From assembly GCA_040429635.1 (NCBI GenBank), contig CP158972.1, positions 3,107,501 to 3,171,500 on the forward strand: a stretch of 64,000 bases of DNA. Direction: 5' to 3'. The first letter of the stretch is position 1; each line of letters opens with the position of its first letter. Positions 1 through 64,000 of this stretch are shown in pieces. Below the pieces are notes generated by a model. The model was given only the letters and a program-made list of their open reading frames with translations. It was not told the DNA's origin and searched no databases. A program made the translations under genes and the position numbers. The DNA comes from Tamlana crocina (GTDB taxonomy: Bacteria; Bacteroidota; Bacteroidia; Flavobacteriales; Flavobacteriaceae).

Positions 1-1732
<1,732 letters not shown>

Positions 1733-1937
1733 GTACTTTTTGCTTTTTTATGAGTTCAATCAATTGAGTCTCCTCAATCGATTTGCGGTCATTTACATCG
1801 CTCGTAGTGATGCAAACGACCAGAATTATTGCTAAAGTTAAATCTCTTTAACTTTTAATTTCATGTATCTTTTTTCAATATGTCAATGAACTGTATTCAA
1901 TTCTAAATTCAAAATTTTGAATTCAAAATCAAAATTG

Positions 1938-2011
1938 TGGAGAATATCGGAGTCGAACCGATGACCTCCTGCGTGCAAGGCAGGCGCTCTAGCCAGCTGA
2001 GCTAATCCCCC
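1938..2011 (-). tRNA. tRNA-Ala (anticodon TGC)
   Basis: Reverse complement folds as a 74-nt tRNA: acceptor GGGGGAT against ATTCTCC with two G-U pairs, D-arm AGCTCAGCTGG, anticodon loop CTTGCAC giving TGC, and T-arm GGTTCGACTCC. No CCA is encoded beyond the discriminator A. It lies in the 16S-23S spacer next to tRNA-Ile, the usual Bacteroidota arrangement. Confidence 0.97.
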
Positions 2012-2139
2012 ATTTGAAATTCAGAATTGTGAATTCAGAATTACGAATTTAGAATCCTCTGCTCCTAGAATTTCCTTTCAGTATTTAATGAACTTTTTCT
2101 AAACTATAATTAAACGTTTGCCTAATCAAGCTTAGCTTG

Positions 2140-2213
2140 TAGTCTCAGGCAGACTCGAACTGCCGACCTCTACATTATCAGTGTAGCGCTCTAACCAGCT
2201 GAGCTATGAGACT
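2140..2213 (-). tRNA. tRNA-Ile (anticodon GAT)
   Basis: Reverse complement folds as a 74-nt tRNA with acceptor AGTCTCA against TGAGACT, D-arm AGCTCAGCTGG, anticodon loop CTGATAA giving GAT (Ile), and T-arm CAGTTCGAGTCTG. It lies between 16S and tRNA-Ala in the rRNA spacer. Confidence 0.97.
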
Positions 2214-2224
2214 GTTACTCTTCG

Positions 2225-2294
2225 GTTATCGGTCTCCCGTTATCGGTTATCGGTCGTTAATACGAATAACTAACAACTAGAAACTAACAACTAG
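2225..2294. repeat. Short direct repeats in the rRNA spacer
   Basis: The 16S/tRNA-Ile spacer holds three copies of GTTATCGGT (2225, 2239, 2246) and two copies of AACTAACAACTAG (2268-2280 and 2282-2294). They look like replication-slippage repeats in untranslated spacer. No function is visible. Confidence 0.7.
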
Positions 2295-2367
2295 TATATT
2301 TTAAATTGACAGCAGTGAGAACAAACATCTCTGTGCTTTGGAAACTTCCCCTAGGACGTCTTTCTCT

Positions 2368-3890
<1,523 letters not shown>

Positions 3891-4076
3891 TCGTTAAATC
3901 TTTTGGCCTAGCGGCCTGTTTCTTAACGTTCCTAAGTTAGGATTTCCAGGTGCTCAAAAATGGTTTATTCTCTCTGCTGACCCGGACCGTTTCCAGTCCG
4001 AATCTTACGCTGTCAATTCAATATGTCTATGAACTTCTTTTCTCTTTCCTCAACTCGTTTCCTTGTTAAGCGGGTG

Positions 4077-4107
4077 CAAATATAAAACCCTTTTTTTAAC
4101 TCCACAA
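4077..4107 (-). promoter_or_regulatory. rRNA operon promoter, proximal copy
   Basis: On the minus strand TTG (4105-4107), a 20-base spacer and TATATTTG (4077-4084) match the Bacteroidota -33/-7 promoter (TTG...TAnnTTTG). The start of transcription would be near 4070, giving a leader of about 180 nt before 16S. It is followed by GCACCCGC, close to the GCAGCCGC after the two upstream copies. Confidence 0.8.
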
Positions 4108-4215
4108 AACTTTTTCGGTTTTTTTTCGGAAAATTTTCCCGGCCGTTGCGGCGATAAAAAACAACCTTTACGTGAACGTTTCCGCTTCCAACAGACCTGC
4201 TGTTTTTAGCGGCTG

Positions 4216-4245
4216 CAAACATACGATGTTTTTTGTTGCCGGCAA
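4216..4245 (-). promoter_or_regulatory. rRNA operon promoter, middle copy
   Basis: On the minus strand TTG (4243-4245), a 19-base spacer and TATGTTTG (4216-4223). It is followed by GCAGCCGCTAAAAAC, which is repeated exactly after the distal copy. The copy lies about 139 bp upstream of the proximal promoter and faces the rRNA genes. Confidence 0.75.
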
Positions 4246-4353
4246 GCTTTTTTTTGTTTTTTTTTTCGATTTTTTTTCGAAGCTTGAAAAAGCGTGGCAA
4301 AACCGTTATTTTTATGAACTCCGCCTGTTGGCATGTGCCGTTTTTAGCGGCTG

Positions 4354-4385
4354 CAAATATACCACCCTTTTTCTTTTCCAAACAA
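4354..4385 (-). promoter_or_regulatory. rRNA operon promoter, distal copy
   Basis: On the minus strand TATATTTG (4354-4361) with TTG 17 bases (4379-4381) or 21 bases (4383-4385) upstream, followed by GCAGCCGCTAAAAAC. It is the third copy of a unit of about 138 bp; each unit also carries long T runs on the plus strand. This fits a tandemly amplified rRNA promoter. Confidence 0.7.
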
Positions 4386-4742
4386 ACTTTTCGGCGATTT
4401 TTTTTAGGCTTTTTTTGGCTTCGGGCGCAACGCGCTGAACGTGCATGAGTTACGGCGGAAGTTTTTTGAACGGGCATCCCTTGGGGAATGCTCAAGACCA
4501 AAAAAAGGGACCCTTATATATATGTGCAGGGCGGGAAACGCCCCGAACGTTACCTTATATAAAGGTAGCCGGGAACCCTGAACGGCAACGGACACCAGCA
4601 AACGTGCCCGCGGCAGGGGTAGCAGCGGACAGTCCGCAGCGAGGAACAAACGAGGTCTTCAAGCCCTTCGGCTTCGCTCAGGATAAACTACAGCCCGGCC
4701 CGAAGGGAAACGCCCAAAAAGAAAATTATACACATATATATA
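4386..4742. repeat. Repeat-rich non-coding spacer before thrS
   Basis: No convincing gene. The stretch is GC-richer than its surroundings and holds hairpins: TACCTT/AAGGTA around 4551-4567, and GCGGAC/GTCCGC around 4624-4636. It also has a CTTCGGCTTCGCTCAGG block (4666-4682) resembling the elements at 57662 and 59881, and an AGCCCGGCCCGAAGGGAAAC block (4692-4711) of a kind I recall from other flavobacterial spacers. Whether any of it is a stable RNA cannot be judged here. Confidence 0.5.
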
Positions 4743-4773
4743 TTGTATGTGTTTGTTTATACTATTATCTTTG
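4743..4773 (+). promoter_or_regulatory. thrS promoter
   Basis: TTG (4743-4745), a 20-base spacer and TATCTTTG (4766-4773) match the Bacteroidota promoter. Transcription would begin near 4780, leaving a leader of under 20 nt before the ATG at 4796. The following GCAGCCG is shared with the rRNA promoters, which may mean common growth-rate control. Confidence 0.75.
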
Positions 4774-4795
4774 CAGCCGAATTTCAATTTAATTT

Positions 4796-6730
4796 ATGAT
4801 ACATATTACTTTACCCGATGGGAGCGTAAAAACGTTTGACGAAGGCGTTACAGCAATGGATGTTGCAAAAAGCATTAGCGAAGGCTTGGCAAGGAATGTT
4901 ATTTCGGCCAGTTTTAATGGCACAACCGTAGAAACCGTAACCCCGCTGACCATCGATGGTAATTTAGTATTATATACATGGAAGGACGACGAAGGCAAAA
5001 CGGCCTTTTGGCACAGTAGTGCGCACGTTTTGGCTCAGGCTATTGAAGAACTTTACCCTGGTGCTAAACTTACTATTGGCCCGGCGATTGAAAACGGATT
5101 TTATTACGATGTGGATTTTGGCGAGCACAGCATTTCTGAAAAGGATTTTAAATCTATTGAAAACAAAATGTTGGAAATAGCCAGAGGCAAGCACGACTTT
5201 AAGATGCGTTCGGCCAGTAAAGCAGATGCTCTTGAACTGTACAATGACAATCCGTTTAAAACCGAATTGATTGAAAACTTGGAAGACGGCACGATTACTT
5301 TCTGTGACCATTCTACGTTTACCGACTTATGCCGCGGCGGGCATATCCCGAACACTGGCATCATTAAGGCGGTTAAAATTTTGAGTGTTGCAGGTGCTTA
5401 CTGGCGCGGCGATGAAAACAAACCACAATTAACTCGTGTTTATGGCATTTCGTTCCCTAAACAAAAGGAACTTACCGAGTATTTAAACATGCTCGAGGAA
5501 GCGAAAAAACGCGACCACAGAAAACTAGGTAAAGAGTTGGAGCTTTTTACTTTCTCGCAAAAAGTTGGTCAAGGTCTTCCGTTGTGGCTCCCCAAAGGAG
5601 CTGCTTTGCGCGAGCGTTTGGAAAATTTCCTTAAAGCCGCCCAAAAGAAAGCGGGCTACGATATGGTGGTAACACCCCATATTGGACAAAAAGAACTTTA
5701 TGTTACTTCCGGGCATTATGCCAAATATGGAGAAGATAGCTTTCAGCCTATCCACACCCCAAAGGAAGATGAAGAGTTTTTACTAAAACCAATGAACTGT
5801 CCGCACCACTGCGAAGTTTACAAACACTACCAATGGAGTTATAAAGATTTACCTGTTCGATATGCCGAATTCGGTACCGTTTATAGATATGAGCAAAGTG
5901 GTGAATTGCATGGTTTAACCCGTGTTCGTGGTTTCACTCAAGATGATGCCCATATTTTCTGTACGGCCGACCAGTTAGATGCTGAGTTTAAAAATGTAAT
6001 AGACTTGGTACTTTATGTTTTCGGTTCGTTAGGGTTTGAAAACTTTACGGCGCAGGTATCCGTAAGGGATCCTAAAAACCCCGACAAATATATTGGTGAT
6101 GTTTCCAATTGGGAAAAAGCCGAACAGGCCATTATCAATGCAGCCTCCGATAAAGGTTTAGATTATGTGATTGAAGAAGGCGAAGCCGCATTTTATGGGC
6201 CGAAGTTAGACTTTATGGTAAAGGATGCTCTAGGCAGACGTTGGCAACTGGGCACCATTCAGGTAGATTACAATTTACCGGAGCGTTTCGACTTAACCTA
6301 TAAAGGTAGTGATAACGAATCGCACCGTCCTATTATGATTCACCGTGCGCCATTTGGAAGTATGGAACGTTTTGTAGCGCTGTTACTTGAGCACACAGGT
6401 GGAAATTTCCCGCTTTGGCTCATGCCGACCCAAGCTATTATCCTATCTATTAGTGAGAAATACGAAAAATACGCGCAAAAAGTTTTAAATTTGCTAGAAA
6501 ATAACGAAATTCGCGCCCTTGTAGACCATAGAAATGAGACCATTGGGAAGAAAATTCGGGAAGCCGAAATGCAAAAACACCCGTATATGATTATCATTGG
6601 CGAGCAAGAAGAGCAAGAAAGTAAAATAACTGTGCGTCAGCACGGTGGAGCAGATTTAGGCATGATTTCTGTAGAAGCGTTTACGGAAATCATAAATAAA
6701 GAAATCAAAAAAACGTTGAAATCGTTTTAA
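4796..6730 (+). CDS. thrS: threonine--tRNA ligase (ThrRS)
   Basis: Class II aminoacyl-tRNA synthetase charging tRNA-Thr. The 644-residue length is normal for the bacterial enzyme. Order of domains: TGS (about 1-62), the second additional (editing) domain with H73-x3-H77, then the catalytic core with motif 2 around [18 protein letters not shown], and a C-terminal anticodon-binding domain. The MNCPHH motif supplies the zinc-binding Cys335. The ATG is placed directly after a good promoter. It heads the thrS-infC-rpmI-rplT cluster found in many bacteria. No oddities in the reading frame. Confidence 0.98.
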
Positions 6731-6766
6731 TAAATATAATTAAGTTTAATTTAAAACCATAACGCC

Positions 6767-7315
6767 ATAGCAATTAGAAGAAGACAACAGCCCAGAAGGG
6801 TTAAACAAGAGGACAAGCATAAGATTAACTCTAAGATTACAGCACAAAAACTACGTTTAGTTGGAGATAACGTAGAGGTGGGCATTTATACCAAAGGTGA
6901 TGCCATGAGAATAGCCAACGAGTTGGAATTGGATTTAGTTGAGATATCGCCTAACGCCGACCCTCCTGTTTGCAAAGTTATGGATTACAAAAAGTTTCTT
7001 TACGAGCAAAAGAAACGTGAAAAAGCTTTAAAGGCCAAAGCCAGTAAAGTAACCATTAAGGAAATTCGTTTTGGGCCTCAAACCGATGACCACGATTACG
7101 AATTTAAAAAGAAGCACGCCGAAAAGTTCTTAAAAGAAGGTGCCAAATTAAAAGCTTTTGTATTCTTTAAAGGACGTTCTATCGTGTTTAAAGAGCAAGG
7201 TCAAATTTTGTTGTTAAGACTGGCACAGGACCTTGAAGAATTTGGTAAGGTGGAACAAATGCCAAAACTGGAAGGTAAGCGAATGACGATGTTCATCGCC
7301 CCGCATAAAAAATAA
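6767..7315 (+). CDS. infC: translation initiation factor IF-3, non-canonical start
   Basis: IF-3 binds the 30S subunit and enforces initiator tRNA and start-codon choice. The frame continues upstream of the first GTG (6878) to a TAA at 6752, and this upstream part encodes typical IF-3 N-terminal residues ([11 protein letters not shown], then [12 protein letters not shown]). No ATG, GTG or TTG exists in that stretch. The start must therefore be ATA (6767, giving MAIRRR, which I prefer) or ATT (6773). A rare start codon on infC is known from E. coli, where it gives autoregulation. The central domain shows [20 protein letters not shown]. Length is 182 residues with the ATA start. Confidence 0.93.
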
Positions 7316-7321
7316 ATCGAT

Positions 7322-7379
7322 ATTTCTATTTTAAACGGAAAATAGAAATCAGTATAATACGATGCTGAAATAGCTTCAG
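7322..7379 (+). promoter_or_regulatory. Paired hairpins in the infC-rpmI leader
   Basis: Between infC and rpmI lie a hairpin with an 11-bp stem (ATTTCTATTTT/AAAATAGAAAT, 7322-7349) and a second one (GCTGAA/TTCAGC, about 7364-7380). Neither has a T tract, so they are not ordinary terminators. L20 represses this operon through mRNA structure in other bacteria; that this is such a leader is only inference. Confidence 0.35.
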
Positions 7380-7422
7380 CACAAAAGTAATTAAGCGAAA
7401 TAATTAAAACTAGGAGAAGAAA

Positions 7423-7620
7423 ATGCCTAAAATGAAGACAAAATCCAGCGCCAAAAAACGCTTTAAGCTAACTGGTACTGGTAAGATTAAAAGAAAGCAC
7501 GCTTTTAAGAGCCACATCTTAACAAAGAAATCTAAAAAGCGTAAGCTTGCGTTAACCCATGATACTTTAGTACATAAGGCTGACGAAGACAATATTAAAA
7601 CCATGTTACGTTTAAAGTAA
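7423..7620 (+). CDS. rpmI: 50S ribosomal protein L35
   Basis: A 65-residue, very basic protein starting [20 protein letters not shown], the normal length and N-terminus of bacterial L35. It lies between infC and rplT as usual. An AGGAG sequence sits 7 bases before the ATG, which is unusual in this phylum, where Shine-Dalgarno sequences are mostly absent. It could mark efficient translation of a ribosomal protein. Confidence 0.98.
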
Positions 7621-7680
7621 CATTAAGTTTTAATCGGTTAAAACAATTTATAAACCCTGGAGTTAGGCTCATTGATTAAC

Positions 7681-7715
7681 GATTGTAGATTTTAGATTTT
7701 AGATTTGCAATTTTA
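7681..7715. repeat. TTTTAGA microsatellite
   Basis: Two to three imperfect copies of GATTTTA in the rpmI-rplT gap (AGATTTTAGATTTTAGATTT). This is low-complexity spacer, probably slippage-prone. It could be mildly variable between strains. Confidence 0.55.
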
Positions 7716-7768
7716 GAGAAATAAAAAAGTGTCGATTATCGACCGCCTACTACAAAACAATTAACATT

Positions 7769-8113
7769 ATGCCAAGATCAGTAAATTCTGTAGCAAAAAG
7801 AGCCAGAAGAAAAAAGGTTCTAAAACAAGCAAAAGGTTACTTCGGACGTCGTAAAAACGTTTGGACAGTAGCAAAAAATGCGGTTGACAAAGCGATGCAA
7901 TACTCGTACAGAGACCGCAGAAACAAAAAGAGAACATTCCGCGCTTTATGGATTACGCGTATTAACGCCGGAGCCAGAGAACACGGTTTATCTTATTCTC
8001 AATTTATGGGGAAATTAAAAGCTAACGACATCGAACTAAACCGTAAGGTTCTAGCCGATTTAGCTATGAACAACCCAGAAGCTTTTAAAGCTGTAGTAGA
8101 GAAAGTAAAATAA
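7769..8113 (+). CDS. rplT: 50S ribosomal protein L20
   Basis: A 114-residue protein with the L20 N-terminus ([20 protein letters not shown]) and the conserved [17 protein letters not shown] block. It binds 23S rRNA early in 50S assembly and, in studied bacteria, represses its own operon. It is the last gene of the thrS-infC-rpmI-rplT cluster and is followed by a strong hairpin terminator. Start and length are standard. Confidence 0.98.
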
Positions 8114-8150
8114 GGCTTTTGCCTATTGTAAAACATATTATTCGCTTAAT

Positions 8151-8181
8151 AAAAATCCGATTCTTTCGAATCGGATTTTTT
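8151..8181. terminator. Bidirectional terminator, rplT / YjbQ
   Basis: A 13-bp perfect stem AAAAATCCGATTC/GAATCGGATTTTT with a TTTC loop, A-rich on one side and T-rich on the other. It serves rplT on the plus strand and the convergent YjbQ gene, whose stop begins at the edge of the hairpin. Confidence 0.9.
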
Positions 8182-8606
8182 TATGCGCCAAAAGCAGTAA
8201 TGACTATTTTTCTGCTTCCCCCGTAATCGCGATGTTCGCACAAATAAATGCCCTGCCAAGCGCCCAAATTTAATTTGCCATTGGTAATGGGTATTTGTAC
8301 CGAAGTTCCCAATAGTGAGGCCTTAATATGTGCAGGCATATCGTCCGGCCCTTCATAAGTATGTTTGTAATAAGGAGCATTCTCAGGAACCATTTTATTA
8401 AAATGGCTTTCAAAATCGAGCCTCACCGTGTAATCGGCATTTTCATTAATGGTTAAACTTGCCGATGTATGTTTAATAAAAACCTGCAGTTGACCCAATT
8501 TTATTTCTGTGATTTCTGGTATGGCTTGTAAAATTTCATCGGTAATTAAATGGAATCCTCTAGAAAACGGTTGGAGCTGTATTTCTTTTTGGTAAAATTT
8601 CATCAA
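8181..8606 (-). CDS. YjbQ family protein (UPF0047)
   Basis: A 141-residue protein matching the YjbQ/UPF0047 family along its whole length, with the conserved HTSASL (TINENAD follows) and the C-terminal QGIYLCEHRD and GGSRKI blocks. Members have weak thiamine-phosphate synthase activity in vitro, but the true role is not settled. The two adjacent N-terminal Met codons leave the start uncertain by one residue. It is transcribed away from the 430-residue secreted protein gene upstream, 24 bp apart, possibly as one unit. Confidence 0.93.
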   Translation of the reverse strand: MMKFYQKEIQLQPFSRGFHLITDEILQAIPEITEIKLGQLQVFIKHTSASLTINENADYTVRLDFESHFNKMVPENAPYYKHTYEGPDDMPAHIKASLLGTSVQIPITNGKLNLGAWQGIYLCEHRDYGGSRKIVITAFGA

Positions 8607-8630
8607 GTAGTTTTTTGAATTGAAAACGAT

Positions 8631-9923
8631 TCACGTTTTCTGCTTTTTCTTTTTGGCCGCGGGAAACAAAACATTATTTAAGATCAACCGATATCCTGGA
8701 GAAGTTGGGTGCAAATCGAGTTCGGTTTTAGCATCCCCTACTCTGTGTTGATAATCTTCTGGGTCGTGCCCACCATAGAACGTAAAAAAGCCTTTTCCTT
8801 TTATGCCATGAATGTATTTTGCCTCCCCATTACTCTTTGTTTCGCCCATAACCAATACATTCGATTTTATTTCATCGCGTGTAAAAGAAGTGGTTTGTCC
8901 CATAAAACCTTTCACCAAAGCCGTGTGATTTTGGCACAACATGGTAGGCACGGGATCCCATTTTGCCGAAAATTCCATTAACGAAAAATAATCGGTGGTT
9001 TTGGGAATCATTCGTTTTCTGGTCATATCGATGGATGAAAACTCATAAACATTCGGACTTCTTTCCAAAAGAAAATCTGTAAACGCAAAGGTTTTATTGT
9101 AGTCTATTTTATTTTGATAACCTGGGTCGCTGGCATCACCATCAAACATGGGTTCGCAAATATCGACACCTTCGGCTGAAAGAGCAATATCAAAACTATC
9201 GGTGGCACTGCACATGGCAAACATAAATCCGCCGCCCACCACATAATCACGTATTTTTAAAGCCACCGCCAACTTAGATTGCGATACTTTGTTGTAGCCT
9301 AATTTGTTGGCCAAGGCCTCAGCATCCTTTTTTTCTTGAATGTACCAAGAAGCCGCTCTGTACTGCGCATAAAATTTACCGTACTGCCCCGTAAAATCCT
9401 CGTGGTGCAAGTGCAACCAATCGAAGGCTAAAAGTCCGTCGTTTAAAACCTCTTCGTCGTAAACAGTTTCATAGGGGATTTCGGCATATTGCAATACCAT
9501 GGTTACTGCGTCGTCCCATGGTAATTTACCGCTTGGGGTATAAACAGCAATTTTTGGAGCTTTTTCCAAAACAACCGCTTCCATATTTTGGCTGGGGCTA
9601 CTAATTTCTTGAAGAATCGATTCGGCTTTATCATTGGAAATCACTTCAAAAGACACTCCCCTTATTTGGCATTCGCGTTGGATATCTTCAGTATCGGGCA
9701 GCAAAAACGAACCGCCTTTATAGTTCAAAAGCCATTTTACTTTTAATTGTTTATTGAGCGTCCAATAAGTGATACCGTAGGCTTTTAGGTGATTTTTTTG
9801 TCCTTCGGCATCCATGGGAATCAGGATGTAGGATGCATAGGTTTTAAAGCCTAAACAAATCAATAATAATGTAAAGAATATTTTTTTCAATTGAGGCAAT
9901 GCTTTATGGGATTTCTTTATCAT
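8631..9923 (-). CDS. conserved secreted protein, often labelled 'asparagine synthetase B'
   Basis: A 430-residue protein with an N-terminal signal peptide (hydrophobic IFFTLLLICLGF, residues about 15-26, then ASYILIPMDA). I recall this Bacteroidota family being named asparagine synthetase B in databases. I see no AsnB features: no N-terminal catalytic Cys and no ATP-pyrophosphatase loop. The middle (PKIAVYTPSG, WLHLHHEDF, GGGFMFAMC) resembles class I glutamine-amidotransferase-like folds. The tail is lysine-rich. Function unknown; the usual name should not be taken as evidence. Confidence 0.8.
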   Translation of the reverse strand: MIKKSHKALPQLKKIFFTLLLICLGFKTYASYILIPMDAEGQKNHLKAYGITYWTLNKQLKVKWLLNYKGGSFLLPDTEDIQRECQIRGVSFEVISNDKAESILQEISSPSQNMEAVVLEKAPKIAVYTPSGKLPWDDAVTMVLQYAEIPYETVYDEEVLNDGLLAFDWLHLHHEDFTGQYGKFYAQYRAASWYIQEKKDAEALANKLGYNKVSQSKLAVALKIRDYVVGGGFMFAMCSATDSFDIALSAEGVDICEPMFDGDASDPGYQNKIDYNKTFAFTDFLLERSPNVYEFSSIDMTRKRMIPKTTDYFSLMEFSAKWDPVPTMLCQNHTALVKGFMGQTTSFTRDEIKSNVLVMGETKSNGEAKYIHGIKGKGFFTFYGGHDPEDYQHRVGDAKTELDLHPTSPGYRLILNNVLFPAAKKKKQKT

Positions 9924-10008
9924 TTTCCTTAAAAAATGACTTCGTCCTAAAGTTTACCGAAATATAATGAAAATAGTTTTATCGGATAAATTACCGTTTA
10001 ATTAACGC

Positions 10009-11550
10009 TTAAAACGGCACATCGTTATCGTCATCGTCGTTAAACGAACTACCAAACGCTTGGTCTGGGCTTGCGGTGAAATTTCCTGAATTGAAATTAT
10101 CCTCACCTCCACCTTCATTCATTTTGGAATGGAATTCGAAAGGCGAATCAAAATCATCTAAATTATCAAACTTACCTAAATGCCCGATAAACTTTAATCG
10201 AATATTTTCCAAGCCACCGTTACGGTGCTTGGCAACGATAAATTCTCCTTGACCTTCGGTTGGCGAACGCTCTTCGTCATCCCACTCATCAATTTTATAA
10301 TATTCAGGTCGGTAAATAAAACTCACAATATCGGCATCCTGCTCAATCGCTCCCGATTCACGTAAATCGGATAGTAACGGACGCTTACTTCCTCCACGGG
10401 TTTCAACGGCACGCGACAGCTGCGAGAGGGCAATTACCGGAACATTAAGTTCTTTGGCCAATGCTTTTAGGTTTCTGGAAATCATCGAAATTTCCTGCTC
10501 ACGGTTTCCTGCATGGGCACTTCCGCCGGTCATCAACTGCAAATAATCAATCATGATTAATCTAATACCGTGTTGCGACGACAAACGACGGGCCTTTGCT
10601 CTTAAATCGAAAATGGAAAGTGACGGGGTATCGTCAATAAACAACGGTGCTTTTTCAAGATCCTTAACTTTTACGTTAAGCTGTTCCCATTCGTGTTTTT
10701 CCAATTTTCCGGTTCTCAGTTTTTCCGAAGACAATCCGGTTTCACTGGAAATTAAACGGGTAATAAGCTGTACCGATGCCATCTCCAAAGAGAAGAACGC
10801 CACGGGAATATTTTGATCTACCGCAATGTTTCTCGCCATCGACAGCGTTAACGCCGTTTTACCCATACCCGGTCGTGCAGCCACAATAATCAAATCGGAA
10901 GGTTGCCAGCCAGAGGTTAATTTGTCGAGTTTGGTGAATCCCGTTGGAATACCACTTAAACCTTCTTTATTCGAAATTTCCTCAATTTTCTTTTTGGCTT
11001 GGATCACCAATTCCTGAGCAGTTTCACTCGATTTTTTGATGTTGCCTTGCGTTACTTCATAAAGTCTCGATTCGGCCTTATCGAGCAAATCGAAAACATC
11101 TTTAGTTTCATCGTAAGAATCCTCGATGATTTCATTTGAAATTTTTATCAAACTGCGCTGAATGAACTTCTGCAAAATAATACGGGCATGAAACTCGATA
11201 TGCGCCGAAGAAGATACTTTTTGGGTTAAGGAAATCAAGTAAAAATCACCGCCAACCAACTCCAATTTTCCATTTTTCTTCAACTGGGTAGAAACGGTTA
11301 ATAAGTCGATAGGTTCGCTATTTTCAAACAATTGAAAAACAGCATCAAAGATGTGCTGATGGGCTTCTTTATAAAAGGCTTCAGGGCTTAAAATATCAAT
11401 TACTTCATCGACACCTTTCTTATCAATCATCATAGCCCCCAACACAACCTCTTCTAAATCAATTGCTTGAGGTGGTATTTTTCCTTTTTCAAGGTTAATG
11501 ATAGTGCTCTTATCTACTTTATAACCTTGTATTTGGTTTGGTTGTTTCAT
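10009..11550 (-). CDS. dnaB: replicative DNA helicase
   Basis: Hexameric helicase that unwinds DNA at the replication fork. The N-terminal primase-interacting domain (PPQAIDLEEVVLGAMM) is followed by the RecA-like motor with Walker A ARPGMGKTALT near residue 230, Walker B region MIDYLQLM, and the arginine-rich QLSRAVETRGG segment. The C-terminal tail is acidic (DDDDNDVPF), which I regard as normal for the group. The ATG at 11550 is chosen; an in-frame GTG two codons upstream (11556) is possible. Confidence 0.97.
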   Translation of the reverse strand: MKQPNQIQGYKVDKSTIINLEKGKIPPQAIDLEEVVLGAMMIDKKGVDEVIDILSPEAFYKEAHQHIFDAVFQLFENSEPIDLLTVSTQLKKNGKLELVGGDFYLISLTQKVSSSAHIEFHARIILQKFIQRSLIKISNEIIEDSYDETKDVFDLLDKAESRLYEVTQGNIKKSSETAQELVIQAKKKIEEISNKEGLSGIPTGFTKLDKLTSGWQPSDLIIVAARPGMGKTALTLSMARNIAVDQNIPVAFFSLEMASVQLITRLISSETGLSSEKLRTGKLEKHEWEQLNVKVKDLEKAPLFIDDTPSLSIFDLRAKARRLSSQHGIRLIMIDYLQLMTGGSAHAGNREQEISMISRNLKALAKELNVPVIALSQLSRAVETRGGSKRPLLSDLRESGAIEQDADIVSFIYRPEYYKIDEWDDEERSPTEGQGEFIVAKHRNGGLENIRLKFIGHLGKFDNLDDFDSPFEFHSKMNEGGGEDNFNSGNFTASPDQAFGSSFNDDDDNDVPF

Positions 11551-11662
11551 AGCCACGAAAGTAATTAAAAAGAACCTGTAATCAGGGCTTCTTAATGTAG
11601 TGATTGTTAACTGAAAGTTAACAAATTAACTGTTAATAACTTAATAATTTTGTGAATAAGCA

Positions 11663-11697
11663 TAAAAAAAACCGAAGCCAAAGGCTTCAGATTTTTT
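11663..11697 (-). terminator. accA terminator
   Basis: On the minus strand GAAGCC, a TTT loop, and GGCTTC followed by GGTTTTTTTT. It lies directly downstream of accA and before dnaB, separating the two genes. Confidence 0.85.
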
Positions 11698-11719
11698 ATA
11701 CGTTTTGAATACTATGGGC

Positions 11720-12673
11720 TTAGCCTTTAAAGACCCCCATATTCGCATATTTATCCATGCGTTGCTCAACCAAATCTTTTGGTGATAAGTTTTTCAATGC
11801 TTCGTAATTTTTCACGATGGCACTGCTTACCGACTTAAAGGTTTTTTCGCGGTCGCGGTGTGCTCCACCTAAAGGTTCTTTTATAATTTCGTCAACCAAT
11901 TTCAGTTTTTTCATATCGGCGGCAGTCAATTTCAAAGCTTCAGCAGCTTGTTCTTTGTATTCCCAACTGCGCCAAAGAATGGATGAACACGATTCTGGAG
12001 AAATTACCGAATACCAAGTGTTTTCCAACATTAATACTCTATCACCTACACCAATGCCTAAAGCGCCTCCCGAAGCACCTTCGCCAATTACAATGGTAAT
12101 TACGGGTACTTTCAATCGGGTCATTTCCAAAATATTTCTGGCAATGGCTTCACCTTGTCCGCGCTCTTCAGCTTCCAAACCAGGATAAGCACCGGGAGTA
12201 TCCAAAAGAGTTACCACAGGAATGCCGAATTTTTCGGCCGACTTCATTAAACGAAGGGCTTTTCTATAGCCTTCCGGGTTAGCCATTCCAAAATTTCTGT
12301 ACTGTCTGGTTTTGGTATTATAACCTTTTTGTTGGCCAATGAACATAAAACTTTGGTCGCCAATTTTTCCTAAACCACCAATCATAGCTTTATCATCTTT
12401 AAAGCTACGGTCGCCATGGAGTTCCAACCAAGAACTTCCACAAATGGCACGGATGTAATCCAAGGTATAAGGACGGTCTGGGTGTCGAGACAACTGAACG
12501 CGTTGCCAAGCCGTTAGGTTTTTATAAATATCTTTTTGCGTTTCGGCTAATTTCTTTTCTATTTTCTTGCATGTTTCGGTAACGTCAACATCGCTCTCTT
12601 CCCCAATAACCTTACACTTTTGCAGCTGGTCTTCGAGGTCTTTTATAGGTAGTTCAAACTCTAAATATTCCAT
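11720..12673 (-). CDS. accA: acetyl-CoA carboxylase carboxyltransferase subunit alpha
   Basis: Alpha half of the carboxyltransferase that moves the carboxyl group from biotin to acetyl-CoA, giving malonyl-CoA for fatty-acid synthesis. The 317-residue length is typical. The N-terminal helix pair ([13 protein letters not shown]) is followed by the crotonase-like core with [19 protein letters not shown] and [17 protein letters not shown]. The partner accD is not in the window. A TATATTTG box lies about 40 bp upstream. Confidence 0.97.
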
Positions 12674-12711
12674 AGGAATTTTTATTTTGGCTATAATAAT
12701 TAGTTAGTGTA

Positions 12712-12719
12712 CAAATATA
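12712..12719 (-). promoter_or_regulatory. accA promoter -7 box
   Basis: TATATTTG on the minus strand, about 40 bp before the accA ATG. No clear TTG is seen at the expected distance, so only the -7 element is called. Confidence 0.5.
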
Positions 12720-12834
12720 AAAACTTTAATTCTGTTTACCCCCATATTCCGTTTAAGAATACTTTCTTTTTAATCGCAAGGCGATAGCCAAGCATTTAAA
12801 TCCCCCTAGTCTTGCCTCGAAATACTTAAAACAG

Positions 12835-13752
12835 TCACCTTTGAATATCTCGTGTGCTTGCACCGAGGCCGTTAATTTTTCGGTTGGATTTCAAAAGGGC
12901 GTTAAGCAATACCACGGCAATGATTATAGAAGCTCCGTAATAAAACGCTGCACTCATTTTTTCTTTCTCCGGAAACAGCAAAACCGCCATCACAATTCCG
13001 TAAAGTGGCTCTAAATTATAAGTAAGTACCACTGTGTAAGGGCTAATTACTTTCATAACATGCACCGAAGCGATAAATGCATAGGCTGTACAGACTGAAG
13101 CTAAAATGAAAAGATACCAAAAATCGGAAGTGGTTATACTGAAAAAGGGTTTTGAAAACCCGCCCCCAAAACATAGTAAATAGATGGAAATAAAGGCCAC
13201 ACCACTTAAAAATTCATAGAATGAAATGACAGTGGCCGAATGCTTTTTTAAAAAACTACCATTGAGCACAGCAAACAGGGAGGATAAAAATGCTGAAACT
13301 ATACCCAAAACGATGCCCAAAAGATATTCCATTTCACTCTGTGTTATGATGAACACCCCAAAAATTACCAGAATACCAAAAAGGATTTCGTACCAAATAA
13401 TGTTTCGTCTGAATATAATCGGTTCAATGATTGAAGCAAAAAAAGCTCCCGTTGAAAACATGGCCAAGGTTATGGACACGTTGGAAATTTCAATGGCACC
13501 AAAAAAAGTTATCCAATGCAGGGCGATAATAATTCCGGCAATGGAAAGTTTTAACACCGACTTTAAATTTATCCCTAATCGAACTTTTGACAACTTAATG
13601 TAAACAAACATTAATAGCGTAGCGAAAACCATACGGTACCACACCAAATTTACTGCTGTTATGGTGATGAGTTCGCCCAATATAGCCGTAAAGCCAGCTA
13701 TAAAAACCAAAAAGTGAAGGTGCAGGTAATTCTTAAACTTATCGCTTAGCAT
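12835..13752 (-). CDS. EamA/DMT superfamily permease
   Basis: A 305-residue integral membrane protein with about ten hydrophobic segments in two repeated halves of the EamA type (for example LVWYRMVFATLLMFVYIKL and YNLEPLYGIVMAVLL). Such carriers export or import small metabolites; the substrate cannot be read from sequence. Its start overlaps the end of the LptF/G-like gene by 14 bp, so it is probably co-transcribed with tgt and that gene. Confidence 0.88.
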   Translation of the reverse strand: MLSDKFKNYLHLHFLVFIAGFTAILGELITITAVNLVWYRMVFATLLMFVYIKLSKVRLGINLKSVLKLSIAGIIIALHWITFFGAIEISNVSITLAMFSTGAFFASIIEPIIFRRNIIWYEILFGILVIFGVFIITQSEMEYLLGIVLGIVSAFLSSLFAVLNGSFLKKHSATVISFYEFLSGVAFISIYLLCFGGGFSKPFFSITTSDFWYLFILASVCTAYAFIASVHVMKVISPYTVVLTYNLEPLYGIVMAVLLFPEKEKMSAAFYYGASIIIAVVLLNALLKSNRKINGLGASTRDIQR

Positions 13753-14815
13753 TGTACAACAGGTAAACTGCTAAAATACCAAAAAGCACATTGGGAAACC
13801 ACACGGCTACCAAAGGCGGGAAATCGGATTGCTCGGCCATAACGCCAAAAATCTTATCGAAAAACACAAAAACCATGGCAATACAAATACCCACCGCCAA
13901 GTTTACACCCATACCGCCACGACGTTTTATGGAAGATACCGCCACGGCAATAATGGTTAATATAAATACCGAAACCGGTAAACTCCATTTTCGGTAAAGC
14001 ACTAATTTAAAACGCCCCACGTTTGATGAGCCTCGGGCTTCTTCCTTGGCGATAAACTGTTTCAGTTCTCCGTACATTTTGGTTTCGGCGGCATAAATTA
14101 CCGGGATTAAATCGTCCACATCAAATTCAAAAAGAGTGTCTTTCCGCCTTATAATTTCAAGTTCATCTTCGTTTTGCCCCACATCCCTTTTCACGTAATT
14201 AGTCAATTTATATAGGGTATCTTCTTCAATATATTTGATGCTACTGGCCGAAATTTTGTATTTCATTTGGTTGCCCTCAAAATGTTCTAAAGTGAAGTTA
14301 CTCCCCGTTTTATTTTTGATATCAAATCGACTCACATAAATGATTTCGTTTTCGTTGATTTGCCGGAACACATCGGTATTATCTACCGCGCTTCTGCCCT
14401 TTTTCAAATACTTATAACTGAAATCGTTGAAACCCTCACTGGCTTTTGGCGCCAAAAACATTCCCAAAACAATGGAGAACAGTGCCACAACCGTTGCTCC
14501 CATCAGGTAAGGTCTTAAAAAACGGGTAAAGGACACCCCCGAACTTAAAAACGCAATCACCTCGGTATTGTTGGCCAATTTCGAGGTGAACCAAATCACC
14601 GAAATGAACAAAAACAACGGAAATAACAGGAAGGTAAAATAGATGGTAAAATCCAGAAAGTAAAGCAGTACCTCACTTAAGGGCACTTCGTTTTCCAAAA
14701 TTTTACCAATTTTTTCCGCCAAATGCACTGTTATCATTATGGGTATAAATAATAACAGCAACATGGTAAATGTTACCAAATAACGCTTTAATATGTACCA
14801 GTCGAGTATTTTCAT
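13739..14815 (-). CDS. LptF/LptG family permease
   Basis: A 358-residue inner-membrane protein with the YjgP/YjgQ architecture: three N-terminal membrane helices (DWYILKRYLVTF at the start), a central periplasmic jelly-roll region (about 100-260), and three C-terminal helices. Family members form the membrane part of the Lpt ABC transporter that extracts lipopolysaccharide and passes it to the periplasmic bridge. I cannot decide between LptF and LptG. It lies 5 bp after tgt and overlaps the EamA gene, giving the order tgt, lpt permease, EamA. Confidence 0.9.
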   Translation of the reverse strand: MKILDWYILKRYLVTFTMLLLLFIPIMITVHLAEKIGKILENEVPLSEVLLYFLDFTIYFTFLLFPLFLFISVIWFTSKLANNTEVIAFLSSGVSFTRFLRPYLMGATVVALFSIVLGMFLAPKASEGFNDFSYKYLKKGRSAVDNTDVFRQINENEIIYVSRFDIKNKTGSNFTLEHFEGNQMKYKISASSIKYIEEDTLYKLTNYVKRDVGQNEDELEIIRRKDTLFEFDVDDLIPVIYAAETKMYGELKQFIAKEEARGSSNVGRFKLVLYRKWSLPVSVFILTIIAVAVSSIKRRGGMGVNLAVGICIAMVFVFFDKIFGVMAEQSDFPPLVAVWFPNVLFGILAVYLLYNAKR

Positions 14816-14819
14816 TTAA

Positions 14820-15950
14820 CTACAAACGCTTGTCCATTTGCTTCACCATTTGGTCTTTCCAAGTTTTAAAATCTCCCGCTAATATATGCTTTCTGGCCTC
14901 ACGAACCAACCACAGATAAAACCCTAAATTATGGATGGTAGCGATTTGTGCCCCAAGCCTTTCATTAACGGTGAACAAATGACGCAAATAGGCTTTTGAA
15001 TAATCAGTATCTACCCAAGTGATGCCCATATCGTCGATTGGCGAAAAATCATCCGCCCATTTTAAATTTTTAATATTTATGGTACCGTGTGCGGTAAACA
15101 ACATGCCGTTTCGGGCATTTCGTGTTGGCATCACACAATCGAACATGTCTACTCCTAACGCAATATTTTCCAAAATATTGATTGGCGTACCCACACCCAT
15201 TAAATATCTGGGCTTCTCTTCTGGGAGAATGGAGCAAACCACGTCGGTCATTTCATACATTTCTTCGGCCGGTTCGCCTACCGAAAGTCCGCCAATGGCA
15301 TTTCCTACAGCTCCTGCATTCGCAATATATTCTGCCGATTGCATGCGCAAATCTTTATACGTGCTGCCTTGCACAATGGGAAAAAAAGCTTGATTGTAAT
15401 CGTATTTTAAAGGCGTTTTTTCCAAATGGTTAATGCATCTATCGAGCCAACGGTGCGTCATGTGCATGGAACGCTTGGCATAATTGTAATCGCATGGGTA
15501 GGGTGTACACTCATCAAAAGCCATGATGATATCGGCCCCAATGGCGCGTTGTATTTCCATTACGTTTTCGGGCGTAAACGTGTGGTAACTCCCATCGATG
15601 TGCGATTTAAACTTTACGCCTTCCTCTTTTATTTTTCGGTTGCCCGAAAGCGAATACACTTGGTAACCGCCCGAATCGGTTAAAATATTACGGTCCCAAT
15701 TCATAAATTTATGCAGTCCGCCCGCCTTTTCAAGAATAGAGGTTTGCGGACGTAAATACAAATGATAGGTATTTCCTAAAATAATATCAGGGTTGATATC
15801 GTTTTTCAGCTCACGTTGATGCACCCCTTTTACCGAGGCAACCGTGCCCACCGGCATAAAAATAGGGGTTTCAATCACGCCGTGATCAGTGGTTATTTTT
15901 CCTGCCCTGGCTTTACTCTGGGCATCTTTTCCATTTAATTCGAATTTCAT
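14820..15950 (-). CDS. tgt: tRNA-guanine transglycosylase
   Basis: Exchanges guanine 34 for a 7-deazaguanine base in queuosine tRNAs. The TIM-barrel core shows PIFMPVGTVASVKG, ILTDSGGYQV, GGLSVGEP and the nucleophile region FDCVMPTRNARNG. The start is the ATG at 15950 (376 residues): the longest frame reaches 16034, but a TATCTTTG promoter lies inside that extension. Oddity: where the family normally has CxCxxC zinc ligands before the YLRHL helix, this protein reads GITWVDTDYSKAYLRHLF, with no cysteines; the IHN histidine remains. First gene of a three-gene unit. Confidence 0.95.
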   Translation of the reverse strand: MKFELNGKDAQSKARAGKITTDHGVIETPIFMPVGTVASVKGVHQRELKNDINPDIILGNTYHLYLRPQTSILEKAGGLHKFMNWDRNILTDSGGYQVYSLSGNRKIKEEGVKFKSHIDGSYHTFTPENVMEIQRAIGADIIMAFDECTPYPCDYNYAKRSMHMTHRWLDRCINHLEKTPLKYDYNQAFFPIVQGSTYKDLRMQSAEYIANAGAVGNAIGGLSVGEPAEEMYEMTDVVCSILPEEKPRYLMGVGTPINILENIALGVDMFDCVMPTRNARNGMLFTAHGTINIKNLKWADDFSPIDDMGITWVDTDYSKAYLRHLFTVNERLGAQIATIHNLGFYLWLVREARKHILAGDFKTWKDQMVKQMDKRL

Positions 15951-15971
15951 ACCATTTGCTACTTCAGTGCG

Positions 15972-15979
15972 CAAAGATA
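15972..15979 (-). promoter_or_regulatory. tgt promoter -7 box
   Basis: TATCTTTG on the minus strand, followed by CGC. Transcription would start near 15966, about 15 nt before the ATG at 15950. This is why the longer open frame is rejected. Confidence 0.7.
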
Positions 15980-16075
15980 ACAACTGAAAAATGATAACTA
16001 TTGTATTGAAAAGAAAATAATATCCGTTTGGCAACGTTTTTGCTTATATAATCCAAATCTAAAAAAACGAACAAC

Positions 16076-16711
16076 ATGAAACATTTTAGAAAATTAAGAA
16101 GTCCGTTAAAGCTTAGTACCAAAAATGGAAAAAGTGTATTTTTTGCATTGGCTCTCGCTTTTATTATTCCTACCGCTATGAGCGCCCAGACCGCACAAGG
16201 TTTTGGTTTTAAAGGTGGTTTAAACTACAATGCCAATGGTGATTATTTTGAGTCAGTTAGTGATACTTGGAAAAGCCCCGACCGAAATGTGGGTTACCAC
16301 GTTGGTATTTTTGGGAAAATTGGTGATAAACTGTACTTAAGACCTGAGTTGGTTTACACCAGCACAAAAAGTGATTATGACAATGATTCTTTCGAAATGC
16401 AAAAACTGGATGCTCCAGTTTTGGTTGGCGCCAATATTTTAGGTCCATTGAGCGTTTTTGCTGGTCCGTCATTCCTGTATATTTTAGATTCTGAATTTGA
16501 AGGCGTTACTATTGGCGATGTTAAAAACGATTTTACAGTCGGATTAAATTTTGGTGTAGGACTCAACTTTAATAAATTGGGAATTGATTTAAGATACGAA
16601 CGAGGCTTTAGCGATAAAGAAGCCAACTTTATTTACAGCGAAGTTGGTGATAACGACAGACTCGATACCCGTCCAGACCAATTGATTTTGAGTTTATCGT
16701 TGATGCTTTAA
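16076..16711 (+). CDS. outer-membrane beta-barrel protein (OMP_b-brl type)
   Basis: A 211-residue protein with a signal peptide after a basic N-terminus (FFALALAFIIPTAMSAQ; cleavage likely before QTAQG, about residue 38). The rest is glycine-rich alternating beta strands typical of small eight-stranded barrels (FGFKGGLNYNANGDY, FTVGLNFGVGLNFNKLGID) and ends in LSLSLML. Specific function unknown. A convergent hairpin terminator follows. Confidence 0.88.
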   Translation: MKHFRKLRSPLKLSTKNGKSVFFALALAFIIPTAMSAQTAQGFGFKGGLNYNANGDYFESVSDTWKSPDRNVGYHVGIFGKIGDKLYLRPELVYTSTKSDYDNDSFEMQKLDAPVLVGANILGPLSVFAGPSFLYILDSEFEGVTIGDVKNDFTVGLNFGVGLNFNKLGIDLRYERGFSDKEANFIYSEVGDNDRLDTRPDQLILSLSLML

Positions 16712-16740
16712 AAAAGTAACTCACAATTTGAATATAAAAC

Positions 16741-16772
16741 AAAAAGGTTGTCCTGTTGGACAACCTTTTTGT
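16741..16772. terminator. Bidirectional terminator, beta-barrel gene / imelysin gene
   Basis: AAAAAGGTTGTCC, a TGTT loop, and GGACAACCTTTTT: a 13-bp perfect stem with A and T tracts on the two sides. It lies between two convergent genes. Confidence 0.92.
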
Positions 16773-16791
16773 TTTATCGTTTTTATCTGTT

Positions 16792-17895
16792 TTAATCGCC
16801 ATCGGCATCAACATAATCCACACTAATATTAAATGCTTGAAGCATATCCACCTTAAAGGCGACCACCACAAGTTGTAATGCGTCGTAAGCCTCTGTCATT
16901 TTGGTGTTATCACTATTCACTTGGGAATAGAAATCTTCATTTAAAGCTTGTACTTTTTGTCGGGCATTATCAATTCTTGTATTTATTAATGAGGACAAAT
17001 CGCTTCGCTCTAAATAGTTTAAATAGCTTTTAAAACTTTCTCCAGTTACGCTGCCAGAATATGATGTTCCGTTGAATACATCCTGCACCGCCTGCAAAGC
17101 TTCCAAAGCCAATTCTTTTGAAAAGCTTTTGCTATAAACGGCTTCAACTTTTTCAGGAAGCGGATCGGTTGAAAACACCCCTGCCGGAATACCAATTTTG
17201 TTGGCACGCAAACCTTTTTCGTAATAATACACAAAATCGTTTGAGAATTTATTCAAAGTACTGGTTGCAGTATTTCCCGCTTCACTCACAAAAGTAGACT
17301 TATAACTGCCCGTCCAATCGGTTAAAACAGTTTCAGTTAGCGACTGCATTTGGTCAATCACATCCGAAAGGTAGTTTTGGTAATTGGCTTCGGCATATTT
17401 GGCTAAAATCGCTGCATCATCTGCCGCTACACCGTACAATAAATAATCAACCGCTGGAAAACCAACTGCATCGTTGTTATTAGGATGGCCTAAATCATAG
17501 GAACCAGACGAAATATTGGCCTCGACATCGGTAGTTGAAACGGGGTAAATGTTCATTTGGAAACCGTATAAGATTTCTTCGGCTTTCCCAATATTGAACA
17601 TTTCCACATATTGCCAAACCTTGTAGGCTTCCAACCACGACGCCCTCAAAACATCTAAATTCGTTTGGTTGGGAGTGGCAATAAAATTGTCTTTATCTGA
17701 TTTTAATGTAGTAAGTTTTGCACTTAAATCCTGAAAAGCCGGCACAATGATGTTATCGGCCAAATGGCTGAGCAATGCTCCCCTATCAAAATTATCGGTT
17801 TTTCCACCTGAACCATCATCAGATGACGATGAGCTACAAGCTACAATAAACACTACTGCAATAATGGCTGTAAAAATCTTTTTTAATGTACACAT
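16792..17895 (-). CDS. imelysin family lipoprotein
   Basis: A 367-residue lipoprotein: signal KKIFTAIIAVVFIVAC with lipobox Cys, then a serine/aspartate linker and an imelysin-like helical domain with the conserved GFPAVDYLLYG block. Imelysin proteins are surface or periplasmic proteins linked to iron acquisition; proteolysis was described for the founder but is doubtful for most. The start at 17895 is chosen because TAGTTTTG lies inside the longer frame, and the shorter start puts the signal peptide at the N-terminus. It lies downstream of a DUF4856 lipoprotein gene, a common pairing. Confidence 0.9.
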   Translation of the reverse strand: MCTLKKIFTAIIAVVFIVACSSSSSDDGSGGKTDNFDRGALLSHLADNIIVPAFQDLSAKLTTLKSDKDNFIATPNQTNLDVLRASWLEAYKVWQYVEMFNIGKAEEILYGFQMNIYPVSTTDVEANISSGSYDLGHPNNNDAVGFPAVDYLLYGVAADDAAILAKYAEANYQNYLSDVIDQMQSLTETVLTDWTGSYKSTFVSEAGNTATSTLNKFSNDFVYYYEKGLRANKIGIPAGVFSTDPLPEKVEAVYSKSFSKELALEALQAVQDVFNGTSYSGSVTGESFKSYLNYLERSDLSSLINTRIDNARQKVQALNEDFYSQVNSDNTKMTEAYDALQLVVVAFKVDMLQAFNISVDYVDADGD

Positions 17896-17918
17896 ATCCT
17901 TTTCAAAATAAATAGTTG

Positions 17919-17926
17919 CAAAACTA
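17919..17926 (-). promoter_or_regulatory. imelysin gene promoter -7 box
   Basis: TAGTTTTG on the minus strand, about 24 bp before the ATG at 17895, within the longest open frame. No clear TTG upstream. Confidence 0.45.
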
Positions 17927-17997
17927 GTAAAAAGTAGCCGTTGTACATTTGGGCTCAACAACTACCTTTTCAACTCTTATAAAAACCGAACTAATTG

Positions 17998-19203
17998 TTA
18001 GTTGGCCGGCGCCGCTTGGGCTACTGTGAAATTAAATTTTGCCGCTATTGTTGCGGACATATCGTCAAGTGTTTCGTCTGTAATATCCCAGAAACCGTCA
18101 TTTTCCATTAAAGTTTCCAACATGGCATCCACTTCTACTTTTGTAAAATATGGGCCATCGGTATTTGGAACTCTTGTAAACTGTAAACTATAAATAAAAC
18201 CGTATGCTTCAGACAATGAATGGAATGCACTAGCTTTATCGGTATCTAAACTGCCTTTTGCAGCCTGCAAATAGTAAACCGCTCTTACCGCTGGAATTAA
18301 TGAAATATTTTCCTTGATAATTTCAGCTTGCTCATCACGAACCTCATAGTTTTTAGCAACGATAGCGGCTCTTCCTAGCTTAAACGCATTGTAAATATTG
18401 TCTGCTATTCCAGAAAAATCCTCATCGCTATCAACACTTAAGGTATATTTATTCAGGAATGAATCGGCGCTCAAGGTAGGAGCACTAGCATCGGCTTCTG
18501 CACCATACAAATACCCAAAAGCTTCGTCCCATTTGTGCTCCATTGTGGTGTAATCCTTACCATCTTCCAATTCTTCATTATCGTTGTTAGCAACATTACT
18601 TCCGGCATCTAAAACCGCTGGGCTAAGGTAATTGTTAAGTATTTGGTCTATCATTAAGGCTCCAATCAATCCTTTGGCAAAGGCTTGATTGTACTCCAAC
18701 CCTTTAGCATTTACATAACGAATGGTTCCGCTAGTTTGCTGGATGAATCCGGCATTTCCTTCGGTTGCCTGATCATCCCACTTCACAAAAACCTCGGCTA
18801 CTTGCGACTCAATGTACCCATCAAAATCTGCTTTTATGGCGTTGGCATCGGTTGTATTTGCTGAAAAATAATCAGTTGAAGCTGCTGTTTTGCTTCTTAT
18901 GCTTTTATCTGAAGCATTTAAATCGGCATCACTAAAATCGTTTTCGCTTTCAACGTGGGCGAACATAGCCATTAATTCTTGCTCACTTTTACCGGCATCC
19001 TTTTTAAATCCAGCAACAAGTTCTTCTGCCATGGCAATTCTTGTAGTTTGTCCACCATAGCTTACCGTACTGCTGCCGTTTCTAGTGAACTCATAAGTAG
19101 CAGGTGCCACAACATTATTTGGATTGCTTCCACCATCATCGTCGTTTGAACACGATTGAAACAATGCAGATATTACAAATAGACTTAGTGCTAATTTTTT
19201 CAT
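17998..19203 (-). CDS. DUF4856 domain lipoprotein
   Basis: A 401-residue lipoprotein (signal ending FQSC, then an acidic SNDDDGGSN linker) matching the DUF4856 family: YEFTRNGSSTVSYGGQTTRI near the N-terminus and a long helical middle (GLEYNQAFAKGLIGALMIDQ, HKWDEAFGYLYG). The family is usually encoded next to imelysin genes, often with a TonB-dependent receptor; no receptor is nearby here. It is inferred to be part of a metal-uptake surface complex. Own promoter upstream; 103 bp before the imelysin ATG, which has a separate -7 box. Confidence 0.88.
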   Translation of the reverse strand: MKKLALSLFVISALFQSCSNDDDGGSNPNNVVAPATYEFTRNGSSTVSYGGQTTRIAMAEELVAGFKKDAGKSEQELMAMFAHVESENDFSDADLNASDKSIRSKTAASTDYFSANTTDANAIKADFDGYIESQVAEVFVKWDDQATEGNAGFIQQTSGTIRYVNAKGLEYNQAFAKGLIGALMIDQILNNYLSPAVLDAGSNVANNDNEELEDGKDYTTMEHKWDEAFGYLYGAEADASAPTLSADSFLNKYTLSVDSDEDFSGIADNIYNAFKLGRAAIVAKNYEVRDEQAEIIKENISLIPAVRAVYYLQAAKGSLDTDKASAFHSLSEAYGFIYSLQFTRVPNTDGPYFTKVEVDAMLETLMENDGFWDITDETLDDMSATIAAKFNFTVAQAAPAN

Positions 19204-19257
19204 GTTTGTTTGATTTGTTTTTATTTAGACTTTTTACAAATAGTTTGTTTTCGACCG

Positions 19258-19287
19258 CAAAAATAAAATCTATTTGCTCTTACACAA
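19258..19287 (-). promoter_or_regulatory. DUF4856 gene promoter
   Basis: On the minus strand TTG (19285-19287), a 19-base spacer and TATTTTTG (19258-19265), a full match to the Bacteroidota consensus. The leader would be about 50 nt. Confidence 0.75.
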
Positions 19288-19361
19288 AATTTATTTAGAT
19301 TAACTTTAAATAAATACTGAAAAAGTAGCCTGTCGTCGTCTTTTTGACACTAAAAAAAATC

Positions 19362-20225
19362 TTAATGATAGGTTTTGAAAATTTTAGAAGCCTCGTTATG
19401 GGCGCTTTCAAAACTCATGGCATTTAAATGGTTTAAATGTTTTGAAGTAAAATAGGAAAGTAATTTTTCAGTGGGCATATTCCCTGTAAGTTCGTCCTTG
19501 GCCATAGGACAACCTCCAAACCCTTGGATTGCCCCATCAAAACGACGGCACCCCGACTGGTACGCCGCATCAACTTTTTCAAACCATGTTGAAGGGGTGG
19601 TATGCAAGTGCGCCCCAAATTCGATATTGGGATACATGGGAATTAAGTTTGAAAACAAATAGTCGATGGTTTCTGGAGTGGAGCTCCCAACAGTGTCGCT
19701 CAACGACAGAATGGTAACGCCCATAGCGGCCAGTTTTTCGGTCCATTCGGCAACAATTTCCACATTCCAAGGGTCGCCATACGGATTTCCAAAGCCCATT
19801 GAAATGTAAACCACTACCTCTTTATTCGATTTGTTGGCCATTTCAAGAATTTCTGAAAGCGTTACCACCGATTGCGCAATGGTTTTATGGGTGTTACGCA
19901 TTTGAAAGTTTTCGGAAATGGAAAACGGATAACCCAAATAATCAATTTCAGGGTGTAGGCAAGCATCATTAGCTCCACGAGTATTGGCTATAATGGCGAG
20001 CAATTTGCTGGTGGTTATAGATAAATCCAACTGTGATAATACTTCGGCGGTATCTACCATTTGCGGAATGGCCTTGGGCGATACGAAACTTCCAAAATCG
20101 ATGGTATCGAATCCCACACGCAACAACGACTGGATGTACTGTACCTTTTTTTCCGTCGGAATAAAGTCTCTAATACCCTGCATGGCATCGCGCGGACATT
20201 CGATTATTTTTACGGGTTTCGACAT
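19362..20225 (-). CDS. hydroxymethylglutaryl-CoA lyase
   Basis: A 287-residue TIM-barrel enzyme of the HMGL-like family, splitting HMG-CoA to acetyl-CoA and acetoacetate at the end of leucine degradation. It shows the N-terminal ECPRDAMQGI (normally ECPRDGLQ), IEFGAHLHTTP with metal-binding histidines, and GAIQGFGGCPMA with the active-site Cys loop. No other leucine-degradation gene is adjacent. Divergent from the spondin-domain gene. Confidence 0.93.
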   Translation of the reverse strand: MSKPVKIIECPRDAMQGIRDFIPTEKKVQYIQSLLRVGFDTIDFGSFVSPKAIPQMVDTAEVLSQLDLSITTSKLLAIIANTRGANDACLHPEIDYLGYPFSISENFQMRNTHKTIAQSVVTLSEILEMANKSNKEVVVYISMGFGNPYGDPWNVEIVAEWTEKLAAMGVTILSLSDTVGSSTPETIDYLFSNLIPMYPNIEFGAHLHTTPSTWFEKVDAAYQSGCRRFDGAIQGFGGCPMAKDELTGNMPTEKLLSYFTSKHLNHLNAMSFESAHNEASKIFKTYH

Positions 20226-20355
20226 ATACTGCTGAAAATATCGTGATAAAAATACTATTAATTTGGCAAAGCATAAACCGTAATGAAAACAAGTTTAAAA
20301 AATCGTTTTGTAAGACCATTAACTACCAACCGACTACTAAAAAAAGTTTCTTGCC

Positions 20356-21291
20356 ATGAAAAAAACTACCTTCCTACTCTATTTATCCGCTCTTTTAACC
20401 GTTAACTTTTCAATAGCCCAAAGCACAGCCATTTACGATGTGGTTTTTGAAAGCGTTTGGGAATCGGTTGAAAATAACCCCGAACAAGGCATCAGTATTA
20501 TCGATTTACCGAGTAACGCCCATTGGTCGCCATTGGTTTTGGTTACCCATAAAACTGTAAACAGCTTTTGGATGTTGGGAGTACAGGCTTCTGCCGGGAT
20601 GGAATTGATAGCTGAAGAAGGCGACACCTCTATTTTTGAAAATGAAGTAAACGCCAATGCCGATGCCAACCAAGTTATTGTTGGCAGCGGATTAAATTCT
20701 GGAAAAGGCACCATCGCCATTAATAATATTGAAGTCAGTGAAGATTTTCCATTGATGACTCTAGCCTCGATGATTGCACCAACCCCTGACTGGTTTATTG
20801 GCGTTAATGGTGAAAATTTAAGATCGGGTAATCCCAATGTTAATGACGGATGGAAAGGCACTTACTCTCTGGATTTATACCCGTATGATGCGGGTACCGA
20901 AAACGGTGATATGTATTCCGTGAGCAACACCGAAACCAATCCCATCGGTGTCATTTCGTCTTTATCGAACATTTCACCTTTTAATGAGAAAAAAATTGGT
21001 ACTGTCACCTTTATTTACAATTCTTCAACGCTGGGCATAGATACCGATACCGTCCAGAAAAAGCCGAAAATATACCCCAATCCTTCACAAGGTCATGTTG
21101 CCATTGCCAATGTAAAATTGTACTCTGTTGAAGTGTACAGCGTTACTGGCAAATTGGTCGATTACTTAAAAACAAATTCAAGTAATTCGCCAATCAACCT
21201 CAACCTTTCCCATTTAAAAAGAGGTGTTTATTTCCTGAATTTAAATGAATTAAATGGAGAAAACCATACACACAAACTTATTATAGACTAA
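20356..21291 (+). CDS. spondin-domain secreted protein with type IX sorting tail
   Basis: A 311-residue secreted protein: signal peptide (FLLYLSALLTVNFSIAQ), a spondin N-like domain (about 24-220; YDVVFESVWESVENN, HWSPLVLVTHKT, NGENLRSGNPNVND), then a linker and a C-terminal type A sorting domain (KIYPNPSQGHVAIANVK, LKRGVYFLNL, HKLIID). The tail sends the protein through the type IX secretion system to the surface or medium. The spondin fold is known for adhesion in animals; a role here is inferred. Probably its own transcript. Confidence 0.88.
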   Translation: MKKTTFLLYLSALLTVNFSIAQSTAIYDVVFESVWESVENNPEQGISIIDLPSNAHWSPLVLVTHKTVNSFWMLGVQASAGMELIAEEGDTSIFENEVNANADANQVIVGSGLNSGKGTIAINNIEVSEDFPLMTLASMIAPTPDWFIGVNGENLRSGNPNVNDGWKGTYSLDLYPYDAGTENGDMYSVSNTETNPIGVISSLSNISPFNEKKIGTVTFIYNSSTLGIDTDTVQKKPKIYPNPSQGHVAIANVKLYSVEVYSVTGKLVDYLKTNSSNSPINLNLSHLKRGVYFLNLNELNGENHTHKLIID

Positions 21292-21404
21292 GCCTCAACG
21301 GTTTAAAATAATTGAATTTTACGTTTTTAACATCAACAAATTGTTAAGTAATCGACAATATTGGCGTTACAACGTTAATATTATTCTGTAGGTTTATTTC
21401 CATA

Positions 21405-21412
21405 TACATTTG
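21405..21412 (+). promoter_or_regulatory. M43 protease gene promoter -7 box
   Basis: TACATTTG, 22 bp before the ATG at 21434. It overlaps the first codons of the longer TTG-initiated frame (from 21410), supporting the shorter start. Confidence 0.5.
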
Positions 21413-21433
21413 GTGGAGAAATATTTTCCCCAA

Positions 21434-23338
21434 ATGAATATTCTAACCTACAAAAACTTCCTTTTACTGTTGGCGGTAATTTTATCGACCGTACAGTTTG
21501 TTTTTTCCCAACATTTTGAAGGCTGCGGAACTTCGGTTTCCGAAGAAGAAATTTCATTTTATAAAAGCATTAAGCCACAACTGGAAAAGGTTGAAAACAG
21601 TTTTTTAAATGCAAAAGCTGCACGTGGCAAATCGGCCAAACAAAGCATAAATAGTATTCCCGTTAAAGCACACATTATTCGAAATTCTGATGGTACGGGT
21701 GGGCTATGTGAAGATGATATTAACAAAGCCATAGCCGAACTCAACAGTATATTTTACGAAGCCCGTTTGGAATTTTTCGTTTGCGACGGCATCAACTATA
21801 TCAATGAAGATGCGCTTTGCCACTTTAAAAAAGGCGATGAAATTTCATTAACAGAAACACATTATGTTCCTGGACTAATCAATATTTTTTTCACCGATTA
21901 TATTGAAAACAACTCCGACGAAAGCATTTGTGGCTACACCGAAAACGCTGGTAAAACCGATTTAATCGTTATGAAAAACGATTGTGCCAAAAACAGTTCA
22001 TCTTTGGCGCACGAAATGGGGCATTATTTTTCGTTATTCCACACCCAAGGCAATACCCCCAATGGCACCGACGAATTGGTTGACGGCAGTAATTGCGACA
22101 CCACTGGTGATGGGATTTGCGACACCCCGGCCGATCCTGGATTAACCCCAAAAGTTATGGGCTACGGCTGCAATTACATTGGCACTGCTCAAGATGCCAA
22201 TGGTGATTTTTACCAGCCCGACACTCAAAATATTATGTCGTATGCCAGTAAAATTTGTCGTACCCATTTTTCACAACAGCAATTGGCTCGCATGTATGCC
22301 TTTTATATCACAGTTAAAAATTATTTATCCTGCCCGTCATTTAATGCAGATATTACAGTAAATGCTACCGAAACCTGTGAAGATTCACTAACCGTAAATT
22401 TTGAAAGCACTACAAACGAAGCTACAAATTGGCAATGGGACATCAACAGCGATGGCATTGTAGATTATACCTCGAAAAACCCCACACATACCTTTCAAAC
22501 TGGTATTTATGATGTTACCTTAACGGTAGAATGCAAGGATAAAATAGCCACCAGGGTGTACCATAACCTAATAAGAATAGGGACACAAAACGAATTTTTA
22601 GACGAAGATTTTGAAGATTTCGATATGTTGGGCAAGCACGGTTGGAGCACAAACGATACTGCCGGTAACGGCTACAATTGGTTTTTGGGCAAAGGCATAA
22701 CGCCTTCGGAGGGCACAGGTCCGAATATTAAAAACGACTCCTTTCTATTTGTTGAAGCCAGTAATGGCGAACCGGGCGACGTGGCAGAATTGATTTCCCC
22801 TTGTTTTAATGTAGATTATGAAAATAGCGGTTTAGAGTTTTCGTACCACATGTTTGGAAAACACATGGGCGAACTGCACGTAGATATTAAAACTGCCGAA
22901 GGCTATATTAATGATGTTATACCGCCGCTAGTGGGCAACCAGCAAAATAATGAAACTGACGATTTCAAAACAAAAACCATCGACTTATCGGCTTATGCTT
23001 ACCAAACCATAAACATACGTTTTCGTGCTGTTCGTGGAGCAAGTTGGGAAGGCGATTTGGCCATCGACAACATTATATTCCAAACTATTTACACAGCCAT
23101 TACCGACGAAGTTTATAAAGTTTACCCCAATCCAGTTACCGATAACTTACTTTACATCAAGAACAACAACCCGAGTGAAGTAGCCACTTATACTATTACT
23201 AACTTAATGGGACAACCATTTTTATCTGGCACGGTAAATAATAATTATCCCGTTGACGTAAGTCGATTATCATCTGGTCATTACATTCTAAGCATCTCCA
23301 ACGGAAAGTCGACAACCGTAAAACGGTTTATAAAATAG
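21434..23338 (+). CDS. secreted M43-type zinc metalloprotease with PKD and sorting domains
   Basis: A 634-residue protein: signal peptide (FLLLLAVILSTVQFVFSQ), a metzincin domain of the pappalysin (M43) kind with SLAHEMGHYFSLFH (zinc ligands H193 and H197, catalytic E194) and a Met-turn NIMSYASK, then a PKD-like domain (NFESTTNEATNWQWDINSDG), a jelly-roll region (about 395-550), and a type IX sorting domain (VYPNPVTDNLLYIKNN, ending TTVKRFIK). It probably digests external protein. The ATG at 21434 is preferred over TTG at 21410 because of the promoter. Confidence 0.92.
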   Translation: MNILTYKNFLLLLAVILSTVQFVFSQHFEGCGTSVSEEEISFYKSIKPQLEKVENSFLNAKAARGKSAKQSINSIPVKAHIIRNSDGTGGLCEDDINKAIAELNSIFYEARLEFFVCDGINYINEDALCHFKKGDEISLTETHYVPGLINIFFTDYIENNSDESICGYTENAGKTDLIVMKNDCAKNSSSLAHEMGHYFSLFHTQGNTPNGTDELVDGSNCDTTGDGICDTPADPGLTPKVMGYGCNYIGTAQDANGDFYQPDTQNIMSYASKICRTHFSQQQLARMYAFYITVKNYLSCPSFNADITVNATETCEDSLTVNFESTTNEATNWQWDINSDGIVDYTSKNPTHTFQTGIYDVTLTVECKDKIATRVYHNLIRIGTQNEFLDEDFEDFDMLGKHGWSTNDTAGNGYNWFLGKGITPSEGTGPNIKNDSFLFVEASNGEPGDVAELISPCFNVDYENSGLEFSYHMFGKHMGELHVDIKTAEGYINDVIPPLVGNQQNNETDDFKTKTIDLSAYAYQTINIRFRAVRGASWEGDLAIDNIIFQTIYTAITDEVYKVYPNPVTDNLLYIKNNNPSEVATYTITNLMGQPFLSGTVNNNYPVDVSRLSSGHYILSISNGKSTTVKRFIK

Positions 23339-23341
23339 AAT

Positions 23342-24373
23342 TTACTTTTTAAGAATAGCCTTATTGATTTGTTTCACCAAACTTGGGCCTTCATAAATAA
23401 AGCCCGTATAAATTTGGACCAAATCGGCGCCGGCCTCTATTTTTTCAAGAGCATCTTCTGCTGAATGGATACCACCAACCCCAATAATCGGGAAAGCCTT
23501 GTTGCTCTTTTCTGAAAGATATTTTATAACCTGAGTACTTCTTGCTTTAATGGGTTGCCCGCTCAATCCGCCATTACCAATGGCTTCCAATAGTTCTTTT
23601 GAAGCTTTCAATCCAGTTCTATCGGTTGATGTATTGCTGGCAATCACCCCATCCAATTGCGTATCGATAACCAACTCTACAATCTCGTCCAATTGATTAT
23701 GGTTTAAATCCGGGGCAATCTTCAATAAAATAGGCTTTTGCTTTTCGAACGTGTTATTGGCTTTTTGTACCGCACCAATCAATTCCTCCAAATAATCTTT
23801 GTCATTTAATTTCGCATGACTGCCCACATTGGGGCAACTTACATTCAGTACAAAATAATCTACGTAAGGGTGCAGCGCATTGAAACATTCCAAATAATCT
23901 TTGGTGTAATCTTCGGGTTTGGTTTGCGTGTTTTTACCAATATTTCCTCCAATAATTAAATTCCCTTTTCGTTTTTTCAATTGGGCAATGGCCGCTTCCA
24001 CTCCTTCATTGTTAAACCCCATACGGTTGATGATGCCTTGGTCGTCCTTCAGCCTAAACAATCTTTTCTTCTCGTTTCCGGGCTGAGCTTTTGGGGTTAC
24101 CGTTCCTATTTCAATAAATCCGAAACCGAAATTTTCTAACTCGTTGTACAAAAAAGCATTTTTATCGAATCCGGCGGCCAACCCAACGGGATTTTTAAAA
24201 TTCAGCCCGAAAAGTTCGCGTTCCAACTTTGGGTCTTCAACCACATAAAGACTTCTAAAAACGGACTTAAATCCGGGGATTTTTGAAGTGAATTTTACGA
24301 GTGAAAATGTAAAATGGTGGATGCTTTCTGGGTCGAACGAAAAAAACAGTGGGCGAAGAATACTTTTGTACAT
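23342..24373 (-). CDS. pyrD: dihydroorotate dehydrogenase (quinone), class 2
   Basis: Membrane-associated flavoprotein oxidising dihydroorotate to orotate with a quinone acceptor. The class 2 N-terminal helix is present ([19 protein letters not shown]), followed by [22 protein letters not shown] with the catalytic Ser region, and [19 protein letters not shown]. The start at 24373 gives 343 residues, the usual length; the frame extends 50 codons further, but a full promoter sits in that extension. pyrE lies 8 kb away, not in operon. Confidence 0.95.
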
Positions 24374-24387
24374 CGGTAATATTTGTG

Positions 24388-24418
24388 CAAAAGTACGCCT
24401 TATTAAAAAATCAGGCAA
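24388..24418 (-). promoter_or_regulatory. pyrD promoter
   Basis: On the minus strand TTG (24416-24418), a 20-base spacer and TACTTTTG (24388-24395). The predicted leader is only about 9 nt before the ATG at 24373, and the promoter decides that start. Confidence 0.75.
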
Positions 24419-24505
24419 TTCGAAAGGACAAAAAATTAATAATCGTATTTTAGACCTCATTTTAACAAGTATTAAAATACCCCAAAACCTAAAGATTTTA
24501 TAGAA

Positions 24506-25747
24506 ATGATTTCTAAAGAACATATTATAAAACGCTTTATAAGCTACGTTATAATCGATACAGAATCCGACCCAAACTCAAACAGCACGCCCAGCACAAA
24601 AAAGCAATGGGATTTGGCCATTAAACTCACCGAAGAGCTTAAAGCCATCGGGATGAGCGATGTTTCTATTGACGAAAATGCATACATTATGGCCACCTTG
24701 CCTAGTAATGTAGAACACGACGTGCCCACTATAGGGTTTATTTCGCATTTTGATACTTCGCCCGATTTTACGGGAGCCAACGTGAAGCCACAGATTATTG
24801 AAAAATACGATGGAAAGGACATTGTTTTAAACCGAGAAGGAAATATCGTGTTATCGCCGGATTATTTTGAAGATTTACTGCTATACAAAGGGCAAACCTT
24901 AATCACCACCGATGGGAACACCCTACTTGGTGCCGATGATAAAGCCGGGATTTGCGAGATTGTCTCTGCTATGGAATATTTAATCGATCACCCTGAAATA
25001 AAGCACGGAAAAATTCGGGTGGGCTTTACACCCGATGAGGAAATTGGCCGTGGCGCGCATAAATTCGATGTTAAAAAATTCGGAGCCGATTGGGCCTACA
25101 CCATGGACGGCAGCCAAATTGGCGAACTGGAATACGAAAATTTTAACGCCGCCAGTGCCGTAGTAAAAATTAAAGGAAAAATTGTTCATCCTGGTTATGC
25201 CAAAGGAAAAATGGTAAACTCTATGTACATCGCTACCGAATTTATCAATTCGCTACCACGAATGGAAACCCCCGAACACACTGATGGCTACCAAGGCTTT
25301 TTCCATTTGCACGACATGGAAGGTGATGTGGAAGAAACCACTTTACAGTATATTATCCGCGACCATGATAAAGAGCATTTTGAGGCCAGAAAGGAAGTGA
25401 TGCTAAACCTTACGGACGAGTTGAACTCACAATACGAACGCGAAGTGATCACCACCGAAATTAAAGACCAATATTTTAATATGCGTGAAAAAATAGAACC
25501 TGTAATGCATATTGTTGATATTGCTGAAGCCGCAATGAAAGCTGTTGATGTGGACCCCATAATCAAAGCGATTCGTGGTGGTACTGATGGTTCACAACTC
25601 AGTTATATGGGACTGCCCTGCCCCAATATTTTTGCTGGCGGACATAATTTCCATGGGCGTTACGAATACGTTCCCGTAGAAAGCATGATCAAAGCCTCTG
25701 AGGTGATTTGTAAAATTGCGGAGTTGACGGCAAAGAAAAAAATCTAA
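24506..25747 (+). CDS. pepT: peptidase T (tripeptide aminopeptidase)
   Basis: A 413-residue M20-family zinc peptidase removing the N-terminal residue of tripeptides in the cytoplasm. Visible markers are [35 protein letters not shown] (metal-binding Asp), [19 protein letters not shown] and the C-terminal [20 protein letters not shown]. Length is standard. It is divergent from pyrD; with the shorter pyrD start, the two genes do not overlap. Confidence 0.96.
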
Positions 25748-25770
25748 AATTTACAGCAAGAAAAAGGAAT

Positions 25771-26820
25771 CTACTCCACCTCCTGATGCTTGGCATAATT
25801 CCGCCACTTTTCAATACACTCCTGCATATCGTCGGGTATCGGGGTGTCGAAACGCATAAACTCGTTGGTATTGGGATGGGTAAAGCCCAACGTTTTAGCG
25901 TGCAACGCTTGGCGCGGCAATACTTTAAAACAATTTTCAACAAACTGTTTGTATTTGGTAAAGGTCGTACCCTTTAAAATTTTATCCCCACCGTAACGTT
26001 CATCATTAAACAAAGTATGTCCAATGTGCTTCATATGTACCCGTATTTGGTGGGTGCGGCCGGTCTCCAATTTACAGGACACCAAAGTGACGTAACCCAA
26101 ACGCTCCAATACTTTATAATGGGTAACGGCAGGTTTGCCTTTATCGGCTTCATCGTCCAAAAACACGGTATTTTGCAATCGGTTTTTGGGGTGGCGGCCA
26201 ATATTGCCCTCAACGGTGCCTTCGTCTTGATCTACATTGCCCCAAACCAAAACTACATATTCGCGTTCACTGGTTTTTTCGGCAAATTGCAACGACAAAT
26301 GGTTCATGGCATGCTCGGTTTTCGCAACCACTAAAAGTCCGCTAGTATCTTTATCAATACGATGCACCAATCCGGGGCGTTCGCTGGAATTATTGGGCAA
26401 ATTATCAAAACGATAGATCAACGCATTTATCAAAGTACCTGAATAGTTGCCATGACCGGGATGCACCACCATTCCTGCGGGTTTGTTAACTACCAAAAGC
26501 TGATCGTCTTCATAAACCACATCGATATCAATATTTTCGCCCACCAATAAATTTTCATGCGGCGGATGTGCAAACAAGACTCTAATCTTGTCGAAAGGTT
26601 TTACTTTATAATTCGATTTTACAGGTGTGCCGTTTACAAAAATGCTTCCGTTTTTGGCTGCGGCCTGAATTTTATTCCGTGTAGCGTTTTCAACAAAATT
26701 CATTAGGTATTTATCAATGCGCAGCGGACTTTGACCTTTTTCAACAGTAAAGGCATAATGTTCGTATAGATCGTCGTTATCCTCGTCGTCGGGCAACTGC
26801 GGTGTGTATTCGTCTATCAT
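25771..26820 (-). CDS. RluA-family pseudouridine synthase (RluD-like)
   Basis: A 349-residue rRNA-modifying enzyme: acidic N-terminus, S4 RNA-binding domain (PLRIDKYLMNFVENATRNKI, about 30-85), then the pseudouridine synthase core with catalytic Asp in LVHRIDKDTSGLLVVAKT and ETGRTHQIRVHMKHIGH. Placement and S4 domain suggest RluD-type 23S modification. Its ATG overlaps the stop of the PASTA gene by four bases (ATGA), so they are translationally coupled. Confidence 0.93.
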   Translation of the reverse strand: MIDEYTPQLPDDEDNDDLYEHYAFTVEKGQSPLRIDKYLMNFVENATRNKIQAAAKNGSIFVNGTPVKSNYKVKPFDKIRVLFAHPPHENLLVGENIDIDVVYEDDQLLVVNKPAGMVVHPGHGNYSGTLINALIYRFDNLPNNSSERPGLVHRIDKDTSGLLVVAKTEHAMNHLSLQFAEKTSEREYVVLVWGNVDQDEGTVEGNIGRHPKNRLQNTVFLDDEADKGKPAVTHYKVLERLGYVTLVSCKLETGRTHQIRVHMKHIGHTLFNDERYGGDKILKGTTFTKYKQFVENCFKVLPRQALHAKTLGFTHPNTNEFMRFDTPIPDDMQECIEKWRNYAKHQEVE

Positions 26821-27377
26821 TGTGGTCTGTTTCCGTTACCCAACACTAAATCAATTACTGAGGTTTTTGGCAATTTATCACCTGCGTGAATCAGGTCGCC
26901 TTTGTGCGATAGTTTCAGCACCATATCTTTGGCAATATTATCTTCGTAAGTGATGTTTCCCACTTTAAAACCCAATGCTTCCAAGGTTGGTTTTACCTGT
27001 CTAAACGTTTTATCAATCAGCCCGTCCGGAATTCTAATTTTTCGGTATCCCGAAGGGTTCAGTGTAATATATATTTTTCGGTTTTCCTTTACCTTATCCC
27101 CTACTTTTGGGTCTTGATCGATTACCGAATATTTCGGATAATCGGGATTATAATTAGCTGAATCCTGAATTTTCATCTCCAGATTATTCTGTTCCAACTC
27201 GATTTTAGCCACTTCAATAGACTTCCCCCGTAAATCGGGCACCGTTTCAAAAGTACCGTGGTTTGTGCTAATATTTAACCATTTCAAAATAATAAAACAC
27301 AGCACAGCAAGAGCCACAATGGCCAATACAATTTGCTTTAAAAAGGCTTTACTGGTAAGGAATTTTAATGCACTCAT
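26817..27377 (-). CDS. PASTA-domain membrane protein
   Basis: A 186-residue protein with one N-terminal membrane helix (QIVLAIVALAVLCFIILKWL) and two PASTA-like repeats (VPDLRGKSIEVAKIELEQNN and IPDGLIDKTFRQVKPTLEAL). PASTA units bind peptidoglycan or muropeptides in penicillin-binding proteins and kinases; here no enzymatic domain is attached. It precedes an RluD-type gene with a 4-bp overlap and lies divergent to ddl. A TATATTTG box is 21 bp upstream. Confidence 0.9.
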   Translation of the reverse strand: MSALKFLTSKAFLKQIVLAIVALAVLCFIILKWLNISTNHGTFETVPDLRGKSIEVAKIELEQNNLEMKIQDSANYNPDYPKYSVIDQDPKVGDKVKENRKIYITLNPSGYRKIRIPDGLIDKTFRQVKPTLEALGFKVGNITYEDNIAKDMVLKLSHKGDLIHAGDKLPKTSVIDLVLGNGNRPQ

Positions 27378-27397
27378 CTAAAGAATTTTCAATTAGG

Positions 27398-27405
27398 CAA
27401 ATATA
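27398..27405 (-). promoter_or_regulatory. PASTA/rluD operon promoter -7 box
   Basis: TATATTTG on the minus strand, 20 bp upstream of the PASTA gene ATG. No clear TTG at the expected distance. Confidence 0.5.
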
Positions 27406-27530
27406 TAAAAACAGAACTGTTTTTTCTTTTGCTATTTATATGATATTTTAGCTCGACGTATTACTAACTATAAACAAATACGTTTTATTGTCGATTAAGG
27501 ATTTTTCCGAATACTAACATTAATTTTTTC

Positions 27531-27544
27531 GCTTCCGCGGAAGC
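27531..27544. repeat. 14-bp perfect palindrome upstream of ddl
   Basis: GCTTCCGCGGAAGC lies 14 bp before the ddl ATG. It could be a hairpin in the leader, an operator, or a member of a dispersed palindrome family. No second copy was found in the window. Confidence 0.5.
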
Positions 27545-27557
27545 AATACCACCAATC

Positions 27558-28538
27558 ATGAAGCACATTGCCATTATAATGGGCGGTTATTCCAGTGAAT
27601 ACCAAATATCGTTAAACAGCGGAAACGTGGTTTACGAAACCCTCGATGCCACAAAATACAAAGCCTACCGCATCCATATTTTTAAGGACAAATGGGTGTA
27701 TGTTGACGATGAAAACACCGAATTCCCTATTGATAAGAATGATTTTTCAGTTGAAGTCGGAGGAAAAAAAATCACTTTCGATTGTGTGTTTAACGCCATA
27801 CACGGCTCGCCGGGCGAAGACGGCTTTATGCAAGCCTATTTTAAACTTTTAAACATGCCGCACACCAGTTGCAGCATGTACCAAGCGGCGCTCACTTTTA
27901 ACAAACGGGACTTGTTGAGCACCTTAAAACCCTATGGCATAAAAACGGCCGAATCGTTTTATTTAAATTTGGGCGACACCGTTAACGAAGATGCTATTAT
28001 TGCCAAAGTGGGACTGCCCTGTTTCGTAAAGGCCAACAAAGCCGGAAGCAGTTTTGGCGTGAGCAAAGTACACAAAAAGGAAGATTTGCAAAATGCCATT
28101 GAGATCGCTTTTAAAGAAGACGACGAAATTATCATCGAATCGTTTTTAGAAGGAACCGAAGTATCGGTGGGCGTTATCTCGTATAAAGGCGAAACCAAAG
28201 TGTTGCCCATTACCGAAATCGTTTCCGAGAATGATTTTTTCGATTACGAAGCCAAGTATTTGGGCAAATCGCAAGAAATAACCCCCGCCCGACTTTCTGC
28301 CGAACAAGAAGCCAAAGTCACCGCCGAAGCCAAAAAGGTTTATGAGGTATTAAAAATGACGGGCTTTAGCCGAAGTGAATTCATTTTTAAAAATGGCGAA
28401 CCGCATTTATTGGAAATGAACACCATACCTGGACTTACCAAAGCGAGTATTTTACCACAACAGGCTGCGGCGGCTGGTATTTCATTGGTGGATTTATTCG
28501 GTAATGCTATTGAAGAGGCTTTGAAGAGCCTCCCTTAA
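27558..28538 (+). CDS. ddl: D-alanine--D-alanine ligase
   Basis: A 326-residue ATP-grasp enzyme forming the D-Ala-D-Ala end of the peptidoglycan stem peptide. N-terminal IMGGYSSEYQISLNSGNVV, AIHGSPGEDGFMQAYF, the ATP-binding KANKAGSSFGVSKV, and the C-terminal HLLEMNTIPGLTKASILPQQ are all present. Length is normal. It is followed by coaD after a spacer holding a promoter. Confidence 0.97.
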   Translation: MKHIAIIMGGYSSEYQISLNSGNVVYETLDATKYKAYRIHIFKDKWVYVDDENTEFPIDKNDFSVEVGGKKITFDCVFNAIHGSPGEDGFMQAYFKLLNMPHTSCSMYQAALTFNKRDLLSTLKPYGIKTAESFYLNLGDTVNEDAIIAKVGLPCFVKANKAGSSFGVSKVHKKEDLQNAIEIAFKEDDEIIIESFLEGTEVSVGVISYKGETKVLPITEIVSENDFFDYEAKYLGKSQEITPARLSAEQEAKVTAEAKKVYEVLKMTGFSRSEFIFKNGEPHLLEMNTIPGLTKASILPQQAAAAGISLVDLFGNAIEEALKSLP

Positions 28539-28589
28539 TCCCTCCAAAGATTGTCAAATAAGTAGAAATTTCAATAACTAATAAAACTG

Positions 28590-28597
28590 TATCTTTG
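28590..28597 (+). promoter_or_regulatory. coaD promoter -7 box
   Basis: TATCTTTG about 53 bp before the coaD ATG at 28650. The predicted leader contains the hairpin at 28621-28640. Confidence 0.5.
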
Positions 28598-28620
28598 AGA
28601 TAAGTTGCTAAATTTAACAG

Positions 28621-28640
28621 ATTCCTGCCTTCGCAGGAAT
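28621..28640 (+). repeat. Hairpin element in the coaD leader
   Basis: ATTCCTGC, a CTTC loop, and GCAGGAAT: a perfect 8-bp stem just before the coaD ATG, with GACAG after it. From memory this phrase recurs in flavobacterial spacers. It overlaps the N-terminal extension of the longest frame (from 28605), arguing against that start. Confidence 0.6.
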
Positions 28641-28649
28641 GACAGAGTC

Positions 28650-29108
28650 ATGAAACGAGCATTATTTCCAGGGTCTTTTGACCCTATCACATTAGGGCAT
28701 TACGATATTATAAAACGGGGCATTACTGTTTTTGATGAAATTGTAGTGGCTATTGGCATTAATGCCGATAAAAAATACATGTTCTCGCTAGAGGAACGTC
28801 AGAAATTTATTGAAGAAGCTTTTAAGGATGAACCCAAAGTTACCGTGGTAACTTACGAAGGTTTAACGGTAGATTTTTGTCAAAAAATCGGGGTTGAATT
28901 CATTTTACGCGGACTGCGAAATCCCGCCGATTTTGAGTTTGAAAAAGCCATTGCCCACACCAACCGAAACCTTTCGGAAATTGAAACCGTGTTTTTGTTG
29001 ACCGCTGCCGGTACGTCTTATATTTCGTCGTCTATCGTTCGCGATGTGATTCGGAATAACGGGGATTATACCAAGTTGGTTCCGGAGAGTGTGCGTGTTG
29101 TAAAATAA
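28650..29108 (+). CDS. coaD: pantetheine-phosphate adenylyltransferase
   Basis: A 152-residue nucleotidyltransferase that adenylylates 4'-phosphopantetheine in coenzyme A synthesis. The N-terminal MKRALFPGSFDPITLGHYDI (with the HxGH-type TLGH), the RGLRNPADFEFE block and YISSSIVRDV are diagnostic. The ATG at 28650 matches the family start; the in-frame ATG at 28605 would add 15 residues encoded by a hairpin element. Confidence 0.97.
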   Translation: MKRALFPGSFDPITLGHYDIIKRGITVFDEIVVAIGINADKKYMFSLEERQKFIEEAFKDEPKVTVVTYEGLTVDFCQKIGVEFILRGLRNPADFEFEKAIAHTNRNLSEIETVFLLTAAGTSYISSSIVRDVIRNNGDYTKLVPESVRVVK

Positions 29109-29172
29109 AAACCTTAAAAGAAAACTTTCTGAACACTTAAATTTCTACTTATATCTAATTAAAACGAAAGGA

Positions 29173-29439
29173 ATGATTATTAAGACTATAAACCCAGGGA
29201 TTCATGAGATTGAAGTTACTATTAAGGAAATCATTTATGGAAATACGGCAGTAGATTACTTCACAGGTTTGAATCAAGTTGAATCAACTACTCTGAAATT
29301 ACGATGCAGGGATTGTACTGTGATGGTTTTTAAAAAAGATATGGAATTATTTGAGAATGTTTCAGCTGGATATCAGTTCAAAGCTAAAGTCAAAGAATGG
29401 AACAAAAACATTTATAATTTTATTAAATTAATCGACTGA
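29173..29439 (+). CDS. hypothetical protein, 88 residues
   Basis: Not recognised. The 88-residue product has beta-strand-like character (GIHEIEVTIKEIIYGNTAVDY), one CRDC pair near residue 50 that could bind metal or form a disulfide, and no signal peptide or membrane segment. It stands alone after coaD with an AAAGG sequence before the ATG. Codon use is AT-rich compared with neighbours. It may be a recent acquisition or a small conserved orphan; coding is likely but not certain. Confidence 0.5.
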   Translation: MIIKTINPGIHEIEVTIKEIIYGNTAVDYFTGLNQVESTTLKLRCRDCTVMVFKKDMELFENVSAGYQFKAKVKEWNKNIYNFIKLID

Positions 29440-29631
29440 CAAGTAAAACAGGAGAATTTTCAAAAAATTAACAAGCTCAACTATACAAAATCAACCATTC
29501 ACCTGATCTTCTTTTCATTCCCATTAACCATCCATAACTTAACCGTATTCATCATAAAAATCTATGATTTTTAGACAAGTATCTTTAACACCTTAAATAC
29601 TTGTTGTTTTCTATTTGATTAAGTTATGCTT
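29440..29631. other. Spacer without recognisable feature
   Basis: AT-rich stretch between the 88-residue gene and the end of the SulP gene. No clear hairpin terminator, promoter match or repeat is visible. Confidence 0.5.
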
Positions 29632-31299
29632 TTAAAAAAACTTATACTCCGATAGTGGTTTCGGAAATTCCTCTGGATTTTCAGCCAAATGGTAACGTGG
29701 GTCGTCAACATCTTCAACAATCACTTCCCTAAATTTCGGGCTGGCTTTATAAAGCAACACTTTACAGTCTGCACTTAAATGTTTTAATTTTATTTTTTTG
29801 CCTTCGGCTTCATATTTGTTCACCAAATTAAAAATGGCTTCGAGTGCGGAATGGTCACTAATTCGCGATTCCACAAAATCGATAATCACATTATCAGGAT
29901 CATTCTTTACATCAAATTTTTCGTTGAAGGCCTGAATCGAACCAAAAAACAATGGTCCCCAAATTTCGTATGTTTTGGTTTTTCCATCATCGGAAATACG
30001 CTTTCTCGCCCTAATTTTCTTGGCATTTTCCCAAGCGAACACCAAGGCCGAAATAATAACCCCTACGAACACGGCTATGGCCAAATCGTAAATTACCGTA
30101 ACGGCAGATACGATAACCAACACCACAGCATCAGCCAATGGAATTTTTCTAATAATACGAAAGCTGGACCATGCGAAAGTTTCAATCACCATCATAAACA
30201 TCACTCCCACCAATGCTGCAATAGGCACCTGTTCGATATATTTATCGGTAAATAAAATAAAGGTCAATAAGGTTACGGCCATCATAATTCCAGATAACCT
30301 CCCACGGCCACCAGCATTGATATTGATTACCGTTTGCCCGATCATTCCGCAGCCGCCGGTACCTCCAAACAATCCGCTCACCACATTACCAGCACCTTGG
30401 GCAATACATTCGCGGTTTCCGTTGCCACGGGTTTCGGTAAGTTCATCCACCAAATTCATAGTCATTAACGACTCAATCAACCCGACTGATGCCGCCAAAA
30501 AGGCATAGGGTAAAATAAACTGTAAAGTATCCAAATTAAAAGGCAGGTTTTGCCAAAGTTCGGTATTGGGCGTTGGAAACTCTCCTTTTAAGCCCGTTCC
30601 GCCACCTTCAACAATATACGAGCCTACGGTACTCACTTCCAGTCCGCCGAAAACTACAACGGCCGTTGTAATTAAAATAGCCGTTAAAGCGGCAGGTAAT
30701 TTAGTGGTGATTTTTGGCAATGCCCAGATAATACCCATGGTGAGCAATACCAACCCAAGCATCACGTAAAGTTCAGTACCCTGCATCGGGATGTTGATAT
30801 ATTCCTTAACGCCTTCGGCAGTAATATTCAATTCTTTATGCGAAAACATGTGTACTTGGGCCATAAAAATAACAATGGCCAAACCGTTTACGAAGCCCAT
30901 CATTACGGGATGTGGAATTAAACGCACAAACCGGCCAAGTTTAAACACACCGGCCAAAATCTGAAAACCACCCATTAAAATCACGGCTGCCAAAAGATAA
31001 AAATACCCCATGTTTTCAATGGGCTGTTCGAACAGCATGCCTCTGGTATGTCCTTCGGAAATAAGGTGTACAAAAATAACAGCAACCGCTCCAGCGGCAC
31101 CCGATATCAATCCAGGGCGCCCTCCAAAAATGGCGGTAATCAAACCGATTATAAAAGCCCCCGAAAGCGCTACCAAAGGGTCTATTTGGGCAACAAAAGC
31201 AAAGGCCACCACCTCTGGAATCATAGCCAATGAAGTCGTGATTCCGGCTAATACATCATCTTTAGCATTGGGCGTAATCTTTCTTACAAAATCTGTCAT
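29632..31299 (-). CDS. SulP family anion transporter with STAS domain
   Basis: A 555-residue membrane protein: a SulP transport domain (about 1-420, many hydrophobic helices, AFIIGLITAIFGGRPGLISG near the N-terminus) and a cytoplasmic STAS domain (about 440-540, VIIDFVESRISDHSALEAIF). Family members carry sulfate, bicarbonate or other anions; the substrate is undetermined, and marine relatives are often suspected bicarbonate importers. Full promoter upstream. The next gene in the same direction encodes a small possibly STAS-like protein. Confidence 0.94.
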   Translation of the reverse strand: MTDFVRKITPNAKDDVLAGITTSLAMIPEVVAFAFVAQIDPLVALSGAFIIGLITAIFGGRPGLISGAAGAVAVIFVHLISEGHTRGMLFEQPIENMGYFYLLAAVILMGGFQILAGVFKLGRFVRLIPHPVMMGFVNGLAIVIFMAQVHMFSHKELNITAEGVKEYINIPMQGTELYVMLGLVLLTMGIIWALPKITTKLPAALTAILITTAVVVFGGLEVSTVGSYIVEGGGTGLKGEFPTPNTELWQNLPFNLDTLQFILPYAFLAASVGLIESLMTMNLVDELTETRGNGNRECIAQGAGNVVSGLFGGTGGCGMIGQTVININAGGRGRLSGIMMAVTLLTFILFTDKYIEQVPIAALVGVMFMMVIETFAWSSFRIIRKIPLADAVVLVIVSAVTVIYDLAIAVFVGVIISALVFAWENAKKIRARKRISDDGKTKTYEIWGPLFFGSIQAFNEKFDVKNDPDNVIIDFVESRISDHSALEAIFNLVNKYEAEGKKIKLKHLSADCKVLLYKASPKFREVIVEDVDDPRYHLAENPEEFPKPLSEYKFF

Positions 31300-31317
31300 T
31301 TTTGGTATTTTATGCTA

Positions 31318-31347
31318 CAAATTTACAGCTTAATAACAGATTAGCAA
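31318..31347 (-). promoter_or_regulatory. SulP gene promoter
   Basis: On the minus strand TTG (31345-31347), a 19-base spacer and TAAATTTG (31318-31325). The leader would be about 12 nt. Confidence 0.75.
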
Positions 31348-31379
31348 CAGTATTTTCTTTAATTAAAAAAACAACACAA

Positions 31380-31763
31380 CTATAACGTTTGAGAATATTG
31401 CAGGGCTCCCAGCCAAGACAAGGCTTCATCTCTATCCTGAAATATCTTTATTTTGGAATTAACCTCTTCGTTTAAACTCAATAGCGTTTTGGTTGACATT
31501 AATGACGATGTATTGGTAACAACAACCGCTACCGCTTTAATTTCTTTTAAACGACCAATTGCTAGTTGAGCTTTAAAAGTATAAGCGTAAGAATATTTTC
31601 TATTGATTAACAACAATATTGGCGTATCTAAGTTGCTTAACAAAAAGTCGTGGTACTCGGCTACCATGATTTCATCCAACTCAATACCTTCATCAACCAC
31701 TACCTCGGCTAAATTTTTTTTATGAATTATTACGGTAGCAAAAGACAGTCTATAACTTTTCAT
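31380..31763 (-). CDS. conserved hypothetical protein, SpoIIAA/STAS-like
   Basis: A 127-residue soluble protein. Alternating strands and helices (EVVVDEGIELDEIMVAEYHD, TPILLLINRKYSYAY, KAVAVVVTNTSSLMST, KIKIFQDRDEALSWLGAL) resemble the SpoIIAA-like/STAS fold seen in many Bacteroidota small proteins. No phosphorylatable serine motif can be named with confidence. It lies upstream of the SulP gene in the same direction, separated by a promoter. Function unknown. Confidence 0.65.
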   Translation of the reverse strand: MKSYRLSFATVIIHKKNLAEVVVDEGIELDEIMVAEYHDFLLSNLDTPILLLINRKYSYAYTFKAQLAIGRLKEIKAVAVVVTNTSSLMSTKTLLSLNEEVNSKIKIFQDRDEALSWLGALQYSQTL

Positions 31764-31935
31764 GTAATCCTTAATTTAAATGGAAATACTTAAAACTATA
31801 AACACTTCTGAGATTTTGTTCTAATAGCAATATAAGGGGTAAACCTAAAGCAAATGTATGCCTTTTTTCCTTATGTGCTTTGCCGTTTATCGAAAACACG
31901 AAATTGAAAAATGCTACTGTTTTATAATCAAAAAG

Positions 31936-32517
31936 TTACACCAAAATTTTTATGTTGGCGTATGAATTTTCTAGAGCGGCCTCAATTTGGGAATTACTGA
32001 GCCATTCTACCTTAGTGATGCCTTCGTCCTCTTGCCCGTTCAGCTTGCCACTAAAATTTGTTTTCATTTCAAACCAGTAAGTTACCTTTATTTTATAACG
32101 CCCATTGCGCTTAAAAATATGGTAAGTGGTCTCCAATGGCTTGGTTATTTGCAGTCCGTTAACCCCAGTTTCTTCAGCCACTTCGCGTATGGCTGTTTCT
32201 TCAATGGTTTCTTTTTTTTCTGCTTTTCCTTTGGGCAAATCCCATTTATCATTTCGGTAAATGAATAACACTTCCCCTTTATCGTTATATACTTTTCCAC
32301 CGCCGGCCACTACGTTGGGCAGTTTCTTTAAAAACTTTTTTAATAATTTATCTTCGTTTTTATGTATCAGTCGCGCTTCTTCTAGTTGCCCTTTATTGAG
32401 CTGCCTAATTACCTTTTTTAGGTTTACCGTTTTAAGCAAATAGTTTTTAAAGTATGTTTCTTTTTCAACTACAGTGGTTAAAACGATGGGCTTATCACCA
32501 ACAAAAACTTTGTACAT
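31936..32517 (-). CDS. NUDIX hydrolase
   Basis: A 193-residue protein with an N-terminal segment of about 65 residues of unknown role and a Nudix domain. The Nudix box reads G-K-A-E-K-K-E-T with REVAEETGV (GX5EX7REUXEEXGU pattern complete), so it should hydrolyse a nucleoside diphosphate linked to some group. Substrate not predictable. It is divergent from pyrE, an arrangement I recall as common in the family Flavobacteriaceae. Confidence 0.93.
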   Translation of the reverse strand: MYKVFVGDKPIVLTTVVEKETYFKNYLLKTVNLKKVIRQLNKGQLEEARLIHKNEDKLLKKFLKKLPNVVAGGGKVYNDKGEVLFIYRNDKWDLPKGKAEKKETIEETAIREVAEETGVNGLQITKPLETTYHIFKRNGRYKIKVTYWFEMKTNFSGKLNGQEDEGITKVEWLSNSQIEAALENSYANIKILV

Positions 32518-32652
32518 AGGCTTTGTTTGTTATCAAATTCTACATGGTAAAAATATCATTTTTACTAGCAATCTGGGCATTGTTGAAAAAAATATTTTTG
32601 ATTAAACGCCCGTCCATTCGGTAAAATTAAATTTATGCTTAATTTTGTTGCT

Positions 32653-33297
32653 ATGATTTTCAACAAAGATACCGCCAAAAAAACAGCCGAAGTTTTACTG
32701 CAGGTTAATGCGATAAAACTCAGCCCCAAAACACCGTTTACTTGGGCATCAGGCTGGAAATCCCCTATTTATTGCGACAACCGAATTGTGTTGTCTTTTC
32801 CACCCATTCGCAATTACATTCGCGAAACCATGGGCAAACATATTGAGCGCCAATACGGCAAGCCCGATGTTATTGCCGGTGTGGCCACAGGTGCCATTGG
32901 CATAGGCATGTTGGTGGCCGAATATTTGGGGCTACCCTTCATTTATGTGCGTCCGGAAGCCAAAGGTCACGGTCGAAAAAACCAAATTGAAGGTTTTGTT
33001 GAAAGTGGACAAAACGTTGTGGTGGTCGAGGATTTAATCAGCACCGGAAAAAGCAGCCTAAATGCCGTAAAAGCCTTAAAGGAAGCCGGTGTTAACGTTA
33101 AAGGTATGGTAGCCATTTTTACCTATGGTTTTGATGTCGCCAAGGAAAATTTCGAAAAAGAACACTTGATGTTGCACACGCTGAGCAACTACGAAAGTTT
33201 ATTGGAACAAGCCTTGGAAACCAACTATATTTCACAAAAGGAAATCAAAACATTATCGGAATGGAATGCCAACCCCAGCGAATGGAACGCCGATTGA
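32653..33297 (+). CDS. pyrE: orotate phosphoribosyltransferase
   Basis: Joins orotate with PRPP to give OMP in pyrimidine synthesis. The PRPP-binding motif VVVVEDLISTGKSS and the TPFTWASGWKSPIYCDNR substrate region are clear; about 214 residues. The ATG at 32653 (MIFNKDTAKK) fits the family; another in-frame ATG at 32635 would add six residues. It precedes the SRPBCC gene by 32 bp, probably one transcript. Confidence 0.96.
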   Translation: MIFNKDTAKKTAEVLLQVNAIKLSPKTPFTWASGWKSPIYCDNRIVLSFPPIRNYIRETMGKHIERQYGKPDVIAGVATGAIGIGMLVAEYLGLPFIYVRPEAKGHGRKNQIEGFVESGQNVVVVEDLISTGKSSLNAVKALKEAGVNVKGMVAIFTYGFDVAKENFEKEHLMLHTLSNYESLLEQALETNYISQKEIKTLSEWNANPSEWNAD

Positions 33298-33329
33298 TAA
33301 GTTAAAAATTTAAACTTTTAAATGTATTT

Positions 33330-33725
33330 ATGAATTTAGAATCACCTAAAGTTAGCGTTGGTAAATCTCCCGAAGATATTTTCATTTTTTTGGAAGACGT
33401 TAAAAATTTTGAATCCTTAATGCCCGAAAATATTAGCAAATTTGAAGTGTTGAGCGACGACACTTTTATTTTTGCTCTGTCTGGCATGCCAGAAATCACC
33501 TTAAAAAAGAAAGAAGTAGTGCCTCCAAACAAAATCGTATTTGGTGCCGCCGGCGGAAAAATAGACTTTTCACTAATTGGGCATATCAACCCAAAAAATG
33601 AAAATTCAAGTGAAGTAAAACTAGAGTTTTTGGGCGATTTCAACCCGATGATGGCCATGATGATAAAAAAGCCTATCAGCAAATTTATTGAAACTTTGGC
33701 CACCAGTATCCCGAAAGCGGTTTAA
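33330..33725 (+). CDS. SRPBCC-fold protein
   Basis: A 131-residue protein of the START/SRPBCC lipid-binding fold: N-terminal strand KVSVGKSPEDIFIFLEDVKN, a middle of antiparallel strands, and a long C-terminal helix (MMAMMIKKPISKFIETLATS). Ligand unknown. It lies just downstream of pyrE; its stop overlaps the end of the convergent birA by 4 bp. Confidence 0.82.
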   Translation: MNLESPKVSVGKSPEDIFIFLEDVKNFESLMPENISKFEVLSDDTFIFALSGMPEITLKKKEVVPPNKIVFGAAGGKIDFSLIGHINPKNENSSEVKLEFLGDFNPMMAMMIKKPISKFIETLATSIPKAV

Positions 33726-34453
33726 TACAAAAGGGAGATTTCCTTGAGGTCGAATTCCTTTAGGATATCATCTTCCAGCAATACTTGTAAGCACCCCGAT
33801 GGGGCCACGCCTTTAATAAAACCAGAAAACATCAAACCTTCAGCATCCTTAAATGTTGAAGGTTTATTTTTTCTAAACAGTTGGTTTTCATATTCAGTCT
33901 TAACCTCGCTATGCCTGCCTGCTTCTAAAAGCGAAAAGTAGTACTTCAACTGCTGCAAAATGCCCAAAGCCAATTCATCGGTATTAAAATCTTTTCCAGT
34001 AATATTTTTTAACGACGAGGCCTGTGGCAAAATTTCAAACTCGGTTTGGTTTACATTAAGTCCGATGCCAATTATGGAAGCATTGATGCGGTTTTGTTTT
34101 ATGACATTTTCGATTAAAATGCCGCAAATTTTCTTGTTTTCTGACAAAATGTCGTTCGGCCACTTTATAGTCAATCGTGGTAACGACAATCCATTTAAAG
34201 CCTTCACCACAGCCAACGCGGCAGCCATACTTATGTAAAATGGTTCTTTTAAATCGATAGCCGAAACATCCTTAATCACGCTAAACGTTAGGTTTTTAGA
34301 CGATTCACTCAACCAAACCGCTCCCCTCTGCCCTTTACCCTGGGTTTGATTTTTGGCTATCACCGCAGTGTAATCCTCAACCGTTTCAACGCTGTTCAAA
34401 TGGCGCAAATAGCTGTTTGTGGAATCGGTGGCATCAAGTTTGATTATACGCAT
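33722..34453 (-). CDS. birA: biotin--[acetyl-CoA-carboxylase] ligase
   Basis: A 243-residue enzyme that attaches biotin to the carrier protein of acetyl-CoA carboxylase. It shows the biotin-binding TQGKGQRGAVWLSES, KWPNDILSENKKICGILIE and the C-terminal SH3-like domain (FSGFIKGVAPSGCLQVLLED). There is no N-terminal helix-turn-helix, so it is a plain ligase, not a repressor. Divergent from rsfS. Confidence 0.95.
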   Translation of the reverse strand: MRIIKLDATDSTNSYLRHLNSVETVEDYTAVIAKNQTQGKGQRGAVWLSESSKNLTFSVIKDVSAIDLKEPFYISMAAALAVVKALNGLSLPRLTIKWPNDILSENKKICGILIENVIKQNRINASIIGIGLNVNQTEFEILPQASSLKNITGKDFNTDELALGILQQLKYYFSLLEAGRHSEVKTEYENQLFRKNKPSTFKDAEGLMFSGFIKGVAPSGCLQVLLEDDILKEFDLKEISLLY

Positions 34454-34519
34454 TTGCAGGTTATTTTACAAGTATTCAATCTTATGATTATTTTAAAGTA
34501 TAAAGAACCAAAAAAATAA

Positions 34520-34527
34520 TAACTTTG
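34520..34527 (+). promoter_or_regulatory. rsfS-ftsH promoter -7 box
   Basis: TAACTTTG followed by CAC, 20 bp before the rsfS ATG. No clear TTG at -33. Confidence 0.6.
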
Positions 34528-34546
34528 CACAAATTAAATAAATTTA

Positions 34547-34918
34547 ATGGCGAAAGAAAAAACAAGCGCAGACCAACTCATATCGGTAATTTTAAGTGGT
34601 ATTGAGGATGTTAAAGGAAAAGAAATTAGCATTTTAGATTTAAGGGAAATTGAAAACACGGTTTGCGATTACTTTATTATATGCGAGGGTACTTCAAACA
34701 CACAAGTAAACGCCATTGTTAACTCCGTTCAAAGAAAAGTAAGTAAAGAATTAAAAGACAACCCTTGGCATACCGAAGGGGCCGATAATGCCGAATGGGT
34801 ACTGATCGACTACGTAAATGTTGTTGTGCACGTGTTCCAAAAACACATTAGGGAATATTACGACATTGAAAGCCTTTGGGGCGATGCAAAAACAACAATT
34901 ATAGAAACTAGTTACTAA
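34547..34918 (+). CDS. rsfS: ribosome silencing factor RsfS
   Basis: A 123-residue protein of the RsfS/Iojap family, which binds L14 of the 50S subunit and prevents joining of subunits when nutrients are low. Conserved ILDLREIENTVCDYFIICEG, WHTEGADNAEWVLIDYVNVV and RE-YYDIESLWGDA are visible. It is followed 9 bp later by ftsH, so the two are surely co-transcribed. Confidence 0.96.
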   Translation: MAKEKTSADQLISVILSGIEDVKGKEISILDLREIENTVCDYFIICEGTSNTQVNAIVNSVQRKVSKELKDNPWHTEGADNAEWVLIDYVNVVVHVFQKHIREYYDIESLWGDAKTTIIETSY

Positions 34919-34927
34919 AAAACTGTA

Positions 34928-36910
34928 ATGGCAAAAGATAAAAAAAACAAGAAAGACAATAAACCAAAATTCAGTCCATACTGGATTTACGGTATACTTA
35001 TAGCTATATTTTTAGGATATTCATTGCTAAACAGCGGCATTGAAGAAAATAGTAGCTCTATAACCACTGCCCAATTTTTCGACTATTTGGAAGATGGCGA
35101 TATTGCCAAAGTAGATATTATAAAAAACACAGGGGTAGCCAAAGTATATTTAACCCCAGAAGCTGAAGCCAAAGAAACGCACAGGAAATCAAAACCACAA
35201 ACGTTTATTCCCACTTCGGCTCCTCTACCAAATTATAAACTTAAGTATGGTACCTTAGAAAATTTCGAGAACGATATTAACGAGGCCATCAAAGACCTAA
35301 ACAATAAACCCGTTGTAAAATTTGATATTGAAAACAACGAATGGGGCAATTTACTTATGGGCATCCTGCCTTTTATTTTGCTTATTGCCGTTTGGATTTT
35401 TATTATGCGCCGTATGTCGGGCGCTGCTGGCGGTGGTGCTGGCGGACAAATTTTCAACATCGGAAAATCGAAAGCCAAATTGTTCGACCAAAACACCGAA
35501 GTTAAAACCAGTTTTAAAGATGTTGCCGGGCTTGAAGGTGCAAAAGAAGAAGTTCAGGAAATTGTAGATTTCTTAAAATTCCCTGAAAAATACACCACCC
35601 TTGGTGGAAAAATACCAAAAGGGGCTTTGCTTGTAGGCCCTCCGGGAACCGGTAAAACCCTTTTGGCGAAAGCCGTTGCAGGCGAAGCCAAAGTACCATT
35701 CTTTTCACTCTCGGGATCCGATTTTGTGGAAATGTTCGTTGGGGTTGGTGCCTCTCGTGTGCGCGACTTGTTCAAACAAGCTAAGGAAAAATCGCCTTCC
35801 ATCATTTTTATTGATGAAATTGATGCGATTGGCCGTGCCCGTGGTAAAAACGCGATGTCTGGAAGTAACGACGAACGCGAAAACACGCTAAACCAGTTAC
35901 TGACTGAAATGGACGGTTTTGGCAGCAATACCAACGTTATTGTGATGGCCGCTACCAACCGTGCCGATATTTTAGATAAAGCCTTGATGCGTGCGGGGCG
36001 TTTCGACCGACAAATTTTTGTCGATCTTCCCGATGTTCGTGAGCGTAAGGAGATTTTCGAAGTGCATTTAAGACCTTTAAAAAAGGCTAAGGATTTAGAT
36101 TTGGATTTCCTTTCCAAACAAACCCCAGGCTTTTCGGGTGCCGATATTGCCAACGTATGTAACGAAGCCGCTTTAATCGCTGCCAGAAATGGCAAAAAAG
36201 CGGTAGACAAACAGGACTTCCTTGATGCGGTAGACCGAATTATTGGCGGATTGGAAAAGAAAAATAAAATCATCACGCCTAGTGAGAAAAAAGCAGTGGC
36301 TTACCACGAAGCGGGCCACGCCACCGTAAGTTGGATGTTAGAGCATGCCGCTCCGCTGGTAAAGGTAACAATCGTACCTCGTGGGCGCTCGTTGGGTGCT
36401 GCTTGGTATTTACCCGAAGAACGCTTGATTGTTCGTCCGGAGCAAATGCTTGACGAAATGTGTGCTGCCCTTGGTGGTCGTGCTGCCGAAAAAGTCATTT
36501 TCAATAAGATTTCAACCGGTGCTTTGAGCGACCTCGAAAAAGTAACCAAACAGGCCCGTGCCATGGTTACCGTTTACGGATTAAGCGACAAAATTGGAAA
36601 CTTAACCTATTACGATTCCAGCGGACAAAGCGAATACGGTTTCACAAAACCTTACAGTGAAGAAACCGCCGAACTTATCGATAAGGAAATTTCCAGAATT
36701 ATTGAAGAACAATACGAACGTGCCGTTAAATTGTTGGAGGAACACAAAGATAAATTAACCGAATTGGCAGAAGTGTTACTCGAAAAAGAAGTGATTTTTA
36801 AAGACAATTTGGAAAAAATATTTGGCAAACGTGCCTTTGAAAAAGAAGAACCTATTTTAGCCAAAACAGAAGTAACGGAAGAAAAGATAGCAAAGGACGA
36901 AGAAGAATAG
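34928..36910 (+). CDS. ftsH: ATP-dependent zinc metalloprotease FtsH
   Basis: Membrane-anchored AAA+ protease degrading membrane and regulatory proteins. Two membrane helices ([17 protein letters not shown], about 18-34, and [20 protein letters not shown], about 142-161) frame a periplasmic segment. The AAA domain has Walker A GPPGTGKT (about 237-244), Walker [12 protein letters not shown] and the SRH region [20 protein letters not shown]. The protease domain has HEAGH (459-463). Length 660 is normal. The acidic, lysine-containing tail is variable in the family. Confidence 0.98.
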
Positions 36911-36937
36911 TCCTAAACCCATAATTTTCACAAGGAA

Positions 36938-36975
36938 ATCTTAAATTAGCCGCAAGGTTAATTTAAGATTTTTTA
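36938..36975 (+). terminator. ftsH terminator
   Basis: A 14-bp stem (ATCTTAAATTAGCC/GGTTAATTTAAGAT, one G-T pair) with a GCAA tetraloop and a T tract. It separates rsfS-ftsH from the LUD-cdsA-psd-ACBP genes. Confidence 0.92.
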
Positions 36976-37021
36976 TATTTGATAAACCTCATGTAAATCA
37001 CGGTTAATAGCAAATCATTAA

Positions 37022-37630
37022 ATGAGTCTTTTTAGAAAACTTTTTGGTTCTAAATCAGAACGGTCTGAGGATGAAATAAAATCTGAAGAGCGTGGGAAAT
37101 ACATGCCCGAAATAAAGCTTCCAATAGACGAAAGGTTCACTATAAATTTTAAAGCAAACGGCGGTAAGTTCTTGTACTGCGAAGACTTAAACGAAGTTTA
37201 CGCCAATTTTGAAAACATTATTGCCGAAAACAAATGGGAAGCCCAAAAAGCCTTGTTGGTCGATAAAAACTTGCAAGACAAGTTTAAAAACACCTCAGCA
37301 ATCCCTTCAAAATCAGCGGGCGAATCGGCCTATTTTTTAACCACTTGCGAAAACCTTATAGCCAACGATGGTTCGCTTTTGATTTCATCGCAACAAATTT
37401 TCGAAAAAAAACTTATCGAACTCCCTGAAAACTTTGTGGTTTTTGCTACCACCAGCCAAATTGTTGAAAATATAAGTGAAGGGCTTCGCGGTATAAAATT
37501 GAAAAACAAACAAAAAATACCCACCAACATTACCACGATAAAGCATTTTAAATCGAGCGACGAAAAAGATTTTTTAAGCTATGGCAGTAGCGCCAAAAAT
37601 CTATACCTCCTCCTTTTAGAAGATCTGTAA
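37022..37630 (+). CDS. LUD-domain protein
   Basis: A 202-residue protein of the LutC/YkgG (LUD) fold, seen in lactate-utilisation proteins. The conserved stretches are AGESAYFLTTCENLIANDG, SLLISSQQIF and ELPENFVVFATTSQIVENI. No LutA or LutB partner is nearby, and the neighbours are lipid genes, so lactate use should not be assumed. The acidic basic-patch N-terminus (SKSERSEDEIKSEERGK) is likely flexible. Function unknown. Confidence 0.8.
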   Translation: MSLFRKLFGSKSERSEDEIKSEERGKYMPEIKLPIDERFTINFKANGGKFLYCEDLNEVYANFENIIAENKWEAQKALLVDKNLQDKFKNTSAIPSKSAGESAYFLTTCENLIANDGSLLISSQQIFEKKLIELPENFVVFATTSQIVENISEGLRGIKLKNKQKIPTNITTIKHFKSSDEKDFLSYGSSAKNLYLLLLEDL

Positions 37631-37706
37631 TTATCAACTTCAAGCCGTATAACTCGCGCAAACAAAAACTTTTAAACCAAACTAGCTGTTACAAAAACTA
37701 AACTAA

Positions 37707-38528
37707 ATGAAAGAAATTCTGGTAAGATCACTTTCAGGCATTCTATATGTTTTACTCTTAATAATAAGTTTGTTTTTTGAAAATGCCCTTATTGCCCTCT
37801 TTTTTGTTTTTGGTTTAATCTGCCTCAGTGAGTTTAAAAAACTCATTCAGCTAAAAAGCTATATCGCCTATATTATTTTTATTGCGCTTTACGGCATTTT
37901 TGGCTTTTGGCAAGTGGTGTGGAACTCAGAATTGGGACTCAACGAAGCCACCCAAATTCTAATGGTACTTTCCATATTTGTAGAGTTGTTCCTAATCAAG
38001 GATTTGTTTTCAGAAAAAACCATTCCGCTATTCAGTTCAAAACGCTATTTACTCACTACTTTTTATCTGTCTAGCGCCTTTGTTTTCTTGGTTTTAATCG
38101 CTAACTTTTATGAAACTTATAACCCAAACATTTTACTGGGTTGTTTTATTTTGGTTTGGGTAAACGATTCGTTCGCTTTTTTAGTGGGAAAAAACTTTGG
38201 TAAGCAAAAGCTTTTCGAAAAAATTTCACCAAAAAAAACGGTCGAAGGCTTTTTGGGCGGTTTATTTTTCGCTTGTGTGGCAAGCTATTTTATTGCTACC
38301 TTTACAGACACCTTGAGCTTTACCAGTTGGCTTGGTTTAAGTATTATTGTTAGTGTTTTTGGCACTTTGGGCGATTTAATAGAATCGAAGTTTAAGCGAC
38401 AAGCCAAAGTAAAAGACAGTGGCATTATTATGCCGGGCCACGGCGGATTGCTCGATAGGCTGGACAGTATCATTTTTGCTGCCCCTTTTATTTATTTATT
38501 TTTAAGAATTATACACTATGTTTCATAA
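37707..38528 (+). CDS. cdsA: phosphatidate cytidylyltransferase
   Basis: A 273-residue integral membrane enzyme making CDP-diacylglycerol from phosphatidic acid and CTP. About seven hydrophobic segments; the family signature is complete at the C-terminus (SKFKRQAKVKDSGIIMPGHG followed by GLLDRLDS). Its end overlaps the start of psd by 11 bp, so the two are translationally coupled and successive in phospholipid synthesis. Confidence 0.96.
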   Translation: MKEILVRSLSGILYVLLLIISLFFENALIALFFVFGLICLSEFKKLIQLKSYIAYIIFIALYGIFGFWQVVWNSELGLNEATQILMVLSIFVELFLIKDLFSEKTIPLFSSKRYLLTTFYLSSAFVFLVLIANFYETYNPNILLGCFILVWVNDSFAFLVGKNFGKQKLFEKISPKKTVEGFLGGLFFACVASYFIATFTDTLSFTSWLGLSIIVSVFGTLGDLIESKFKRQAKVKDSGIIMPGHGGLLDRLDSIIFAAPFIYLFLRIIHYVS

Positions 38529-39168
38529 AGAAGGCCATAAAATTATATTTGTAACGCTTGTTATTGTTGTTGCCGGAGTGTTGTTGGCCGATAGTTACAT
38601 AAGCATCGGTTGGCTGCGTACCGTTGTTATGGTCGTTTTAATTGGCTTTTTAATTGCCATTCTTCAGTTTTTTAGAAACCCCAAGCGAAACACAGTTCCG
38701 AACGATAAACAAGTGGTATCGCCCGTTGATGGTAAAGTAGTAGTGATTGAAGAAGTTTTTGAAAAAGAATACTTCAAGGAAAAACGCTTGCAGGTAAGCA
38801 TATTTATGTCGCCCGTAAACGTACACGTAACCCGCTATCCTGTTGGCGGCAACGTTATTTTCAGCAAATACCACCCCGGAAAATACTTAGTGGCTTGGCA
38901 CCCAAAAGCCAGCGAAGAAAACGAACGTACAACCGTTGTGGTTGAAAACCAAACTTTTGGAAAAGTGTTGCACCGCCAAATTGCGGGCGCCTTGGCCAAG
39001 CGCATTGTAAACTATGCTAACTTTAACGATAAAGTGGCTCAGGGCAGTGAATCCGGATTTATAAAATTTGGATCACGTGTAGATGTTTTTTTACCCTTAA
39101 ATACCAAAGTTAACGTAAGCCTAAACCAAAAAGTTCGAGGAGGAGAAACCATTATCGCCACAAAATAA
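38518..39168 (+). CDS. psd: phosphatidylserine decarboxylase, short type
   Basis: A 216-residue member of the decarboxylase family that makes phosphatidylethanolamine from phosphatidylserine. Two N-terminal hydrophobic segments (about 8-45) anchor it. PVDGKVVVIEEV and SIFMSPVNVHVTRYPVGG are conserved, and the autocleavage site is F-G185-S186-R, which would give the pyruvoyl group on the small subunit. It overlaps cdsA by 11 bp and shares its last base with the acyl-CoA-binding protein ATG. Confidence 0.95.
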   Translation: MFHKEGHKIIFVTLVIVVAGVLLADSYISIGWLRTVVMVVLIGFLIAILQFFRNPKRNTVPNDKQVVSPVDGKVVVIEEVFEKEYFKEKRLQVSIFMSPVNVHVTRYPVGGNVIFSKYHPGKYLVAWHPKASEENERTTVVVENQTFGKVLHRQIAGALAKRIVNYANFNDKVAQGSESGFIKFGSRVDVFLPLNTKVNVSLNQKVRGGETIIATK

Positions 39169-39434
39169 TGGGCAAAAGCAAGCTAGATATCGCCTTTCAG
39201 GAAGCCGTAGACCAGGTGAACGCCCACAAGGAGCCCTTTCCTGCCGACACCCTTTTAAAGCTCTACGCCTACTACAAAAAAGCTACCAATGATTATGGGC
39301 GCCCACGAAGCAAAAAGCCCATAATTAATGCCTTTAAAACCAACGCCCTCTTCCAAGCCCGCGACCTTACCGAAAAAGATGCCAAAAAAAAATACATCGA
39401 ATTGGTTAACGATTACTTTTTGTATAGGAAGTAA
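39168..39434 (+). CDS. acyl-CoA-binding protein
   Basis: An 88-residue ACBP, a four-helix bundle that holds long-chain acyl-CoA. Markers: FQEAVDQVNAHKEPFPAD, LLKLYAYYKKATNDYG, RSKKPI and the C-terminal KKKYIELVNDYF. ACBPs are common in eukaryotes and scattered in bacteria. The start codon overlaps the psd stop, placing it firmly in the phospholipid unit, where it could present acyl-CoA to acyltransferases. Confidence 0.9.
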   Translation: MGKSKLDIAFQEAVDQVNAHKEPFPADTLLKLYAYYKKATNDYGRPRSKKPIINAFKTNALFQARDLTEKDAKKKYIELVNDYFLYRK

Positions 39435-39447
39435 TAATTACGATAAC

Positions 39448-39478
39448 TTGATTTTGTAGAAATTTTCAACTACTTTCG
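39448..39478 (+). promoter_or_regulatory. Promoter of the accessory methyltransferase (shared type)
   Basis: TTG (39448-39450), a 20-base spacer and TACTTTCG (39471-39478). The -7 box has TTTCG instead of TTTG. The spacer TTTGTAGAAATTTTC is nearly the same as in the element at 60689-60719, with identical spacing; the two 38-bp stretches differ at only about eight positions by eye. Confidence 0.65.
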
Positions 39479-39562
39479 TTTAACGACGGACATAAATCAC
39501 CTGTAATGAACTTGTTTGAGTAATAAAACGATGCATATCCTTAAAGTTGTGTTTAATTAGAA

Positions 39563-40186
39563 ATGAAAGGGAAGCTTAAAGCAAATACGGTCGACAAATA
39601 TTTACGCTCAATTCGTTTGCAAATAGTAGAACTTGTTGAACCTAATACCACATTAGTAGAATTAGGTTGTGGAAATGGAGATTTGCTCTTTAAACTTTGT
39701 CATAAGTTAAAATTGGGGATTGGCTACGATATATCAGAACAACTAATTGGTTATGCATTAGAACGAGCTAATGAAGAACAAATTAATAATCTTGAATTTA
39801 GAATAGTGGATTTACTAAGAGAGCCGTATTCAGAGCCTAAGGTCGATTACTCCGTTGCAAGTCTTCTACTGCACATATTACCTTGGAACAAAGCAATAGA
39901 ATTAATTGAAAAGCTAATCGCTGCTTCAAACACCACAATTATTTGTGGATTCAGTGAGCCAGAAAATGTAAAACATAAAACACTCTTGTGGTTAGACCAG
40001 AGATTTACAAGCCACTATTCGAACTTCAGAAAATTCAAAAAGTATGGATTTACTGATGGGTTATTGAAATCAATCGAAAACATAAAATATGAGAGAATTG
40101 ACACGTTTGACCCAGTAATTAAGATTTATAAAATAACTAAACACAACAAAACCTATAAAGCATACCCTACGGGATACGCTTCGTAG
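39563..40186 (+). CDS. class I SAM-dependent methyltransferase
   Basis: A 207-residue Rossmann-fold methyltransferase: motif I LVELGCGNGDLLFKL, acidic residue in GIGYDISEQLIGYALERA, and VDYSVASLLLHILPW as motif IV. The substrate is not predictable. It is AT-richer than the neighbours and lies in a patch that breaks the conserved gene order between ACBP and valS. The C-terminal residues AYPTGYAS come from a hairpin-forming sequence, so the true end may have been altered by an insertion. It has its own promoter, similar to that of the nuclease at 60809. Confidence 0.85.
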   Translation: MKGKLKANTVDKYLRSIRLQIVELVEPNTTLVELGCGNGDLLFKLCHKLKLGIGYDISEQLIGYALERANEEQINNLEFRIVDLLREPYSEPKVDYSVASLLLHILPWNKAIELIEKLIAASNTTIICGFSEPENVKHKTLLWLDQRFTSHYSNFRKFKKYGFTDGLLKSIENIKYERIDTFDPVIKIYKITKHNKTYKAYPTGYAS

Positions 40187-40224
40187 CCAAACCGCTACAA
40201 ACAATTTAAACCAAACTTTACGAA

Positions 40225-40449
40225 ATGAAAAAAGCGAATTTATTTTTTGGAATCTTAATTGGGTCCTTAATTTATTCTTGTTCATCCGACGATAATTCAA
40301 ACAACTCTGAACAAGACGATTTGGTTGGAACTTGGAATCTTATCTCAATCGAAAATCAAGGAAATGACGTAATGGTTATCGACTGCCAAACCGAACAGAA
40401 TATTATTTACAATTCAAATAATTCAGGTACAGAAAAAGCCCCCCGCTAG
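40225..40449 (+). pseudogene. lipocalin-like lipoprotein, truncated by a palindrome element
   Basis: A 74-codon frame: lipoprotein signal (FFGILIGSLIYSC, then SSDDNSNN) and the start of a lipocalin-like domain (LVGTWNLISIENQGND, DCQTEQNIIYN). Such proteins normally run to about 130-150 residues. The frame stops in the GCTAGC of a palindromic element at 40445, which supplies the TAG. I read it as a gene cut by insertion; a short intact lipoprotein is less likely. Confidence 0.7.
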
Positions 40450-40517
40450 CGCTCGTCTTCGACGAGTGCTAGCCAACAACAATACAAAAAAAGCACTCGT
40501 CACAGACGAGCGCTAGC
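40445..40517. repeat. REP-like paired palindromes (BIME-like element)
   Basis: Two related hairpins: GCTAGCGCTCGTC/GACGAGTGCTAGC with a TTC loop (40445-40473) and AGCACTCGTC/GACGAGCGCT with an ACA loop (40492-40514), extended by AGC to 40517. The second is an inverted relative of the first, separated by an A-rich spacer. This is the layout of REP doublets mobilised by REP-associated transposases. It sits between the broken lipoprotein and the 3' end of valS and may also end transcription. Confidence 0.85.
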
Positions 40518-40537
40518 AATAATCCATCAAAAACCGT

Positions 40538-43171
40538 TTACCCCAAACTAGCCAAACTAGCCTTTAGCGTTTCAATTTTAGCCAAGGCATCGGCTTCTTT
40601 TTTCTTTTCGGCGTTTACCACTTGCTCGGGTGCTCCGGCAACAAAACGCTCGTTAGAGAGTTTCTTTTGCACAGATTTTAAAAAGCCTTCGGTGTAATTG
40701 AGTTCTTCGGTAAGCTTTTTAATTTCAGCTTCCACGTCAATAGCTCCAGCCATCGGGATAAAATATTCGTTGGATTTCACCCTAAAGGTCAAGGCGCCTT
40801 CAATAGCTTCCGTCACATATTCAACCGCTTCCAAATTACCCAATTTGGCAATCACCCCATCAAAAGTTTTGTTGGTGTTTTCGTTATTGATTACCGAAAA
40901 GCCAATCGCTTCCTTAAAGGCGATATTCTTTTGTTTTCTGATGTTTCTAATTCCTGAAATCACTTCCGAAGCAAAATCGAACTCCGCAATCAAGGTTTGG
41001 TTGATGGTTTTACTTTCTGGCCACTGGGCAACAATCAAGGCTTCCTCTGGTGTTCTTTCTGCAATATACTGCCATATTTCTTCGGTAAGGAACGGCATAA
41101 ACGGGTGCAATATTTTTAAGTTGTTTTCAAAAGCTTCGATAACCGCTTTATAGGTTCGGGCATCGATGGGCTTTTGGTAAGCCGGTTTAATGATTTCTAA
41201 CAACCACGACGAAAAATCGTCCATAATCAATTTGTAAGTGGTCATCAAGGCATCGCTTAAACGGTATTTACTAAAGTGGTCTTCAATTTCGGTTAAAGCC
41301 TTTTGGAACTTGGCTTCGTACCACTCCAAGCCTACTTTTGCAGTTGCGGGTTGCGGAATGTTTTCGTCAACTTCCCAACCTTGAATCAGCCTAAAAGCGT
41401 TCCAAATTTTATTCGCAAAACCTTTTCCTTGTTGGCACAGGGCCTCATCGAACAATAAATCGTTGCCTGCGGCACTACTCAACAATAAGCCCACGCGCAC
41501 GCCGTCGGCACCGTATTCTTCAATGAGTTTCAAAGCGTCTGGTGAATTGCCTAACGATTTACTCATTTTTCGGCGTTGCTTATCGCGTACCAAACCTGTT
41601 AAATACACATTGGTAAACGGCTTTTCGCCTTTATATTCGTACCCAGCAATAATCATTCGGGCTACCCAAAAGAATAAAATATCCGGACCGGTAACCAGAT
41701 CGTTGGTGGGGTAATAGTATTTTATATCGTCGTTTTCAGGATTGTTGATGCCATCAAAAACACTCATAGGCCACAACCACGAAGAAAACCACGTATCAAG
41801 TGCATCGGGGTCTTGGCGTAAATCCTTTTCGGTAAGTGCAGCATTTTTAGTTTTCTGTCTAGCCAAATCGAGTGCCAGTTGCATGTTTTCGGCCACTACA
41901 AAATCCTCTTTTCCGTCACCGTAATAATAGGCTGGTATTTGCTGCCCCCACATCAACTGACGGGAAATATTCCAATCGCGGATGTTTTCCATCCAGTGTT
42001 TATAAGTATTCTCAAACTTTTTAGGGAACAACTTAATGTCTTCGGTCTTTAAAACCGCATCAATAGCTGGTTTTACCAACTCTTCCATTTTAAGAAACCA
42101 TTGGTCGCTTAATCGTGGTTCGATTACAGCTTTGGTTCTTTCGGAAGTACCGACTTTATTAACATGCGTTTCGGTTTTCACCAACTGACCGTTGGCTTCC
42201 AACTCGGCAACGATTTCCTTTCGTACCACAAAGCGATCTTTACCTTGGTAATGCAGTCCGTAACTGTTCAACGAAGCATCATCATTAAAAATATCAACCA
42301 CTTCCAATTGGTGCCTATCGCCCAACACCTTGTCGTTTTCGTCGTGTGCTGGGGTTACTTTTAAGCATCCCGTACCGAACTCCACATCAACATAATCGTC
42401 TTCAATAATTGGTATCACCCTTCCGCAAATGGGCACAATGGCTTTTTTTCCTTTTAAATGCGTAAAACGTTCATCGTTAGGGTTGATACAAATGGCAGTA
42501 TCGCCAAAAATGGTTTCCGGACGCGTAGTGGCAATAGTTAGGGTATCCTCACTGCCTTCAATTTTATACTTTAGATAGTAAAGATTACCTTGCTTTTCTT
42601 CATAAATCACCTCTTCGTCCGAAAGGGTGGTTTTAGCCTCAGGATCCCAATTTACCATTCGGTAACCACGATAAATCAATCCTTTGTTGAATAAATCGAC
42701 AAACACTTTTATTACCGATTCGCTCATGGCATCGTCCATGGTAAATTTGGTTCGATCCCAATCGCACGAGCAACCCAATTTTTTTAGCTGTTCTAAAATA
42801 ACGCCGCCGTATTCGTGCGTCCACTCCCAAGCATGTTTTAAAAATTCCTCGCGGGTTAAATCGTTTTTATCAATACCCTGCTCCTTCAATTTGGCCACTA
42901 CTTTAGCCTCGGTGGCAATCGAAGCATGATCGGTACCCGGTACCCAGCATGCATTTTTACCCAATAATCGGGCGCGACGTACCAACACGTCCTGAATGGT
43001 ATTGTTTAGCATGTGCCCCATGTGCAAAACTCCCGTTACGTTTGGCGGCGGAATTACAATGGTGTAAGGCTCTCTTTCATCGGGTTCAGAGTGGAAATAA
43101 TTATGGCTCATCCAATAGTTATACCACTTGTTTTCTACCTGACCGGCATCATATTTTGAAGGAATTTGCAT
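40538..43171 (-). CDS. valS: valine--tRNA ligase
   Basis: Class I synthetase charging tRNA-Val, 877 residues. Signature HMGH (50-53), the CP1 editing domain ([14 protein letters not shown]), [12 protein letters not shown], the KMSKS loop ([15 protein letters not shown]), an anticodon-binding helical domain, and the C-terminal coiled coil ([20 protein letters not shown]). Length and order are standard for the Bacteroidota enzyme. It ends 21 bp from the REP-like element. Confidence 0.98.
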
Positions 43172-43482
43172 GCTTTGGAATAGTTTTTGAACATTTTAGT
43201 CTGCAAAAGTACTTATATTTCTTTTTTCACAAAAACAATATAGGCTTTATCAGCCCTTAATTTTTAGGGATTATTGAAAGAAACGATTACAAAATAATAA
43301 AGGCAGAAGGCTTATTTACAATGGTTAAAACCTGTTAATTAACATGTATTTTATCTATTATTTTTGTTGATTGTGGAAAAAGTAAGTATGTTTGATTTAA
43401 ATTAAAGGAGAAATTTAAGCGGTTTTAAGCATTAAAAAAAATGCCAAAACCCTAATAATGAACCATAAAAAAAAACCAAATC
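43172..43482. other. valS / DUF1573 divergent spacer
   Basis: About 310 bp, AT-rich. It holds a TATTTTTG box at 43359-43366 on the plus strand, about 117 bp before the DUF1573 ATG, without a clear TTG. A run of A residues lies just before the ATG. Nothing else is recognisable. Confidence 0.4.
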
Positions 43483-43899
43483 ATGAAACAATTAATTACC
43501 ATTTTATTCGTCGGGTTAATCAGTTTTTCTGTTAATGCTCAAGCTAAAATTGAGTTTAAAACAGAAACCATCGACTACGGTACTATAGAAAAAGGCGCCA
43601 ACGGCGTTAGAACGTTCGAATTTACCAACACAGGTAACGAACCTTTAATCATATCGAAAGTGTCTTCTAGCTGCGGATGTACCATTCCTAAAAAACCGGA
43701 AGACCCTATTTTACCTGGAAAAACGGGCGAAATTGAAGTAAAATATGACACCAATCGTGTTAACCCGATAAGAAAAACGATTACGGTTATTTCGAATGCC
43801 GAAACGCCTACCGTGGCTTTAAAAATTAAAGGAGAAGTTATTGACCCTAGTAAAGCTAGCGTTTTAGACAAAAAAGGAAAAAGTATTGTACAGCAATAA
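43483..43899 (+). CDS. DUF1573 secreted protein
   Basis: A 138-residue protein with a signal peptide (ITILFVGLISFSVNAQ) and one DUF1573 domain, an Ig-like beta fold: DYGTIEKGANGVRTFEFTNT, ISKVSSSCGCTIPKKP with the typical C-G-C, and LKIKGEVI. Members are periplasmic or outer-membrane associated; function unknown. A hairpin terminator follows, so it is a single-gene transcript. Confidence 0.93.
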   Translation: MKQLITILFVGLISFSVNAQAKIEFKTETIDYGTIEKGANGVRTFEFTNTGNEPLIISKVSSSCGCTIPKKPEDPILPGKTGEIEVKYDTNRVNPIRKTITVISNAETPTVALKIKGEVIDPSKASVLDKKGKSIVQQ

Positions 43900-43920
43900 A
43901 GTTTAACAACAATTAAATTT

Positions 43921-43953
43921 AAAAGGCTTGAATTCACATTCAGGCCTTTTTTT
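43921..43953 (+). terminator. DUF1573 gene terminator
   Basis: AAAAGGCTTGAAT, TCAC loop, ATTCAGGCCTTTT followed by TTT. One G-T pair in a 13-bp stem. Confidence 0.9.
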
Positions 43954-44054
43954 ATACCATCTCGCAAAGGTTCAAAAGGCGCGAATTTATTTTCTACATT
44001 CGCTATTTACACTTACAGCTGTCCAATCTTAGCACACTAAAATACTTAACATAT

Positions 44055-45383
44055 TCAATCCAAAAAATCAGTCAACTCAAAACTAAAATTTAAAGGTCTA
44101 CCGTTTCTTTCAACTCTTAATCTCATTTTTTTTCCAGCTTCATCATGAAAGATTTGCATAATTTCCTGTAGCGAAAATTGGTGGGTTTGCTTGCCGTTTA
44201 CACTTATTACGATATCGCCTTTTTGCAAACCGCACTGTTCTGCGGGCGAATTCTCCCGAAGCTCTACAATACCATAGGCTGGCTTTAAAGCAATTTTATA
44301 GTGGGTATCTATAATTATGCGGGTGTTGTTTTGGTAGCTTTCTTTGGGGTTTAGCACCTTACCCTTCTCCTCTTTTACCAACCGAACACCGTCGTGCGCT
44401 AATTCAATACCGCTTTTGTTGTAATTGAACGGCAGCCTAAAATACTTGTTCTTCTTTAGGGTTACACGTGCTTTTTGATAATTAAAAACCACATCAAAAC
44501 GCTTTAAAATATTTCCAGATAAGCTACCGTTTCGGTTCCTGATTTGTTTGGCAAAAATAACGGAAGACGAATCGGGGTATGCCACATTGGCCTTTTTCAG
44601 CTCAAAGCTTTTCAAAAAAAACTTATCCACTTTCGAGCGTTTTCCGTAAACACTGCCATTTAGTCCGTAACCCAAAAAATCATAAAAATATTTGTCGGAA
44701 GAATGTATTCCCAAATCTTCATTTTCGAACAACCAAAGGGCATCACTCCCACCAGAGTCTATCAACAATTTAACGGGGATTTCCTTGGCATCAATTTCTA
44801 CCTTGACATTTATATAAGGCTTTCCGTTGTAAAACTCCAGATTGAAAGTTTCGCATTTCCTGCAATCTTTCATTTTATAGGCTTCGGGTTCGGTAAGTTT
44901 TAGTCGCTGCGTGGAGTAATTAATCTGAACCACCAAATCGCGGAATAAATCAAAGCCAATAATACCATGAATGGGAATGCCCAAACGGGGCGACAAATCT
45001 AAATTGGCATTGAAAACGGCATAGAGATCTTGATTCAGTTTTATGGCTTCACCAATTTTAAAGATATTGTTTTTAGATTTTAGGGCTTCCACCATTTTAC
45101 CTTCGCCCAGCCCGCGCAAAAAAATGGTTTCGGTTTCTTTGATGTTCAACGTATCGGAAACATTCAAAAAATTGAAGATAATGGGTTTGCTTACTCCTGT
45201 ATCCAATAGAAAAGACAATTCAACGCCATTCACCTCAACCGGTATTACCGCCAAATTATTGATTAGCTTAAACTTAATGTTGCATGATCGCTGTTTGTTT
45301 TCAATAACAAACCGGCTTTGGGAAAAACCAAATAGGCCAATAAGAAAAAAACAGAGTATGCTAACGGAACGGGAGGTCATCAA
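44055..45383 (-). CDS. aspartyl-protease-like protein with PDZ domain
   Basis: A 442-residue exported protein: signal peptide (ILCFFLIGLFGFSQS), two retropepsin/pepsin-like halves with SFLLDTGVSKPIIF (about residues 57-70) and KLLIDSGGSDALWL (about 200-215), and a C-terminal PDZ domain (GLQKGDIVISVNGKQTHQFS, about 375-430). The DTG plus DSG pair suggests an active single-chain aspartic peptidase. Substrate unknown. The second Met may be the real start. Divergent from the aminotransferase gene. Confidence 0.9.
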   Translation of the reverse strand: MMTSRSVSILCFFLIGLFGFSQSRFVIENKQRSCNIKFKLINNLAVIPVEVNGVELSFLLDTGVSKPIIFNFLNVSDTLNIKETETIFLRGLGEGKMVEALKSKNNIFKIGEAIKLNQDLYAVFNANLDLSPRLGIPIHGIIGFDLFRDLVVQINYSTQRLKLTEPEAYKMKDCRKCETFNLEFYNGKPYINVKVEIDAKEIPVKLLIDSGGSDALWLFENEDLGIHSSDKYFYDFLGYGLNGSVYGKRSKVDKFFLKSFELKKANVAYPDSSSVIFAKQIRNRNGSLSGNILKRFDVVFNYQKARVTLKKNKYFRLPFNYNKSGIELAHDGVRLVKEEKGKVLNPKESYQNNTRIIIDTHYKIALKPAYGIVELRENSPAEQCGLQKGDIVISVNGKQTHQFSLQEIMQIFHDEAGKKMRLRVERNGRPLNFSFELTDFLD

Positions 45384-45504
45384 ACTAGGTACAATTTGTT
45401 ATATCAATTTACAAATCTTTAGGCGAGCTTAGTGATTTATGGGTGTTTTTTAAAAAAACTTTAAGATAATTTTCTCAACTTTGCAGCTTAAAAACAGTTA
45501 TTTA

Positions 45505-46695
45505 ATGCCAACTATTTCACAAAAAGGCCATGATATGCCCGCTTCTCCCATTCGAAAACTTGTTCCGTATGCCGAACAAGCTACCGAAAACGGAAAACAC
45601 ATTTATTATTTAAACATTGGACAACCCGATATAAAGACCCCCGAAGTCGCCTTAAATGCTGTAAAGCAGAACGATATAGAAATTCTTTCGTATTCACGTT
45701 CTGAAGGCTCTGAATCATACAGAAAAAAACTGGCACAATACTTTGGCAAGCACGATATAAAAGTATCTCACAACGATATTATTGTTACCACGGGTGCCAG
45801 TGAGGCGCTTTTGTTCCTTTTCAGTAGTATCATGGACCCCAATGATGAAGTGATTATTTCTGAGCCTTTTTATGCTAATTACATTGCGTTCTCAACCGCA
45901 TCGGGCGTTAAAGTGGTTCCGGCTATTTGCGACATTGACGACAATTTCGCCTTGCCTCCGGTTAACACATTTGAAAAGCTGATAACGCCAAAAACCAAGG
46001 CTATTTTAATTTGTAACCCCGGCAACCCAACGGGCTATTTATATTCAAAAGAAGAAATACAGCAACTGGCAGCTTTGGCCGTTAAGCACGATTTATTTTT
46101 GGTGGCCGACGAAGTATACCGCGAATTTGTTTACGACGGAAACACACACTACTCCATCATGCAGGTGGAAGGTATTGACCAGCACGCCGTAATTATTGAT
46201 TCGGTTTCAAAACGTTACAGCATGTGCGGTGCGCGTGTAGGCTGCTTGGTTTCCAAAAACAAAACGCTCATGCAAACAGTGCTCAAATTTGCGCAAGCAC
46301 GATTGAGCCCGCCAACATACGCGCAAATAGCGAGCGAAGCGGCTTTGGATACTCCTCAAAGCTATTTTGATGATGTGATTGAAGAATATGTAGACAGAAG
46401 AGACACCTTAATTGCAGAACTCAAAAAAATCGATGGCATAAAGGTAGCCGTTCCGCAAGGGGCGTTTTATTGCATTGCGGAATTGCCTATAAAAAACGCC
46501 GACGATTTCGCGCAGTGGCTTTTGGAACATTTTGATATTGATGGCGAAACCGTAATGGTAGCACCCGCTAACGGATTTTATTCCACTCCGGACGTGGGCT
46601 TGAACCAAATTCGAATTGCCTACGTATTAAACAAAGAAAGTTTGGTAAAGGCCGTTAACATTTTAAAAGAAGCTTTAAAAGTTTACCCCAACTAG
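45505..46695 (+). CDS. PLP-dependent aminotransferase (class I/II)
   Basis: A 396-residue fold-type I enzyme. The PLP lysine is K236 in DSVSKRYSMCGARVG; NPGNPTGYLYS and VADEVYREFVYDG are typical of aspartate-aminotransferase-like proteins. Substrate unknown. The longest frame starts at TTG 45481, but TTTGCA, the usual end of a promoter box, overlaps that codon, so the ATG at 45505 is preferred. Its stop TAG overlaps the GTG start of murB. Confidence 0.93.
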   Translation: MPTISQKGHDMPASPIRKLVPYAEQATENGKHIYYLNIGQPDIKTPEVALNAVKQNDIEILSYSRSEGSESYRKKLAQYFGKHDIKVSHNDIIVTTGASEALLFLFSSIMDPNDEVIISEPFYANYIAFSTASGVKVVPAICDIDDNFALPPVNTFEKLITPKTKAILICNPGNPTGYLYSKEEIQQLAALAVKHDLFLVADEVYREFVYDGNTHYSIMQVEGIDQHAVIIDSVSKRYSMCGARVGCLVSKNKTLMQTVLKFAQARLSPPTYAQIASEAALDTPQSYFDDVIEEYVDRRDTLIAELKKIDGIKVAVPQGAFYCIAELPIKNADDFAQWLLEHFDIDGETVMVAPANGFYSTPDVGLNQIRIAYVLNKESLVKAVNILKEALKVYPN

Positions 46696-47708
46696 TGCAG
46701 ATACAGCAAAATATATCTTTAAAACCCTACAACACTTTTGGCATTGATGTTTTGGCGAAGCATTTTGTTTCGGTTAAAACCATTAATGAACTGAAACAGA
46801 TTTTGGGTTTGAATGATTACCCCGAAAAACTGATTTTGGGCGGCGGCAGTAATATGTTGCTTACCGAAGATGTTGATGCACTAGTAATTCACGTTAATCT
46901 AAAGGGCATCGAGGTCATTTCGGAAAATGACGATTTTGTTACCGTTAAGGCCCAAGCCGGAGAAAATTGGCACCAATTTGTACTGTGGTGTATTGACCAT
47001 AATTTTGGTGGCGTTGAAAACCTATCGTTAATTCCCGGTAATGTAGGTACTGCCCCCATTCAAAATATTGGGGCCTACGGTGTGGAGCTTAAAGATGTTT
47101 TTGAATCTTGCGAAGCTCTTTCATTAGATGGAACAACCCTAAAAACCTTCACAAAAACCGATTGCAATTTTGGTTACCGAAACTCGGTTTTTAAACAGGA
47201 GGTCAAAGGCAAATTTATCATCACCAGTGTTACTTTCAAACTTAGTAAGCATAACCATAATATTAACGCCAGTTATGGCACGATTTCAGCTGAGCTTGAA
47301 AACAACAATATCGCCGAACCTACAATAAAAGATATTTCGAATGCGGTTATTGCCATTCGCGAAAGCAAATTGCCCAACCCAAAAGAAATAGGCAACAGTG
47401 GTAGCTTTTTTAAAAACCCAGTGATTTCAAAAAACGATTTTGAGGAACTGCTGAAACATTTTAAAGATATTCCGTCGTATCCCATTTCAGACGCCGAAGT
47501 AAAAGTTCCTGCGGGCTGGCTCATTGAAAAAGCCGGATTTAAGGGCAAACGGTTTGGCCAATACGGTGTTCACAAAAAACAAGCGCTTGTATTGGTAAAT
47601 TACGGTGGTGCCAGTGGCTCTGATATATTGGAGCTTTCTAAATTAATTCAAAAAACCATTAAACGCCTGTTTAATATTTCTATTGAGGCCGAAGTTAATA
47701 TCCTTTGA
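46695..47708 (+). CDS. murB: UDP-N-acetylenolpyruvoylglucosamine reductase
   Basis: FAD enzyme that reduces UDP-GlcNAc-enolpyruvate to UDP-MurNAc in peptidoglycan synthesis. LILGGGSNMLLTED, GNVGTAPIQNIGAYGVEL and NSGSFFKNPVI with the proton-donating Ser are present; 337 residues, type I. It starts at GTG, whose first base is the last base of the aminotransferase stop (TAGTG), indicating coupled translation. Confidence 0.97.
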   Translation: MQIQQNISLKPYNTFGIDVLAKHFVSVKTINELKQILGLNDYPEKLILGGGSNMLLTEDVDALVIHVNLKGIEVISENDDFVTVKAQAGENWHQFVLWCIDHNFGGVENLSLIPGNVGTAPIQNIGAYGVELKDVFESCEALSLDGTTLKTFTKTDCNFGYRNSVFKQEVKGKFIITSVTFKLSKHNHNINASYGTISAELENNNIAEPTIKDISNAVIAIRESKLPNPKEIGNSGSFFKNPVISKNDFEELLKHFKDIPSYPISDAEVKVPAGWLIEKAGFKGKRFGQYGVHKKQALVLVNYGGASGSDILELSKLIQKTIKRLFNISIEAEVNIL

Positions 47709-47776
47709 TTTCAAAAGAAATGTCTAAATTTGATTTTACAAATATTTTCATCCTTATTCACATAAACTAGCCGACC

Positions 47777-48322
47777 TTGATTTCAGCAATAGAAAAAGAA
47801 ATAGTTTCCCTGCTACAAAGTGGCGACAAAAAAGCCATTAAGTTATTGTACGAGTACTATGCCGACGCTCTTTACGGGGTCATCCAAAAAATTATAAAGG
47901 ATGAAGATACTGCCCAAGATGTCTTGCAGGAAAGTTTCGTTAAAATTTGGCGCTATTCGAAAAAATACGACCCCAGCAAAGCCAAGCTATTTACTTGGTT
48001 GTACCGTATTGCATACAATACGGCAATAGACAAAGTTCGGTCGCAAAAAAACAAAAGCGGTAACGAAGTCCAAATTGAGACTTCCAACGTATATAAGATA
48101 AACTCAAATGAATTAAATCAGGATGTTTTAGACATCAAAAAACACCTAAACAGTTTAGACGAAAAATACCAAATAGTGCTGAACGCCCTCTTTTTTGAAG
48201 GCATGACCCAGCAAGAAGCCAGCGAGGAACTGGATATTCCGTTGGGCACAATAAAATCGAGATTAAAAATTGGATTGCGGGAACTTAAAAAAATCTACGA
48301 TCCTCAACAACAAACGTCATGA
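47777..48322 (+). CDS. ECF RNA polymerase sigma factor (with RskA-type anti-sigma)
   Basis: A 181-residue sigma-70 family factor of the ECF group: region 2 (LYEYYADALYGVIQKIIKDE, then DVLQESFVKIWRYS) and region 4 (ALFFEGMTQQEASEELDIPL, GTIKSRLKIGLRELKK). The only canonical start codon after the upstream stop (47768) is TTG at 47777. Its TGA overlaps the ATG of the anti-sigma gene, so the pair is coupled. Confidence 0.93.
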   Translation: MISAIEKEIVSLLQSGDKKAIKLLYEYYADALYGVIQKIIKDEDTAQDVLQESFVKIWRYSKKYDPSKAKLFTWLYRIAYNTAIDKVRSQKNKSGNEVQIETSNVYKINSNELNQDVLDIKKHLNSLDEKYQIVLNALFFEGMTQQEASEELDIPLGTIKSRLKIGLRELKKIYDPQQQTS

Positions 48323-49107
48323 ATGCGAAAATAACTACTTTTTTAAATTCTGGCCTATTGGAAAAATATCTATTAGGTGAAACTTCTTCTGCCGAAACAG
48401 AACAAGTGGAGTCTTATATTTCAAAATACCCAGAAGTACAGCATGCCTACAATACGCTGCAATTTAACTTAGAGGTGGTTGCCAAAGCCCATGCTGTGGA
48501 AGCCCCCAAAGACATCTTAAATAATATTTTGGATGAACTAGATGAAAAACCTGTTGTAAAATTAGCACCCAAAAGGAGATACAAAAAATGGTACAAATAT
48601 AGTATAGCTGCCAGTGTTGTCGCTTTACTTTTTGCCGGAACCTCGTATATTTTTTACAACCAAAACCAAAAACTGGCACGAGAAAACCAAGTAGTGGTTG
48701 ATGAACTTTTCGATTTGCGAAACGATATTGAAAAGAACAACGCTATGTTGGACAACGTGATGCGCCAACTTTTAAAATTGAATAACCCCGAAACCGAAAA
48801 ATACATTATTAACGGCAACGATAGGGCCAAACAATTAAAAACGGTGGCCTACATTAATGCCAAGGAAAAAACATCTATGATCGATGTGGTTTCATTACCT
48901 AAATTACCAGACGAGCAATGCTACCAAATTTGGGCAGAATTGCAAGATAAAATGGTGAGTTTGGGCGTTTTAAGTGAAGCCGACCGCAAATTAAAAAACA
49001 TCCCTTACATGGAAGACGCGCTTGGTTTAAACATTACCATAGAGCCCAAAGGCGGCAATAATGTAGCCTCTACAGAAAACTCGGTTGCTGAAATTGATTT
49101 ACAATAG
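48319..49107 (+). CDS. RskA-like anti-sigma factor
   Basis: A 262-residue membrane protein: an N-terminal cytoplasmic sigma-binding region (LEKYLLGETSSAETEQVESY), one membrane helix (YSIAASVVALLFAGTSYIFY, about 93-112), and an extracytoplasmic RskA-type C-terminal domain (LPDEQCYQIWAELQDKMVSLG). It would hold the preceding sigma factor until an envelope signal frees it. Start overlaps the sigma stop. Hairpin terminator follows. Confidence 0.92.
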   Translation: MNAKITTFLNSGLLEKYLLGETSSAETEQVESYISKYPEVQHAYNTLQFNLEVVAKAHAVEAPKDILNNILDELDEKPVVKLAPKRRYKKWYKYSIAASVVALLFAGTSYIFYNQNQKLARENQVVVDELFDLRNDIEKNNAMLDNVMRQLLKLNNPETEKYIINGNDRAKQLKTVAYINAKEKTSMIDVVSLPKLPDEQCYQIWAELQDKMVSLGVLSEADRKLKNIPYMEDALGLNITIEPKGGNNVASTENSVAEIDLQ

Positions 49108-49127
49108 ATTAATAGCTATAAATAATT

Positions 49128-49168
49128 AAAGCCTCATTTTAACTAAGTTAAAATGAGGCTTTTTTTTG
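49128..49168 (+). terminator. anti-sigma gene terminator
   Basis: AAAGCCTCATTTTAAC, a TAA loop, and GTTAAAATGAGGCTTT followed by TTTTT: a 16-bp perfect stem. Confidence 0.93.
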
Positions 49169-49262
49169 AAGCAATCCAGTAAAGTACATCTAGCATATCT
49201 TTTGCTAAACGAATAATATTTTGATTTGAATAAGTTCCCTTAAATTTTAGAAGTAAAACCCT

Positions 49263-49270
49263 TATCTTTG
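49263..49270 (+). promoter_or_regulatory. Promoter -7 box for the 67-residue membrane protein
   Basis: TATCTTTG followed by CAC, 19 bp before the ATG at 49290. No clear TTG at -33. Confidence 0.6.
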
Positions 49271-49289
49271 CACAAACAATCAAAAACTC

Positions 49290-49493
49290 ATGAAACTTCT
49301 TTTAATCACTTTAGTATTATTAGGATTGGGCATTGCAGGAATTGCCATTAAAATTTGGGCAAAAAAAGACGGCAAGTTTGCCGGTACTTGCGCTAGCCAA
49401 AACCCAATGCTAAACCAAGAAGGTGAGGCCTGCGGTTTTTGTGGAAAAACCCCCGATCAATTTAGTGACTGTAACGAACCTCAACATTCGTAA
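49290..49493 (+). CDS. small cysteine-containing membrane or secreted protein
   Basis: A 67-residue protein: one N-terminal hydrophobic helix (LLLITLVLLGLGIAGIAIKI) and an outward or inward tail with four cysteines (GTCAS, ACGFCGK, DC), including one CxxC. Similar short proteins are, as I recall, widespread in flavobacteria without known function. The four cysteines could bind a metal or be redox-active. It lies 7 bp before the glycosyltransferase gene, in the same transcript. Confidence 0.75.
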   Translation: MKLLLITLVLLGLGIAGIAIKIWAKKDGKFAGTCASQNPMLNQEGEACGFCGKTPDQFSDCNEPQHS

Positions 49494-49500
49494 CTAATTC

Positions 49501-50613
49501 ATGGGGCTTCTGGGTTTTATTTACTGCGCATTTATTGTTGTAGTTGTTATCCAAATTGTATTTTACGTATTTATCTTCGGAAAATTTGCTTTTTTAAATC
49601 CGCAGGAAGCGACTAAAAAAAATCTTCCCATTTCGGTAATTATATGTGCCAAAAATGAAGCCGATAACCTAAATCGGTTTTTACCATCGGTCATTGCACA
49701 AGACTATCCCAATTTTGAAATCGTATTGATTAACGATGCTTCAAAAGACGACACTTTAGAAGTAATGCAAAGCTTTGCTGCCGAGCACAACAACATAAAA
49801 GTGGTGGATGTTAAAAGTATTGAAGCGTTTTGGGGCAATAAAAAATATGCGTTGACCTTGGGCATAAAAGCATCAAAAAACGAATACCTTTTGTTTACCG
49901 ATGCCGATTGCAAGCCACTTTCACAAAATTGGATTGCCGAAATGGCCGCCCATTTCAGTGAAGAAAAAGCTTTGGTTTTAGGCTACGGCGCCTACGAGAA
50001 AATCAAAAATTCGTTTCTCAACAAAATCGTTCGTTTTGAAACGCTTATTACGGCGACAAACTATTTTTCGTTTTCCATTGCCGGAACCCCCTACATGGGC
50101 GTGGGGCGCAATTTGGCCTATGCGAAAAAAGAATTCTTTAAGGCCAACGGTTTTATAGAGCACATTAAGATCCGCTCTGGCGACGACGACCTTTTTGTCA
50201 ACCAAGTAGCCACAAAACACAATACGGCTATTTGTTTTACAAAAGAAAGCTTTACAACATCTACGCCCAAAACAACGTTTAATGAATGGTTTAAACAAAA
50301 AAGACGACATGTTTCCACCGCCATTCATTATAAAACCGTACATAAAGTTATCTTAACGGTTTTGTACGTTTCCAACATTTTATTTTGGTTGTTCGCTTTC
50401 ATTTTACTCCCTTCGTTATATCAATGGCAGGTCGTTTTAAGTTTGTTTTTATTAAGAACCATAGTACAATACACGGTTTTAGGATTGTCGTCTAAAAAAC
50501 TCAACGAAACCGATTTGCTATTACTTCTGCCTTTTCTCGAGATTTTTCTTATTTTATTACAATTGGCTATCTTTATAAATAATCTTATTTCAAAACCCAA
50601 CCATTGGAAATAA
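49501..50613 (+). CDS. glycosyltransferase family 2 protein
   Basis: A 370-residue membrane enzyme: an N-terminal helix (about 5-28), GT-A domain with SVIICAKNEADNLNRFLPSV, IVLINDASKDDT and the DxD motif FTDADCKPL, a QxxRW-like KQKRRHVST, and three C-terminal helices (about 280-365). Acceptor unknown; such enzymes build surface glycans or glycolipids. Its last codons overlap the TTG start of the downstream sigma gene by 10 bp. Confidence 0.92.
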   Translation: MGLLGFIYCAFIVVVVIQIVFYVFIFGKFAFLNPQEATKKNLPISVIICAKNEADNLNRFLPSVIAQDYPNFEIVLINDASKDDTLEVMQSFAAEHNNIKVVDVKSIEAFWGNKKYALTLGIKASKNEYLLFTDADCKPLSQNWIAEMAAHFSEEKALVLGYGAYEKIKNSFLNKIVRFETLITATNYFSFSIAGTPYMGVGRNLAYAKKEFFKANGFIEHIKIRSGDDDLFVNQVATKHNTAICFTKESFTTSTPKTTFNEWFKQKRRHVSTAIHYKTVHKVILTVLYVSNILFWLFAFILLPSLYQWQVVLSLFLLRTIVQYTVLGLSSKKLNETDLLLLLPFLEIFLILLQLAIFINNLISKPNHWK

Positions 50614-51149
50614 CCGAAGCCATTAAACGAGCTAAAAAAAACGACCAAAAAGCGTTCAACTTTTTATTGGATTTGTATTGGGACGATGTTTACGGATTTC
50701 AGCTTAAGCGCACCCAAAACGAGAACGATGCCGAAGATATTACCATTCAAACCTTTTCGAAAGCGTTTGATCGCATTGAAACCTTCAATGAAAAATACAC
50801 TTTTAAAACTTGGCTGATTACCATCTCTAAAAACATCCATATCGATTTGCTTCGGAAGGAAAAAAACTCCATTGGGCAAGTGATTTCGAAAGATGAGCGC
50901 GAGGCCTTTCAGGTTTTGGATGAATCGCCGTCGCCGGAAGACAAATTGATTACCGAACAACATTTGGCGAAACTGTTGCGCGACATAAAAAAACTGAAGC
51001 CCCATTACCAGGAAATCATCAACTTGAGGTATTTCCAAGAGCTGAGTTATAAAGAAATATCGAAAGAATTGGACGAGCCCATTAACAACGTAAAAGTAAA
51101 GTTACTTCGGGCCAAAAAGCTGCTTACTGAAATTATTAGGGAGAAATAA
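50604..51149 (+). CDS. ECF RNA polymerase sigma factor (no adjacent anti-sigma)
   Basis: A 181-residue ECF factor: region 2 (FLLDLYWDDVYGFQLKRTQN, DAEDITIQTFSKAFDRIETF) and region 4 (INLRYFQELSYKEISKELDE, PINNVKVKLLRAKKLL). It appears to start at TTG (50604) inside the end of the glycosyltransferase gene, and its stop overlaps the ATG of the Nramp-like gene. No anti-sigma gene follows, unlike the pair at 47777. Confidence 0.92.
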   Translation: MEITEAIKRAKKNDQKAFNFLLDLYWDDVYGFQLKRTQNENDAEDITIQTFSKAFDRIETFNEKYTFKTWLITISKNIHIDLLRKEKNSIGQVISKDEREAFQVLDESPSPEDKLITEQHLAKLLRDIKKLKPHYQEIINLRYFQELSYKEISKELDEPINNVKVKLLRAKKLLTEIIREK

Positions 51150-52363
51150 TGAGGGCAAAACTAAAAAACCTGGGGCCGGGCCTATTATTTGCCGGAGCCG
51201 CTATTGGCGTTTCGCATTTGGTTCAATCTACACGGGCTGGTGCCGATTTTGGCTTAGCTTTACTGTGGGCATTGCTTTTGGCTCATCTGTTTAAATATCC
51301 ATTTTTCCAATTTGGCCCAAGATATGCCACAGCCACCGGCGAAAGCTTGTTAGATGGCTACAAAAAACTTAGTAAGGGTATTTTAATCCTGTATTTTGTT
51401 CTCAATTTAGCCACCATTTTCACCGTACAAGCAGGAGTTACCATTGTTACCGCAGGTTTAGCCTCTACCCTTTTTGGTGATTTTATCAACCTTAAAGTCT
51501 GGACCATCATCATTATTTCAACCTGTTTACTACTATTGGTTATAGGGAGGTACAAACTTTTAGACCGATTGATGAAAATAATTGTCATCACTTTAACCAT
51601 AAGCACCATTATAGCTATAAGCATAGCCTTACTCAAACATACCGAGCGATTGTCATTTAAACAGGTACTCCCCGAAAACCCTTTAGATATTGCTTTTTTA
51701 ATCGCCTTTATGGGATGGATGCCGGCTCCTTTGGATATTTCAGTGTGGCAATCGTTATGGACCGTTGAAAAAAATAACGACACCAAAAGGTACAATACCA
51801 AATCGGCACTTTTTGATTTTAACATTGGTTACATCAGCACCATTTTTTTGGGCACCGGCTTTGTACTATTAGGCGCCTTGGTTATGTTTAACAGCGGCGA
51901 AACCTTCAGCGATTCTGCTACGGTCTTTTCCAGTCAGCTAATAGGCATGTACACCACCAATTTAGGCAACTGGGCATATATCATTATTGGCTTGGCCGCA
52001 TTTACCACCATGTTTAGCACTACACTTACCACATTGGATGCCTCGCCGCGAGCCATGGAAAAAACCACACAACTGCTTTTCCATAAAACCACCAAATTGA
52101 ATTATGGGTTTTGGATCATTATGCTTTCAATTGGCACCGTCTGTATTTTCTTGTTTTTAGCTTCCGAAATGGGACTCTTAATAAAAATAGCCACCATACT
52201 GTCGTTTGTTACAGCGCCTTTTTATGCCATCATTAACTACGTTTTAATATCCAGCAAACACATGCCTCAAACTTGTCGGCCATCAAAACTCATGCATATT
52301 TGGTGCGTATTGGGCATTGCTTTTTTGGCAGGTTTCAGCTTTTGGTATCTAAGCACCTTATAG
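51149..52363 (+). CDS. Nramp-related transporter lacking DPGN
   Basis: A 404-residue membrane protein with about eleven helices and the Nramp fold (start LGPGLLFAGAAIGVSHLVQS, then TRAGADFGLAL). In true Nramp metal importers helix 1 carries DPGN and helix 6 MPH. Here helix 1 reads GVSH and helix 6 reads GWMPAPLD, so the Asp and Asn ligands are gone and the Met is kept. It is therefore likely a divergent transporter with another substrate; Mn/Fe import should not be assumed. Coupled to the sigma gene by an overlapping start. Confidence 0.87.
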   Translation: MRAKLKNLGPGLLFAGAAIGVSHLVQSTRAGADFGLALLWALLLAHLFKYPFFQFGPRYATATGESLLDGYKKLSKGILILYFVLNLATIFTVQAGVTIVTAGLASTLFGDFINLKVWTIIIISTCLLLLVIGRYKLLDRLMKIIVITLTISTIIAISIALLKHTERLSFKQVLPENPLDIAFLIAFMGWMPAPLDISVWQSLWTVEKNNDTKRYNTKSALFDFNIGYISTIFLGTGFVLLGALVMFNSGETFSDSATVFSSQLIGMYTTNLGNWAYIIIGLAAFTTMFSTTLTTLDASPRAMEKTTQLLFHKTTKLNYGFWIIMLSIGTVCIFLFLASEMGLLIKIATILSFVTAPFYAIINYVLISSKHMPQTCRPSKLMHIWCVLGIAFLAGFSFWYLSTL

Positions 52364-52387
52364 AGCATCTTTTAAAAGAATACTTCG

Positions 52388-52395
52388 TATCTTTG
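52388..52395 (+). promoter_or_regulatory. lipA promoter -7 box
   Basis: TATCTTTG, 20 bp before the lipA ATG. Confidence 0.6.
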
Positions 52396-52415
52396 CCTTC
52401 TATCATTTTTTAAGT

Positions 52416-53294
52416 ATGAATACAGATACGGCATCCAATATATTACCTGAAAGACAAAAAAAACCTAAATGGCTCCGTGTAAAGCTTCCAACAGGAAAAA
52501 AATACACCGAACTACGCGGACTGGTAGATAAATATAACCTCAACACCATTTGCACATCGGGGAGCTGCCCCAACATGGGCGAATGTTGGGGAGAAGGTAC
52601 CGCTACTTTTATGATTTTAGGAAACGTTTGTACCCGTTCCTGTGGCTTTTGTGGCGTAAAAACGGGTAGGCCCGAAACGGTAGATTGGGATGAACCAGAA
52701 AAAGTTGCCCGTTCTATAAAAATCATGAAAATTAAGCATGCGGTTTTAACCAGTGTAGATCGTGACGACCTTAAAGACATGGGGAGTATTATGTGGGCCG
52801 AAACCGTTAAAGCGGTAAGACGAATGAACCCAGAAACCACACTTGAAACATTAATACCCGATTTCCAAGGTATTGAAAAGCATATCAACAGAATTGTTGA
52901 TGTAGCCCCAGAAGTAGTATCGCATAACATTGAAACAGTTCGTCGTTTAACGCGAGAGGTGAGGATACAGGCGCAATACGATCGCAGTATGGGCGTTTTA
53001 AAATATTTGAAAAGCCAAGGCCAGCGCCGTACCAAATCGGGCATTATGTTGGGCTTGGGCGAAACGCGCGAAGAGGTGATTGAAACCTTACACGACTTAA
53101 AAGAGAACGATGTGGATGTGGTAACCATTGGTCAATATCTTCAACCCAGCAAAAGGCATTTACCGGTAAAACAGTTTATCACCCCCGACCAATTTAAAGA
53201 ATACGAAGAAATTGGACTCGATTTAGGCTTCCGTCATGTAGAGAGCAGTGCTTTGGTACGTTCGTCATACAAGGCCCAAAAACACATTAACTAA
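52416..53294 (+). CDS. lipA: lipoyl synthase
   Basis: Radical SAM enzyme inserting two sulfurs into protein-bound octanoate. The auxiliary cluster cysteines are C46, C51 and C57 (CTSGSCPNMGEC) and the radical SAM cluster C72, C76, C79 (CTRSCGFC). The C-terminal RSSY motif (ALVRSSYKA) supplies the auxiliary cluster serine ligand. 292 residues. It precedes gap by 2 bp, so the two are co-transcribed. Confidence 0.97.
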   Translation: MNTDTASNILPERQKKPKWLRVKLPTGKKYTELRGLVDKYNLNTICTSGSCPNMGECWGEGTATFMILGNVCTRSCGFCGVKTGRPETVDWDEPEKVARSIKIMKIKHAVLTSVDRDDLKDMGSIMWAETVKAVRRMNPETTLETLIPDFQGIEKHINRIVDVAPEVVSHNIETVRRLTREVRIQAQYDRSMGVLKYLKSQGQRRTKSGIMLGLGETREEVIETLHDLKENDVDVVTIGQYLQPSKRHLPVKQFITPDQFKEYEEIGLDLGFRHVESSALVRSSYKAQKHIN

Positions 53295-53296
53295 AT

Positions 53297-54313
53297 ATGA
53301 TTCGTATTGCCATTAACGGATTTGGTAGAATTGGCAGACGTCTTTTTAGGCTGCTTCAAAACCATGACGGCATCGAGGTGGTTGCCATAAACGATTTGGC
53401 CGATACTAAAACCCTGAGCCATCTATTAAAGTACGACAGCATTCACGGTATTTTTAACGGCGAGGTTTCACATGATGCCGAAAATATTATTGTGAACAAC
53501 AAAAGTGTTCCGCTGTTAAACCATGCACACCCCAAAGACATTAATTGGAAAGCCTATAACGTCGATTTTGTAGTTGAATCCACAGGGAAGTTTAAAACTT
53601 CCTCCGTTTTGCAACACCATATTAATAACGGTGCCAAACAGGTTGTTTTGAGTGTGCCCCCAATTGAGGAAGATATTAAAACCATTGTTATGGGAGTGAA
53701 TGACCATTTAATTGATGGTGACGAAACTATAATTTCGAACGCATCCTGCACAACCAACAATGCGGCACCTATGATCGATATTATTAATCAGTTTTGCGGC
53801 ATAGACCAAGCCTATATTACTACGGTACATTCGTACACTACCGATCAAAGTTTGCACGATCAGCCCCATCGCGATTTGCGCCGATCGAGAGCTGCTGGGC
53901 AATCTATCGTGCCTACCACAACAGGAGCGGCCAAAGCGCTAACTAAAATTTTCCCAAACCTATCGGATGTTATTGGAGGCTGCGGTATTCGCGTTCCTGT
54001 TATTAACGGGTCGCTAACCGACATTACGTTCAACGTAAAAAAATCGGTTTCAATTGAAGATATCAACTATTTGTTTAAAGAAGCCGCCCAACACCATTAT
54101 AAAAATATTCTTGAATATACTGAAGCACCAATCGTTTCAGTTGATATTGTAGGAAATACTCATTCTTGCATTTTCGATTCAGAAATGACATCGGTAATTG
54201 GAAATATGGTAAAAATAATAGGTTGGTACGACAACGAATCAGGGTATTCTAGCAGAATAATAGATTTAATTTGCAATTTGTCGTCAAAAAACAACGTTTT
54301 ATCGATAAAATAA
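53297..54313 (+). CDS. gap: glyceraldehyde-3-phosphate dehydrogenase, type I
   Basis: A 338-residue enzyme with the Rossmann motif INGFGRIGRRLFRLL, NAD-preferring Asp in INDLADTKT, and the catalytic C151 in SNASCTTNNAAP. VHSYTTDQSLHDQPHRDLRR and GWYDNESGYSSR are as expected. Bacteroidota often have more than one gap gene, and the coupling to lipA rather than glycolysis genes leaves open whether this is the main one. Confidence 0.95.
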   Translation: MIRIAINGFGRIGRRLFRLLQNHDGIEVVAINDLADTKTLSHLLKYDSIHGIFNGEVSHDAENIIVNNKSVPLLNHAHPKDINWKAYNVDFVVESTGKFKTSSVLQHHINNGAKQVVLSVPPIEEDIKTIVMGVNDHLIDGDETIISNASCTTNNAAPMIDIINQFCGIDQAYITTVHSYTTDQSLHDQPHRDLRRSRAAGQSIVPTTTGAAKALTKIFPNLSDVIGGCGIRVPVINGSLTDITFNVKKSVSIEDINYLFKEAAQHHYKNILEYTEAPIVSVDIVGNTHSCIFDSEMTSVIGNMVKIIGWYDNESGYSSRIIDLICNLSSKNNVLSIK

Positions 54314-54314
54314 T

Positions 54315-54322
54315 TATATTTG
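54315..54322 (+). promoter_or_regulatory. hybrid histidine kinase promoter -7 box
   Basis: TATATTTG starting 1 bp after the gap stop, 28 bp before the kinase ATG. No clear TTG upstream. Confidence 0.55.
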
Positions 54323-54350
54323 TCCGTATTAGTTTGAATTATACCCCAAA

Positions 54351-56579
54351 ATGAAAAGCTACATTTACATACTAGTTTTAGTCTTCAGCTTAAAAGCAGT
54401 GGCTCAAAAAACCATTGACAATGACCCGGAGTTGACTCAAAACAACATCAGCTACCGCATTGCGGAGTCGCAAGCCGAGTTGGAAAACTTCAATTATTTC
54501 AAGGCACAAAAAAACCTTGATGAAGCTCTAAAACTAGCCGAAGATGCCGATAACAAAAAAAGTATTGGCGTTATTTACGCTATTAAAGGTAGAATACAAC
54601 TTATTATTGGCGAAAAGGACAAAGCCGTAAAATCGTTAAACAAAGCCATTGAAATACAACGCATTATTAATGATAATAAAAACCTAGGGATTTCATATAA
54701 AACTTTTGGAGATGTTTATTTGGCAAAAAACGATTACTATTCGGCTTTAGATTCTTATACAGCAGCCAAATCAAAATTTGAAGAAGAAGAACTGAACGAA
54801 TACTTGGCCGAAACTCTGCTCCAGGAAAGCAAAACCTACGTTCAATTAAAAAACTACACAAAAGCCCGCAATGTTATCGAGCAATCTATCGCCATTGCCA
54901 AAAATTACAAATACCAAAAAATATTGAGCAATGCCCTTTTAAATCAAGCCAAGATTTATGAAAAACTAAACAATGACCAAAAAGCACTCAATATAGCCCA
55001 CGAAAGCATTCAAATTGCAAAAACCAACAGCTTTACAAGTATTCTTAACGAAGGGTATTTTGTATTAAGTAGTCTTTATAAAAACATTGACAACTTTAAA
55101 ACTTCAAGAGAGTATTTAAGTGCTTATGTAGCGTTATCCGATTCCATTAGAAGCTTAACCCGCATTAATTCGTCTCGCGACCTTGAAGCACAGTATTTGC
55201 TAAGTGAAGAAATTGAAAAGAACAAATTGGCTTTGGAAAAGTTGGAAAAAGCCGAAGACAGCAACAATTTACAAACGCTTACCTCTATTTTAAGTGTGGC
55301 GCTTATTACTATTTTGTCGCTTTTAACCCTGTCGTTGTACAAAAACAACAACATCAGGTTAAAAACCAACAATATGCTGCATAAAAAGAACGCGGAACTT
55401 ATTGTTGCTAAAGAAAAAGCCGAATTAGCCTCAAAAACTAAAGCCAATTTCTTATCAACCGTAACACACGAATTACGTACGCCACTGTATGCTGTAACTG
55501 GTTTGAGTAACATGCTTTTGGATGAAAACCCGAAACCCGAGCAGGTTCAGCACTTAAAATCTTTAAAATTTTCTGGCGATTACTTGCTTACTTTCATCAA
55601 CGACATCCTTCAAATCAACAAAATTGAAGCCAATAAAGTTGATTTAGAGCCTGAAGTTTTCAACCTCAACAAAAAAATCAACAACATTATTTTGGCGCTT
55701 AACAACTCGGCCCAAGACAATAATGTTAAAATTCATTTTGAGTACGACAAAAATCTACCCGAAAACTTTATTGCCGACCAAATAAAAATATCGCAAATCC
55801 TAATCAACCTTGTGGGGAACTCCATAAAGTTTACCAAGGATGGCGACATTTGGATACGAGTTTATAAAATTGAAGAGGCCGGAAAAGTGTTCACCCTTCG
55901 TTTCGAAATTGAAGACAACGGTATTGGTATTAGCCAAGAAAAGCAGGACCACATGTTTGAAAGCTTCTCACAAGGTTCCATTCAAATTAACAGAAAATAT
56001 GGTGGTACCGGCCTTGGTCTTTCTATCGTAAAAGGATTGATAGACATTTTAAAAGGAAAAATATACGTAAAAAGTGAACTTGAAGTTGGTACGACGTTTT
56101 ATTTTGAAATACCTTTAGAAAAAACAAACATCGAGGAAGGCGAAGAAAACAAAGTGGCTTATTTTGAAGGCAACAAAGAAGATATCGATTTAACCAATGT
56201 TAAAATTTTGGTGGTTGAAGACAATAAAATCAACCAAATGATTACCAAGAAAATTTTAACTAAAATGGAGTTAAAATGCGATATTGTTGATAACGGTGAA
56301 GACGCCGTTGAACAAATTAAGGCCAATACGTACGACATCATTTTAATGGATATACACATGCCTGGCATTAGTGGTATCGAGGCCACAAAAATCGTAAGAT
56401 CTTTCGATAAGGAGCTTACCATTTTCGCCCTAACGGCCGTTACCATTGAGGATAAAATGCATGAGTTTGAAGAAGCCGGATTTACCGATATTATCCCGAA
56501 ACCATTCAAACAGGAAGAGTTCGAGAAAAAACTATATAATGCCTTAGCTGGCAAGAAAAAAACAACCTCTAGCGCTTAA
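54351..56579 (+). CDS. TPR-containing hybrid sensor histidine kinase
   Basis: A 742-residue protein: signal peptide (SYIYILVLVFSLKAVAQ), about six TPR-like helical repeats in the periplasm (about 30-280), one membrane helix (about 310-328, TLTSILSVALITILSLLTLS), coiled coil, HisKA domain with H373 (VTHELRTPLY), HATPase with NLVGNSIKFTKDG, DNGIGI and YGGTGLGLSIVKG, and a C-terminal receiver with D667 (LMDIHMPG). There is no DNA-binding output, so the phosphoryl group must go elsewhere. Its last 11 bp overlap convergent lpxK. Confidence 0.95.
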   Translation: MKSYIYILVLVFSLKAVAQKTIDNDPELTQNNISYRIAESQAELENFNYFKAQKNLDEALKLAEDADNKKSIGVIYAIKGRIQLIIGEKDKAVKSLNKAIEIQRIINDNKNLGISYKTFGDVYLAKNDYYSALDSYTAAKSKFEEEELNEYLAETLLQESKTYVQLKNYTKARNVIEQSIAIAKNYKYQKILSNALLNQAKIYEKLNNDQKALNIAHESIQIAKTNSFTSILNEGYFVLSSLYKNIDNFKTSREYLSAYVALSDSIRSLTRINSSRDLEAQYLLSEEIEKNKLALEKLEKAEDSNNLQTLTSILSVALITILSLLTLSLYKNNNIRLKTNNMLHKKNAELIVAKEKAELASKTKANFLSTVTHELRTPLYAVTGLSNMLLDENPKPEQVQHLKSLKFSGDYLLTFINDILQINKIEANKVDLEPEVFNLNKKINNIILALNNSAQDNNVKIHFEYDKNLPENFIADQIKISQILINLVGNSIKFTKDGDIWIRVYKIEEAGKVFTLRFEIEDNGIGISQEKQDHMFESFSQGSIQINRKYGGTGLGLSIVKGLIDILKGKIYVKSELEVGTTFYFEIPLEKTNIEEGEENKVAYFEGNKEDIDLTNVKILVVEDNKINQMITKKILTKMELKCDIVDNGEDAVEQIKANTYDIILMDIHMPGISGIEATKIVRSFDKELTIFALTAVTIEDKMHEFEEAGFTDIIPKPFKQEEFEKKLYNALAGKKKTTSSA

Positions 56580-57573
56580 TAAAATCGATGATTAGCATAT
56601 TGAATTTATGTTCGTCATCAATGGTCGCTTTAATGGGCAAATAAAACAATTTCCCTTTTAGGGCGTCATACTTTTGTAGTCGAACAAAATCTTTTTCGGT
56701 GGTAATAATTTGGTGCTTTTCTTTCAGTATTTCAATTTCCTGTTGGCTAAAATCATGATGGTCCTTAAAATTCAAATGCTCAAAATCCAGATGTTTTCCC
56801 TTTAAAAATTCAACTAATGGTGTGGCGTTCGCAATACCTGTTACCAACGTAAAGTGGCTCAGTCCGTTTAAATTTAAACTTTCCGTTTCAGAAACAACCG
56901 TATCAGCATACGCAATGGAACTAAAAAACACCTGCTGGTGTGGCAAGGGCGCTATTCGGTTTTTATAAATATTCTTTTCGGTTTCACCGATGTATTCCGG
57001 GCATTTGGTTACCACAATGATATCGGCTCGTTTTGCGCCACTTTTGGGTTCACGCAAATTTCCGGTGGGTAAAACCATATCCTTAAAATACGGCTGCGAA
57101 TAGGTGGTCAATAAAATATTGAATCCGGCCTTTACTTTTCGGTGCTGAAAAGCATCATCGAGCAACACCACTTCTGGAGCATTATTCAAATTTTGTAATT
57201 GAGCTATTCCGTTTTGTCTATCGGCATCAACGGCAACAGCTATATCTTCTTTAAATTTATTGTAAAACTGAAATGGTTCATCTCCCAAAGTTTCTGCAGT
57301 GGCATTTTTATCGGCCAATTGAAACCCTTCGGTTTTTCTTTTGTACCCTCTACTTAACGTGGCCAACTTGCAGTCATCTTTCAAAAGCCTCACCAAATAC
57401 TCCACCATTGGGCTTTTTCCTGTTCCGCCAGTACTCAAGTTTCCAACGCAAATTACCGGAAAGGGATACGATTTTGATTTTTTTATGCCCCAATCGTACA
57501 ATTTGTTGCGCAGCCAAGTCACCGCATAATAAATCGGCACCACGGGAAACAGTAAGTATCGGATTATTTTCAT
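56569..57573 (-). CDS. lpxK: tetraacyldisaccharide 4'-kinase
   Basis: Inner-membrane-associated kinase phosphorylating the lipid A precursor, 334 residues. N-terminal hydrophobic region (YLLFPVVPIYYAVTWL) precedes the P-loop CVGNLSTGGTGKSPMVEYL; LDDAFQHRKV and ITTEKDFVRL are conserved. The outer membrane of this organism therefore carries lipid A. It converges with the kinase gene with an 11-bp overlap. Confidence 0.96.
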   Translation of the reverse strand: MKIIRYLLFPVVPIYYAVTWLRNKLYDWGIKKSKSYPFPVICVGNLSTGGTGKSPMVEYLVRLLKDDCKLATLSRGYKRKTEGFQLADKNATAETLGDEPFQFYNKFKEDIAVAVDADRQNGIAQLQNLNNAPEVVLLDDAFQHRKVKAGFNILLTTYSQPYFKDMVLPTGNLREPKSGAKRADIIVVTKCPEYIGETEKNIYKNRIAPLPHQQVFFSSIAYADTVVSETESLNLNGLSHFTLVTGIANATPLVEFLKGKHLDFEHLNFKDHHDFSQQEIEILKEKHQIITTEKDFVRLQKYDALKGKLFYLPIKATIDDEHKFNMLIIDFIKR

Positions 57574-57844
57574 TTTACTGAAATCGCTTCAAATTAAAAT
57601 TACAACCGCGAGCTGAATGTAAATAACTTCCTCTGTATGAACTCAAACGCGCCTTTACTTTGTCAGGTCGAGCGGAGTCGAGACCCTTTTTGAAGCAATA
57701 TTTAGGTAATAAGCTTCTCGACTCCGCTCGAAGTGACAAAACACTGTTGATTTCCTAATTATTAATCAAAACATTTTATATCGAACACAGGTTATAAATC
57801 TCGAAATATACTAATTCTAAAATCAAGTGTGAAAGTAATTATTT
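57574..57844. other. lpxK / Nif3 spacer
   Basis: AT-rich spacer of about 270 bp. It holds the inverted repeat listed separately at 57662-57737 and no open frame of interest. Confidence 0.5.
57662..57737. repeat. Inverted-repeat element, 22-bp arms
   Basis: Left arm (57662-57683, GTCAGGTCGAGCGGAGTCGA followed by GA) and right arm (57716-57737) are reverse complements with two mismatches, around a 32-bp centre. The arm core resembles the blocks at 59881-59904 and 4666-4682, so this is one member of a dispersed spacer-repeat family. Confidence 0.85.
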
Positions 57845-57852
57845 TATCTTTG
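57845..57852 (+). promoter_or_regulatory. Nif3-like gene promoter -7 box
   Basis: TATCTTTG, 19 bp before the ATG at 57872. Confidence 0.6.
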
Positions 57853-57871
57853 AAGTAAAACTTTATCCAAC

Positions 57872-58966
57872 ATGATTGTACAAGACGTTGTAAACCATTT
57901 AGAAACCTTGGCGCCTTTGGCTTACGCCGAAGATTTTGACAACGTAGGCCTTTTGGTGGGCGACAAAAATGCTAAAGTAACAGGCGTTTTAGTGACTTTA
58001 GACACCCTTGAAACGGTAGTTGACGAAGCCATTGAAAACAATTGTAACCTGATTGTGAGCTTCCACCCTATTATTTTTAAAGGATTGAAGCAACTCACCG
58101 GAAAATCGTACGTGGAGCGCGTAGTGATGAAAGCCATAAAAAACGACATTGCCATTTACAGCATGCACACGGCTTTAGACAATGCCCTGCAAGGCGTAAA
58201 CGACATGATTTGCAACCAATTGGAACTGAGCAAAAAACGCATTTTGATTCCGCAGAATGCCACCATAAAAAAATTGACGACTTACGTGCCAAAAAGTGAA
58301 GCCGAAAATCTTCGGAAAGCATTATTCGCAACCGGCGCTGGCAGTATTGGCAATTACAACGATTGTAGCTTCAACGTAGAGGGTTACGGCACGTTTAACG
58401 GCAATGAAGATTCCAACCCGACTATTGGCGAAAGGGGACAAATTCACACCGAAGAAGAAACCAAAATCACGATTACTTACGCCAAGCATTTGGAGCAAAA
58501 ACTACTAAAAACGCTTTTTGAAACACATTCTTACGAAGAAGTCGCCTACGAAATCACCACTCTCGAAAACAAAAACCAAAATATTGGCATCGGTATGGTG
58601 GGCGAATTGAAAGAAGCGATGGACGAAACCGCATTCCTAAATCATTTAAAAGCAAAAATGGGAACGCCCTGCATTCGGCATTCGGCATTTTTAAACAAAA
58701 AAGTACAGAAAGTAGCCGTTTTGGGTGGCTCGGGGAGTTTTGCCATTCAAGCCGCTAAATCCGCTGGCGCTGAAGCTTTTGTAACGGCCGATTTAAAATA
58801 CCACGACTTTTTTCAGGCCGAAAACAACATCCTTCTAGCCGATATTGGGCATTATGAAAGCGAACAGTTCACAAAAAACCTTTTAGTAGCCTATCTTACA
58901 AAAAAAATTCCTAATTTTGCAATCATTTTATCAAAGACAAATACCAATCCTGTTAAGTATTTTTAA
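57872..58966 (+). CDS. Nif3-like dinuclear metal-centre protein
   Basis: A 364-residue YbgI/Nif3-family protein: the N-terminal and C-terminal halves form the dinuclear site (IVSFHPIIFKGLK, YSMHTALDNALQGVND; AFVTADLKYHDFF, LLADIGHYESEQF) and flank a CutA-like insert of about 100 residues (YVPKSEAENLRKALFATGAG), as in the longer members. Named GTP cyclohydrolase I type 2 in some databases, with weak support. It is followed 3 bp later by the zinc-ribbon relative, a conserved pair in Bacteroidota. Confidence 0.93.
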   Translation: MIVQDVVNHLETLAPLAYAEDFDNVGLLVGDKNAKVTGVLVTLDTLETVVDEAIENNCNLIVSFHPIIFKGLKQLTGKSYVERVVMKAIKNDIAIYSMHTALDNALQGVNDMICNQLELSKKRILIPQNATIKKLTTYVPKSEAENLRKALFATGAGSIGNYNDCSFNVEGYGTFNGNEDSNPTIGERGQIHTEEETKITITYAKHLEQKLLKTLFETHSYEEVAYEITTLENKNQNIGIGMVGELKEAMDETAFLNHLKAKMGTPCIRHSAFLNKKVQKVAVLGGSGSFAIQAAKSAGAEAFVTADLKYHDFFQAENNILLADIGHYESEQFTKNLLVAYLTKKIPNFAIILSKTNTNPVKYF

Positions 58967-58969
58967 AGT

Positions 58970-59752
58970 ATGGCTAAAAAGAAAGAAGCAACTGTTGAAG
59001 AGCGTTTAAGAGCTTTATACGATTTACAACTCATCGATTCGCGCATTGACGAAATTAGAAATGTTCGTGGAGAATTGCCGTTGGAAGTTCGCGATTTGGA
59101 AGATGAAGTAGCTGGATTAAACATAAGATTAGAAAAACTTGTTGCCAGTTTAGAGGTTATCGACAATGATATTGCAGGTAAAAAGAATTTAATTGAAGAA
59201 TCGAAAGCTTTGATTAAAAAATACGGAGAGCAACAAAAAAACGTTAGAAACAACAGGGAATACAACTCGTTGACCAAAGAAGTAGAGTTCCAAGAGCTTG
59301 AAATAGAATTGGCCGAAAAGCATATTAAAGAATTTAAGGCGCAAATAGAGCAGAAAAAAGAGGTAATTGCCGAAACCAAAGAGCGTTTAAAAGAGCGCGA
59401 AAACCACCTAAAGCATAAAAAAGGTGAGCTTAACGATATTTTGGCCGAAACCGAAAAAGAAGAGCAAGCCTTATTGCAAAAATCGGAAGAATACAAAGAC
59501 CAAATCGAAGACCGTTTGGTAGCGGCCTACACCAGAATTAGAACCAATGTTAAGAATGGTTTGGCTGTAGTACCGGTTGAAAGAGGTGCTTCTGGAGGTT
59601 CGTTCTTCACTATTCCACCACAGGTTCAGGTAGAGATTGCTTCTCGTAAAAAAGTGATTACCGATGAGCACAGTGGACGTATTTTGGTAGACCCTGTATT
59701 AGCCGAAGAAGAAAAAGAAAAAATGGAAAAATTGTTTGCTAAAATAAGCTAA
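58970..59752 (+). CDS. coiled-coil protein of the C4 zinc-ribbon family, cysteines lost
   Basis: A 260-residue protein: about 180 residues of heptad coiled coil (LEDEVAGLNIRLEKLVASLE, EFQELEIELAEKHIKEFKAQ) and a C-terminal domain of the zf-RING_7 family. The family's usual two Cys pairs are replaced: RGASGGSFF where C-x2-C is expected and TDEHSGRILVD where the second pair lies. The zinc ribbon has no cysteine at all, so it should not bind zinc by that route. Probably co-transcribed with the Nif3-like gene; hairpin terminator follows. Confidence 0.9.
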   Translation: MAKKKEATVEERLRALYDLQLIDSRIDEIRNVRGELPLEVRDLEDEVAGLNIRLEKLVASLEVIDNDIAGKKNLIEESKALIKKYGEQQKNVRNNREYNSLTKEVEFQELEIELAEKHIKEFKAQIEQKKEVIAETKERLKERENHLKHKKGELNDILAETEKEEQALLQKSEEYKDQIEDRLVAAYTRIRTNVKNGLAVVPVERGASGGSFFTIPPQVQVEIASRKKVITDEHSGRILVDPVLAEEEKEKMEKLFAKIS

Positions 59753-59775
59753 ACCATCGTTCCTTTTAAAATATC

Positions 59776-59811
59776 AAAAGCCTTCAAAATTAATTTTGAA
59801 GGCTTTTTTAT
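59776..59811 (+). terminator. Nif3/zinc-ribbon operon terminator
   Basis: AAAAGCCTTCAAAATTAATTTTGAAGGCTTTTTTA: a 15-bp near-perfect stem with a short loop and T tract. Confidence 0.92.
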
Positions 59812-59870
59812 TTAAGGTTTTGCGGTTTGTTTCGTCTATTTATTAAAATCAATAAATCTAAAAAGTCGTC

Positions 59871-59910
59871 ATTCCGAATTGTCACACTGAGCGCAGTCGA
59901 AGTGCTATTT
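59871..59910. repeat. Single copy of the dispersed GTCGAAGTG repeat
   Basis: CATTCCGAATTGTCACACTG then AGCGCAGTCGAAGTG. The core (59881-59904) aligns with the arms of the inverted repeat at 57662-57737 and, in reverse, with 4666-4682. The rest of the spacer to 60016 holds no gene. Confidence 0.7.
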
Positions 59911-60016
59911 CAATGCATCATCGAATTTAATTGTGATATACTGAAATAGTCCAAATAGTTATCGAGATAGCATGACGAGATAACTTTTTAGTTGCAAAAA
60001 ACATAAAAAACAATCC

Positions 60017-60673
60017 ATGAAAACCTTACTCCCATTATTAGCCATTACTCTATTTTTCAGTTGCCAAAACACGGCACAAACCAACAAAAAGCAGCAAGCC
60101 GTAATTAATGCCGAACCCGTTGAAGTCCCCATGGAAAACGGCTTGGCCAAAGCATACTTTGCGAGTGGCTGCTTTTGGTGCGTCGAGGCCATTTACGAGA
60201 GCGTAAAAGGTGTAAAGGAATCCATTTCGGGTTATTCCGGCGGGCATACAAAAAACCCTACTTATGAGGCTAGCAATACAGGAAAGACCGGCCACGCCGA
60301 AGCCGTCGAGATTATTTACGACCCCAATGTAGTGAGTTTTGAAACCTTGGTGGATGTCTATTTTGCCTCGCAAAACGTTACCCAAGTTAACGGACAAGGC
60401 AATGACAGAGGATCGCAATACCGTTCCATTATTTTTTACCAGAACAACGAACAAAAACAGATTATTTTAAAGAAAAAAGAAGCCTTGGCCAAAAAGCTAA
60501 ATGCCAAAATTGCCGCCGAAGTTTATCCCTTCCAAAAGTTTTGGGCAGCCGAAGATTACCACCAAGACTACGAAAAAAAACACCCCAACCACCCGTATAT
60601 CCAAAATGTATCCATTCCAAGATTAAATCGCTTTAAATCCAAAATGCCCGAGGTTTTGAAGGACAACCATTAA
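60017..60673 (+). CDS. msrA: peptide-methionine (S)-S-oxide reductase, exported
   Basis: A 218-residue MsrA repairing methionine sulfoxide. The catalytic motif is GCFWCVEAIYESVKGV with C52 and C55; SGGHTKNPTYE and GNDRGSQYRSIIFY are conserved. The N-terminus LLPLLAITLFFSC is a lipoprotein signal, so it works in the envelope. No MsrB domain is fused. The next spacer belongs to a cassette-like accessory unit. Confidence 0.95.
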   Translation: MKTLLPLLAITLFFSCQNTAQTNKKQQAVINAEPVEVPMENGLAKAYFASGCFWCVEAIYESVKGVKESISGYSGGHTKNPTYEASNTGKTGHAEAVEIIYDPNVVSFETLVDVYFASQNVTQVNGQGNDRGSQYRSIIFYQNNEQKQIILKKKEALAKKLNAKIAAEVYPFQKFWAAEDYHQDYEKKHPNHPYIQNVSIPRLNRFKSKMPEVLKDNH

Positions 60674-60688
60674 ATTGCATTTCGTTTT

Positions 60689-60719
60689 TTGACTTTGTAG
60701 AAAATTTCGGTTATTTTCG
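60689..60719 (+). promoter_or_regulatory. Promoter of the nuclease cassette (shared type)
   Basis: TTG (60689-60691), a 20-base spacer and TATTTTCG (60712-60719), the TTTCG variant of the -7 box. It closely matches the element at 39448-39478. The leader contains a CTAAAC/GTTTAG stem (60761-60779) directly before the left direct repeat. Confidence 0.65.
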
Positions 60720-60783
60720 TTAGCATATAATTTTTAATATTGAAATAAACATAATGAGGACTAAACTTATTTTGTTTAGGCGA

Positions 60784-60795
60784 CCGTTGGCAATA
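60784..60795 (+). repeat. Left 12-bp direct repeat of the nuclease cassette
   Basis: CCGTTGGCAATA, 13 bp before the nuclease ATG. The partner at 61478 reads CCGTTGCCAATA (11 of 12 identical, and the same orientation). Confidence 0.7.
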
Positions 60796-60808
60796 AACTG
60801 AAAATGAA

Positions 60809-61474
60809 ATGGCGAAACATTACGCAATTGTAAAGAACAAACTAAATGAAGTTATCCAAAGCCCTTTAAAAAATTGGGTTAGACAAAATTTAGACCAATT
60901 AACTAGCGACTTTGACCCTGACAATCAAACTACATCACAAATCAGAAGTAGACTTATAAAACTAAATTGGAATTTAAGGAATTCTAACGGTGATGTATTT
61001 TTAATTAGACCTGACGAAAATAATAACATTCAATTTGCTGAAGAAGTAATTGCCGAAATTCAGGATGAAGACATTGAAAATATTGAAAATGAAGACAATA
61101 ATGATTTAACTTTTAGTCTAGAAAAAGATTTGCAATCCGCATTAAGATTAAATATAGAAACAATCGAATTTGGATTAAAAATTGTTGATGGCGGAAATGA
61201 AAGAAATACTAAAGCTGGACGAATTGATATAACTGCTCAAGACCAGAATGGACGAAAAGTGATTATTGAATTAAAAGCTATTGAAGCTAGGCCAAGTGTT
61301 ATTGCTCAAACTTTAGCCTATATGGAAGCTGTTTCGGAAGAAGATAATTGTGAAGTTAGAGGAATAATAATAGCGAGTGGATTTTCCGAAAGAGTACTTC
61401 TTGCTTCAAGACAGATAAAAAATTTAAAACTTATTGAGTATAAATTCCAATTTAACTTTAGTGAACGGAATTAA
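60809..61474 (+). CDS. NucS-like (DUF91) nuclease-domain protein
   Basis: A 221-residue protein. The C-terminal half (about 105-205) has the layout of the NucS nuclease fold: a helical LEKDLQSALRLN, an EFGLKIVDGGNERNTKAGRI stretch, then DIT and VIIELKA, giving the D...E-x-K catalytic pattern of PD-(D/E)XK enzymes. The N-terminal 80 residues are not recognised and may give specificity. It is alone, AT-rich, and lies between direct repeats, so it looks like a mobile accessory gene. Repair, restriction or phage defence are all possible. Confidence 0.8.
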   Translation: MAKHYAIVKNKLNEVIQSPLKNWVRQNLDQLTSDFDPDNQTTSQIRSRLIKLNWNLRNSNGDVFLIRPDENNNIQFAEEVIAEIQDEDIENIENEDNNDLTFSLEKDLQSALRLNIETIEFGLKIVDGGNERNTKAGRIDITAQDQNGRKVIIELKAIEARPSVIAQTLAYMEAVSEEDNCEVRGIIIASGFSERVLLASRQIKNLKLIEYKFQFNFSERN

Positions 61475-61477
61475 AGT

Positions 61478-61489
61478 CCGTTGCCAATA
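61478..61489 (+). repeat. Right 12-bp direct repeat of the nuclease cassette
   Basis: CCGTTGCCAATA, 3 bp after the nuclease stop. It pairs with 60784-60795 as a direct repeat and bounds a unit of 694 bp from repeat to repeat. Confidence 0.7.
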
Positions 61490-61544
61490 CAGTATAATAA
61501 CAATACTAACTTGGTTTCTTAACCTGAAGTTAGATTATCTGTAT

Positions 61545-61556
61545 TTTTCTACAAAA
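61545..61556. repeat. Inverted copy of the promoter motif TTTTGTAGAAAA
   Basis: TTTTCTACAAAA, the reverse complement of TTTTGTAGAAAA. Eleven bases match the promoter spacer TTTGTAGAAAA at 60694-60704 in inverse orientation, so the accessory unit is framed by a short inverted repeat. Downstream TATCTTTA (61579-61586) may be a weak -7 box for the next gene. Confidence 0.5.
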
Positions 61557-61607
61557 TACTCAGATGCAAAACCCGCACTATCTTTACACTAACCATCAAA
61601 AAAACTA

Positions 61608-62255
61608 ATGAAACACATAACTTATATAGCTATTTGCCTATTGTTTTTAACCAACTGCAAACAAACCCCAAAAACCGAGGTTAAAAAAACAGAAATTTCG
61701 GTAGCCGAAAAAATAGCCAACGCGCACGGTTACCAAAATTGGAAAAACGTTGCCGAGGTACAATTTACCTTTGCGGGAAAACGCCATTGGGTATGGCTCC
61801 CAAAAACCAACCAAGTCACTTTAAAATCAGCAACGGACACACTAACCTACAACCGAAAACAAATGGACAGCACCGCCCTAAAAGCCGACCGTGCTTTTAT
61901 TAACGACAAGTTTTGGTTGCTTATTCCGTTTCAATTGGTTTGGGATAGCAGTGCTTCCATTTCCGAGCCCGAAAAAGTCACTGCTCCAATTGCAAATACC
62001 GTGCTCAATAAAATCACAATGACTTACCCAAACGAAGGTGGTTACACGCCTGGCGATGCTTACGATATTTTTTATGATGACAACTACATCATCAAAGAAT
62101 GGGTTTTTAGACGTGGCAACCAAACCGAACCGTCACTCACCAACACCTTCGAGAACCTGCAAGATTTTAACGGCATAAAAATAGCTTTGGAACACAAAAA
62201 AGGCGAAGGCGATTGGAGTCTCGATTTTACTAATGTGTCCGTAGTTTTAGAGTAA
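61608..62255 (+). CDS. hypothetical lipoprotein
   Basis: A 215-residue lipoprotein (signal ITYIAICLLFLTNC). The mature part is rich in aromatic and beta-strand segments (FTFAGKRHWVWLPKTNQVTL, KFWLLIPFQLVWD, YDIFYDDNYIIKEWVFRRGN). I do not recognise a named domain; the overall pattern resembles outer-membrane lipid-handling lipoproteins such as LolB/LppX-like folds, but this is weak. Hairpin terminator follows. Confidence 0.75.
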   Translation: MKHITYIAICLLFLTNCKQTPKTEVKKTEISVAEKIANAHGYQNWKNVAEVQFTFAGKRHWVWLPKTNQVTLKSATDTLTYNRKQMDSTALKADRAFINDKFWLLIPFQLVWDSSASISEPEKVTAPIANTVLNKITMTYPNEGGYTPGDAYDIFYDDNYIIKEWVFRRGNQTEPSLTNTFENLQDFNGIKIALEHKKGEGDWSLDFTNVSVVLE

Positions 62256-62353
62256 TTTCGAATTCATTTTTGTAAATAAAAACATCCAAACACCAATTAT
62301 AGGCGTATATAAAGTATAGAAATTACTATTCCGCTTATGCGTCTATATATATT

Positions 62354-62388
62354 AAAAGCGCTTCAATCAATGGTTGAAGCGCTTTTTC
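62354..62388. terminator. Bidirectional terminator, lipoprotein / CDGSH gene
   Basis: AAAAGCGCTTCAA, a TCAATGG loop, and TTGAAGCGCTTTTTC. It lies between convergent genes. Confidence 0.92.
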
Positions 62389-62400
62389 ATTTCAATGGTT

Positions 62401-62820
62401 TTATCCTTTAAATTTTGTTTTCACATGGCTGCCATCGCAATACGGTTTATTTTCCGAGGCGCCACACCTGCAAAATGCCGTGGTTTTACTTTTCATTTCA
62501 GAACTGCCGTCCAAATCAATCACTTTTATCGTTCCGTGTACCAATAACGGGCCGTTGCTCAACACTTCCACTTTGGCTTCTTCAACAACCGTGCTTTCAT
62601 CAACACTGGCATTCATATAGTAGCTCAAAGCACCCGAAGGGCAACGCACCACCTGATTGATAATTTCATCGGTTTGAGCGCCACCAATGGTTATCCACGG
62701 ACGCATATCGGGCCTAAAAACCTTGGGCAGCCCTTTCACACAAATCCCCGAATGTATACAGGCCTCGGGGTTCCAAACAATGGTTACCTCGCCGTTGGTA
62801 TATTCCTTAATCCCAGTCAT
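62401..62820 (-). CDS. 4Fe-4S mono-cluster and CDGSH iron-sulfur protein
   Basis: A 139-residue protein of two iron-sulfur domains: an N-terminal divergent 4Fe-4S mono-cluster domain (WNPEACIHSGICVKGLPKVF, VVRCPSGAL) and a C-terminal CDGSH domain (FCRCGASENKPYCDGSHVKT, binding a 2Fe-2S cluster through three Cys and one His). The ATG at 62820 is the start; the longest frame extends to 63183 across the oppositely oriented kynureninase gene and is rejected. Role in redox or iron handling unknown. Confidence 0.92.
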   Translation of the reverse strand: MTGIKEYTNGEVTIVWNPEACIHSGICVKGLPKVFRPDMRPWITIGGAQTDEIINQVVRCPSGALSYYMNASVDESTVVEEAKVEVLSNGPLLVHGTIKVIDLDGSSEMKSKTTAFCRCGASENKPYCDGSHVKTKFKG

Positions 62821-62837
62821 AGTAGGTGTTTTCACTA

Positions 62838-62845
62838 AAGATACG
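62838..62845 (-). promoter_or_regulatory. CDGSH gene promoter -7 box (imperfect)
   Basis: TATCTTTA on the minus strand, one base off TAnnTTTG, 17 bp before the ATG at 62820. Confidence 0.45.
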
Positions 62846-62882
62846 AAAATTTGGGACAATTTTCTTGTTTTCACTGTGCCCA

Positions 62883-62909
62883 TTGGTTGGTTTAGATTGC
62901 TTATTTTTG
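62883..62909 (+). promoter_or_regulatory. kynureninase promoter
   Basis: TATTTTTG (62902-62909) with TTG at 62883-62885 (16-base spacer, shorter than usual). It lies 25 bp before the proposed TTG start codon and supports that start. Confidence 0.5.
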
Positions 62910-62934
62910 TTAGAAACCCAAAAAGAAAAACACC

Positions 62935-64000
62935 TTGTTCCATTATAAAACGGGTCTTGATTTTGCCTTCGAACAAGACCGAAACGACAAACTGAAAGCT
63001 TACCGAACTCAATTCCACATTCCGAAAAACCCAGATGGAAGCGATTGTATTTACATGACGGGTAACTCGTTGGGACTTCAGCCTAAAAGTACCAAAGCCT
63101 GCGTAAACCAAGAGCTTGACGATTGGGCTCAATTGGGGGTCGAAGGTCATTTTGAAGCTAAAAACCCGTGGTTGCCTTATCACGAATTTCTAACCGAAAG
63201 TATGGCCAATGTGGTGGGCGCCAAACCTATTGAAGTGGTGGTGATGAATACCCTTACCGCCAACCTCCATTTTATGATGGTGTCGTTTTACCAACCCACT
63301 AAAACCCGTTACAAAATACTGATTGAAAGTGATGCTTTTCCTTCGGACAAATACGCAGTGGAATCACAATTACGCCATCACGGTTTTGATGATAAAGACG
63401 GACTGGTTCTATGGAAACCCCGAAAAGGCGAAGAGCTTTTGAATTATGAAGATTTAGAGACCATCCTCAAGGAACAAGGCGAGGAAATCGCACTGATTAT
63501 GATTGGTGGTGTTAATTATTACACTGGGCAGTTTTTCGATTTAAAACGCATCACCAAATTGGGACACCAGTACGGCTGCAAAGTAGGTTTTGACTGTGCC
63601 CACGGGGCAGGCAACGTACAGTTGAATTTGCACGATTCGGGTGCCGATTTTGCCGTTTGGTGCACCTATAAATATTTAAACTCGGGGCCGGGCAGTTTGG
63701 CGGGCTGTTTTGTGCACGAACGCCATGCCCATAATAAAAACCTCAACCGGTTTACGGGCTGGTGGAGCCACAATAAACAAACCCGTTTTAACATGCGCAA
63801 CGAGTTTGACCAACTTCCGGGTGCTGAAGGCTGGCAGCTCAGTAACCCGCCTATTTTATCGATGGCTGCCATTAAAGCCTCGCTCGATATATTTAGCGAA
63901 GTAGGCATGGAACAGCTCACCGAAAAATCGAAAAAACTAACGGGCTATTTCGAATTTTTATTGAAGCAATTGGGCGAAGATACTATTAGAATCATAACCC
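62935..64000 (+). CDS. kynU: kynureninase, 3' end beyond window
   Basis: PLP enzyme splitting kynurenine to anthranilate and alanine in tryptophan degradation. The 355 codons visible show FAFEQDRNDKLKAYRTQFHI, YMTGNSLGLQPKSTKA, GFDCAHGAGNVQLNLHDSGA, the PLP lysine K246 in WCTYKYLNSGPG, and GWWSHNKQTRFNM. In-frame TAG at 62911 and the absence of ATG or GTG before conserved residues leave TTG (62935) as start. It is divergent from the CDGSH gene. The gene continues past 64000. Confidence 0.93.
   Translation, partial: MFHYKTGLDFAFEQDRNDKLKAYRTQFHIPKNPDGSDCIYMTGNSLGLQPKSTKACVNQELDDWAQLGVEGHFEAKNPWLPYHEFLTESMANVVGAKPIEVVVMNTLTANLHFMMVSFYQPTKTRYKILIESDAFPSDKYAVESQLRHHGFDDKDGLVLWKPRKGEELLNYEDLETILKEQGEEIALIMIGGVNYYTGQFFDLKRITKLGHQYGCKVGFDCAHGAGNVQLNLHDSGADFAVWCTYKYLNSGPGSLAGCFVHERHAHNKNLNRFTGWWSHNKQTRFNMRNEFDQLPGAEGWQLSNPPILSMAAIKASLDIFSEVGMEQLTEKSKKLTGYFEFLLKQLGEDTIRIIT

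Follow-up and report, generated by a model that had tools for sequence, protein, structure and literature searches.

In the 64,000-nucleotide stretch of DNA analysed here (the window), and in almost every relative compared within the Flavobacteriaceae, its family, sequence conservation strongly supports ATA as the start codon of infC, the gene of translation initiation factor IF3. Autocontrol by IF3 appears to be the most likely explanation of this start. To the full reading, in which infC starts at AUA, IF3 controls its own synthesis through this weak codon and the leader acts as a helper, we assign a probability of roughly 0.8. Non-AUG starts of infC are well known and AUA is not unique to this genome; what looks new is the setting, an infC leader that is poor in Shine-Dalgarno sequences and carries a conserved element and a G-Y-C triplet, unlike the leaders of the neighbouring ATG genes.

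The infC locus and its reading frame

The features of the locus are as follows.

4796..6730, + strand: thrS, ATG start, 3' end 36 nt ahead of the ATA (open reading frame; TIGR00418, 728 bits)
6742..6756, + strand: leader element AAGTTTAATTTAAAA, consensus AAGTTTAAYTAAAA, conserved in the infC leaders of the family
6752..6754, + strand: TAA, the last in-frame stop ahead of infC (reading of the frame)
6764..6766, + strand: G-Y-C triplet, here GCC, adjoining the infC start and conserved in the family leaders
6767..6769, + strand: predicted ATA start codon of infC (conservation in relatives)
6767..7315, + strand: infC gene of 182 codons for translation initiation factor IF3, ATA start, TAA stop
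6878..6880, + strand: GTG, first canonical codon in the infC frame, at residue 38 within the N-terminal domain; rejected as a start
7423..7620, + strand: rpmI (bL35), ATG start (TIGR00001)
7769..8113, + strand: rplT (bL20), ATG start (TIGR01032)

Open reading frames and profile matches thus give the order thrS-infC-rpmI-rplT, all on the + strand, an order that accompanies IF3 autocontrol of the E. coli type without strictly defining it. After the TAA at 6752-6754 the infC frame reads AAC CAT AAC GCC ATA GCA ATT AGA AGA AGA and, as the original prediction had stated, no ATG, GTG or TTG occurs between this stop and the GTG at 6878. That the frame nevertheless encodes the N-terminus of IF3, the second element of that prediction, was confirmed by a match to TIGR00168 (191.7 bits against a cut-off of 60, E 8e-57) and by alignment to solved structures. 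The match is to a full-length IF3 (profile positions 1-170 aligned to residues 14-182), and it is the only IF3 match that the profile search gave in the whole one-contig genome. Compared with solved IF3 chains by phmmer, the protein read from ATA gave a best E of 8e-41, and with the longer chains the alignment begins at residue 10-20 of this protein. A start at GTG 6878, which would cost IF3 37 residues, would therefore damage the N-terminal domain.

Conservation of ATA within the Flavobacteriaceae

The original prediction had pointed to the infC upstream regions of other Flavobacteriaceae as a place where conservation of ATA could be seen, and ATA was kept in both samples that we compared. 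It stands at the infC start in 80/80 named relatives (the best 80 loci of the named-genome search, close relatives only) and in 107/107 genomes read from a family draw (104 by script, and L262, L285 and L333 by eye, the sequence of L333 being cut 9 nt upstream of the ATA). The family draw took one genome per genus (199 genomes, 196 of which, in 195 of 198 genera, gave a match); the 107 come from those of the 196 matches that were listed, the better-scoring ones, while of the other 89 matches 7, one of them the window's own genome, belong to other samples and 82 lie outside the count. The named set and the family draw partly overlap and their counts are not summed. A further 19 genomes of the family, from draws across the order and the phylum, had ATA in 18 cases and ATC in one (L082, genus code g2).

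The surroundings of the codon are similarly conserved. Among the 80 named loci the triplet ahead of ATA was GCC in 65, GTC in 12 and ACC in 3, and codon 2 was GCA in 78 and GCT in 2. The last in-frame stop lies 0-4 codons ahead of ATA in 79/104 family loci and in 68/80 named loci, and an in-frame TTG upstream of ATA was seen in L314 only (1/104 family loci).

Could the conserved ATA simply be an isoleucine codon? Codon 1 was ATA in 81/81 aligned sequences (the 80 named loci and the window), whereas the conserved internal isoleucine codons vary in the same alignment (codon 20: ATT 55, ATA 14, ATC 12; codon 24: ATT 69, ATC 11, ATA 1). Codon 3 changes even the amino acid: it was ATT in 41, ATA in 38 and CTT in one of the 80 named loci, and the family draw adds TTA, GTA, TTT and ATC. 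This combination argues for a start codon rather than for the coding of isoleucine. Nucleotide constraint near the infC start is general (codon 5 was AGA in 80/81 aligned sequences), so that the case rests mainly on the comparison of codon 1 with codon 3. The neighbouring genes began with ATG throughout the readable named loci and the window (thrS 77/77, rpmI 80/80, rplT 81/81, with 4, 1 and 0 unreadable starts left out). By these sequence comparisons the start of infC appears to be non-canonical: no ATG, GTG or TTG seems usable, and another codon is conserved at the start site. The choice between ATA and ATT that the original prediction had left is thereby narrowed to ATA, since codon 3, which is ATT here, varies among relatives and codon 1 does not; its preference for the ATA at 6767 is upheld by the invariance within the family and by the other codons found at the homologous site elsewhere, with the ATG-started neighbours as a control.

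Start codons across the Bacteroidota

Beyond the family, we read 169 loci (L082-L250, 19 of them from the window's own family), one to few per family, taken from 190 genomes of the order draw and 243 genomes of the phylum draw that had a match. The tally of codons excludes several undecided loci in f8, f11, f22, f28, f38, f46, f47, f57 and other families.

ATA: f3, f4, f5 (6/7), f6, f10, f13, f14, f15, f21, f23, f34
ATC: f8 (2/3), f9, most of f11, one locus of f5; for the most part also f27, f30, f37, f43, f48
CTG: f2 and most of f7
TTG: f17, f19
GTG: f12 and one locus of f22
ATG: f18, f20, f24, f25, f31, f42 and two genera of f7

Alanine is frequent as codon 2, which ties ATA, ATC, CTG, TTG and ATG to one homologous site; a few loci (e.g. 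L144, L165) also have an in-frame canonical codon further upstream. On an IF3 tree of 144 of these loci (FastTree on a short protein; 11 loci failing the full-length read and 14 without an assigned start codon were left out) the start codon changed at least 23 times, a rough figure because some labels set by hand are uncertain (ATA in f16, TTG in f38). When only canonical versus non-canonical was scored, the same tree gave at least 9 changes. As some lineages use ATG, TTG or GTG, control through a weak start would not be universal in the phylum.

The strongly reduced genomes of f16 (L162, 0.3 Mb; L155 and L186, 0.6 Mb) retain ATT ATA where infC would begin; ahead of the conserved part of infC, no canonical codon occurs in L162 or L155, and L186 has an ATG 13 codons downstream of the ATA. 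In L137 and L140 (f37, genus g111) the infC profile match is listed with one internal TAA.

The infC leader

Within the family (up to 106 leaders), A is found at -13 in 98% and at -12 in 96% of the infC leaders, G at -3 in 92% and C at -1 in 93%; the triplet before ATA is GCC in 67 and GTC in 26 of the 106. In the leaders of thrS, rpmI and rplT, C at -1 reaches at most 4%. Further upstream lies the element AAGUUUAAYUAAAA, at about -25 to -11 (beginning at -25 to -23 in 69/80 named loci). Its distance to ATA is kept while the gap between thrS and ATA varies (16-55 nt in the 80 named loci). When one mismatch at most was allowed, AGTTTAAYTAAAA was present in 73% of the family leaders (n = 104) and 93% of the named ones (n = 80), in 0.2-0.3% after mononucleotide shuffling, and in none of the leaders of thrS (0/76), rpmI (0/79) and rplT (0/80), counts that describe rather than test the element because its consensus was read from the infC leaders themselves. 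Similar strings were seen by eye ahead of infC in several further families of the order (f6, f7, f9, f13 and f15).

The A at -12 and -13 fits an upstream A-motif reported in Flavobacterium johnsoniae (PMC8710568, which cites Baez et al.). The family's G at -3 disagrees with the Kozak-like A-3 of that species, where a change of A-3 to G in the tuf leader lowered GFP by 70% (PMC6847099). Across start codons, G-3 accompanied ATA in 37/49 loci, ATC in 17/54, CTG in 3/15, TTG in 0/10 and ATG in 0/13, and C-1 did so in 36/49, 15/54, 4/15, 4/10 and 1/13, respectively. The link of both bases with ATA is plain in these counts but not in phylogenetically independent pairs, which, only 5 in number, gave a median p of 1 for G-3 and of 0.25 for C-1.

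Shine-Dalgarno sequences are nearly absent from these leaders. Between -22 and -5, any 4-mer of AGGAGGA was seen in 1% of the family leaders (n = 104) and in none of the 80 named ones; the strong Shine-Dalgarno sequence of the non-canonical starts of the S. aureus type is not a feature of these leaders. Elsewhere, a Shine-Dalgarno-like 4-mer was present in 8/8 loci of f30, 11/11 of f37, 3/3 of f48, 4/5 of f15 and 2/2 of f14, and absent from the 34 loci of f2-f6 and f8-f12 (0/34) and from f27 (0/5). Thus, a weak start is paired with a Shine-Dalgarno sequence in part of the phylum, but not in the Flavobacteriaceae or much of the order. In L183, L189, L196 and L200 (f15), L096 (f13), L146 (f23) and L247 (f34), GGAGG lies directly 5' of the ATA of infC.

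Other readings of the start region were tried. A promoter reading of AAGTTTAA was rejected, as TAAGTTTA breaks both rules of the F. johnsoniae -7 box TAHHTTTG, in which the final G is nearly invariant and the H positions are practically without G (PMC6847099). Nor is AAGTTTAAYTWAAA a genome-wide regulon motif: it was counted 4 times in the genome of the window, and its reversed pattern 5 times. The RNA around the start is nearly unstructured (z -1.26), and no Rfam family reached its gathering score in the start region.

The downstream gene rpmI has an AGGAG Shine-Dalgarno core at 7412-7416, 6 nt ahead of its ATG at 7423, and a Shine-Dalgarno-like stretch of 4 to 5 bases lies 3-8 nt ahead of rpmI in 75/80 readable Flavobacteriaceae loci. 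CCUCC is present at the 3' end of the window's 16S rRNA. In PMC8710568, rpsU is described as the sole ribosomal gene of Flavobacteriales with a Shine-Dalgarno sequence.

Proposed autocontrol by IF3

How might the weak start work? IF3 checks the fit between codon and anticodon of the initiator tRNA and turns away poor fits; the third base of AUA mispairs with the initiator anticodon (A-C). Free IF3 would lower initiation on the infC mRNA and a shortage of IF3 would raise it, and the outcome would be a homeostatic autocontrol like that through AUU in E. coli. Since Shine-Dalgarno pairing plays so small a part in these bacteria, it is probably the A/U-rich leader element (about -25 to -11) that helps the 30S subunit to settle at AUA. 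IF3 is known to repress starts other than AUG, GUG and UUG, and the AUU of E. coli infC serves feedback (PMC5472188). With AUA, ccpN and citZ reporters in S. aureus reached ∼10-30% of the expression seen with AUG (PMC13009471).

A different view of the same codon is that ATA is a real start that sets a low, fixed level of expression, with no IF3 feedback in this phylum. The G-3 of 92% of the family leaders would suit such down-tuning, given the effect of the A-3 to G change on the tuf leader (PMC6847099). Against it stand the repeated swaps among codons that pair poorly with the initiator tRNA, occurring in the gene whose own product screens out such codons, and the control of non-AUG starts by IF3 known in E. 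coli and Streptomyces (PMC5472188); we consider a fixed level rather unlikely and prefer autocontrol by IF3, which the original prediction had already suggested as the E. coli device with another codon. More tentatively, the Shine-Dalgarno-independent leader (AAGUUUAAYUAAAA with G-Y-C) may take over the task of the Shine-Dalgarno sequence of other infC genes and place the 30S subunit on an AUA that IF3 can veto, in the Flavobacteriaceae and perhaps in parts of the order. We regard this as possible though doubtful; if true, leader and AUA would form a self-contained autocontrol device that works without Shine-Dalgarno pairing.

Other start sites

Initiation at codon 3, the ATT at 6773, would resemble E. 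coli, and ATT is a documented infC start there and in B. subtilis and Listeria. Yet this codon is variously ATT, ATA, CTT, TTA, GTA, TTT or ATC, whereas each of the 184 loci read by script has ATA as codon 1, and in L277 an in-frame stop directly adjoins the ATA on its 5' side. A start at codon 3 is therefore very improbable. We give still less credence to a shortened IF3 begun at GTG 6878 or at some other canonical codon within the gene. This GTG is the earliest canonical codon in the frame, but its use would lose part of the N-terminal domain, and in relatives the distance from the ATA downstream to the first canonical codon ranges from 11 to 89 codons. Moreover, most of the variation in codons 2-37 falls on the third base (mean entropies by codon position 0.53, 0.32 and 1.14 bits, against 0.24, 0.11 and 1.07 bits in the rest of infC), indicating that the N-terminus is constrained, though less than the remainder of the protein. 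Read-through from thrS is ruled out by stops between thrS and the infC start, and across the 80 named loci the two genes stand to each other in each of the three possible frames. An ATG destroyed by a sequencing or assembly error, which the original prediction had named as a possible refutation, can be dismissed, since the same ATA is present in independent genomes (L002, a contig whose IF3 is 100% identical, and a further 79 named genomes).

Comparison with known infC starts

E. coli infC, which we read as a positive control, gave an ATT start with GGAGG ahead of it. It shares with the window the order thrS-infC-rpmI-rplT and a non-AUG start shortly after thrS. The two differ in that E. coli combines AUU with GGAGG while the Flavobacteriaceae combine AUA with almost no Shine-Dalgarno sequence, and in that autocontrol has been demonstrated for the former and is inferred for the latter. 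The infC of Staphylococcus aureus also starts at AUA, as mapped by Ribo-Ret in 2026, and its authors proposed autocontrol; there, in a different phylum, a predicted extended Shine-Dalgarno motif directs initiation to AUA (PMC13009471). Other non-canonical infC starts use other codons in other phyla: ATC in Streptomyces (PMC5472188), AUU in B. subtilis as in E. coli (PMC1805508; PMC6097659) and ATT in Listeria (PMC13068326). The listings and passages searched in the open-access literature described no infC starting at a non-canonical codon in Bacteroidota, which given this scope is weak evidence of novelty.

For annotation, gene finders limited to ATG, GTG and TTG would shorten IF3, and a plain list of open reading frames begins infC 37 codons late. 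The conserved natural AUA start and its leader offer material for studying how start codons are found without Shine-Dalgarno pairing, and the start codon of infC is seen to switch repeatedly between poor codons. Autocontrol by IF3 at this start would extend the weak-start device of infC to the Bacteroidota, a phylum whose mRNAs are mostly without Shine-Dalgarno sequences.
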